The notes beneath the pieces were generated by a model. The model saw only the letters and a program-made list of their open reading frames with translations. It made no database searches and was not told the origin of the DNA. A stretch of 39,676 nt of DNA, from contig CAJJBG010000039.1 of NCBI GenBank assembly GCA_905182345.1, positions 1 through 39,676 on the forward strand, in the 5' to 3' direction. A program made the translations under genes and the position numbers. Origin of the DNA: Pelagibacteraceae bacterium AG-422-B15. Lineage in GTDB: Bacteria > Pseudomonadota > Alphaproteobacteria > Pelagibacterales > AG-422-B15. Shown here one piece after another: positions 1 to 39,676 of this stretch (position 1 is its first letter; every line of letters starts with the position of its first letter).

Positions 1-40
1 ATCCTTGATGTCAAATGTTCAGTAGTAGAAATAGTGCTAC

Positions 41-769
41 ATGAAAAATATTTCAAAAAATAAACACTTTTGTGTAACATTATTTATTGCTGCAATTACT
101 TTTTCACTACCATCTTATGGGAAGGAATCTAAACTTTATTATGGCTCAAGCTTAGAACAATTTGAATATCGTTTTAGTGATAAAAGTGGAGAAACTTTTA
201 ATTGGGGTGGCAGTGCATTTATTGGTACTGATGAAATTAATTTGAACTGGTATGGGAGTGGTGAAATCAATACAAAATCAGGGGATAATGAGGAATTAGA
301 AAATAGACTAATGCTCTCAAAGCCTCTATCAACTTTCTTTGATGTTAAAGCCGGTGTTAGACTTGATACCCCTAAAGGATCTGATCGATGGTATGGCACT
401 TTGGGAATAACAGGTCTTGCCCCACAATGGATAGAAGTAGATGCGGACATTTTTCTTAGCGAAAAGGGAAATACATCTGCAAGACTTGATGCTGAATATG
501 AACTTCTTATCACAAACTATTTAATTCTTCAGCCTTCCGTTGAAATGGATTTTGCTTTTTCCGATGATAAGGAAATAGGTGTTGGGTCAGGCCTTAATTC
601 TATCGAAACAAGTTTACGCTTAAGTTACGATCTCATTGATAGAGCAATTTCCCCATATATTGGAGTTGCTTATGAGCGAAAGCTTGGACGTACCAAAAAT
701 ATTGCTCGGGCTGAAGATGAAGATGTCGAAGTTTGGAATTTAGTAATTGGAATCAAATTTATGTTCTAA
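41..769 (+). CDS. copB: Copper resistance protein B (CopB/PcoB family), outer membrane
   Basis: A 242-residue outer-membrane protein of the CopB/PcoB copper-resistance family. Residues 1-27 are a Sec signal peptide (Lys-rich start, hydrophobic core, SYG-K cleavage region). The rest fits the CopB beta-barrel domain: WYGSGE near residue 70, AGVRLD, GLAPQWIEVDA, ARLDAEYELLIT, LILQP.VE, GSGLNSIE, ISPYIGVAYERK..G.T, and a C-terminal aromatic (IGIKFMF) usual for barrel insertion. Family members often have a Met/His-rich segment before the barrel; this one goes almost straight from the signal peptide to the barrel, so it is a short form. CopB usually follows the multicopper oxidase gene copA, which would lie left of the window and cannot be checked. 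No clear ribosome binding site precedes the start. The family match is strong; the copper role is inferred from the family. Confidence 0.85.
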   Translation: MKNISKNKHFCVTLFIAAITFSLPSYGKESKLYYGSSLEQFEYRFSDKSGETFNWGGSAFIGTDEINLNWYGSGEINTKSGDNEELENRLMLSKPLSTFFDVKAGVRLDTPKGSDRWYGTLGITGLAPQWIEVDADIFLSEKGNTSARLDAEYELLITNYLILQPSVEMDFAFSDDKEIGVGSGLNSIETSLRLSYDLIDRAISPYIGVAYERKLGRTKNIARAEDEDVEVWNLVIGIKFMF

Positions 770-840
770 GAAAGAAATGAGTAATTTCAATCTTTCTATG
801 AGACAACTTAATTATGCTAATGAGCAAAATATCATTGAAC

Positions 841-1923
841 TTAGTGGAAAGGTATAAGAACTAATTTCCCTACATATTTTTTTGATAAGAAGTCTTTTTG
901 AGCATCTATGATCTCACTAAGCGGGTAGCTCTTAGCAAGCAAAGGTTTAATTTCGTTTCTTTCAATATAGCCAATCAAATTTTCAAATACCTGTCGCTCC
1001 TGAAAAGTACAACCTATTAATGTCAGGTCCTTTAAATATAGAGTCCTAATATCGAGCTCAACTATGGGCCCAGCAATTGCACCTGAGGATGCGTATCGAG
1101 CACCTCTTTTGAGAACATCGAGCAGCTCCCCCCAATTCTTTCCTGCGACCAAGTCAATAACAACATCAACATGTTCCTTACCAAGAATACTTAGCAAACT
1201 ATCATCTCGGTTGATAATAGTATCTGCCCCAATCTTTTGAACTTCGTTGATTTTTTCTTTACTAACTACTGCAATAACAATAGCGCCACGTCTTTTTGCC
1301 AACTGAATAGCAGCCGAGCCAACGCCACCAGATGCACCAGTAATTAATACTATTTCACCTTTTTTTACATTTGACCGTTCTATCAAATTTTCTGCAGTTG
1401 AATATGCACAAGGAATAGAAGCTAATTCTATATCACTCCAATTGCTTTCAATTTTATAACTTTCATCAGCAAAAGCTACCATGTACTGAGCAAAAGCTCC
1501 GTCACATTCTGAACCAACAGTCCAAAATTCAAATGGTCTGTAATCAACTGCATACTGTTGCATGCTTCGAACTAGAACACGTTCACCTATTCGATTTAAA
1601 TCAATATCACTTCCAACGGCAACAATTTCACCACAACAGTCTGCACCTTGAATAAGAGGAAAGTTTAGTGGTTGTCCTGACCAGCTGCCATCATCATTTA
1701 AATTATGTAATTTTTCAGAATTAGTTTCACCTGTAACTGATTTAGAATACCATCCTGTCCTAGTATTAATATCAGTATTGTTAATACCGGCACCCAAAAC
1801 CTTAATCAGAACTTGATCAGACCTGGGTTGAGGCACTTCCACACTATCGCTATAATTAAGCACTTCAAATCCGCCGTGACCAGTCGTTAGCACTGCACTC
1901 ATAGTTTTTGGAATTGTACTCAT
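841..1923 (-). CDS. MDR-superfamily NAD(P)H-dependent oxidoreductase, zinc-free
   Basis: A 360-residue medium-chain dehydrogenase/reductase of the quinone-oxidoreductase/alcohol-dehydrogenase superfamily. The GroES-like N-terminal domain runs to about residue 155 (GAGINNTDINTR, GADCCGEIVAVGSDI, GERVLV). The Rossmann domain has the cofactor loop TGASGGVGSAAIQLAKRRGA near residues 195-214. The Cys that binds catalytic zinc in true alcohol dehydrogenases (GxCHTD) is Asn here (GINNTD), and the four-Cys structural zinc lobe is absent, so it should be a zinc-independent, probably NADPH-using reductase. The substrate cannot be told. It faces copB tail to tail and is divergent from the creatinase gene, so it is likely a separate transcript. 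Confidence 0.8.
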   Translation of the reverse strand: MSTIPKTMSAVLTTGHGGFEVLNYSDSVEVPQPRSDQVLIKVLGAGINNTDINTRTGWYSKSVTGETNSEKLHNLNDDGSWSGQPLNFPLIQGADCCGEIVAVGSDIDLNRIGERVLVRSMQQYAVDYRPFEFWTVGSECDGAFAQYMVAFADESYKIESNWSDIELASIPCAYSTAENLIERSNVKKGEIVLITGASGGVGSAAIQLAKRRGAIVIAVVSKEKINEVQKIGADTIINRDDSLLSILGKEHVDVVIDLVAGKNWGELLDVLKRGARYASSGAIAGPIVELDIRTLYLKDLTLIGCTFQERQVFENLIGYIERNEIKPLLAKSYPLSEIIDAQKDFLSKKYVGKLVLIPFH

Positions 1924-1949
1924 ATTAATTAGAAATGATTAAAAAATTT

Positions 1950-1955
1950 ATTATA
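1950..1955 (-). promoter_or_regulatory. Putative -10 box for the MDR oxidoreductase
   Basis: Read on the minus strand this is a perfect TATAAT about 30 bases before the oxidoreductase start. The -35 at the best spacing (TTAAAG) is weak. In such AT-rich DNA a hexamer alone is thin evidence. Confidence 0.3.
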
Positions 1956-2204
1956 GTATTTGAAGTATAGTCTTTAAAATCAATAGTTCACTTTAATACT
2001 TATTTCTATACTTTAATAAAAATTTTAATTTGGTATTAGGCTATATGTGGAATTTTTAACAAATTAAAGATCATTTTTTTAAGGTGATAAAAAAGTCAAA
2101 TAAATCGTAACTTTCTTCAAGGCATCTTGATTCTTGCTTAGGATTTTTTAGATATTTGAGATACGCTAATTACTAAGCAGTTTAACAGGTAAGTAAATAT
2201 TTAA
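1956..2204. other. Divergent intergenic region before creatinase
   Basis: This is the main part of the largest gene-free stretch in the window (281 bases, 1924-2204) between two divergent genes, so it must hold promoters for both. An 8-base inverted pair, AAGTATAG at 1963-1970 and CTATACTT at 2006-2013, is separated by 35 bases and could be a regulator site. I see no convincing sigma-70 -35/-10 pair for the creatinase gene, no riboswitch fold I recognise, and no small ORF worth calling. Confidence 0.4.
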
Positions 2205-3422
2205 ATGGAAAGACCAGATTTTTTTACATTAAAAAATGGTGATAAGGCGAAACTTCCTTTTACAGATAAGGAGTATCAAAGAAGATTAGATAATTTACGA
2301 ATTGTAATGAGTAAAAATAATCTTGATATGATTATTTTAACTTCAATGCATAACATTGCTTATTATACAGGGTTTATTTATTGTTCATTTGGTAGACCCT
2401 ATGGCTGTGTGGTGACAGCTCATAAAATTTCAACAATTTCAGCAAATATAGACGCAAGTCAACCATGGAGAAGATCACATTATAACAATGTAATTTTCAC
2501 TGATTGGAAAAGAGATAATTTTTTAAAAGCAATAGTCTCAATTCTAGAAAAAGATGCACTGCCAAAAAATATTGGAATTGAAAATGACCATGTCACATTA
2601 GATGTGAAAGAAAAATTATCTTCTGTTTTTATATCTTCAATCTTTAGTGATGTGTCAAATGATTTAATGCAACTTAGAATGATTAAGTCTGCTGAAGAAA
2701 TAGAGATTATTAAAAATGGAGCAAGAATAGCTGACCTTGGAGGTGAAGAAATAGTAAATAATATTAGAGTTGGTGAAAGTGAGCTTGAAATTGCAATTGC
2801 TGGAAGAGATAGAATGGAAAGAGAAATTGCAAAAACGTATCCAGAGGCTGAATATATGGATACGTGGGTTTGGTTTCAATCAGGGATAAATACTGATGGG
2901 GCACACAATCCTAAGACTTCTAGAAAGCTAATTTCAGGAGACATTCTTTCTTTAAATACCTTTCCTATGATTTCAGGTTATTATACTGCGCTCGAAAGAA
3001 CTCTTTTTTTAGACAAAATTGATGAAGCTTCTTTAAAAGCATGGGAGGCAAATATTAAAGTTCATAAAAGAGGTTTGGAATTAATTAAACCAGGCGCAAA
3101 GTGTTCTGCTATATGCCATGAGTTAAATGAACTTTTTGCAGAACTTGGTTATTTAGATTACCGAACGTTTGGTTATGGTCATTCGTTTGGTGTATTGTCG
3201 CATTTTTATGGAAGAGAAGCAGGCTTGGAACTACGCGAAGATATAGATACTATACTAGAAGAGAATATGGTTGTTTCCATGGAACCAATGATCATGATAC
3301 CAGAGGGAAAGCCTGGCGCAGGTGGCTACAGAGAACATGACATTTTGGTTATTGGAAAAAATAGCACAGAAAATATTACTAACTTCCCTTTTGGCCCTGA
3401 ACATAATATTATTAAATCATAA
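2205..3422 (+). CDS. Creatinase (creatine amidinohydrolase)
   Basis: A 405-residue homologue of Pseudomonas creatinase (403 residues), which hydrolyses creatine to sarcosine and urea in the cytoplasm. It is a pita-bread (M24-like) fold without the peptidase metal ligands. As recalled from the Pseudomonas enzyme, identity is high along the whole length, including SFGRPYG, SANID, QPWRR, MDTWVWFQSGINTDGAHNP, ALERTLFLD, YRTFGYGHSFG, HFYGREAGLELREDIDT, VVSMEPMIM and PGAGGYREHDIL. The catalytic and binding residues are all present: Arg64, His234 (His232 in Pseudomonas), Glu264, Arg337 and Glu360. This sets it apart from general Xaa-Pro peptidases. The only Shine-Dalgarno candidate (AGGTAAG) is distant. 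It heads a run of five same-strand genes with gaps of 2-33 bases. No sarcosine oxidase or urease gene is in view. Confidence 0.9.
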   Translation: MERPDFFTLKNGDKAKLPFTDKEYQRRLDNLRIVMSKNNLDMIILTSMHNIAYYTGFIYCSFGRPYGCVVTAHKISTISANIDASQPWRRSHYNNVIFTDWKRDNFLKAIVSILEKDALPKNIGIENDHVTLDVKEKLSSVFISSIFSDVSNDLMQLRMIKSAEEIEIIKNGARIADLGGEEIVNNIRVGESELEIAIAGRDRMEREIAKTYPEAEYMDTWVWFQSGINTDGAHNPKTSRKLISGDILSLNTFPMISGYYTALERTLFLDKIDEASLKAWEANIKVHKRGLELIKPGAKCSAICHELNELFAELGYLDYRTFGYGHSFGVLSHFYGREAGLELREDIDTILEENMVVSMEPMIMIPEGKPGAGGYREHDILVIGKNSTENITNFPFGPEHNIIKS

Positions 3423-3455
3423 TTTAATTAAGTCATACTATTGGGAGTCAAAAAT

Positions 3456-3770
3456 ATGTCAGATGAAAAAGCTTACGTTATTGCAAATCTAGTTATTAAC
3501 GATAAGGACACTTATCGTGTTTATGAAAAAGGCTTCTTTCCTATGCTTAAAAAACATGGTGGAGAATTTGTTACTTTTGATGATAATGCAAAACATTTTG
3601 AAGGAACTACACCAATAGAAGGAAGAGTGATTATTTTTTCTTTCCCATCCCCGCATGCTGCAGAGAGTTGGTATAATGATCCTGATTATCAAGCACTATC
3701 TGAACATAGAAGAGCTTCAACAGTTATTAAGAACTTAACTATGATAAAAAGTTTACCAGTTAAAAAATAA
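3456..3770 (+). CDS. DUF1330 family protein
   Basis: A small cytoplasmic protein of about 104 residues in the DUF1330 family, an alpha/beta ferredoxin-like dimeric fold of unknown function. Diagnostic stretches are AYVIANLVINDKDTYRVYEKG at the N-terminus, FEGTTPIEGRVIIFSFPSP in the middle and WYNDPDYQALSEHRRAS near the end. I place the start at the ATG at 3456 rather than the in-frame TTG at 3441, because GGGAG at 3443-3447 is then a Shine-Dalgarno at good spacing. It lies 33 bases after creatinase and 9 bases before the sugar dehydrogenase gene, so it is probably co-transcribed. DUF1330 genes often sit beside catabolic genes, but no reaction is established. Confidence 0.85.
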   Translation: MSDEKAYVIANLVINDKDTYRVYEKGFFPMLKKHGGEFVTFDDNAKHFEGTTPIEGRVIIFSFPSPHAAESWYNDPDYQALSEHRRASTVIKNLTMIKSLPVKK

Positions 3771-3779
3771 AAATTCTTT

Positions 3780-4874
3780 ATGCAAAAATTTAAGCAGACG
3801 TTATTAAGCGTATTTTTTATTTGTTTATTCTTGATTAACACCTCATTTTCAGAGGAGTATTCATTAGTAAAAGTGTTAGATGGTCTTTACAAACCATGGG
3901 GCATGAGTTTTATTGATGATGATAATATTCTTATTACACAAAAATCTGGTGAAATTCTTAAGATCAATTTAATCGATAAATCGACTGTAAGTCTAAAGCA
4001 TAATTTAAAAGTGCTCGAAGTAGGCTGGCAAGGAGGTATGCTAGATATTCTTTATGATAATGGAAGGGTATATGTCAGCTATACAGAAAAAAGATACGGC
4101 AAACATACTACCACATCTATTGCTGCTGGATTCTTAGTAGGCGATAAGCTTGAAAATTTTAAAAATATTTTTAGATCTGACCCTCCAATTGATACCAGTA
4201 TACATTGGGGCTCAAGACTTGCTATAAAAGATGGAAAATTATTTGCCAGCATTGGAGAACGTAAACAAGGAATGGCAGCACAAGATCCAACTAATCATTT
4301 TGGTAAAATCATTAGAATTAACTTAGATGGTACGATGCCAGAAGATAATCCTGCATTTACTTCAAATCAAGATTGGTTACCTGAAATTTTTCAGATAGGA
4401 GTTAGAAATCCACAAGGAATGGCTCTATCTCCATTTGATAATGAAGTCTATATATCTAACCATGGTCCAAAGGGTGGAGATTTTTTTGGCAAAGTTACAA
4501 AAGGCAGTAACTATGGTTGGATGAAGGTTGCATGGGGAGGAATTGATTACGATGGCTCAATTATTGGTAACGGTAACTCATGGGAACCCGGACTTATTAA
4601 GCCAATATACAGGTGGATTCCTTCAATAGCAGTTAGTAATTTCATTTTTTATAATGGAAATGAGTTTAATGAATTAAAAGGTAAGGTCCTTTTAACAAGC
4701 CTAAAAGCTCAAAAATTAATAAGTTTAGATTATTTAGATGGGAAAGTGATTAGCGAAAAAATCTTGTATGAAAAAGAAGGTCGCATGAGAGATATTGAGA
4801 CTAATAAGAAAGGTGAAATTTTTATAATCATAGATGATGCTGAAAGTGGAATTTGGAAGTTAAAAAGAAATTAA
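3780..4874 (+). CDS. Secreted PQQ-dependent sugar dehydrogenase-like protein
   Basis: A 364-residue six-bladed beta-propeller of the glucose/sorbosone dehydrogenase (GSDH) family, like E. coli YliI, which oxidises aldoses with pyrroloquinoline quinone in the periplasm. Residues 1-24 form a signal peptide ending at NTSFS-EE. Family marks are LDGLYKPWGMSF, a His in IHWGSRLAI (His142, matching the catalytic His of soluble glucose dehydrogenase), GKIIRINLDGTMPEDNP, IGVRNPQGMALSP, SNHGPKGGD and GSNYGW. The missing piece is PQQ supply: no pqq biosynthesis genes are in the window, so the cofactor may come from elsewhere in the genome or from the environment. The substrate is not predictable. It sits in the creatinase-led gene run. 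Confidence 0.83.
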   Translation: MQKFKQTLLSVFFICLFLINTSFSEEYSLVKVLDGLYKPWGMSFIDDDNILITQKSGEILKINLIDKSTVSLKHNLKVLEVGWQGGMLDILYDNGRVYVSYTEKRYGKHTTTSIAAGFLVGDKLENFKNIFRSDPPIDTSIHWGSRLAIKDGKLFASIGERKQGMAAQDPTNHFGKIIRINLDGTMPEDNPAFTSNQDWLPEIFQIGVRNPQGMALSPFDNEVYISNHGPKGGDFFGKVTKGSNYGWMKVAWGGIDYDGSIIGNGNSWEPGLIKPIYRWIPSIAVSNFIFYNGNEFNELKGKVLLTSLKAQKLISLDYLDGKVISEKILYEKEGRMRDIETNKKGEIFIIIDDAESGIWKLKRN

Positions 4875-4878
4875 AATC

Positions 4879-5424
4879 ATGTTTTATGTTCTACTAATAT
4901 TTAAACTAACTCTTATTTTTCTTACACCAATTATAACATGGCAATATATTTCAAATAAATCTTCTCGTTTTAATAATATGGCTCGGTTTGTTTATATAGT
5001 GTGGGCTTTTGGCATTGCTTTTGTAAGCTATATTCCGCTGTATTCATGGTACCAAAAAAATGAAGTTAATGTGCAACATATGGTGTCACAAAACTTAATA
5101 TTAATATTAATATTAATATTATTTATTCTACCATTTTTATATTTTCTTTTTATTGATAAGCTTTCAAATTATAAAAAAGTAAATCTAGGCATTAATATAC
5201 TTGCTATCATCTTGTTAATTATTAGCACATCAGTTATTGGCTTTATTTCATTCTATAATAATAAAAATTCAATTTCTTTAAATAATATATGTTATCAAAA
5301 TCATAACTTGGATAGCTTACAGTTAGAGTGTTGTTTACGAGCTGAGTATGTATGGAACGAAGGTTTCAGTTTCTCTGAAGATGTTCCAAAAGAATGTAAG
5401 GTATTTATGGATTGGAATAATTAA
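4879..5424 (+). CDS. Unknown four-helix membrane protein
   Basis: A 181-residue protein I do not recognise. It has about four hydrophobic segments (residues about 3-22, 36-56, 72-92 and 103-126). A polar C-terminal tail of some 50 residues contains Cys-rich NICYQN...LECCLRAEY and a final CKVF, four or five cysteines in total. The third helix is encoded by a hexanucleotide repeat giving alternating Leu-Ile. It starts 4 bases after the sugar dehydrogenase and ends 2 bases before the YeiH-like transporter, which implies co-transcription and perhaps a shared membrane role. The codon use is as AT-rich as its neighbours, so there is no sign of recent transfer. Function unknown. Confidence 0.65.
   Translation: MFYVLLIFKLTLIFLTPIITWQYISNKSSRFNNMARFVYIVWAFGIAFVSYIPLYSWYQKNEVNVQHMVSQNLILILILILFILPFLYFLFIDKLSNYKKVNLGINILAIILLIISTSVIGFISFYNNKNSISLNNICYQNHNLDSLQLECCLRAEYVWNEGFSFSEDVPKECKVFMDWNN
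5095..5121 (+). repeat. Hexanucleotide tandem repeat (TTAATA) x4.5, in frame
   Basis: Four perfect copies of TTAATA followed by a partial TTA. They lie in frame inside the unknown membrane protein and encode Leu-Ile repeated, starting at residue 73. Gain or loss of a unit would keep the frame and change helix length by two residues. Confidence 0.9.
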
Positions 5425-5426
5425 AA

Positions 5427-6521
5427 ATGATGAGAGGTGGTCTATTAAATACTATTCCAGGTATAATCTTAAGTTTGTTTGTTGGGTTAATTGGTATTTT
5501 TTTTAGTGATTATGTTGGAATTGAAATTATGGGTTTTAAAAAAAGCCCTATTTCATCAATCATGCTTGCAATTATTATAGGTCTGTTCATTGGAAATATT
5601 ATCAATGTACCCAATGTCTTTAAGCCAGGTATCGATTTTAGCATTAAAAGAATTTTACGCTTTGGGATCATTTGTCTTGGTATTCGCATAGGCTTAGGGG
5701 ATATTGTTACACTCGGCATGGTTGCATTGCCTGTAATCATAGTTTGCCTAGCTGCAGCTTTAGCTATTGTTATCTATTTAAGTAAAAAAATTAATGTTTC
5801 ATCTAGAATGGCTGCATTAATTGCTGTGGGTACAAGTATATGTGGTGCAACTGCAATAGTTGCTACAGCCCCAGCTATTGATGCAAATAAAGAAGAGGTT
5901 ACTTATGCAATAGCAAATATTACCATCTTTGGGATTATAGCAATGTTTGTTTATCCATTTTTAGCCAATTATTTATTTTCAGGTAATGAGTATGCTGCTG
6001 GTTTATTTATTGGAACATCTATACATGAAACAGCTCAAGTAGCTGGAGCAGGGTTAATTTATGCAGAACAATTTAATGCAGCAAAAGTTTTAGATATTGC
6101 TACTGTTACAAAACTAGTTCGAAACACTAGTATGTTGGCGATAATTCCTCTGATGGCATTTGTCTATCATAAAAGATCTATTCCAGATTCAACAAAAAAA
6201 AATATTTCAATCTTAGGAATGTTCCCCATATTTATCTTTGGTTTTATTGCTATGGGATTATTTAGAACAATAGGGGATATATCTCTTGAATCATCAGGGT
6301 ACAGCTTTAATACCTTGAATTCCAATAACTGGAGTCTTGTTATTGAATCAATTAAACAAATTGCAGAAATATCATTAACCATAGCCATGGCCTCCTTAGG
6401 CTTAAGCACCAATCTTAAGTCGTTAACTAGTTTAGGAGTAAAGCCTTTTTATCTCGGCTTTGTAGCAGCAACCTCAGTAGGAATTGTAAGCATTATAACA
6501 ATTAATATATTAATCGTTTAG
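5427..6521 (+). CDS. YeiH/UPF0324 family membrane protein (putative sulfate exporter)
   Basis: A 364-residue integral membrane protein of the UPF0324/YeiH family (Cons_hypoth698). It has about ten transmembrane segments and the conserved stretches GLFIGNI near residue 50, RFGIICLGIRIGLGDI, the half-repeat GTSICGATAIVATAPAIDA near residues 131-149, and GTSIHETAQVAGAG near residues 195-208. The family is often annotated as a putative sulfate exporter, on thin biochemical evidence, so the substrate should be treated as open. Two ATG codons in tandem (5427 and 5430) could serve as start. It overlaps nothing and follows the unknown membrane gene by 2 bases, closing the creatinase-led operon. Confidence 0.85.
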   Translation: MMRGGLLNTIPGIILSLFVGLIGIFFSDYVGIEIMGFKKSPISSIMLAIIIGLFIGNIINVPNVFKPGIDFSIKRILRFGIICLGIRIGLGDIVTLGMVALPVIIVCLAAALAIVIYLSKKINVSSRMAALIAVGTSICGATAIVATAPAIDANKEEVTYAIANITIFGIIAMFVYPFLANYLFSGNEYAAGLFIGTSIHETAQVAGAGLIYAEQFNAAKVLDIATVTKLVRNTSMLAIIPLMAFVYHKRSIPDSTKKNISILGMFPIFIFGFIAMGLFRTIGDISLESSGYSFNTLNSNNWSLVIESIKQIAEISLTIAMASLGLSTNLKSLTSLGVKPFYLGFVAATSVGIVSIITINILIV

Positions 6522-6585
6522 ATAATTTTACAATAGTCTTTTAAATTGTGATGCTGTATAAAATTATTTTCAACATATCTATTTT

Positions 6586-7191
6586 ATGAAAAACTTTTCT
6601 AAACTGACGCTATCATTGGTTGCATTGCATATATTTATAATTGGTATCTCTAATTATTTAGTTCAATTTCCAATAATTATACTTGGGTATGAATTTACAA
6701 TTGCAACCTTTACCTTTCCTTTCATTATCCTAGCAACCGACTTAACGGTTAGAATTTATAAAGAACAAGTAGCTAGAAAAATTATAATTGGTGCATTTGT
6801 TCCAGCATTCTTTATTTCTCTATACTTTGCTGATTTTAGAATTGCTATTGCATCAGTAAGTGCCTATGCACTAGGCCAGTTTTTAGATATTTTTATTTTT
6901 TCAAAACTAAGAAGTAAAATTAGCCCTTCAGAGCATTTGTCTTTAAATAAAAATTGGTATATTGCACCTGCAGTTAGCACATTATTTGCACAAATAATTG
7001 ATACCTATGTATTTTATGGACTTGCTTTTTATAATTCTGCCGATGAATTTATGAGAGAGCATTGGGTCCCAATTGCGACTAATGACCTTTTATTTAAATT
7101 GTTGATTTGTTACTTGGCATTTCTTCCGATCTATGGAATTATTTTAAACCTAATTCTTTTATCATTGAGAAAAAAAACATCTATTAATTAA
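6586..7191 (+). CDS. yhhQ: YhhQ-type queuosine precursor transporter
   Basis: A 201-residue membrane protein of the VUT family, matching E. coli YhhQ, which imports the queuosine precursors preQ0 and preQ1 for tRNA modification. The diagnostic core is TFPFIILATDLTVRIYKEQVARKII (residues about 42-66), then YALGQFLDIFIFSKLR, a WYIAPAVSTLFAQIIDTYVFY segment, and EHWVPIATNDLLFKLLI. It has about six transmembrane helices. The match is strong over the whole length. No queuosine biosynthesis genes are in the window, though queA and tgt commonly follow coaD and the cyclophilin genes in Alphaproteobacteria, just beyond the right edge. It lies 64 bases after the YeiH-like gene, in an AT-only stretch with a loose inverted repeat, so it may have its own promoter. 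Confidence 0.87.
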   Translation: MKNFSKLTLSLVALHIFIIGISNYLVQFPIIILGYEFTIATFTFPFIILATDLTVRIYKEQVARKIIIGAFVPAFFISLYFADFRIAIASVSAYALGQFLDIFIFSKLRSKISPSEHLSLNKNWYIAPAVSTLFAQIIDTYVFYGLAFYNSADEFMREHWVPIATNDLLFKLLICYLAFLPIYGIILNLILLSLRKKTSIN

Positions 7192-7204
7192 AAAAATCAC
7201 TATA

Positions 7205-8164
7205 ATGTTTTATAAGAAAATCTGTCCTGAAGCTTTTAAATTAGAAAATATTAGTAGTGATATTTTAAAGATGAATGAGAACATCGCTAAATTAATTACT
7301 AATATGCCTTCAAGCCATGAAATTCCATTTGAAATTCTTAGAAAGATAAGAGCAGAGGGAGGCAGCCTACTTCCCGATCAACCAAAATCTGATCTTGCGG
7401 TTAACAAAGTTATTGAATTTAATAACACTACAGTTTCAGTAAGAGAATTTTCACATAGCAGTCCTAAATTTATTTATTTACATATTCATGGTGGTGGATT
7501 TTGTCTTGGGAGCTCTGATGCACAAGACCATGAGCTTGAACGGATTTCTAAAGAATTAGAGTGTGTAGCAATTTCAATTGATTACCGACTAGCACCTGAA
7601 CATCCTTATCCAGCCGCAATTGATGACTGTGAAGCAGTCGCTCTTTGGCTTGTGCAAGAAAGTAAAAATGAATATGGAGTTGACCAAATCGTAATAGGTG
7701 GAGAATCTGCTGGAGCACAACTATGTGTAGCAACTTTATTAAGATTAAAAGAGAAAAAATTACAGCATTTATTTAAAGCGGCAAACTTAATATTTGGAAC
7801 ATATGATGCTAGACCTGTGCCTAGTGAGGAGCATGGAAAAGGTAAGCCACTATTACTATCAAACGAAATGATGCAAAAGTTTGAAGACAACTACTTACAA
7901 AACAATGAAGATAGAACCGATCCTGATGTATCACCTATATTTGGCGATTTTAAGGATATGCCCCCTGCAATATTTACTGTTGGTACAAATGACTTACTGC
8001 TTGATCATAGTATATCAATGTATTCAAGGTGGCAGGTGCATGGAAATAATGCAGAAATTATATTAGTCCCTGGTGCAGATCATGCATTTATAGCATTTCC
8101 TTGCAAGAGTTCTTCAGCAGTTTGGGATGAGTTAAATAAATTTATAGCTAAACAAATAAAGTAG
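7205..8164 (+). CDS. Alpha/beta hydrolase, HSL-type esterase
   Basis: A 319-residue alpha/beta hydrolase of the hormone-sensitive lipase group (alpha/beta hydrolase fold 3). It shows the oxyanion-hole motif HGGG at residues 95-98, the nucleophile elbow GESAG with Ser168, an acid in GTNDLLLD (Asp263) and His293 in GADHAFI, so the catalytic triad is complete. DYRLAPEHPYPAAIDD is the usual HSL signature between them. There is no signal peptide, so it is probably a cytoplasmic carboxylesterase acting on short-chain esters; the natural substrate is not evident. It starts 13 bases after the yhhQ gene and its last 17 bases overlap the 3' end of the convergent patatin gene. Confidence 0.87.
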   Translation: MFYKKICPEAFKLENISSDILKMNENIAKLITNMPSSHEIPFEILRKIRAEGGSLLPDQPKSDLAVNKVIEFNNTTVSVREFSHSSPKFIYLHIHGGGFCLGSSDAQDHELERISKELECVAISIDYRLAPEHPYPAAIDDCEAVALWLVQESKNEYGVDQIVIGGESAGAQLCVATLLRLKEKKLQHLFKAANLIFGTYDARPVPSEEHGKGKPLLLSNEMMQKFEDNYLQNNEDRTDPDVSPIFGDFKDMPPAIFTVGTNDLLLDHSISMYSRWQVHGNNAEIILVPGADHAFIAFPCKSSSAVWDELNKFIAKQIK

Positions 8165-9002
8165 ATTTTTCATTTAAGAATTTTTTTCCACTATCTATAC
8201 CCACTTGATAATCAGAACTTAATAAACTTTTATCCATGGTATCTCTTTTAACTCTGAGTCTGTTAGGTGGGCAAATCTGAACTATTTCACAGTCAGAAGG
8301 AGGGTTGGCAATAAATTTCAAACAATCGTTATATGTCTTCGAATGATTCAGTAGTGCACGAGAAAGATTTGGATATTTATACATTAATGCAGCACCTAAA
8401 TAATTTTCTAGTTTATTTTTTCTTATAAAACTTTGTTCATAGGTCCTTATAATAATTATTCTTTTAGCTCCAAGTTCATATGCTTTTTTAACAGGTATTG
8501 GGTCAGCTATGCCTCCATCAAAATATCGTTTTCCATTAAGTATTGTTGGTGCTTTTACTAAAACAGGCAAGGTTCCAGTGGCTATCATTTTATCAAACCA
8601 ATCTATTTTATTAAATTCAAGATAGTTTGCAGTTGCCGTTAAAGCCTCAGTTGCGGCTAGGAATATTTTTTTGTCACCTAAATTTTTACTAAGCTGATTA
8701 AGATTTAAATCAAATTCTACAGCTCCTTCTTTGTAGAGCAGGTCAAAATCAACAATAGTTTTGCCTTTAAAAATATTCATATAGTTGACATACTTTTTAT
8801 TAGCTCCAAAAAGCATTTTTTCTAAATTATTTGATGTTTCTCGAATTAAGTACCAAGTCAAAGCAACAGCACCGTTTGATACACCTAAATATAAATCGAA
8901 AGGATCGAACTTATTACTAATAAATTGATCAATGACACCAAATGAGAATACTCCTCGGTTTCCACCTCCTTCAATTATTAATGCAGTTTTTAAGTTACTC
9001 AT
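8148..9002 (-). CDS. Patatin-like phospholipase
   Basis: A 284-residue patatin-family serine hydrolase. It has the glycine-rich oxyanion loop EGGGNRGVFSFG at residues 11-22, the nucleophile elbow GVSNG with Ser42, and the catalytic Asp in FDGGIADPIPV (Asp162). The Ser-Asp dyad is therefore intact. Relatives include RssA/YjjU-type bacterial patatins, which act as lipid acyl hydrolases in the cytoplasm or at the inner face of the membrane. No signal peptide or transmembrane helix is seen. It is transcribed toward the esterase gene and shares 17 bases with it, and is divergent from the NRDE gene across 47 bases that must contain both promoters. The lipid substrate is unknown. Confidence 0.87.
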   Translation of the reverse strand: MSNLKTALIIEGGGNRGVFSFGVIDQFISNKFDPFDLYLGVSNGAVALTWYLIRETSNNLEKMLFGANKKYVNYMNIFKGKTIVDFDLLYKEGAVEFDLNLNQLSKNLGDKKIFLAATEALTATANYLEFNKIDWFDKMIATGTLPVLVKAPTILNGKRYFDGGIADPIPVKKAYELGAKRIIIIRTYEQSFIRKNKLENYLGAALMYKYPNLSRALLNHSKTYNDCLKFIANPPSDCEIVQICPPNRLRVKRDTMDKSLLSSDYQVGIDSGKKFLNEKSTLFV

Positions 9003-9049
9003 TGTCTATTATTTATTATAATAGAAAATTATAATTTTAAAGAATTTTT

Positions 9050-9805
9050 ATGTGTTCAATCGTTATATTAAAACAAAGTGACAGTGAGTGGCCAGTTATC
9101 ATTGGTGCTAATCGAGACGAAATGATTCAAAGAAAATCATTGCCACCTGCTAGGCATTGGGAAGAGCAAAAATATATAGTGGCAGGTAAAGATGTTGAGG
9201 CTGGAGGCACTTGGCTTGGTGTGAATGACTACGGCTTAGTAGCCGCTGTGTTAAATAGAATGAATACATTGGGACCGTTAGAAAATAAACGCTCTCGGGG
9301 CGAACTAGTCCTAGATGCTCTTGAGCATGCCGATGCAAGTGAGGCTTTGAATGCAATCGTAGACATAGAAAAAGATTCGTATCGTGGTTTTAATATGGTA
9401 ATTGCTGATAACACAAATGCCTATTGGGTTAAATGTGATGAAGGTGGGCAGCAAATTGAATACTTTGATATACCCGATGGGTTATCTATGATTACAGCTT
9501 ATGACAGAAATGATATGAGCTCAGATCGCATTAAAACTTATCTAAATCAATTTTCTATAGCTAGCACTCCAGATCCTACTAATAATGATTGGACTGATTG
9601 GGAGCTCTTACTTGGCAGCTCTTACAGCAAGTCTGATAGCCCTTTGTCAGCAATGTGTATAAAAACTGAAATGGGATTTGAAACAGTGTCCTCATCTTTA
9701 ATTGCCTTACCAAGCATTGATCCAAATCTTTCTTTAAAAAAGCCGATTTTTAGATTCTGTCCCTCATCTCCTGATATAACTCCATTTCAAGAAATAGAGT
9801 TATAA
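9050..9805 (+). CDS. NRDE family protein (TANGO2-like)
   Basis: A 251-residue protein of the NRDE family, the bacterial counterpart of eukaryotic TANGO2. The name-giving motif is visible in IIGANRDEMIQRKSLPPARHW (residues about 17-37). It is followed by AGKDVEAGGTWLGVNDYGLVAAVLNR, RGELVLDAL, and Y.GFNMVIAD. Cys2 directly after the initiator Met is conserved in the family and is compatible with an N-terminal-nucleophile fold, though no enzyme activity is established. Eukaryotic TANGO2 has been linked to haem and lipid handling, but that should not be carried over without test. No signal peptide. It is monocistronic by position. Confidence 0.85.
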   Translation: MCSIVILKQSDSEWPVIIGANRDEMIQRKSLPPARHWEEQKYIVAGKDVEAGGTWLGVNDYGLVAAVLNRMNTLGPLENKRSRGELVLDALEHADASEALNAIVDIEKDSYRGFNMVIADNTNAYWVKCDEGGQQIEYFDIPDGLSMITAYDRNDMSSDRIKTYLNQFSIASTPDPTNNDWTDWELLLGSSYSKSDSPLSAMCIKTEMGFETVSSSLIALPSIDPNLSLKKPIFRFCPSSPDITPFQEIEL

Positions 9806-9842
9806 TTACTATTAAGAAAACAATATAAAATATTGAATTCTA

Positions 9843-9859
9843 TTAACTAATTTAGTTAA
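9843..9859. promoter_or_regulatory. Perfect 8-bp inverted repeat upstream of the thiolase operon
   Basis: TTAACTAA and TTAGTTAA flank a single T, forming a 17-base perfect palindrome. It lies just upstream of TATACT at 9864-9869, a fair -10 box, and so would overlap the -35 zone of the beta-oxidation promoter. Fatty-acid operons are often under TetR- or GntR-type repressors that bind such dyads. The regulator is not identified. Confidence 0.35.
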
Positions 9860-9930
9860 AAATTATACTGGTTGCCTATATTTTATTGTTGTATGAAAAG
9901 TACTAAGAAATATAACATTTTGGAGGAAAT

Positions 9931-11139
9931 ATGATCGATTGCTTTATTTACGATGCCATTAGAACACCACGTGGCAAGGGTAAAAAAAATGGAACTTTAC
10001 ATGAAGTAACTGCTTTAGATTTAGCGACACAAGTGTTGAATAATATTAAAAATAGAAATTCATTAGATACATCGGATATTGATGATGTAGTTTTAGGGTG
10101 CGTATCTCCAGTTGGAGAGCAGGGTGCTGATATAGCTCGAACTGCAGTATTAAATGCAGACTATTCTCAAACTGTTGCAGGTGTACAGATAAATAGATTT
10201 TGTGCTTCTGGCTTAGAAGCTACCAACATGGCTGCGGCACAAATTATGTCTGGCCAGTCACATATGACAATTGGTGGTGGAGTAGAATCAATGTCAAGAG
10301 TTCCTATGGGCTCTGATGGTGGAGCTATGGTTGCTGACCCTAAGGTTGCAATTAAAAATTATTTTGTTCCTCAAGGTATTAGTGCTGATCTAATAGCCTC
10401 TAAATATGGGTATTCCAGAGATGACGTTGACTCTTATGCTGTTGAAAGTCAAAAACGAGCTAAAAAAGCTTGGGATGAAAAACGTTTTTCAAATTCAGTT
10501 GTTCCTGTGACTGATATTAACGGATTAACTATTTTAGATCATGATGAGCACATGAGACCTGAAGCAACTATGCAATCTCTAGGGTCACTAGATCCTTCTT
10601 TTGCAATGATGGGTGAGTTAGCAGGCTTTGATGCAACTATTCAACAAAGATATCCTGAAGTTGAAACAGTTAACCATGTTCATACAGCAGGAAATTCATC
10701 AGGTCTTGTAGATGGGTCCGCTGGAATACTAATGGGAACTAAAGAGATGGGTGAGAAGTATGGAATGAAACCTAGGGCTAAGATAAAAGGGTTTGCTTCT
10801 ATTGGTTCAGAGCCAAGCATTATGTTAACTGGACCTGCAGATGTTACCAATAAACTTCTTAAAAATTTAGGCATGTCAAAAAGTGATATTGATTTATGGG
10901 AACTAAATGAGGCATTTGCTTCAGTGGTTTTAAGATACATGGATCATATTGGTATTGATCATTCTAATATTAACGTTAATGGAGGAGCAATTGCGATGGG
11001 ACATCCTTTAGGTGCTACTGGAGCAATGATACTTGGTACAGTTATAGATGAACTAGAAAGATCTGGTAAATCGACTGGGCTTGCAACTTTATGTGTTGGT
11101 GGCGGTATGGGTACAGCTACTATAATTGAACGTGTTTAA
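9931..11139 (+). CDS. Acetyl-CoA C-acyltransferase (thiolase, FadA-like)
   Basis: A 402-residue thiolase that cleaves 3-ketoacyl-CoA with CoA, or runs in reverse to form acetoacetyl-CoA. All catalytic elements are present: nucleophile Cys91 in [10 protein letters not shown], His358 in [15 protein letters not shown] and Cys388 in [10 protein letters not shown]. The N-terminus ([18 protein letters not shown]) resembles acetyl-CoA acetyltransferases of the FadA/FadI-like group in Alphaproteobacteria. A very strong Shine-Dalgarno (GGAGG at 9922-9926) fixes the start. It is followed after 25 bases by the multifunctional beta-oxidation gene, so the two probably form a trifunctional-type complex. 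Chain-length preference cannot be read from sequence. Confidence 0.93.
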
Positions 11140-11164
11140 AAAAAATTTAATTTAAAGGAAAATA

Positions 11165-13351
11165 ATGTCTGATATTAATTATGAAGTCGATAACGATGGT
11201 GTTGCTGTAGTTACATGGGATCTTGAAAACAGATCCATGAATGTTTTAAACACACAATCTGTAAACCAATATAAAGAAATAATTGAAAAGCTAGTAAATG
11301 ATGAAAAAGTCAAAGGGATTGTTATAGCTAGTGCTAAAGATGCCTTTATTGCAGGCGCAGACCTTACATCAAACGATACATTTAACTTTGATAAAATTGG
11401 TGAAGATAGAGTGGCGGCTGCTAAAGTTATTTATGATGGAGTAATGAATCTTAATAAATTATTTAGGGCAATGGAAACTTGTGGAAAACCATTTGTAGCT
11501 GCAATTAATGGACATGCTTTGGGAGGTGGCTTAGAAATATGTTTAGCCTGCCATTACCGCGTAGCTATTGATGATGATAGAATTCAAATCGGACAACCTG
11601 AAGCAAAAATAGGATTAATACCAGGGGCGGGAGGAACACAGCGTGTCCCTAGACTTGCTGGCGTTAACCAAGATGTCATGGGATTTTTAATGGCAGGTAA
11701 TCCAGTGAAGCCAAAAAAAGCTTTAGCTATGGGTCTAATTAATGAAATAGTTGAAAAAGATAATTTAATACCTGCCTCAAAAAAATATATTCTTGATGGT
11801 GGTAAAGCTGTTCAGCCTTGGGATGAAAAAGGTTATCGCTTACCAGGCGGTATTCCATACACGCCAAAAGGTATGATGATTTGGGGTGCCGCTTCTTCAT
11901 CATTGAGAAAAATGTCATACGGCAATTACCCTGCGCAAAATGCAATTCTTTCAGCATTATATGAAGGTATACAAGTTCCAATAGATGCAGGCTTAAGAAT
12001 TGAAGCAAGACAAATGACCAAAGTTATAATGGACCCAGTCTCACAAAATATGGTTAGAAGTCTATTTGTTAATATGCAGGCTTTAAATAAAGGAGCAAGA
12101 AGACCAAAAGATTTTGAAAAATATAATGTTAAAAAAATTGGTATCCTTGGTGCGGGATTAATGGGTGCAGGTATAGCATATGTCACTGCAAAAGCAGGCA
12201 TAGAAGTAGTTCTGATTGATCAAAATCAAGAAGGAGCAGAAAAAGGAAAAGATTATTCAGTGAAGCTCTTAGACAAAGCATTAAGTAGAAAGAAAACTAC
12301 AGAAGAAAAGAAAGAAAATTTACTGAAATTAATTACTCCCACAACAGATTATGCACTACTTAAAGGTGCAGATATAATTATTGAAGCTGTTTTTGAAAAT
12401 AGAGAAATCAAAGCAGGTGTGACTGTCAAAGCTGAAGCGGAAATTTCTGACTCAGCTGTATTTGGATCAAATACTTCTACATTGCCAATAACTGGACTTG
12501 CAAAAAATTCTAAAAGACCAGCAAATTTTATAGGCGTACATTATTTTTCACCTGTTGAGAAAATGCCACTTGTAGAAATAATCATGGGAGAAGAAACTTC
12601 TCAAGAGACGCTTGCAAAAACAATGGACTATGTTCAAAAAATTAAAAAAACAGCAATTGTTGTTAATGATAGCAGAGGCTTTTATACCAGTAGAGTATTT
12701 GGAACCTATACGGGGGAAGGTATGGAGATGCTTGCTGAAGGCATTAATCCTGCATTGATTGAAAATGCTGGTAAAATGGCAGGCATGCCAATGCCACCTT
12801 TAGCTTTGACAGATGCCGTTGCCTTAGACTTAGCTCATAAAGTTAGTGTACAAACTAAAAAAGATTTTGAAGCTGAAGGAAAGAGCTTTCCTACTTCTTC
12901 CCCACAAAAAGTCCTAGAGGAGCTTGTGGAAAAACATGGAAGATTCGGAAAGAAAAATAATAAAGGCTTTTATGAATACCCTGAAAATGGAAAAAAATAT
13001 TTATGGCCTGAACTTTCTAAACTATACAATGTAAAAAGTGATCAACCAGATGTAGAAGAGTTAAAACAAAGACTTCTTTACATTCAATCATTAGAAACGG
13101 CTAAATGTTTTGAAGAAAATGTATTAACAGATGTTCGTGATGCTGACATTGGTGCAATTCTTGGTTGGGGCATGGCGCCATGGACAGGTGGACCTCTTTC
13201 ATACATAGATATGATTGGTGTCAAAAAATTTGTAGCCGAAGCTGATAAACTTGCTCAAAAATATGGAGATAGGTTTACACCTTGTAAAATGTTACGTGAT
13301 ATGGCTGAGAAAAATCAAAAGTTTCATTCAAAGTCAGAAAAAGTAGCATAG
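11165..13351 (+). CDS. Fused enoyl-CoA hydratase / 3-hydroxyacyl-CoA dehydrogenase (FadB/FadJ type)
   Basis: A 728-residue multifunctional beta-oxidation protein. The N-terminal crotonase domain (about residues 1-190) has the oxyanion segment GHALGGGLE and both catalytic glutamates, Glu123 and Glu146 (QPEAKIGLIPGAGG). From about residue 322 comes the NAD-binding dehydrogenase domain, IGILGAGLMGAGIA, with catalytic His459 in GVHYFSPVEKMPLVEI and Glu471. Two C-terminal helical domains finish the protein (DSRGFYTSRVF, GAILGWGMAPWTGGPLSYID). It performs hydration and NAD-dependent oxidation of acyl-CoA intermediates, handing 3-ketoacyl-CoA to the thiolase encoded just upstream. The length is as expected. 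A Shine-Dalgarno AAAGGA precedes the ATG. No acyl-CoA dehydrogenase or ligase is nearby. Confidence 0.94.
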   Translation: MSDINYEVDNDGVAVVTWDLENRSMNVLNTQSVNQYKEIIEKLVNDEKVKGIVIASAKDAFIAGADLTSNDTFNFDKIGEDRVAAAKVIYDGVMNLNKLFRAMETCGKPFVAAINGHALGGGLEICLACHYRVAIDDDRIQIGQPEAKIGLIPGAGGTQRVPRLAGVNQDVMGFLMAGNPVKPKKALAMGLINEIVEKDNLIPASKKYILDGGKAVQPWDEKGYRLPGGIPYTPKGMMIWGAASSSLRKMSYGNYPAQNAILSALYEGIQVPIDAGLRIEARQMTKVIMDPVSQNMVRSLFVNMQALNKGARRPKDFEKYNVKKIGILGAGLMGAGIAYVTAKAGIEVVLIDQNQEGAEKGKDYSVKLLDKALSRKKTTEEKKENLLKLITPTTDYALLKGADIIIEAVFENREIKAGVTVKAEAEISDSAVFGSNTSTLPITGLAKNSKRPANFIGVHYFSPVEKMPLVEIIMGEETSQETLAKTMDYVQKIKKTAIVVNDSRGFYTSRVFGTYTGEGMEMLAEGINPALIENAGKMAGMPMPPLALTDAVALDLAHKVSVQTKKDFEAEGKSFPTSSPQKVLEELVEKHGRFGKKNNKGFYEYPENGKKYLWPELSKLYNVKSDQPDVEELKQRLLYIQSLETAKCFEENVLTDVRDADIGAILGWGMAPWTGGPLSYIDMIGVKKFVAEADKLAQKYGDRFTPCKMLRDMAEKNQKFHSKSEKVA

Positions 13352-13406
13352 AAAATCTAAAAAAATGGATAGCTATGAATTATTTAATGCCTACAAAATA
13401 AATTTG

Positions 13407-13447
13407 TTAGATTGATCTAATCAATAGATAGGTATAGATTTTATACT
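13407..13447 (+). promoter_or_regulatory. Overlapping dyads and -10 box upstream of the aminotransferase operon
   Basis: Two small palindromes overlap here: TTAGAT-TG-ATCTAA (13407-13420) and ATTGAT-CTA-ATCAAT (13411-13425). TATACT at 13442-13447 is a plausible -10 box about 40 bases before the start codon. The dyads would sit over the -35 region and might bind a regulator, for example an Lrp- or GntR-type protein, but this is inference only. Confidence 0.3.
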
Positions 13448-13486
13448 ATTAAACTACACTTATGTAAAACGACTATAGGAGCAACA

Positions 13487-14809
13487 ATGGCTAACACTAC
13501 TTCACCAGCAAATTCACTAGATAACTTTTTTATGCCTTTTACGGCAAATAAAGATTTTAAAAAAGAACCAAGGTTATTAGAAAGAGGCGAAGGGGTTTAT
13601 TATTATAATCATAAAGGAGATAAGGTTATTGATTGTTCTTCAGGTCTATTTTGTGTTCCCTTAGGTCATGGTAGAAAAGAAATTGCCGATGCTGTTCATC
13701 AACAACTTTTAAAATTAGATTACGCCCCAAGCTTTTCTATGTCTCATATGCCAGCTTTTACTTTAGCCGAGCGCTTAGCAAAAATGTTGCCTGGTGAAAT
13801 TAATAATATTTTTTTTACTATTTGTGGATCAACAGCTATAGACAGTGCAATTAAAATAATTCAAGCGTATCAACATGCTAAAGGCCAATCGCATCGAATG
13901 CGCTTTGTTTCAAGAGAAAGAGCTTATCACGGAGTAAATATTGGAGGCACCTCTCTTAGTGGCATGGTAAAAAATAGAGAAGTATTTACTGCAACTATAC
14001 CTGGTGTAGTTCATATGCGTCACACATGGCTAGAAGAAAATAAGTTTAATATGGGACAGCCAGAACATGGTGCAAATTTAGCTGATGACTTACAGAGATT
14101 TGTTGACATGTATGGACCTGAGTCCATAGCAGGTTGTTTTGTAGAGCCAATAGCAGGATCAACAGGAACTTTGGTTCCACCAAAAGGATATTTAGAAAAA
14201 CTCAGAGCTACTTGCGATAAGTATGGCATTGTTTTAGTTTTTGATGAAGTAATTACAGGCTTCGGTAGAACGGGCGAAGCATTTGGAGCTAACAAATATA
14301 ATGTACAACCAGATATGATTACAATGGCAAAAGCGATAACAAATGGGGCACAACCATTAGGTGCAGTTGGTGTATCTGATGAAATTTACAATACAATTAT
14401 TAATAATGGACCAGAACATGGAGTTGAATTTTTTCATGGCTACACTTATTCTGCTCATCCAGCTTGTGTCGCAGCATCTCTCGCTACATTAGATATATAT
14501 GATGATGAAGGTGTTTTTGAAAAAGCAAAACACATGTCCGCCTACTTTTTGCAGGCTGTGATGGATGAATTAAAAGACTTACCAATAATTACAGATATAA
14601 GAGGAGATGGGCTTATGGCAGGAATTGATTTGGCTGTTGACGGCAAGCCAGGCGTAAGAGGCTATGATGCCCAAAGAAAAATTTTTGCTAATGGTGGACA
14701 TCTTAAATTCACTGGTGATTGTGGCATTATTGCTCCAGCTTTAGTTTCAACAGAAGATGAGATAAATGAAATGATATCTGTTGCTAAAGAAGTTCTGAAA
14801 ACTTACTAG
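13487..14809 (+). CDS. Omega-amino acid:pyruvate aminotransferase (class III, PLP)
   Basis: A 440-residue class III aminotransferase closest to beta-alanine:pyruvate transaminase. Matching segments are N-terminal FFMPFTANKDFKKEPRLL, ERAYHGVNIGGTSLSGM, VEPIAGSTGTLVPPKGYL, VFDEVITGFGRTG with the PLP-ring Asp253, MAKAITNGAQPLGAV with the Schiff-base Lys282, and FFHGYTYSAHP. It would transfer the omega-amino group of beta-alanine (or similar donors such as taurine or GABA) to pyruvate, making alanine and a semialdehyde. Alanine dehydrogenase begins one base after its stop, so alanine can be turned straight back to pyruvate plus ammonia. Shine-Dalgarno AGGAG precedes the ATG. No malonate-semialdehyde dehydrogenase or Xsc gene is in the window to fix the donor. 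Confidence 0.87.
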   Translation: MANTTSPANSLDNFFMPFTANKDFKKEPRLLERGEGVYYYNHKGDKVIDCSSGLFCVPLGHGRKEIADAVHQQLLKLDYAPSFSMSHMPAFTLAERLAKMLPGEINNIFFTICGSTAIDSAIKIIQAYQHAKGQSHRMRFVSRERAYHGVNIGGTSLSGMVKNREVFTATIPGVVHMRHTWLEENKFNMGQPEHGANLADDLQRFVDMYGPESIAGCFVEPIAGSTGTLVPPKGYLEKLRATCDKYGIVLVFDEVITGFGRTGEAFGANKYNVQPDMITMAKAITNGAQPLGAVGVSDEIYNTIINNGPEHGVEFFHGYTYSAHPACVAASLATLDIYDDEGVFEKAKHMSAYFLQAVMDELKDLPIITDIRGDGLMAGIDLAVDGKPGVRGYDAQRKIFANGGHLKFTGDCGIIAPALVSTEDEINEMISVAKEVLKTY

Positions 14810-14810
14810 T

Positions 14811-15926
14811 ATGATCATAGGGTTACCAAAAGAAATTAAAAACCACGAGTGCAGAGTTGGCTTAACACCGGAGAGTGTTAAAGAACTAATTTCTGAAGGT
14901 CATGATTTGTTAATTGAAACTAATGCTGGCATTGGATCTGGATTTTCTAATGAAGACTACGAGCATTTGGGGGCTAAAATTGCTAAAACTGCTACAGATG
15001 TTTTTGATGCTGCTGAGTTAATCATAAAAGTTAAGGAACCCCAAGAGTCTGAAGTGAAGCTCTTGAGATCAGATCAAATATTATTTACATACTTACACTT
15101 AGCTGCAAACAAGCCTCTAACTCAAGGCCTTATAGAAAGCAATTCAATTTGTATAGCTTATGAAACTGTTACAAATGACCTTAATGGTTTGCCGCTACTC
15201 GCACCAATGAGTGAAGTTGCTGGAAAAATATCAATTCAAGCTGGTGCACATGCTTTAGAAAAAACACAATTCGGTAGAGGTGTCTTAATGGCTGGAGCTG
15301 CAGGCGCACCACCAGCAGATGTGGTAATAATAGGCTGTGGAGTTGTTGGCTTTAATGCCGCACTTATAGCTGTTGGCATGGGAGCAAATGTCAGCCTTAT
15401 TGATAAATCTAAAGACCGTCTTGATGAGCTTAAGAAATATTTTTCTGGAAAAGTTAATACTGTTCTTTCTACAGAAGAGTCAGTAGAAAAATACGTTACC
15501 AACTGCGATCTTTTAATTGGAGGCGTTCTTGTTCCAGGCTCTGCTGCGCCAAAACTTGTTTCAGAAGCCCTTGTATCAAAAATGCGCAAAGGCTCAGCTA
15601 TTGTCGATGTTGCAATAGATCAGGGTGGTTGCATTGAAACTAGTAGGCCAACTACACATTCTGAACCTACTTACATATATAAAGATGTTGTTCATTATTG
15701 TGTAACTAATATGCCTGGCTGTGTTCCAAGAACTTCAACTCTTGCATTAAATAAAGCCACACTTCCTTTTATTATTAATTTAGCAAACAAAGGATATAAA
15801 AAAGCCCTAAGTGAAGATCTTAATTTTCTAAATGGATTAAATATTATTCATGGAAAGTGCACACAAAAAGAAGTTGCAAGTGAACTTGGATATGATTTTG
15901 TTAACCCAAGTGAAACTTTAAGTTAA
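14811..15926 (+). CDS. ald: Alanine dehydrogenase
   Basis: A 371-residue NAD-dependent alanine dehydrogenase, interconverting L-alanine and pyruvate plus ammonia. The length and motifs are standard: MIIGLPKEIKNHECRVGLTP with substrate-binding Arg15, KVKEPQ with Lys75, TYLHLAAN with His96, a Rossmann loop VVIIGCGVVGFNAALIA in the middle, and VDVAIDQGG with the catalytic Asp near residue 270. It is separated from the aminotransferase gene by one base, so translation is almost certainly coupled. Together they deaminate omega-amino acids through alanine. Its stop codon overlaps the stop of the convergent xth gene within the palindrome TTAA, leaving no room for a separate terminator. Confidence 0.95.
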   Translation: MIIGLPKEIKNHECRVGLTPESVKELISEGHDLLIETNAGIGSGFSNEDYEHLGAKIAKTATDVFDAAELIIKVKEPQESEVKLLRSDQILFTYLHLAANKPLTQGLIESNSICIAYETVTNDLNGLPLLAPMSEVAGKISIQAGAHALEKTQFGRGVLMAGAAGAPPADVVIIGCGVVGFNAALIAVGMGANVSLIDKSKDRLDELKKYFSGKVNTVLSTEESVEKYVTNCDLLIGGVLVPGSAAPKLVSEALVSKMRKGSAIVDVAIDQGGCIETSRPTTHSEPTYIYKDVVHYCVTNMPGCVPRTSTLALNKATLPFIINLANKGYKKALSEDLNFLNGLNIIHGKCTQKEVASELGYDFVNPSETLS

Positions 15927-16702
15927 TCTATCTGACACCAGATAGGAACGTGATCTGATGGACGCTCTAAAGCTCTAAATTTTTTCTCTATCTGACAGTC
16001 TACAAGCCTATCTGCTGCAAAAGGAGAGGCTAATAAGTGATCAATTCTTAGTCCATTATCTTTTTCCCACGAACCTCTTGAATAGTCCCAATAAGTAAAT
16101 TCATACGGCTTTGAATTAAATGTCTTTAAAGAGTCAGTGAGCCCAAGATTAAGTAATTTTCTAAACCTCTTTATTGATTCAGGATGATGCAATGCATCTT
16201 TGTACCACTTAGAAATATCCACAGCATCTTCTGGGGTTGGAATAATATTAAAATCACCACCTAATAAAAAAGTTTCACAATTTTTTACTTTGGTTTCTAC
16301 ATGATTATAAAGTCTATCCATCCATTCTAATTTATATGGAAATTTATCTGTATCTACTGGATTACCATTTGGGAGGTAGATTGTGCTTACTGTAATAGGG
16401 TTATCAATTAAAATTTTTGCTTCTAAATATCTTTTTTGAAGATCATTATCATTTCCTGGCAACTTATCAGCAATTAATTCAATTGGTAACTTGGAAAGTA
16501 TAGCGACACCATTGTATGATTTTTGGCCACTTATGATTACTTCATAGCCTTTGTCTTGAAGGTCTTCTTTTGGAAAAGTCTGATCTTCTGTTTTGGTTTC
16601 TTGTAATAAAATTACATCAGGTTTAACTGAGTCAATTAATTCCAGTAGATGGGGAAGTCTAACTCTAACAGAATTAACGTTCCAACTTACGATTTTAATC
16701 AC
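15923..16702 (-). CDS. xthA: Exodeoxyribonuclease III
   Basis: A 259-residue AP endonuclease/3'-5' exonuclease of the exonuclease III family, for repair of abasic sites. The active-site residues are in place: Asn8 (SWNVNS), Glu35 (LLQETKT), Asp150 and Asn152 (LGGDFNI), and Asp250-His251 (PSDHVPIW). The length is typical. Its start overlaps the stop of erpA by 4 bases (ATGA), so the two form an operon, as in many Alphaproteobacteria. Its 3' end shares 4 bases with ald on the other strand. Confidence 0.95.
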   Translation of the reverse strand: MIKIVSWNVNSVRVRLPHLLELIDSVKPDVILLQETKTEDQTFPKEDLQDKGYEVIISGQKSYNGVAILSKLPIELIADKLPGNDNDLQKRYLEAKILIDNPITVSTIYLPNGNPVDTDKFPYKLEWMDRLYNHVETKVKNCETFLLGGDFNIIPTPEDAVDISKWYKDALHHPESIKRFRKLLNLGLTDSLKTFNSKPYEFTYWDYSRGSWEKDNGLRIDHLLASPFAADRLVDCQIEKKFRALERPSDHVPIWCQID

Positions 16703-17046
16703 TGCTTAGGAGCAAATGAAGTACCGCAACCACACGATGAGGCAGCATTAGGATTATTAACTTTAAATGAAGACTCCATTAATTTATCTTCAAAATCAAC
16801 TATTGAGCCACTCAAGTACATAATAGAAACTTTATCAACTATCAGCTCAGCTCCATTTTCATTAAAAATAATATCTTCAGAACTGTATGCATCATCAAAA
16901 GTAAAGCCATATTGAAATCCGGAACAACCACCACCAGAAACTGATAGGCGCATTTTCACATCAGAATGCTCTTCAGCCAACAAAGCCGTAATTTTTTCTG
17001 CTGCATTTTTTGTAATTGATACTGCTGTAGTTTCCATATAATCCAT
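16699..17046 (-). CDS. erpA: Iron-sulfur cluster insertion protein ErpA
   Basis: An A-type Fe-S carrier of 115 residues (112 if the downstream ATG at 17037 is used). It has the three conserved cysteines, Cys41 in GGGCSGFQYGF and Cys105/Cys107 in SSCGCGTSF, which hold the cluster in transit to target apoproteins. The spacing fits ErpA/IscA. I leave the longer start, but GGA just ahead of the second ATG makes METTAVSI a good alternative. It is co-transcribed with xthA and divergent from dgt over 60 bases of almost pure A+T. ErpA rather than IscA is inferred from the alphaproteobacterial neighbourhood, not from a residue that proves it. Confidence 0.9.
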   Translation of the reverse strand: MDYMETTAVSITKNAAEKITALLAEEHSDVKMRLSVSGGGCSGFQYGFTFDDAYSSEDIIFNENGAELIVDKVSIMYLSGSIVDFEDKLMESSFKVNNPNAASSCGCGTSFAPKQ

Positions 17047-17106
17047 CTGTAATACAATTGTTATATAGTATATAATTAGGCATTATTTGTTAATAATTCA
17101 AGACTT

Positions 17107-18246
17107 ATGAAAAATAGTAATAATCTTAGTCATTTAGCTGTAAATGGTCAGAATTCAAAAGGGCGCTTTATATCTGAAGAAACTAGTAAAACTAGATCAG
17201 AATTTCAACGAGACCGAGACAGAATTATTCACTCATCTGCATTTCGAAGACTCAAGCACAAAACTCAAGTTTTTGTCTCTCATGAGGGAGATCATTACAG
17301 GACGAGACTAAGTCACTCACTTGAAGTGTCTCAGGTAGCTAGATCAATAAGTAAAATTTTTCAACTTAATGAGGAATTAACTGAAACATTAGCTTTAGCT
17401 CATGATATTGGTCACCCTCCTTTTGGACACGCTGGAGAAGATACCTTAAAAGTTGTAATGAAAAATTTTGGTGGATTCGACCATAATGATCAGGCTATCA
17501 GAATAATACATTTATTAGAAAAAAAATATTTTAACTTTGATGGACTTAATTTAACTTGGGAGTCCATTGAAGGGCTTGTTAAACACAATGGTCCATTAGT
17601 AGAATCTATTCCACCTACTATCAAACTTTTAAACGAAGCTTTTGATCTTAAATTAAAAGAACACTCATCTATAGAGGCGCAAATTGCTGCAATAGCTGAT
17701 GATATTGCATATAACAATCATGATATTGACGATGGCCTAAGAGCAGGTTTTTTTAACTATGATGATTTAAGAGAACTGCCTTTAATTGGTGACATTATAT
17801 CTGCATTTCCAAATAAATTTGAACTATTTGAAATTCCTAGAATTAACAATGAAATTACAAGAAGAAGCACTTCGCTAATGATTGAGGATGTGATTAATGT
17901 TATTAATAAAAATATTAAAATTTTAGAAATTAATACCATTGAGGATGTAAGACTTAAAAATAAGCAAATTGTAGCTTTTTCAGATGACATGCTAGTAAAG
18001 GTTGAAACAATAAGAAGTTTTTTAAGCAAAAAAATGTATAAGCACAATAAAGTAAATTTAATGACAGAAAATGCAAATAAAGTAATTATCTTTTTATCTG
18101 ATCTATTAATGCATGACCAAAAAGTTTGTACCACAGAAGGAATAAAATCTGATATCAATGATAAGATGCATCAAAGAATTATTTGTGATTTTATATCAGG
18201 CATGACTGACAATTATGCACAATCAATTTACAATAAATATTTATAA
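17107..18246 (+). CDS. dgt: dGTP triphosphohydrolase-like HD protein
   Basis: A 379-residue dNTPase of the Dgt family, which hydrolyses dGTP or other dNTPs to the nucleoside plus triphosphate. The HD metal site is complete: His70 in YRTRLSHSLEV, His99-Asp100 in LAHDIGHPPFGHAGE, and an Asp in IADDIAYNNHDIDDG (residues about 197-210). FRRLKHKTQVF upstream is also conserved. Alphaproteobacterial members of this length are shorter than E. coli Dgt (about 505). It precedes argS by 6 bases, an order kept across the class. Strict dGTP specificity is not implied. Confidence 0.92.
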   Translation: MKNSNNLSHLAVNGQNSKGRFISEETSKTRSEFQRDRDRIIHSSAFRRLKHKTQVFVSHEGDHYRTRLSHSLEVSQVARSISKIFQLNEELTETLALAHDIGHPPFGHAGEDTLKVVMKNFGGFDHNDQAIRIIHLLEKKYFNFDGLNLTWESIEGLVKHNGPLVESIPPTIKLLNEAFDLKLKEHSSIEAQIAAIADDIAYNNHDIDDGLRAGFFNYDDLRELPLIGDIISAFPNKFELFEIPRINNEITRRSTSLMIEDVINVINKNIKILEINTIEDVRLKNKQIVAFSDDMLVKVETIRSFLSKKMYKHNKVNLMTENANKVIIFLSDLLMHDQKVCTTEGIKSDINDKMHQRIICDFISGMTDNYAQSIYNKYL

Positions 18247-18252
18247 ATACAA

Positions 18253-19995
18253 ATGACCCAAATTTACTCAAAGATTAAAGAAATTTTTATTGAAAGTGCT
18301 ATTTTAGCCTTAAATATTGAACGTTCAATATTTGAAAATATTAATTTTAATGTAGAAAAACCCCACGAGGAAAAAAATGGAGAAATTAGTAGCAATATTT
18401 CTCTGTTAATACAAAAAACAGTTAAAGAGAATCCAATTGAAATTGCTCAAAAAATTTCAACTGAACTATTGAAGCGAGATGAGTTTATAAAGGTAGAAGT
18501 AGCAAAGCCTGGATTTATTAATTTATGGCTCAGTACTTCTATGTGGCAAAACCATCTAGATGAAACTTTAAAATTAAATGAACTAATAGATTGCAATATA
18601 GGTAAGGGACTTAAGGTAAATGTAGAGTATGTTTCGGCTAACCCAACAGGACCTTTGCATGTAGGGCATTGTCGTGGTGCTGTCTTTGGAGATGTAATAT
18701 CAAATTTATTAAAAAAAACTGGGCATGTAGTCGTCAAGGAATATTACATTAATGATGCTGGCTCTCAGATTAATAATTTAACAGACTCTGTTTATATTCG
18801 TTACCAAGAATTACTAGGAAAGAAATTTTCCGAATATCCAGAAAATTTTTATCCAGGAAACTATCTCATTCCAGTGGCAGAACACTTTAAAATAGAGTAT
18901 GCAGACAAACTTTTAAAAATGAGTGATCAAGATAGATTTAGTTTAATCAAACCATTCACCATTCAATATATGATGGGACTTATCAAAGAGGACCTTTCAT
19001 CTCTTGCCATCAATCAGGATATATTTGTCTCAGAACAAGAGTTAGTAAGTAAAGGAAAAATTGAAAAGGCAATTAAGAAACTGGATGATGCAGGTTTAAT
19101 TTACGAGGGTATTTTAGACCCACCAAAAGGTAAAAAACCAGATGATTGGGAGGCTCGACCACAAATGTTATTTAGATCAACAGAATATGGCGACGATGTT
19201 GATCGTCCATTGCAAAAATCAAATAAGGAATGGACATATTTTGCTAATGATATTGCTTATCATTTTGATAAATTTGAACGTGGTAGTAATCATCTGATTG
19301 ATATATTAGGAGCAGATCATGGTGGTTATGTTAAAAGAATGACTGCGGCTGTTGCTGCGCTTACAGATAAAAAGGCAACATTTTCAGCTAAATTGTGTCA
19401 AATGGTTAAGCTTAGTCGCAATGGACAGCAAATGAAAATGTCAAAACGATCAGGTGAGTTTATAACACTTAGAGAAGTTGTTGATGAGGTTGGATCAGAC
19501 TCAATTAGATTTATGATGCTTTATCGAAAAAATGAAGCTCCTTTAGAATTTGACTTTGACAAAGTAACAGAGCAATCAAAAGATAATCCGGTGTTTTATG
19601 TTCAGTATGCACATGCAAGAATCTCTTCAGTAATAGGTAAACTTTCAGAGAATAATTTTGATTTAGATCTTTCAAATTATGATCAATGTGATTTCTCTTT
19701 AATAGCCAACAAATATGAAATAGATCTAATAAAAAAAATTGCTGATTGGAATAAAGTAATTGAATCTGCTGCAAGCTTGCAAGAGCCGCATCGAATAGCA
19801 TATTTCTTATATGAGTTGTCTTCTGTTTTTCATTCGCTATGGAGCCAAGGAAAAATTGACTCTAATTTAAAATTTATTATGCCAGATAATAAAAACCTAA
19901 CATATGCAAGAATTGGGTTACTAGATCTTACACAAAGAACAATCAAGTCAGGCCTAGATTTATTAGGAGTATCTGCTCCACATGAAATGAATTAA
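18253..19995 (+). CDS. argS: Arginyl-tRNA synthetase
   Basis: A 580-residue class I aminoacyl-tRNA synthetase charging tRNA-Arg. The N-terminal Add1 domain occupies about residues 1-100. The HIGH signature appears as HVGH at residues 136-139 inside NPTGPLHVGHCRGA. The KMSKS loop is KMSKR at residues 395-399, followed by SGEFITLREVVDEVG. A DALR anticodon-binding domain ends the protein. The length is normal. Its stop codon overlaps the ATG of the next small gene (TAATG), so expression is coupled down the argS-nagZ-scpAB line. Confidence 0.97.
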   Translation: MTQIYSKIKEIFIESAILALNIERSIFENINFNVEKPHEEKNGEISSNISLLIQKTVKENPIEIAQKISTELLKRDEFIKVEVAKPGFINLWLSTSMWQNHLDETLKLNELIDCNIGKGLKVNVEYVSANPTGPLHVGHCRGAVFGDVISNLLKKTGHVVVKEYYINDAGSQINNLTDSVYIRYQELLGKKFSEYPENFYPGNYLIPVAEHFKIEYADKLLKMSDQDRFSLIKPFTIQYMMGLIKEDLSSLAINQDIFVSEQELVSKGKIEKAIKKLDDAGLIYEGILDPPKGKKPDDWEARPQMLFRSTEYGDDVDRPLQKSNKEWTYFANDIAYHFDKFERGSNHLIDILGADHGGYVKRMTAAVAALTDKKATFSAKLCQMVKLSRNGQQMKMSKRSGEFITLREVVDEVGSDSIRFMMLYRKNEAPLEFDFDKVTEQSKDNPVFYVQYAHARISSVIGKLSENNFDLDLSNYDQCDFSLIANKYEIDLIKKIADWNKVIESAASLQEPHRIAYFLYELSSVFHSLWSQGKIDSNLKFIMPDNKNLTYARIGLLDLTQRTIKSGLDLLGVSAPHEMN

Positions 19996-20189
19996 TGAGC
20001 AAGCGAAGGTTTATTAGTATTTTTATATTAGCGATAGCATTGGGTGCATCATGGTTTTACCATAATCAATTTAATCTTAAGTCTGAAGAAACAGGCATAA
20101 TTATGATAGAAAGCAACCTTGGGGATTACCGTATAGTTCCAGATGATCCTGGTGGCTTACCTGTGTACAATTTAGATATATATGAGTAA
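19995..20189 (+). CDS. Small membrane-anchored protein, remnant of the argS-nagZ SPOR protein
   Basis: A 64-residue protein with a basic N-terminus (MSKRR), one transmembrane helix at about residues 6-22 and a periplasmic tail of about 40 residues. Many Alphaproteobacteria have a larger SPOR-domain protein at this position; as I recall it, its linker contains a conserved stretch near PDDPGG. Here GDYRIVPDDPGGLPVYNLDIYE is retained and ends the protein, and no SPOR domain follows. The gene overlaps argS by one base and nagZ by eight, so it is translated as part of the operon and does not look like a decayed reading frame. Its function is unknown; a link to septal peptidoglycan is inferred only from locus position. 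Confidence 0.7.
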   Translation: MSKRRFISIFILAIALGASWFYHNQFNLKSEETGIIMIESNLGDYRIVPDDPGGLPVYNLDIYE

Positions 20190-21192
20190 ATTCTTACCTC
20201 TTATAGTTGGATTAAATGGAATAGAGCTTAGTGAGAATGAGAAAAAATTTATTCTAGAGTATAAACCTTGGGGTATAATACTATTCGAACGTAACTGTAG
20301 AACTTATTTAGAATTACTTAAATTAATCGAAAACTTAAAAAAATACACACATGAAAATCTCCCAATTCTAATTGATCAAGAGGGTGGAAGGGTTTCAAGA
20401 CTAAATTTTCCTGAGTTTCCAAAAACACTTCCTGCCAAAACATTTGGTAGCTTATATTTAAAAGATAAGCAGTCAGCTATAAAAGCCCTTACATTGAATA
20501 CTAAACTCATAGCTTATTCATTAAAGCAAATAGGAATTAATGTTAATACAGCCCCAGTGTTAGACCTGCCCATTAAAAATGAAAGTGGAGTAATTGGTGA
20601 CCGTGCATATGGCAGTGATAAAAACTTGGTTTCTGAAATGGCAAAAAATGTTTTGAATGTTAATAGTGCTTATGGAATAGCTTCCGTTATAAAACATATC
20701 CCAGGACATGGTAAAGCTACTTTAGACAGTCATTTTGATCTTCCAAAAATTTTAGATGAAGCAAATATACTTGAGAATGAAGATTTCATACCATTTATAG
20801 AACTTAACTCAGCACCCTTAGCAATGACAGCTCATGCAATTTACACAGCTTATGATAAAATTAATGCAGCAACACTTTCGAGTAAAATAATTAATGAAAT
20901 TATTAGAGAAAAGATTGGTTTTGAAGGAGTACTTATGAGTGACGATATAAGCATGAAGGCCATGAGTCCTGATGTTGCGAATAATTCTTTAGCCGCATTA
21001 AATGCTGGCTGTGACCTGGTTTTGCATTGTAATGGAGATATCGATGAAATGACACTCATTGCCAATAGAATTCTTGATTTAGATTTAATTGAAGTTAGTG
21101 AAACTCTCTTAAATATATTTAAAAATGAAAAATCACTTGATGTCACTGAAACACAAAGGGAACTTACTCACATTCTTAATGGTACAAACTAG
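20182..21192 (+). CDS. nagZ: Beta-N-acetylhexosaminidase NagZ
   Basis: A 336-residue family 3 glycoside hydrolase that removes N-acetylglucosamine from anhydro-muropeptides during cell-wall recycling in the cytoplasm. It has DQEGGRVSRL near residue 65, the KHIPGHG signature at residues 171-177 followed by DSHFDLP, and SDDISMKAM around Asp254-Asp255, which carries the catalytic nucleophile. There is no signal peptide, as usual. It begins 8 bases inside the preceding small gene. The length matches the family. Confidence 0.93.
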   Translation: MSKFLPLIVGLNGIELSENEKKFILEYKPWGIILFERNCRTYLELLKLIENLKKYTHENLPILIDQEGGRVSRLNFPEFPKTLPAKTFGSLYLKDKQSAIKALTLNTKLIAYSLKQIGINVNTAPVLDLPIKNESGVIGDRAYGSDKNLVSEMAKNVLNVNSAYGIASVIKHIPGHGKATLDSHFDLPKILDEANILENEDFIPFIELNSAPLAMTAHAIYTAYDKINAATLSSKIINEIIREKIGFEGVLMSDDISMKAMSPDVANNSLAALNAGCDLVLHCNGDIDEMTLIANRILDLDLIEVSETLLNIFKNEKSLDVTETQRELTHILNGTN

Positions 21193-21226
21193 ATTAAATT
21201 TGGTTCTTTCTAAGGTTTAATTAATA

Positions 21227-21232
21227 TATAAT
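21227..21232 (+). promoter_or_regulatory. Putative -10 box for scpA
   Basis: A perfect TATAAT lies 15 bases before the scpA ATG, with only a weak -35 (TTCTTT) at 17 bases. If used, the leader would be about 10 nucleotides with no Shine-Dalgarno, making a near-leaderless message. Read-through from nagZ is the alternative. Confidence 0.3.
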
Positions 21233-21247
21233 GAGTGAGTCGTATAC

Positions 21248-22057
21248 ATGGAAGAAATAGAAGAAAATTCAAATACTTACATTGAGAGTCAAGAGGAAGA
21301 CTTTGTGTCTTCCGAAGACCTTATTGTTAACCTTAAGGGGTATGAAGGGCCGCTCGATGTTTTATTAGCGCTTGCTCGAAATCAAAAAGTTGACCTCATG
21401 GAAATCTCTATTTTAGAGTTGGTCGAACAGTATGTCTCTTTTATAGCAAAAGTAAGAAGCAGTAACCTTGAATTAGCGGCAGATTATTTAGTCATGGCTG
21501 CCTGGTTGGCGTATTTAAAATCTGTTTTATTATTACCTAAAGCTGAAACTGGAGAAGAATTGTCTGCAGAAGAAATGGCTGAGCGACTTAAGATGCAGCT
21601 AAAAAAACTTGAAGCGATAAGAATAGTGTCAAAAAAACTTATGGGCCTTCCAAAACTTGGACAAGATTTCTTTGCCAGAGGAATGCCTGGCGGAATACGA
21701 TTGATCAGAACTCCTAATTATTATTTATCTTTTTATGATCTTTTAAAATCATATGCTGACCAAAGATATAAAACAGCTTATTCGTCAATGACAATTGTAC
21801 GTCCTTCGGTTTATGCAATGGAAGATGCGCTAGTTAGACTCCAAAGATTAATAGGTGATGTGCCTGAGTGGACTAAGCTTGAGCGATTTCTACCACCTGA
21901 GTTTTCTGAAGGTAAGACAGCTAGGTCAGGTGTTGCCGGAACCTTAGCAGCTGCTATGGAGTTGGCTCGTGAGGGTATTCTTGAGGTGCAACAGCTTATT
22001 CCTTTTGGTCCTATTTTTCTTAAAAATAAAAAGTCTGAACAAACAATAATAGATTAA
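21248..22057 (+). CDS. scpA: Segregation and condensation protein A
   Basis: A 269-residue ScpA kleisin, the subunit that bridges the SMC heads and recruits ScpB in chromosome condensation. The hallmark N-terminal segment is VNLKGYEGPLDVLLALARNQKVDLMEISILELVEQY (positions about 26-62), followed by LVMAAWLAYLKSVLLLP. A winged-helix C-terminal part would contact the SMC cap. The first 25 residues are an acidic tail. An upstream ATG at 21231 is out of frame. scpB follows after 4 bases. Confidence 0.93.
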   Translation: MEEIEENSNTYIESQEEDFVSSEDLIVNLKGYEGPLDVLLALARNQKVDLMEISILELVEQYVSFIAKVRSSNLELAADYLVMAAWLAYLKSVLLLPKAETGEELSAEEMAERLKMQLKKLEAIRIVSKKLMGLPKLGQDFFARGMPGGIRLIRTPNYYLSFYDLLKSYADQRYKTAYSSMTIVRPSVYAMEDALVRLQRLIGDVPEWTKLERFLPPEFSEGKTARSGVAGTLAAAMELAREGILEVQQLIPFGPIFLKNKKSEQTIID

Positions 22058-22061
22058 CCAT

Positions 22062-22742
22062 ATGCCAGAAAAACAAGAAAATAATATAATGGATTTTCCA
22101 ACGGAACATAGAGACAATCTAAGGATTCTTGAGGCCTTGTTATTTGCAGCTAGCGAACCGCTTGATGAAGAAAGTATTAAGGCGAGACTTCCAAGTAAAG
22201 CTGATTTAAGTAAATTAATTAATTTATTGAAAGGACAATACGATAGTCGTGGAGTTAACTTAGTTAAAACGAGTAACAAGTGGAGCTTTAAAACTGCACC
22301 TGACTTATCAGCTATGATGAGAAAGGAAAAGATCGTTCAAAGAAAACTTTCTAAGGCGGCCACTGAAACTTTAGCTATTATCGCTTATCACCAACCTGTA
22401 ACACGGGCAGAAGTTGAAGACATAAGAGGGGTTCAGTTTAGTCCAGGTACGCTTGATGTATTGTTGGAATTAGAATGGGTTAAACCTATCGGAAGAAAGA
22501 AAACCCCAGGTAGTCCTATAATTTATGGTACGACTGAAAAGTTTTTAGTTTATTTTGGAATTGAAAATATCACCGATCTTCCTGGTTTAGAAGAATTAAA
22601 ATCTGCTGGCTTACTTGAAAGTCGTTTACCTACAAGCATTGATATTAAATCCCCCGAAGAAATTGATGAGAGTCAAATTGATCCCTTGGCTGAAGACGAC
22701 ACTTTAGAGGATATGATAGCAGGCAGCATAGAAGATGAGTAA
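22062..22742 (+). CDS. scpB: Segregation and condensation protein B
   Basis: A 226-residue ScpB, a dimer of tandem winged helices that binds ScpA in the SMC condensin complex. Marks are NLRILEALLFAASEPLDEESIKARLP near the start, and KAATETLAIIAYHQPVTRAEVEDIRGV, the most conserved stretch, then LLELEWVKPIGRKKTPGSPIIYGTTEKFL. A long acidic C-terminal tail (about 40 residues) follows and is variable in the family. The next gene starts 14 bases downstream, so the di-haem protein may be read from the same transcript. Confidence 0.94.
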   Translation: MPEKQENNIMDFPTEHRDNLRILEALLFAASEPLDEESIKARLPSKADLSKLINLLKGQYDSRGVNLVKTSNKWSFKTAPDLSAMMRKEKIVQRKLSKAATETLAIIAYHQPVTRAEVEDIRGVQFSPGTLDVLLELEWVKPIGRKKTPGSPIIYGTTEKFLVYFGIENITDLPGLEELKSAGLLESRLPTSIDIKSPEEIDESQIDPLAEDDTLEDMIAGSIEDE

Positions 22743-22756
22743 TATCAAATATAACC

Positions 22757-24241
22757 ATGTCTTTTGGGTATAATTATAATTTTATATTCAAAATATTAGT
22801 TGTATTTATATTGAGCTATAGCTCATTTAACAATATTTTTGCTGATAGTTTTCTAGAAATAGATTTTACTAGAGCAGAACCCCATGAGGCTCTTTCTGCA
22901 GGCGATGGAACTGTTTATATAGATAATAAAAACTCCTTTTCCCTTCCTCTTAAAAATATTGATATAAATAAAAAAATAGATTTTTTTGTAGGTAATAGTT
23001 TGTTTAGAAGAAATTGGGTTGCAGCGCCATCTATAAAAATGTCTAGCGATGGTCTTGGACCATTTTTTAATGGAAGTTCTTGTGAAAGTTGCCATATAAA
23101 TGATGGACGTGGACATCCACCAGGCACATTTATTAATAATAATGATGATACAACTTCAATTGTATTAGCAATAGGTATACCTCCTCAAAATGAATTTCAA
23201 AATGCACAAATATCATCCCTAAGACTTAAGCTAATACCTGATCCAACCTACGGCTCTCAAATAAATGACAATTCAATAGAGGGAATTTTACCAGAAGGAA
23301 GTATAAAATTAGAATATCAATATTTTCCAATTTTACTTGATAACGGTCAACTCGTTACGTTGCGTAAGCCAAATTATACTATAGAAAATTTAAATTATGG
23401 ACCCTTACACTCTGAAATAAGGATTTCAGCTCGTGTTGCTCAGCCAATGATTGGACTTGGGTTAATTGAGCAAATTGATATTAGCGATGTCATCGCAAAT
23501 GAATCTAAACAAAATATTCATCTAAGTAGTATCTCTGGAAAAGTAAGTCATGTTTGGGATGATAGGTTGAACAAAAAATCATACGGCTTATTCGGCTGGA
23601 AGGCATCTCAACCTTCTATAATTAATCAAACTGTAGATGCCTTGCATCATGATATGGGATTATCTAGTAGCCTATACCCAAATGGAAACAACTGCTCAGA
23701 AAAGCAGCATAAATGTAAATCTATGGAAACTGGAAATTCACCAAATCAAAATAACGTTGAGGTTTCTGATGAACAAATTAATTTAATCATTTTTTACCAG
23801 AAACATTTATCAGTCCCAGCGAGAAGAAATGTTGATGGATTAAATATTTTAAGTGGAAAAAAAATATTCTTTGAGTCCGGATGTGCTTCTTGTCATGTTC
23901 AAAAATATAAAACAAAATTTAATGCTAATGATAAATCTGTTTCAGAACAATTAATTTGGCCATATTCAGATTTTTTATTACATGATATGGGGGAAGGACT
24001 AGCGGATGACTTAAGTGAGTACACTGCTAGTGGAAGAGAATGGAGGACAACCCCTTTATGGGGTATAGGATTAACAGAAGCTGTTAATGGCCACACAGCC
24101 CTACTTCATGACGGAAGAGCTAGGAATATTCTTGAAGCTATACTCTGGCATGGAGGAGAATCTAAGAGCTCAAGAGATAAAATAATAAAGCTATCAATTA
24201 AAGAAATTTCACAACTTGTTGATTTTATTGAATCTCTATAA
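22757..24241 (+). CDS. Di-haem DHOR/DUF1111 family protein, periplasmic
   Basis: A 494-residue exported c-type cytochrome of the DHOR (di-haem oxidoreductase, putative peroxidase; DUF1111) family. A signal peptide covers about residues 1-29 (YSSFNNIFA-DS). Two CXXCH haem-attachment sites are present: CESCH at residues 109-113, within GPFFNGSSCESCHINDGRGHPP (positions 101-122), and CASCH at 376-380. SEYTASGREWRTTPLWGIGLTEAVNGHTALLHDGRARNILEAILWHGGE (positions about 415-465) is the strongly conserved C-terminal part. It lies directly before an FTR1 iron permease. DHOR genes recur beside iron uptake genes, so a role as a redox partner for ferrous iron uptake is inferred. The enzyme activity is not established. 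It interrupts the usual scpB-tatA order. Confidence 0.88.
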   Translation: MSFGYNYNFIFKILVVFILSYSSFNNIFADSFLEIDFTRAEPHEALSAGDGTVYIDNKNSFSLPLKNIDINKKIDFFVGNSLFRRNWVAAPSIKMSSDGLGPFFNGSSCESCHINDGRGHPPGTFINNNDDTTSIVLAIGIPPQNEFQNAQISSLRLKLIPDPTYGSQINDNSIEGILPEGSIKLEYQYFPILLDNGQLVTLRKPNYTIENLNYGPLHSEIRISARVAQPMIGLGLIEQIDISDVIANESKQNIHLSSISGKVSHVWDDRLNKKSYGLFGWKASQPSIINQTVDALHHDMGLSSSLYPNGNNCSEKQHKCKSMETGNSPNQNNVEVSDEQINLIIFYQKHLSVPARRNVDGLNILSGKKIFFESGCASCHVQKYKTKFNANDKSVSEQLIWPYSDFLLHDMGEGLADDLSEYTASGREWRTTPLWGIGLTEAVNGHTALLHDGRARNILEAILWHGGESKSSRDKIIKLSIKEISQLVDFIESL

Positions 24242-24262
24242 TACTTTTTATATTTTTTCAAT

Positions 24263-24285
24263 TTGATATTGCAAATCATTATCAA
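24263..24285 (+). promoter_or_regulatory. Fur-like operator upstream of the FTR1 iron permease gene
   Basis: A dyad of TTGATATTG (24263-24271), CAAAT, then CATTATCAA (24277-24285); the arms match at 8 of 9 positions. The inner 19 bases, 24265-24283, agree with the E. coli Fur consensus at 16 of 19 positions by my alignment. It ends 46 bases before the start codon, and TTGCAA/TATATT within and after it could be -35/-10 boxes, so a bound repressor would block transcription. Fur or another Fur-family member (Mur, Irr) is the likely binder. Confidence 0.65.
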
Positions 24286-24331
24286 TTACTATATTTCTTT
24301 GATAATTAGAATTATTATAAGGTAGATATGA

Positions 24332-25237
24332 ATGAATGAGTTTATTATTATATTTCGTGAGACATTAGAGGCATCTTTAATAGTTGGAATTATTTATGTT
24401 TTTTTATCAAAACAAAATAACCACGAGGCAATTAAAAAATTATGGTACGGAGTGTTTGCGGCAATCATAGCAAGTGTTTTTGCTGGATTCATTGCATTCA
24501 ACTCTTTTCAAACGCTAGGAAACACATCTACCAAAGCACTATTTGAAGCAGTGTTCATGTTCATTACAGCAGGGTTAATATGGTATGTAATTTTTTGGCT
24601 TTCAAAAAATGTTAGTAGTAAAGCTGCATTAGAAAACCAAACATCAGTAGCCACTAAATCTACGTGGGGAATTTTCTTTGTAGTCTTTTTTGCTATTTTA
24701 AGGGAAGGATTTGAAACTGCAATGTTCTTAATGGGTAGTTTTTCAATGACTAAAAATTTCTCCTATATTGGGTTTTTTTCTGGAATGATAATTGCAATTT
24801 TTATTGGTTATGGAATATTTTTTCATGGTAGAAAGATTAATATTCGTTCATTTTTTAAAACGACTACCTTACTTTTAGTTTTTCTTGCCTCTGGAATGGT
24901 TGCGTACGGATCACATGAAATTGAAAGTTACCTTGTTAAATCAAAACAACTTAATCTTATCAGTATTGATTCTGTATCTGAAATTGCTCGACCTTGGAAT
25001 ATTCTTATCCCAAAAACAGAGCTCTCATCATCCAACAATAAATTTTTTTATTCTTACAACATAAATGGAAAAGAAAAATATACCCATCTACTTCATGAGA
25101 ATGGAAGGGTTGGAGTCTTCTTAAAAGGCTTTTTTGGATATAATAGTAATCCTAATTATATAGAATTAATTTTATGGCTTTTATCATTAGGTATAGGATT
25201 AAGTTACTGGAGAAAAGTTTACCAAGATGTTAGGTAG
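24332..25237 (+). CDS. FTR1 family ferrous iron permease (EfeU-like)
   Basis: A 301-residue inner-membrane permease of the FTR1/EfeU oxidase-dependent iron transporter family. The two iron-handling REXXE motifs are present: RETLE at residues 9-13 at the start of helix 1, and REGFE at 124-128 in helix 4. About seven transmembrane helices are seen, with a soluble loop of some 60 residues before the last. In yeast FTR1 pairs with a multicopper oxidase and in E. coli EfeU works with EfeO and the haem peroxidase EfeB; here the di-haem DHOR protein upstream is the candidate partner. The start is set by AAGGTAG ahead of the ATG; a closer ATG at 24328 runs into a stop. A Fur-like operator precedes it, so it is likely induced by iron shortage. 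Confidence 0.9.
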   Translation: MNEFIIIFRETLEASLIVGIIYVFLSKQNNHEAIKKLWYGVFAAIIASVFAGFIAFNSFQTLGNTSTKALFEAVFMFITAGLIWYVIFWLSKNVSSKAALENQTSVATKSTWGIFFVVFFAILREGFETAMFLMGSFSMTKNFSYIGFFSGMIIAIFIGYGIFFHGRKINIRSFFKTTTLLLVFLASGMVAYGSHEIESYLVKSKQLNLISIDSVSEIARPWNILIPKTELSSSNNKFFYSYNINGKEKYTHLLHENGRVGVFLKGFFGYNSNPNYIELILWLLSLGIGLSYWRKVYQDVR

Positions 25238-25274
25238 TTTTTTACTAACTTAAGTCATATTTTTACTTCGATTT

Positions 25275-25313
25275 AACTATTAATATTAGTTTAAACTTAT
25301 TATAATAGTTTAA
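25275..25313 (+). repeat. 20-bp tandem direct repeat containing the tatA -10 box
   Basis: AACTATTAATATTAGTTTAA (25275-25294) is followed, sharing one base, by AACTTATTATAATAGTTTAA (25294-25313); 16 of 20 positions agree. The second copy carries a perfect TATAAT at 25301-25306, about 32 bases before tatA. It may be a promoter with a paired binding site, or chance similarity in very AT-rich DNA. Confidence 0.4.
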
Positions 25314-25337
25314 TAATTTATTTTAGAGGTATTCAAA

Positions 25338-25529
25338 ATGGGAAACGTAGGTATTTGGCAAATTTTAGTTATAGTTGCACTTCTAGTAATTCTATTTGGT
25401 AGAGGAAAAATTTCCGAACTAATGGGTGATGTTGCTAAGGGCATAAAAAGCTTTAAAAAAGGCATGTCTGATGATGTGGATAAGCCAGCTTCGATTGACA
25501 AGTCAGACGATACAAACCAAAAAAATTAA
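25338..25529 (+). CDS. tatA: Sec-independent protein translocase TatA
   Basis: A 63-residue TatA, which oligomerises to form the twin-arginine translocation pore for folded proteins. It has the usual short transmembrane helix at residues 6-20 ([15 protein letters not shown]), the hinge [13 protein letters not shown], an amphipathic helix with [10 protein letters not shown], and a charged Asp/Lys-rich tail. A Shine-Dalgarno AGAGG precedes it. It opens the tatA-tatB-tatC-serS-surE run, which is conserved in Alphaproteobacteria. Confidence 0.93.
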
Positions 25530-25550
25530 ACTTAACCGTTTGGAGAACTC

Positions 25551-25856
25551 ATGTTACCTGGTGTAGGCGGTTTCGAATATTTGTTTATAGCAATTCTAAT
25601 AATTATATTTGTTGGCCCTAAAGACCTGCCTTCGGTCATTCGAACTTTTGGCAAATACTTTGGGAAATTAAAAAATTTTACTAGAGAATTTAAATCTAGC
25701 ATAAATGAATTTGCTAAGGAATCAGGTGTTGATGATGTTAAGTCTTCTATTGAAAAAGCTAAGCCAATTAACTTAACGGAAGAAATAACAAATTCAATTA
25801 ATGAAACTATAAAAAAAACAACTGACTCAGATAAAATTAATGAGAACGATAAATGA
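25551..25856 (+). CDS. tatB: Sec-independent protein translocase TatB
   Basis: A 101-residue TatB, the subunit that joins TatC in the receptor complex for twin-arginine signal peptides. A single transmembrane helix (FEYLFIAILIIIFVG) is followed by the conserved GPKDLPSVIRTFGKYFGKLKNFTREFKSSINEF (positions about 22-54), then a variable charged tail. This, and the position between tatA and tatC, separates it from a second TatA. A TTTGGAGAA Shine-Dalgarno region lies ahead. The stop overlaps the tatC start (ATGA). Confidence 0.93.
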   Translation: MLPGVGGFEYLFIAILIIIFVGPKDLPSVIRTFGKYFGKLKNFTREFKSSINEFAKESGVDDVKSSIEKAKPINLTEEITNSINETIKKTTDSDKINENDK

Positions 25857-26623
25857 GTCAGGGCGATAACATTTCAAATGAAAACAAATTACCTTTGCTG
25901 GTTCATCTTGTAGAACTTAGAACAAGACTAATTAAGACAATGATAATGATTGCATTTTTTTTTGTAATTTTTTATTTCTTTGCAGATTCAATCTATAATT
26001 TTTTAGTTCAACCTTATGCTAATGCAGTAGCGGGAGAGGAAGGCAGAAGATTAATCTTTACTGCTTTGCACGAAACTTTTTTTACCTACCTTAGGGTTGC
26101 ATTGTTTGCATCACTGTTTGTTTCTTTGCCTTTTTTAATGGTTCAACTTTGGATCTTTGTTGCTCCAGGGCTTTATAAAAATGAAAAGTCTGTAGTCATG
26201 CCTTATCTAATTGCGACTCCATTACTCTTTATTTTGGGGTCAGCTTTGGTTTATTATTTGATTATGCCAATGGCTATAAAGTTCTTTTTATCATTTGAAT
26301 CTATCGGGGGAAATGGTGCACTACCTATTCAGCTTGAGGCAAAAGTTAATGAATATCTGAGCCTTATAATGCGATTAATACTTGCATTTGGTATTTGCTT
26401 TCAGCTACCTGTAGCACTCACATTAATGGCAAGAGTGGGATTAGTATCAGCTAAAAGTCTTAAAAAAAATCGAAAATATATGATTGTAGGTGTTTTTGCA
26501 GTTGCAGCGCTATTAACCCCTCCAGATCCAATATCCCAGATTGGATTAGGAATACCAATTCTCATTCTGTATGAACTATCAATTATTGCAGTAAGCTTTA
26601 TTGAAAAGCCTAAAAATAACTAA
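25853..26623 (+). CDS. tatC: Sec-independent protein translocase TatC
   Basis: A 256-residue, six-helix TatC, the core receptor of the Tat translocase, which binds the twin-arginine signal. Conserved elements are LPLLVHLVELRTRLIKT at the cytoplasmic N-terminus, PYANAVAGEEGRRLIFTALHETFFTYLRVA in the first periplasmic region, PFLMVQLWIFVAPGLYKNE, and FQLPVALTLMARVGLV. The 4-base overlap with tatB indicates coupled translation. Confidence 0.96.
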   Translation: MSQGDNISNENKLPLLVHLVELRTRLIKTMIMIAFFFVIFYFFADSIYNFLVQPYANAVAGEEGRRLIFTALHETFFTYLRVALFASLFVSLPFLMVQLWIFVAPGLYKNEKSVVMPYLIATPLLFILGSALVYYLIMPMAIKFFLSFESIGGNGALPIQLEAKVNEYLSLIMRLILAFGICFQLPVALTLMARVGLVSAKSLKKNRKYMIVGVFAVAALLTPPDPISQIGLGIPILILYELSIIAVSFIEKPKNN

Positions 26624-26637
26624 TATAAGAAGAAACA

Positions 26638-27900
26638 ATGTTTGATATTAAAAAAATTAGAGAAAATCCAAAGGTATTTGATTTGGCTTTGTCTAAGCGG
26701 AATTTCAGTGCCTGTTCAAATGAATTAATTGAATTAGACGAAAAGAATAGAAAAGCCATTGCCCAAGTTCAGACTATACAAGAAGAGAGAAATACTAAAT
26801 CTAAGCTTATAGGTGAATTTACAGCCTCTGGAAAAAAAGATGAGGCAGACAAACTTAAAGAGATTGTAAGTAAATTAAAATCTAATATGTATGACCTTGA
26901 GTTAAAGCAAAAAGAAGTTGCATTAAAACTTAATGACTTGCTTTCTTCAATACCCAATCTACCTGATTCAGATGTTCCAACAGGTGGTGAAGATTCAAAT
27001 ATAGAAATAAAAGTCGTTGGTGAAAAAAAAGAATTTGATTTTGAAGCTAAGGAACATTTTGATTTGGGTGAAAAATTAGAGCTGATGGACTTCGAAAGAG
27101 CAGCTACGATTTCTGGTGCACGCTTTGTTATTCAAAAAGGAAATCTTGCCCGATTAGAAAGAGCTATTGCAAATTTTATGTTAGATTTGCATACCAGTGA
27201 ATTTGGATATCAAGAAGTTAATGTACCAATTTTAGTAAAAGATGCAGCACTTTTTGGAACTGGACAACTTCCCAAGTTTGAAGATGATTTATTTAAAACA
27301 ACAAATGATTATTACCTTATTCCCACTGCTGAGGTTCCATTAACAAACATGACCAGGGACTCAATTGTTAATGCTGCTGATTTACCATTAAGATATGTGG
27401 CACATACACCATGTTTTAGATCTGAGGCTGGCGCGGCTGGTAGAGATACAAGAGGCATTATGAGACAACATCAATTCTATAAAGTGGAATTAGTAAGTCT
27501 TACAAATGAATCTCTCGCAAAGGATGAACATGAACGTATGCTGTCGTGTGCTGAAGAAGTATTAAAAAGACTTGGATTAAGCTATAGAATTATGTTACTT
27601 GCATCGCAGGACATGGGCTTCTCCGCTCAAAAAACTTATGACATTGAAGTATGGCTTCCTGGACAAAAAGCTTATCGAGAGATCTCAAGTTGTTCTAATT
27701 GTGGAGATTTTCAAGCTCGAAGAATGAATTCTAGGTATAAAGATGAAAATGTGAATAAATTTATACATACGTTAAATGGTTCAGGCTTGGCAATAGGCAG
27801 AACTCTAATTGCTATAATGGAAAATTCACAAAATTCTGATGGCTCTATTTCAATTCCTGATGTATTACAGCCATATATGAATAACCTAAAGACTCTTTAA
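26638..27900 (+). CDS. serS: Seryl-tRNA synthetase
   Basis: A 420-residue class II aminoacyl-tRNA synthetase that charges tRNA-Ser (and tRNA-Sec where present). An N-terminal antiparallel coiled-coil arm spans about residues 30-105. The catalytic core follows, with motif 2 as [22 protein letters not shown] and motif 3 as [16 protein letters not shown]. The length is standard. It lies 14 bases after tatC and 12 before surE, the usual alphaproteobacterial order. Confidence 0.97.
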
Positions 27901-27912
27901 AGATAATCTACC

Positions 27913-28728
27913 ATGCTTCCAATTAATCTAAAAGATTCACGGATACTTATAACTAACGACGATGGTTATGAGGCCGATGGTATTAAAGTTCTTTATGATA
28001 TAGCAAAAAATTATACAGATGACGTTTGGATCGTAGCTCCTGAGTTTGAAAAAAGTGGAGCATCGCACGCCTTAACTTTTGCAAACGATTTAACTTTAAA
28101 AAAACATTCTGATAAAATTTATTCAGTTAATGGTTCACCAAGCGATTGTGTTGTCATAGCTCTAGATAAAGTTCTTAAAGACAAAAGACCTAATATTTTA
28201 TTGTCAGGAGTTAATAGTGGTTGCAATGTAGCAGAAGATGTTACTTATTCAGGAACTATTGCCGCAGCAATGGAAGGTTTGATAAGAAAGATTCCATCTA
28301 TTGCTCTTAGTCAGAATTATGATTTAGGAAAGAAAGATAAAATTTCTTGGGATGTTACTAAAAATTATTTGCCCAACGTACTAGATAAAATCACAGCCCA
28401 TGGATGGCTTAACAACGTACTTATAAATATAAATTTTCCACAGTGCCCAGTCGACAGTGTGACTGGTATTGAAGTTACTACCCAAGGAAACAGAGAAACA
28501 GATGATTTAGTTGTATGGGAAAAAGAAAGAAACCAATTTAGAATTGGCTTACAAAGACGATTGTCTGAAAGTGCCAAACCAAAAAACAATATAATTAACA
28601 GTATTATAGATGGAGTAATGACTGATGTTGTAGCTGTTACCAGTAATAATATTTCAATAACTCCTTTGCATCTTGATTTAACTCATAAAGATTCTATTGA
28701 GAAACTTAGAAACAGCCTAAATACATAG
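27913..28728 (+). CDS. surE: 5'/3'-nucleotidase SurE
   Basis: A 271-residue metal-dependent survival protein SurE, which removes phosphate from nucleoside 5'- and 3'-monophosphates. The metal site is visible as ILITNDDGYEADGI with Asn15-Asp16-Asp17, then APEFEKSGASHALT, NGSPSDCVVIAL and LLSGVNSGCNVAEDVTYSGT, all family marks. In many Alphaproteobacteria a pcm gene and a lipoprotein/M23 gene come between surE and yajC; neither is here. Confidence 0.95.
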   Translation: MLPINLKDSRILITNDDGYEADGIKVLYDIAKNYTDDVWIVAPEFEKSGASHALTFANDLTLKKHSDKIYSVNGSPSDCVVIALDKVLKDKRPNILLSGVNSGCNVAEDVTYSGTIAAAMEGLIRKIPSIALSQNYDLGKKDKISWDVTKNYLPNVLDKITAHGWLNNVLININFPQCPVDSVTGIEVTTQGNRETDDLVVWEKERNQFRIGLQRRLSESAKPKNNIINSIIDGVMTDVVAVTSNNISITPLHLDLTHKDSIEKLRNSLNT

Positions 28729-28807
28729 GAAACTTAAGTCATTTTTTAGTTTATAAACGTAAGCTAACTATGTATATTGCCATAATAATAAACCAGGAGA
28801 CTTTTTA

Positions 28808-29071
28808 ATGGAATTCATAGTTCAATTCATACCTTTAATTTTAATTTTTGCAGTTTTTTATTTTCTGCTTATTAGACCGCAACAGAGAAAAGCTAAAATG
28901 CACCAAGAAATGGTTAATTCTGTTCAACGTGGTGACAATATAGTTACTGCAGGTGGACTTCGAGCAAAGGTTGTTAAGGTGGTTAATGAGTATGATGTTG
29001 AGGCAGAGATATCTCAGAATGTTAATGTTGTAGTTATAAAAACTACTATTACCAATGTCATTAAAAATTAG
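28808..29071 (+). CDS. yajC: Preprotein translocase subunit YajC
   Basis: An 87-residue membrane protein of the Sec accessory complex SecDF-YajC. One transmembrane helix (FIPLILIFAVFYFLLI) is followed by the RPQQRKAKMHQEMVNSVQRGDNIVTAGGL signature and a small beta domain. A good Shine-Dalgarno (AGGAGA) lies 9-10 bases ahead of the start. It heads the yajC-secD-secF operon; the 79-base gap before it likely contains the promoter. Confidence 0.94.
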   Translation: MEFIVQFIPLILIFAVFYFLLIRPQQRKAKMHQEMVNSVQRGDNIVTAGGLRAKVVKVVNEYDVEAEISQNVNVVVIKTTITNVIKN

Positions 29072-29100
29072 AAATTATCAAGAGACCATAGAAAATACTA

Positions 29101-30705
29101 ATGCTTCATTTTTCAAGATCTAAAATATTTTTGATATTAGCAAGTGTATTTGTTGCTATTTTTTTAGCACTTCCTAATTTATTTAGTGATAAACAAATAT
29201 CTAACTTTCCTTTTTTCATGCCTTCCCAAAAAGTTAATCTTGGTTTGGATTTACAGGGTGGTTCGCATCTACTATTGGAAGTCGATATTGAAAGTATTAA
29301 AAAAGAAAAAATAGAAGACCTTACTTTTGACATAAGAAGAATACTTAAAAAAAATAATATCAACTTTGATAATTTAAAATCTATAAATAACTCTATTTCA
29401 TTTGGAATAAAAACTCCAAATCTTGATAGTAAAGTTATTACTGAAATTAAAGATCTTTCTCAAAGTAATTCTCAAAATACTTTAGTTGCTCAGTCTAGTT
29501 CAAACTTAGAGTTAAAAATTGAAAATAATTTAGTTAAAATTTCTCTGTCTGATGAATCGCTGAAACAAATAACAATAAGTGCTGTAAACCAATCTATAGA
29601 AATTGTTAGAAGAAGAATAGATGAACTAGGAACTAAAGAACCCACTATTCAAAAACAAGGTACAAGCAGAATACTAATACAGCTTCCAGGACTTGATGAC
29701 CCACAAAGAATTAAATCGTTACTTGGCAAAACTGCAAAGTTAACATTTAAACTTGTTGATCAAAGAACATCTTATGATCCAAGTAACCCAAAAAAAGCTC
29801 CAGTTGGCTCTGAAGTATTATCTTCTGATTCAAACTCAGAGTTTAAATATATAGTTAAGAAAAAAGTAATGGTTGGGGGAGAAAACTTAGTTGATGCACA
29901 GGCTGGCTTTGACCCGCAGACAAATGAACCTATAGTTAATTTTAGATTTGATAGACTAGGGGCTAAAAAATTTGGTAAAGTTACCAAGGAAAATATTGGT
30001 AAGCCTTTTGCAATTGTTTTAGACAATAAAGTTATAAGTGCCCCAGTAATTAGAGATGCTATTTTAGGAGGCTCAGGTCAAATTTCTGGAGGATTCTCAG
30101 CTGAAGAAGCTGCAGACTTAGCTGTTCTTTTAAGAGCAGGTGCATTGCCAGCTCCATTAATAATTCTAGAAGAACGTTCAGTAGGTCCCGACCTTGGTGC
30201 CGATTCAATACTTGCTGGAAAAATTGCAGCTTTAATTGGCTTTATTGCTGTTATTATATTCATGGTCATAGTTTACCGTTCATTTGGGTTTTTTGCAGAT
30301 ATAGCCTTGATACTTAATCTCTTAATGGTTTTAGGCATACTATCACTTTTACAAGCAACATTAACATTGCCTGGTATTGCAGGTATTATCTTAACCATCG
30401 GTATGGCAGTCGATGCAAATGTATTGATATTTGAAAGAATTAAAGAAGAGCTTAGGAATGGTAGCTCAGTAATCAATTCAATTGACAGTGGCTATAAGCG
30501 TGCTTTATCAACAATTTTAGATGCAAATATTACAACGTTCATAGCAGCAAGCATTTTATTCTTTATGGGCTCTGGACCAGTAAAAGGATTTTCTGTAACG
30601 CTTGCTATTGGTATTTTTACTTCTGTATTTACAGCTTTTACAGTAACAAGACTAATGGTCGCAATATATGTTAGCCGAACAAAACCTAAGGAACTGAGTT
30701 TATAA
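29101..30705 (+). CDS. secD: Protein translocase subunit SecD
   Basis: A 534-residue SecD, which with SecF uses the proton gradient to pull secreted proteins through the SecYEG channel. It has an N-terminal helix (residues about 8-25), the P1 start KVNLGLDLQGGSHLLLEVD, a long periplasmic region, then the multi-helix RND-like membrane domain with GPDLGADSILAGKIAALIG and GMAVDANVLIFERIKEELRNG, whose Asp is the proton relay. The length is normal for the class. It ends 3 bases before secF. Confidence 0.96.
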   Translation: MLHFSRSKIFLILASVFVAIFLALPNLFSDKQISNFPFFMPSQKVNLGLDLQGGSHLLLEVDIESIKKEKIEDLTFDIRRILKKNNINFDNLKSINNSISFGIKTPNLDSKVITEIKDLSQSNSQNTLVAQSSSNLELKIENNLVKISLSDESLKQITISAVNQSIEIVRRRIDELGTKEPTIQKQGTSRILIQLPGLDDPQRIKSLLGKTAKLTFKLVDQRTSYDPSNPKKAPVGSEVLSSDSNSEFKYIVKKKVMVGGENLVDAQAGFDPQTNEPIVNFRFDRLGAKKFGKVTKENIGKPFAIVLDNKVISAPVIRDAILGGSGQISGGFSAEEAADLAVLLRAGALPAPLIILEERSVGPDLGADSILAGKIAALIGFIAVIIFMVIVYRSFGFFADIALILNLLMVLGILSLLQATLTLPGIAGIILTIGMAVDANVLIFERIKEELRNGSSVINSIDSGYKRALSTILDANITTFIAASILFFMGSGPVKGFSVTLAIGIFTSVFTAFTVTRLMVAIYVSRTKPKELSL

Positions 30706-30708
30706 GTT

Positions 30709-31647
30709 ATGAGTATTTTTTCTTTTTCCCATAATTCAAATATTAATTTTTTCTCACTAAGAAAACCTGCGCTTATACTGTCTATGCTATTAATTATTGG
30801 CTCTGTTTTATTTTATTCATTCAATGGCTTAAATTTTGGAATTGATTTTAGAGGTGGAACTCTTATGGAGATTGAAACTTCTGAAGCTGAAGACTTAGGC
30901 CAACTAAGAGCTACTTTAAATAGTTTAAATCTAGGTGATATTCAGGTTCAAGAATTTGGCTCGCCTAAAAATATTTTAATTAGAGTAGAGCAACAATCAG
31001 GCGGTGAAAAAATACAGCAAAATGTTGTCAGTCTTGTAAAAAATAAATTAAGTTCATCACTAAGTTCGGATGTTAACTTTAGAAGAACTGAAGTTGTTGG
31101 TCCCAAGGTTAGCTCTGAATTAATTCAAGCAGGAATTTTAGCTATTATTGTAGCTGTTTTTGCTATGCTTATTTATATTTGGTTTAGATTTGAATGGCAA
31201 TTTTCTTTAGGTGCTGTGATTGCTCTCATTCACGATGTTATTTTAACTATCGGCATATTTTCTTTCTTTCAACTAGAATTCAATCTGTCAATTATAGCCG
31301 CCATACTTACTATAGTTGGTTACTCGATGAATGATACCGTTGTTGTTTACGATAGAGTTAGAGAGAACTTAAGAAAATTTAGAAAAAAAGATATTGCTGA
31401 TCTTTTAAACCTATCAATCAACGAAACATTATCACGAACTATAATGACATCTGTTACTACATTATTAGCATTATCATCACTTTATATATTTGGTGGATCT
31501 GTAATCAAGGGATTTACTTTTGCTATGATTTGGGGTGTTCTTGTTGGAACTTATTCATCTATTTTTATAGCAGCGCCGCTTTTAAATTATCTACAAGTAA
31601 AAAGAGACTGGACCACCGAAGGTGCTGTAGATTCAACAAAAAAATAG
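30709..31647 (+). CDS. secF: Protein translocase subunit SecF
   Basis: A 312-residue SecF, partner of SecD in late-stage protein export. Six transmembrane helices are predicted, with the periplasmic NFGIDFRGGTLMEIE stretch after helix 1 and the conserved VGYSMNDTVVVYDRVRENLRK motif near residues 205-225. The stop codon lies inside the left arm of a strong hairpin that ends the operon. Confidence 0.96.
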   Translation: MSIFSFSHNSNINFFSLRKPALILSMLLIIGSVLFYSFNGLNFGIDFRGGTLMEIETSEAEDLGQLRATLNSLNLGDIQVQEFGSPKNILIRVEQQSGGEKIQQNVVSLVKNKLSSSLSSDVNFRRTEVVGPKVSSELIQAGILAIIVAVFAMLIYIWFRFEWQFSLGAVIALIHDVILTIGIFSFFQLEFNLSIIAAILTIVGYSMNDTVVVYDRVRENLRKFRKKDIADLLNLSINETLSRTIMTSVTTLLALSSLYIFGGSVIKGFTFAMIWGVLVGTYSSIFIAAPLLNYLQVKRDWTTEGAVDSTKK

Positions 31648-31674
31648 CCCTTTCACAGAATGTAAAAGGGCTAT
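31644..31674. terminator. Bidirectional intrinsic terminator between secF and the PuuD-like gene
   Basis: Perfect 10-bp stem, ATAGCCCTTT (31644-31653) with AAAGGGCTAT (31665-31674), and an 11-base loop. On the minus strand it is followed by TTTTTTTG; on the plus strand by a looser T-rich run. It is the most G+C-rich hairpin in the intergenic DNA, and convergent genes flank it, so it probably works both ways. Confidence 0.85.
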
Positions 31675-31685
31675 CGTTATTTTAT

Positions 31686-32300
31686 TTAAGCTAGATTTTG
31701 TGCTGCAACCATTGCCAATAGCATTGGTATAGACAACATAGTATTTGTTCTTGAGAATAACATAGCAGTACGTGCAGATTTTGCTTTAGTTTCAGCATCG
31801 GCCTCTACTATTCCAAGAGCTCTTTTTTGATTAGGCCATATAACCATCCAAACGTTATAAGCCATGATTATTGCAAGCCACATACCAATTCCAATAGTTA
31901 AGTTTCTAGGACTATCAAATCCACTTGGGATTGTTAGTAATAAAGTATTTATGGCTCCTTGATGGCCATAATATAATGCTAATGTAGTTAATCCTGTAAT
32001 TAGGGTTGCTAAAGCTGACCAGCGAAACCAAAATAATGCTGCTGGAGCAATTACTTTGCCGATAGCAGGTTTTTGTTCGTCAGGAATATTTGGCATATTA
32101 GGTATTTGCACAAAGTTAAAGTACCACAATAGTCCAATCCACATTATGCCCGATAGCACGTGTAAATATCTTGATATAGTCGCCCAAAACGTATGGTCAT
32201 AAGATAATCCATATGAGTAACTCATAATTATTAACAATAAAATTGTAAGAGCTATCCCTGCAATTATTGTTTTATTTAGCGATTGTAAAATTCCAGCCAT
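31686..32300 (-). CDS. PuuD-like membrane protein (urate hydroxylase N-terminal domain family)
   Basis: A 204-residue membrane protein with about five helices, resembling the membrane part of PuuD/urate oxidase N-terminal family proteins: FWATISRYLHVLSGIMWIGLLWYFNFVQIPNMP, then APAALFWFRWSALATLITGLTTLALYY, and LTIGIGMWLAIIMAYNVWMVIWPNQKRALG. Full-length PuuD has a C-terminal cytochrome c domain; none is present and there is no CXXCH, so urate oxidation is doubtful. The His residues in RYLHV and others could bind haem. A strong Shine-Dalgarno (AGGAGATTAAA) fixes the start. It follows uvrA on the same strand after 55 bases. No purine catabolism genes are nearby. Confidence 0.6.
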   Translation of the reverse strand: MAGILQSLNKTIIAGIALTILLLIIMSYSYGLSYDHTFWATISRYLHVLSGIMWIGLLWYFNFVQIPNMPNIPDEQKPAIGKVIAPAALFWFRWSALATLITGLTTLALYYGHQGAINTLLLTIPSGFDSPRNLTIGIGMWLAIIMAYNVWMVIWPNQKRALGIVEADAETKAKSARTAMLFSRTNTMLSIPMLLAMVAAQNLA

Positions 32301-32355
32301 TTTAATCTCCTAATGTTTTCTTTAGATAATAGCATAATATTATTTTTTTTAATAA

Positions 32356-35211
32356 TTAATTAGTTTTGATCTTTTCATTGAATAATTTTTTGAGATATTG
32401 ACCAGTATAGCTTTTTTTAACCTTTGAAACTTTTTCAGGAGTGCCTTCTGCAACTATCTCTCCGCCAGCATCGCCTCCTTCTGGTCCTAAATCTATAACC
32501 CAGTCTGCAGTTTTTATGACATCAAGATTATGTTCAATCACTACAACTGTATTCCCGCTAGAAACTAATGTTTGAAGAACTTCTAGTAATTTCTTTATAT
32601 CATGAACATGAAGTCCTGTAGTCGGTTCGTCAAGTATGTACAGGGTTCTACCTGTAGCTCTTTTAGAGAGTTCTTTTGAAAGCTTAATTCTTTGTGCTTC
32701 GCCACCTGACAATGTAGTAGCTTGCTGACCAATTTTTATGTAGCCAAGACCAACATTTTTTAAAGTAATAAGCTTACTTTTTAATAGTGGTATTGCATCA
32801 AAAAAATGACAGCCTTCATCAACAGTCATATCAAGAATGTCTGAAATATTTTTATCTTTGAATTTAATTTCAAGTGTTTCTCTGTTATAGCGTTTTCCCT
32901 TACACTCATCACAAGTAACATATACATCAGGCAGAAAATGCATTTCAATTTTTATCACTCCATCACCTTCGCATGCCTCGCAGCGACCACCTTTTACATT
33001 AAAAGAAAATCTTCCCGGTTTGTAACCTCTTGATTTAGACTCAGGTAAGCTAGAAAACCAATCTCTAATAAACGTAAAAGCACCTGTATAGGTTGCAGGG
33101 TTTGATCTAGGCGTTCTTCCAATAGGAGATTGATCTATATCTATAACTTTATCTAGGTGCTTAAGGCCAACTATTTCTTTATATTTAGAAGGATTGTTTC
33201 TTGAGCCATTCAACTCTCTTGCTACAGCTTTATAAAGTGTATTTATAGTGAGAGTTGATTTACCACTACCTGAAACACCAGTTATACATGTTAATGTTCC
33301 CAAGGGAATTTCAGTAGTTACGTTTTTTAAATTATTTCCAGATGCTTCAACAATCTTTAAATACTTGCCAGCAAGAGCTGCTCGTCTTAATTTTGGCACT
33401 GCTATACTTTGTTTCCTAGATAAGTATTGTCCCGTAAGACTCTTTTTATTTTTCTTTACTTCCATTGGAGTTCCAAATGCCACAACATGGCCACCATCTA
33501 TTCCTGCAGCAGGCCCAAGATCAATTAAATGATCTGCGCTCATCATTGCTTCTTCATCATGTTCTACGACAATTACCGTATTACCTAAGTCTTTTAATCT
33601 CTTTAATGTTTCCAATAGTCTTGCATTATCACGCTGATGTAAGCCAATAGAAGGTTCATCAAGCACATAAAGAACGCCTGTTAGTCCTGATCCAATTTGT
33701 GAAGCTAGGCGAATTCTTTGTGACTCTCCTCCCGATAAAGTTCCCGAGTTTCTAGATAGGGTTAAATATTCTAAGCCAACGTTATTTAAGAAGTTAATTC
33801 TTTCAGTTAATTCTTTTAAAATTCGATATGCTATTTGACTTTCTTTTTTTGAAAGTTTCTTTTCTAAATCTTTGAACCAGAGAACAAGAAGCTTTATAGA
33901 TTTCTGACAAACTTCTCCAATGTGTAATTTATCTATTTTTACAGCTAAAGATTCTTTTTTTAATCTAAAGCCATTACATTCTGAACATTTAACTTCTGAT
34001 TGGTAGCGCTCGATATTGCCTCGCATCCAATTACTTTCTGTTTCTAAGTATCTTCTCTCAAGGTTTCTAACTACACCTTCAAATGTTTTTTTTGACGACT
34101 GGACTCTGTAGCCATCATCATAATTAAATTTTATAACATCTTCCCCTGAGCCAAAAAGAAGAATATTTTGAATTTTTTTTGTTAATTTATGCCACGGAAC
34201 ATCAAGAGAAAAATCATAGTGATTTGCTAAGCTATTACAAATCTGTCTAAAGTAAGGTGAGTTCGTTAGCGACCATGGAGCAATCGCACCACCATTAATA
34301 GTTAGACCTGAATTAGGAATGACTAGATTTGGATCAACAGATAAATCAGTACCAATCCCATCACATTCTGGACAAGCACCATAAGGATTATTAAATGAAA
34401 ATAAGCGAGGTTCGATTTCATCAATGGTAAAGCCAGAGACGGGACAGGCAAATTTGGATGAAAACATCTCGCGCTCAGGGTCTTTATTTTTTGTTGTGTG
34501 GTCTTCAATAGCAGCTAATCCGTCAGATAAGTTTAAAGCAGTTTCAATACTGTCAGCAAGTCGGTTTCCTATATCTTTAGTTAAAACAATTCTATCAACT
34601 ACAATATCAATATCATGTTTTTTCTTCTTATCCAGCTGAGGCAAGCTATCAAAATCGTATTGTAAGCCATCAATTTTAACTCTTTGAAAACCTTTTCTCT
34701 CTAATTCAGCTAATTCTTTTTTATATTCTCCTTTTCGACCTCTGACTATAGGAGCGAGTATAATAAATCTTGATCCAATAGGTCTTTCTTTAATTCTATC
34801 AACCATCTGACTTACTGTTTGACTCGTAATAGGTAAGCCAGTTTCTGGTGAGTAGGGAATACCTATTCGAGCAAATAATAGGCGTAAATAATCATATACC
34901 TCTGTCACAGTTCCAACAGTTGATCGCGGATTTTTTGACGTAGTTTTTTGTTCAATTGCTATAGCAGGACTTAAACCCTCAATTAGATCTACGTCGGGTT
35001 TTTGCATCATCTCTAAAAACTGCCTTGCGTAAGCAGACAAACTTTCTACATATCTTCTCTGACCTTCTGCATATATAGTGTCGAAGGCTAATGAAGATTT
35101 TCCTGAACCAGATAATCCAGTAATTATTGTTATTTTTTCTCTTGGAATCTTAACGTTGATATTTTTTAAGTTGTGCTCTCGGGCACCCTGGACAGAAATA
35201 TATTTATTCAT
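32356..35211 (-). CDS. uvrA: Excinuclease ABC subunit A
   Basis: A 951-residue UvrA, the damage-recognition ATPase of nucleotide excision repair. It carries two ABC modules: Walker [10 protein letters not shown] (residues 32-40) and [10 protein letters not shown], and signatures [16 protein letters not shown] and [15 protein letters not shown]. The C-terminal zinc module is intact (CEACEGDG...[10 protein letters not shown]). The first zinc module has CPVSGF (Cys256, Ser259) with CPEC (Cys280, Cys283): one expected Cys is Ser, which as I recall is common in Alphaproteobacteria. It is divergent from ssb across 106 bases; I see no clear LexA site there. Confidence 0.97.
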
Positions 35212-35317
35212 TTTTTTAATTAATTAGTCTTTAATTATGAAACTTAAAGATCCACATGTGAATAAATTAAATTCCTTTTTTTGTATACATATTGTTATTA
35301 AATAGTTAGTTTTAGAA

Positions 35318-35776
35318 ATGGCTGGAAGTTTAAATAAAGTAATGCTTATTGGTAATGTTGGTGCTGATCCAATCATTAGGCAAACTCAAGATGGTAAAAA
35401 AATTGCCACATTGAGCTTAGCTACAACGGATTCTTGGAAAGATAAGGCAACTGGAGAAAAAAGAGATAAAACTGAATGGCACAGAATAGTTATATTTAAC
35501 GAGGGTTTATCAGGTGTTGTTGAGAACTACGTTAAGAAAGGCCAGCAGTTATTTATTGAAGGGCAATTACAAACACAAAAATATACAGATGCTAATGGAG
35601 TTGATAAATATACAACTCAAGTTATTTTACAAAACTACAATGGAACATTAACAATGATAGGTGGAAGAAGTAATTCTACGGATCAAGTTGCTCCATCTCA
35701 AGACTCTTCAGCCTTAAATTCAGATCCATTCCCGGGCGGAGATGACGTTGATATTGATGACGAAATTCCATTTTAA
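35318..35776 (+). CDS. ssb: Single-stranded DNA-binding protein
   Basis: A 152-residue SSB with the OB fold in the first 110 residues (SLNKVMLIGNVGADPIIRQTQDG, WHRIVIFNE, GQQLFIEGQLQTQKYTDANG). A short disordered linker follows, then the acidic tip DDEIPF, which recruits repair and replication partners. It coats single-stranded DNA in replication, recombination and repair. Position between uvrA and gyrA is typical for the class. Confidence 0.96.
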   Translation: MAGSLNKVMLIGNVGADPIIRQTQDGKKIATLSLATTDSWKDKATGEKRDKTEWHRIVIFNEGLSGVVENYVKKGQQLFIEGQLQTQKYTDANGVDKYTTQVILQNYNGTLTMIGGRSNSTDQVAPSQDSSALNSDPFPGGDDVDIDDEIPF

Positions 35777-35810
35777 TATCAATTTTTTCATCGATAATTT
35801 CATATTTTTC

Positions 35811-35819
35811 TGCTATAAT
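35811..35819 (+). promoter_or_regulatory. Extended -10 promoter for gyrA
   Basis: TGCTATAAT is a perfect extended -10 element (TGN-TATAAT), 80 bases before the gyrA start and 35 bases after the ssb stop. The -35 is poor, which extended -10 promoters tolerate. Transcription would begin near 35826. Confidence 0.55.
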
Positions 35820-35845
35820 TCAGATTAATATATATATATTTTAAT

Positions 35846-35876
35846 AGCCTAAATATGCTTATTTTTAAGGCTTTTT
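35846..35876 (+). terminator. Terminator-like hairpin in the gyrA leader
   Basis: AGCCTAAATA (35846-35855), loop TGCT, then TATTT (35860-35864) and AGGCT (35868-35872) with a 3-base bulge, followed by TTTT. It is a ten-pair stem with a U-run, between the extended -10 box and the gyrA start. It could end ssb transcripts, or act as an attenuator on gyrA if the upstream promoter is the one used. The stem is weak because half of it is A-U. Confidence 0.4.
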
Positions 35877-35899
35877 AAGACATTTCAAAGGTAATTTTT

Positions 35900-38605
35900 T
35901 TGACTGATTCCAAGGACGACATCACCACTATTGCACCTGACGTAAGTAGCTCAATCATACCTACTTTAATAGATACGGAGATGCAAAATTCATACTTAGA
36001 TTATGCGATGAGCGTGATTGTAAGTAGAGCGCTACCTGATGTGAGGGACGGCCTTAAACCAGTTCATAGGAGGATATTATATGCAATGTATGAATCTGGA
36101 TATGAATGGAATAAGCAGTATCGAAAGAGCGCAAGAGTGGTTGGTGACGTTATTGGTAAGTACCATCCCCATGGTGACCAAGCTGTTTATGATGCTCTAG
36201 TTAGATTAGCTCAAGATTTTTCTATGCGACTACCTTTGATTGATGGCCAAGGTAACTTTGGATCTATGGATGGCGATAGAGCTGCGGCTATGAGATATAC
36301 AGAAGTTCGCATGCACAAAATTGCTAAGTATTTATTAGATGATATCGATAAAGACACTGTTGACTTTAGACCCAACTACGATGAAACAGAAAGTGAGCCG
36401 TCAGTCCTTCCTTCAAAATATCCAAATTTACTTGTAAATGGCGCCGGGGGCATTGCGGTTGGAATGGCAACAAATATTTTGCCTCACAATTTAGGTGAAG
36501 TCATTGATGCTACAGTAGCATTTATTAAAGATGAAAATATTAGTGATAGTGCAATCTATAGTCATATAAAAGGACCTGATTTTCCAACAGGTGGCATAAT
36601 CGTAGGTACAAATAATATTAAATCTTCACAAATCACTGGCAGAGGCTCGATCATTGTTCAAGGAAGAAGTGTAATCGAAGAATTTAAAGCAGATAGAGAA
36701 GCAATTATTTTCTCAGAAATACCGTACCAAGTTAATAAGTCTACATTAATTCAGAAAATTGCTGAGTTGGTGAGAGAGAAAAAAATTGAAGGCATTAGTG
36801 ACTTAAGAGACGAGTCTGATCGTGATGGTGTAAGAGTTGTTATTGAGTTGAAAAAAGGTGTCATAGCAAGTGTAATTTTAAATAAACTTTATAGATATAC
36901 TCCGTTGCAATCTTCGTATGGTGTTAATGCTCTGGCGCTCACTGGTGGACGTCCAAAGTTAATGGGTATCCGTGATTTCTTAACTTATTTTGTAAAGTTT
37001 AGAATTGAAATAATTACAAAGAGAACCAAGTTTGATTTAAACAAGGCTAGGGATAGAGCGCATTTATTAATAGGTCTAGGAATAGCAATAGCAAATGTTG
37101 ACAAGGTGATTGAAATAATAAAACAATCAAAAGACCCAGCTGATGCCAGAAGAGAATTACTTAAGACTAAGTGGAAAAACTCAGATATTGCTGACTTACT
37201 TTCTATTGTTGATGACCCAAGACAAATAATTATTGAAAATGAAATCTATCTTACTGAAGAGCAGGCAAGAGCTATACTAGAATTAAGATTACAAAGACTT
37301 ACAGCTCTAGGTAAAAATGAAATCGAATCTGAGTTGCAAGAACTCTCAATAAGCATTAATGGATTTTTAGAAATACTTACAAACAAAGAAGTTTTAATGA
37401 AGATTATTGAAGAAGAGCTCTTAGAAGTTAAGGAACAATTTGCTACACCCAGAAAAACCGATGTTACCGAAATTGAGCTAACTGATTTTGAACAAGAGGA
37501 CTTGGTTCAAAAAAGTGAGATGGTAATAAGTGTTTCTAATTCTGGCTATATAAAAAGAGTGCCACTAGAAATGTATCGTGCTCAAAAAAGAGGTGGAAAA
37601 GGAAGATCAGGAATGAAAACTGGTGATGAAGACTTTGTTTCACAAGTATTTACAGCCAGCACACACGACAACATGTTGTTCTTTTCTTCGTCTGGAATAG
37701 TGTACAAACTTAAGACTTGGAAAATTCCAGAATCTTCTATTACTGCGAAAGGAAAAGCAATTGTTAACCTTTTGGAAATGAAAGAAAACAATCAACTTTC
37801 AAGTATTTTAGTATTGCCAGAAGCTCAAACATCTTCTGATAAAGATACATTTATAGTATTTGCAACTTCTGAGGGAACAATTAGAAAAAATAGCCTTGAG
37901 GATTTTAAAAGAATTCAATCAAGTGGTAAAATCGCTATGAAACTTACTGGCGATAATAATATTATTGATGTTAAGATCTGCACTGACGATGACGACTACC
38001 TTTTAACAACATCAAAAGGAAAATGTATAAGAACCCCAGTCTCTAAATTAAGAACAACTAAAAGCAGAACTTCTGAAGGCGTGAGAGGTATAAAATTATC
38101 AACCGATGATAAGATAATATCTTTATCAATATTATCACATACCGAATCTACAAGTGCTGAGATTAAAACTTATTTAAAAATGCAAAAAGAAAGAAAGAAT
38201 GAAAGTAATGAAGAAGCAGATGATGAGATAGATAATGATGGCGTAGAAGCAGTTGAAATATCTGAAGATCTATTTTCTGAAATGCAAGCACGAGAGCAAT
38301 TTATACTTACGGTCACTGAAAATGGATTTGGAAAAAGAACTTCATCTTATCACTTCCGAATAACCAACCGTGGTGGCTCAGGCATAAAATGCATAACCAC
38401 ATCTGCTAGAAATGGTAATGTACTTGCTTCGTTTCAAATTGAACATGCTGATGATATAATGCTGATAACTAAATCGGGTCAACTTATTAGGTGCCCTGTA
38501 AAAGACATAAGAATAGCTGGCAGAAACACTCAAGGAGTGAGTATCTTTAAAACATCAGATCAAGAAAAAGTTGTTTCTGCCTCAAGAGTTGATATAGAAA
38601 GCTAA
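35900..38605 (+). CDS. gyrA: DNA gyrase subunit A
   Basis: A 901-residue GyrA, the DNA-cutting subunit of gyrase. It starts at TTG (35900) with AAAGGT at suitable spacing; the first in-frame ATG, at residue 28 or so, would begin just before NSYLDYAMSVIVSRALPD, too short at the N-terminus for the family. The catalytic Tyr is Tyr133 (AAAMRYTEVRM). The quinolone pocket reads HPHGDQAVYDA: the residue equal to E. coli Ser83 is Gln94, and the Asp87 equivalent is Asp98. The GyrA box QKRGGKG is at residues 562-568, showing gyrase rather than topoisomerase IV. A charged insert of about 30 residues (KERKNESNEEADDEIDNDG) lies in the C-terminal propeller. Confidence 0.97.
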   Translation: MTDSKDDITTIAPDVSSSIIPTLIDTEMQNSYLDYAMSVIVSRALPDVRDGLKPVHRRILYAMYESGYEWNKQYRKSARVVGDVIGKYHPHGDQAVYDALVRLAQDFSMRLPLIDGQGNFGSMDGDRAAAMRYTEVRMHKIAKYLLDDIDKDTVDFRPNYDETESEPSVLPSKYPNLLVNGAGGIAVGMATNILPHNLGEVIDATVAFIKDENISDSAIYSHIKGPDFPTGGIIVGTNNIKSSQITGRGSIIVQGRSVIEEFKADREAIIFSEIPYQVNKSTLIQKIAELVREKKIEGISDLRDESDRDGVRVVIELKKGVIASVILNKLYRYTPLQSSYGVNALALTGGRPKLMGIRDFLTYFVKFRIEIITKRTKFDLNKARDRAHLLIGLGIAIANVDKVIEIIKQSKDPADARRELLKTKWKNSDIADLLSIVDDPRQIIIENEIYLTEEQARAILELRLQRLTALGKNEIESELQELSISINGFLEILTNKEVLMKIIEEELLEVKEQFATPRKTDVTEIELTDFEQEDLVQKSEMVISVSNSGYIKRVPLEMYRAQKRGGKGRSGMKTGDEDFVSQVFTASTHDNMLFFSSSGIVYKLKTWKIPESSITAKGKAIVNLLEMKENNQLSSILVLPEAQTSSDKDTFIVFATSEGTIRKNSLEDFKRIQSSGKIAMKLTGDNNIIDVKICTDDDDYLLTTSKGKCIRTPVSKLRTTKSRTSEGVRGIKLSTDDKIISLSILSHTESTSAEIKTYLKMQKERKNESNEEADDEIDNDGVEAVEISEDLFSEMQAREQFILTVTENGFGKRTSSYHFRITNRGGSGIKCITTSARNGNVLASFQIEHADDIMLITKSGQLIRCPVKDIRIAGRNTQGVSIFKTSDQEKVVSASRVDIES

Positions 38606-38649
38606 TAATTTACTAGAGCTAATTAAGTATTGTCTATATAGTCCCCTGT

Positions 38650-39126
38650 ATGAAAAAAATCGCTATTTACCCTGGTACATTTGATCCTCTTCACAAGGGA
38701 CATATAGATATAATTAGACGTGCTGTAGGTTTATGGGATGAGCTTTATATAGCTGTAGCTGACAGTCCACATAAGGGTACGCTTTTTTCTTTAGAAGAAA
38801 GAAAAGCAATGATTCAAAATGAGTTTGAAGAAAGTAAAAATATTAAAGTTATTTCATTTAATAATTTATTAATTGATTTGGCCAGTTCACTAAGTGCAAG
38901 AATTTTAGTTCGTGGACTAAGAGTTGTTTCAGATTTTGAATATGAGTTTCAAATGTTAGGTATGAATAGAACAATGAATCCAGATATTGAAACTGTTTTT
39001 TTAATGGCTGAACCACAATATCAACCAATTTCATCAAATTTTGTTAAAGATATTGCAAGACTTGGTGGCGATATATCTAAATTCACTAGTTTAAATGTTA
39101 CAAATAAACTTAAGGAAAAATTTTAA
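38650..39126 (+). CDS. coaD: Phosphopantetheine adenylyltransferase
   Basis: A 158-residue CoaD, which joins ATP and 4'-phosphopantetheine to dephospho-CoA, the fourth step of coenzyme A synthesis. It shows the nucleotidyltransferase motif YPGTFDPLHKGHIDI with His15 and His18, LVRGLRVVSDFEYEFQM in the middle, and the ISSNFVKDIARLGGDIS motif near the C-terminus. It follows gyrA after 44 bases and its stop overlaps the next start by one base, an alphaproteobacterial gene order. Confidence 0.96.
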   Translation: MKKIAIYPGTFDPLHKGHIDIIRRAVGLWDELYIAVADSPHKGTLFSLEERKAMIQNEFEESKNIKVISFNNLLIDLASSLSARILVRGLRVVSDFEYEFQMLGMNRTMNPDIETVFLMAEPQYQPISSNFVKDIARLGGDISKFTSLNVTNKLKEKF

Positions 39127-39676
39127 TGAAAACAATTGTAAGAATATTAAGTATTTTATTTTTAATTAACGCAACAGCCTTAGGGCAGGAAGCATACAAC
39201 ATGGTAAATGATCCTGAAAATAGCATAAAAATTGAACTAACAAGTGGCGATGTATACATTGAGTTACTTCCAGACGTTGCCCCTGGGCATGTCGAAAGAA
39301 TTAAAGAGCTTACACGTGAAGGTTTTTATGATGGTGTTCCATTTCATCGTGTAATTGATGGTTTCATGGCTCAAACTGGCGATGGTCAATTTGGTAATGG
39401 CACTGGTGGCTCTAGTAAGCCTGATTTAAAAGCTGAATTTAATAATACTTCACATTTAAGGGGAGCTGTTTCAATGGCTAGAACAGCTGCACCAGATTCT
39501 GCAAACAGTCAGTTCTTTATCTGCTTTGGTCCAACACCACATCTTGATGGACAATATACTGTTTTCGGCCAAGTTGTTAAAGGCATGGAATTTATTGACG
39601 GTTTAAAGAAAGGTTCTGGTGGAGGCGGTGAAGTTACCGATCCTGATAAAATGATTTCAGTTAAGGTCGTTGCCGA
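39126..39676 (+). CDS. Secreted cyclophilin-type peptidyl-prolyl isomerase (cut by window end)
   Basis: A reading frame open to the last base, about 183 residues seen. It starts at ATG 39126, overlapping the coaD stop (TAATG). Residues 1-20 are a signal peptide (MKTIVRILSILFLINATALG), so it acts in the periplasm, helping exported proteins fold by proline cis-trans isomerisation. Cyclophilin motifs are clear: PFHRVIDGFMAQTGD, RGAVSMARTAAPDSANSQFFIC, and LDGQYTVFGQVVKGM. In related genomes a second cyclophilin, queA and tgt often follow. Only the last few residues should be missing. Confidence 0.93.
   Translation, partial: MKTIVRILSILFLINATALGQEAYNMVNDPENSIKIELTSGDVYIELLPDVAPGHVERIKELTREGFYDGVPFHRVIDGFMAQTGDGQFGNGTGGSSKPDLKAEFNNTSHLRGAVSMARTAAPDSANSQFFICFGPTPHLDGQYTVFGQVVKGMEFIDGLKKGSGGGGEVTDPDKMISVKVVA

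Follow-up and report, generated by a model that had tools for sequence, protein, structure and literature searches.

We analysed a complete contig of 39.7 kb, all of which is called the window here, from a draft genome of 1.2 Mb in 39 contigs that is 98.7% complete and has an estimated contamination of 0.01. The plus strand of the window carries the gene order nagZ-scpA-scpB-DHOR-FTR1-tatA-tatB-tatC-serS-surE, in which the identity of surE and the position of tatA were assigned by sequence comparison. DHOR, encoding a di-haem protein (DUF1111), begins 14 bases downstream of the scpB stop codon, and FTR1, encoding an iron permease, starts 90 bases after the stop codon of DHOR. Both genes lie between scpB (ending at 22742) and tatA (starting at 25338), as the original prediction had it. 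The features of the locus are:

22062 to 22742, plus strand: scpB, native gene bordering the insertion on the left (PF04079, 5.4e-49; identity 71-89% in family relatives)
22757 to 24241, plus strand: DHOR (DUF1111) di-haem protein (PF06537, 5e-84; two CxxCH; hydropathy; tree)
23504 to 23527, plus strand: DHOR codons 250-257, changed acidic loop with D250S, D253N and D257S (alignment of 30 DHORs)
24270 to 24284, plus strand: Fur box of the 7-1-7 type, TGCAAATCATTATCA, between DHOR and FTR1 (15 of 15 pattern positions)
24332 to 25237, plus strand: FTR1 iron permease, at the site of fbpABC (PF03239, 2.4e-37; two REXXE; model; tree)
25338 to 25529, plus strand: tatA, native gene bordering the insertion on the right (translation; identity 67-75% in mapped relatives)
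25551 to 26623, plus strand: tatB and tatC (TIGR01410 and TIGR00945, both above cut-off)

The genes between scpB and tatA represent an insertion, because scpB was directly joined to tatABC in all nine genomes outside the family that were searched for scpB (seven of the same order and two of the same class). The insertion is common to the family: fbpABC occupied the space between scpB and tatA at all 20 relatives' junctions mapped, with DHOR in front in 18 and without it in two. Loci were mapped in 20 of the 40 other DHOR-bearing family genomes, and 18 of these 20 DHOR loci had the order DHOR, FbpA, a permease (537-549 residues), an ATPase (235-241 residues) and then tatABC, among them the three from the window's own genus (G025, G075 and G087). 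Two members of a third genus, G047 and G073, had DHOR elsewhere, apart from iron genes, and no iron gene was recognised by eye among the neighbours of DHOR in G047. G073 and G016, also of the third genus, showed the order scpB-FbpABC-tatA with no DHOR in between, and DHOR was not found in G016 at all. By coordinates, DHOR directly preceded fbpA in 37 of the 39 family genomes having both; the exceptions were G033, with the two genes on two contigs, and G073. FbpA is FutA-like (2.7e-111 to 6g7n, and 3.3e-109 to the iron transport protein FutA1, 2pt1), and Pfam typed the permease and ATPase of the importer as ABC transporter parts only. Among the 11 family genomes lacking DHOR as well as FbpA, the scpB match lay at or near a contig end in two (G085 and G100), was weak and interrupted by stops in G061, and was absent in the other eight, so that loss of DHOR is not established in these genomes.

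Some of the relatives carry further genes inside the importer. In L041 a peroxiredoxin gene (Redoxin, PF08534; 6520-7053) separates FbpA from the permease gene; L043, L045 and L121 have a frame of similar length in the same place, PF08534 having been checked in L041 alone. Three minus-strand frames (198, 744 and 138 residues) separate the same two genes in G004 (L042, 5333-8651).

FbpA was found in 40 of the 53 family genomes and FbpB in all five relatives tried; neither was found in the window's genome, including every contig other than the window. FTR1 was present in one of the 53, the window's genome. The original prediction had placed a two-gene iron module of DHOR and FTR1 within the scpAB-tatABC block; iron-uptake genes do interrupt this block, but the two genes did not behave as one module, DHOR occurring in 41 of the 53 family genomes versus one for FTR1.

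The permease matched the FTR1 domain (PF03239) with 129.2 bits, versus a curated cut-off of 25.3, and had two REXXE motifs, at residues 9 and 124. Its predicted structure had seven long helices (pLDDT 76). A fold search yielded 256 matches with E up to 10, none of them with E<=0.001, and there was no match among PDB sequences; transport, with iron as the ion, is the predicted function. In a tree of 35 FTR1 proteins it grouped with two SAR86 proteins (99/94), inside a group of five SAR86 proteins (99/98); very long branches among the ten outgroup rows leave the root unsure, and the SAR86 grouping is independent of these rows. Identity to the nearest SAR86 proteins was only 66-67%, and the G+C content of the gene was not unusual (0.306 versus 0.334 for the window). 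FTR1 was probably acquired from a SAR86-like gammaproteobacterium. The clade also includes members from Methylophilaceae, Flavobacteriales and OCS116/PS1, and it has therefore probably moved between phyla.

Several observations concern the relatives of this FTR1. The Flavobacteriales members, from another phylum, are L163, L166, L169 and L175, with 54-56% identity. A P19 gene adjoined FTR1 in six of the 24 FTR1-clade loci, all of OCS116/PS1 type, confirmed by Pfam in one and with a broken P19 frame in one of the six; none was found beside FTR1 among the SAR86, other gammaproteobacterial, Methylophilaceae and Flavobacteriales loci of the clade. The OCS116/PS1-type P19 gene (PF10634) is divergent from FTR1 in L120 (8856-9404) and also in L164, L165, L168, L170, L171 and L172, its frame being broken by a stop in L171 (G195). 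L119 and L171 gave a weak imelysin match; checked in L119, it covered 54 residues within an unrelated protein. The gammaproteobacterial loci L153 and L161 have a TonB receptor downstream of FTR1. Contigs of a viral collection gave 54 pattern matches for FTR1, none of them a relative of the window's clade, and nine distant DHORs.

DHOR matched PF06537 with 283 bits (cut-off 22) and is an open frame of 494 residues with CxxCH haem sites at residues 109 and 376. Its N-terminus is hydrophobic, and residues 1-50 contain no twin arginine. The predicted structure was poor (pLDDT 44), a search of PDB sequences with DHOR alone gave no match, and its profile recovered only short stretches of cytochrome c and cytochrome peroxidase (best 1.3e-05). 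A quick tree of 44 DHORs placed those of the family in one clade (SH-aLRT 100), within which the window's DHOR fell with its genus (91), and we read the gene as vertically inherited in the family. Among the 30 class loci with the highest DHOR scores, out of 90 matching genomes, 29 had imelysin next to DHOR and 24 of these had it on both sides; weaker DHORs may differ (nine neighbours were typed with Pfam, and BLAST was run from these). Imelysin was found in none of the 53 family genomes. DHOR is of the imelysin-operon type and was left without imelysin in this family.

The window's DHOR deviated from 29 other DHORs at four near-invariant columns, three of them within one acidic loop. This loop, DPDDxDGDGISG, is not known to define the DHOR family and is presumably similar to a calcium site; it is not conserved here (D250S, D253N and D257S), the aspartates being kept in 29, 29 and 28 of the 29 homologues. 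Identity within the genus was 55-57% for the window's DHOR, versus 65-70% among the others. Decay of the gene is not established, because its divergence is in line with that of fast-evolving neighbours, e.g., tatB and nagZ.

The Fur box between DHOR and FTR1 agreed with the pattern at all 15 positions, where 0.05 such sites are expected per window. Fur boxes of 14-15 of 15 positions preceded fbpA in all 20 relatives' leaders scanned, whereas no Fur site of at least 14 positions was found in the scpB-DHOR gap of the window and of 16 relatives' loci scanned. Since a Fur box precedes FTR1 and none was found between scpB and DHOR, a shared iron response of the two genes is not indicated by these sequences; DHOR may be co-transcribed with scpAB. 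Two other Fur-like sites of 14 of 15 positions were seen in the window, at 5213-5227 and 16437-16451, about one such site per window being expected by chance. The same-genus loci L038, L039 and L040 have two Fur-like boxes, one right after the DHOR stop codon and another closer to fbpA, versus one in the DHOR-FTR1 gap of the window.

Leader alignments bear on the origin of the promoter. Aligned with fbpA leaders, the FTR1 leader reached z 6.8 for G016 and 7.6 for G073, exceeding all 200 shuffles each; z was 3.5-5.0 against same-genus leaders and -0.4 to 3.7 against FTR1-clade leaders. The best of 205 other, unrelated, leaders scored 61 unmasked, versus 73. Masking of the Fur box removed most of this margin: the G016 and G073 leaders then scored 55 and 51, two FTR1-clade leaders scored 51 and 50, and the best of 288 background windows scored 48. 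The native fbp promoter was likely retained before FTR1. A promoter scan was at background (30 found versus 29.0 expected), and the 3' junction showed no retained homology (z at most 1.9).

The original prediction had also reported that EfeO and EfeB were absent from the window and had proposed the di-haem protein as the possible sole redox partner of the permease. The absence extends to the whole genome, 98.7% complete: the models for imelysin/EfeO (PF09375) and EfeB (PF04261) had no match there or in 52 relatives, with controls matched in known genomes, and an EfeUOB system with its partners elsewhere in the genome was discarded. A P19 partner was discarded as well, PF10634 having no match in the window's genome (two of 11 genomes searched matched). 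The partner search covered imelysin/EfeO, EfeB and P19. The proposed pairing of DHOR with FTR1 fared less well, as no linkage of the two was found in relatives, an outcome that the original prediction had itself named as telling against it. Among 385 genomes of the class, 90 had DHOR, 58 had FTR1 (likely an undercount, the query being the window's protein) and 14 had both, with 13.6 expected by chance. By coordinates, the two lay within 10 kb of each other only in the window's genome and in G250; in the latter (G250:C1:46872-52696) they are about 4 kb apart, the DHOR match being of a shorter type with a 412-residue frame. No DHOR was found in the fetched DNA of the 24 FTR1-clade loci, several of which end at contig ends, or in the whole genomes of three OCS116-type members with the nearest alphaproteobacterial FTR1s. 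Given the differing distributions and the lack of linkage in the class, insertion of DHOR and FTR1 as a single module was rejected. DHOR is an unlikely partner of FTR1, and some room for such a partnership is kept because the search for imelysin/EfeO, EfeB and P19 found no other partner of FTR1 in the genome.

We consider an in-place exchange of importers, seen in a single genome of the species, to be probable and the best explanation of the locus. FTR1 stands in for fbpABC, because relatives hold fbpABC at this place and FbpA and FbpB were not found here. The readings set against it differ mainly in the part given to DHOR. In one, the di-haem protein oxidises or reduces iron and passes it on to FTR1, replacing EfeO/EfeB or P19; it draws on the adjacency of the two genes on the same strand, the kept haem sites, the lack of EfeO, EfeB and P19, and the imelysin operons in which DHOR relatives sit, the one of P. 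aeruginosa being described as Fur-regulated in passages of PMC3143127. We find this quite unlikely in view of the linkage in one of 53 family genomes and at chance level in the class, the 24 related FTR1s with no DHOR near them in the fetched DNA, the Fur box before FTR1 only, the lost acidic loop, and the third genus, where DHOR stands apart from the importer and G016 has an importer with no DHOR found. It is likewise improbable that DHOR is a periplasmic enzyme for iron redox, not tied to one transporter, which stayed at the locus through the exchange, served FbpABC in relatives and here, with its altered loop, feeds the acquired FTR1; if true, uptake would rely on two proteins, with no imelysin, DyP peroxidase or P19 involved. 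A broader link of DHOR to iron uptake, for instance by freeing or oxidising periplasmic iron for any importer, with the gene hence kept through the exchange, seems possible though doubtful. DHOR preceded fbpA almost throughout the family and now precedes FTR1, and imelysin adjoins nearly all the best class DHORs; but adjacency at one inherited site is one event and not many, DHOR is apart from iron genes in G047 and G073, and no Fur box was found before it in the window or the 16 relatives' loci.

DHOR could also be decaying after the loss of its partners, FTR1 alone being of importance, as the acidic loop changed at three near-invariant columns and the imelysin-free family might suggest; the long open frame, the kept haem sites and a divergence proportionate to that of tatB and nagZ speak against it, and we hold it to be unlikely. 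A misjoining of a SAR86 gene into the contig, conceivable in a single draft genome of 39 contigs, is very improbable: both borders are gene-precise within one 39.7-kb contig of a genome with a contamination of 0.01, FTR1 is just 66-67% identical to the nearest SAR86 proteins, the Fur box layout of the family precedes it, and FbpA and FbpB were not found in other contigs.

The proposed exchange reads as follows. In the family, a FutA-type ferric ABC importer (fbpABC) under Fur control occupies the site between scpB and tatA, and two genera have an orphan DHOR gene ahead of it. The window's species would have lost fbpABC and has a SAR86-type FTR1 permease at this site, where the former promoter, repressed by Fur, probably still drives it. 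At low iron, Fur would release this promoter and FTR1 would import iron, no dedicated periplasmic partner having been found. DHOR would be an exported di-haem protein of imelysin-operon descent. It would most likely act as a peroxidase-like redox enzyme, independently of whichever importer adjoins it. If this is right, one locus of a streamlined genome has naturally traded a three-gene ferric importer for a foreign permease encoded by a single gene, and the inner-membrane iron importer acts as an exchangeable cassette, probably under the same Fur switch. The importer beside DHOR would have changed while DHOR stayed, which offers a direct test of the role of DHOR.

FTR1 in such genomes is already known. 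Passages of PMC4771312 (Hogle et al. 2016) report FTR1 in HIMB058 and HIMB114, HIMB058 having no ferric ABC importer, and state that Fur boxes precede either type of importer in SAR11; parts of PMC12636525 place ftr1 in one offshore genus only and the ferric system throughout Pelagibacteraceae. Among the open-licence papers searched, no report of an importer exchange between scpB and tatA that left DHOR in place was found, and nothing was found among open-licence papers on DHOR, di-heme and iron together. HIMB058 resembles the window's genome as a SAR11-type genome with FTR1 present, the ferric ABC importer absent and, in that survey, Fur boxes before FTR1; the likeness is by description, and the passages in question make no mention of a one-site exchange, scpB-tatA or DHOR.

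Other systems share single components with the locus. The P19-cFtr1 and FetMP systems, as presented in passages of PMC9174327 and PMC10783030, have an FTR1-type permease in common with the window and differ in their P19, none being found in the window's genome. E. coli EfeUOB shares the FTR1/EfeU permease, the window's FTR1 reaching 169.8 of 255 bits and thus falling below the cut-off of the EfeU model, and differs in EfeO and EfeB, absent here. The imelysin-DUF1111 operon PA4370-PA4373 of P. aeruginosa, in the parts of PMC3143127 drawn upon, has a DHOR/DUF1111 protein like that of the window, whereas its imelysin has no counterpart in the window's family. The efe genes beside tatC in Bacilli (passages of PMC3827258) likewise bring FTR1/efeU next to tat genes, but with imelysin and EfeB, a Tat substrate, neither of which is in the window, where the place would be inherited from fbpABC. 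The FutA-type fbpABC of the family itself shares with FTR1 the site and the Fur box ahead of it, and differs in being a three-gene ABC importer, whereas FTR1 is of a different family and consists of one permease.
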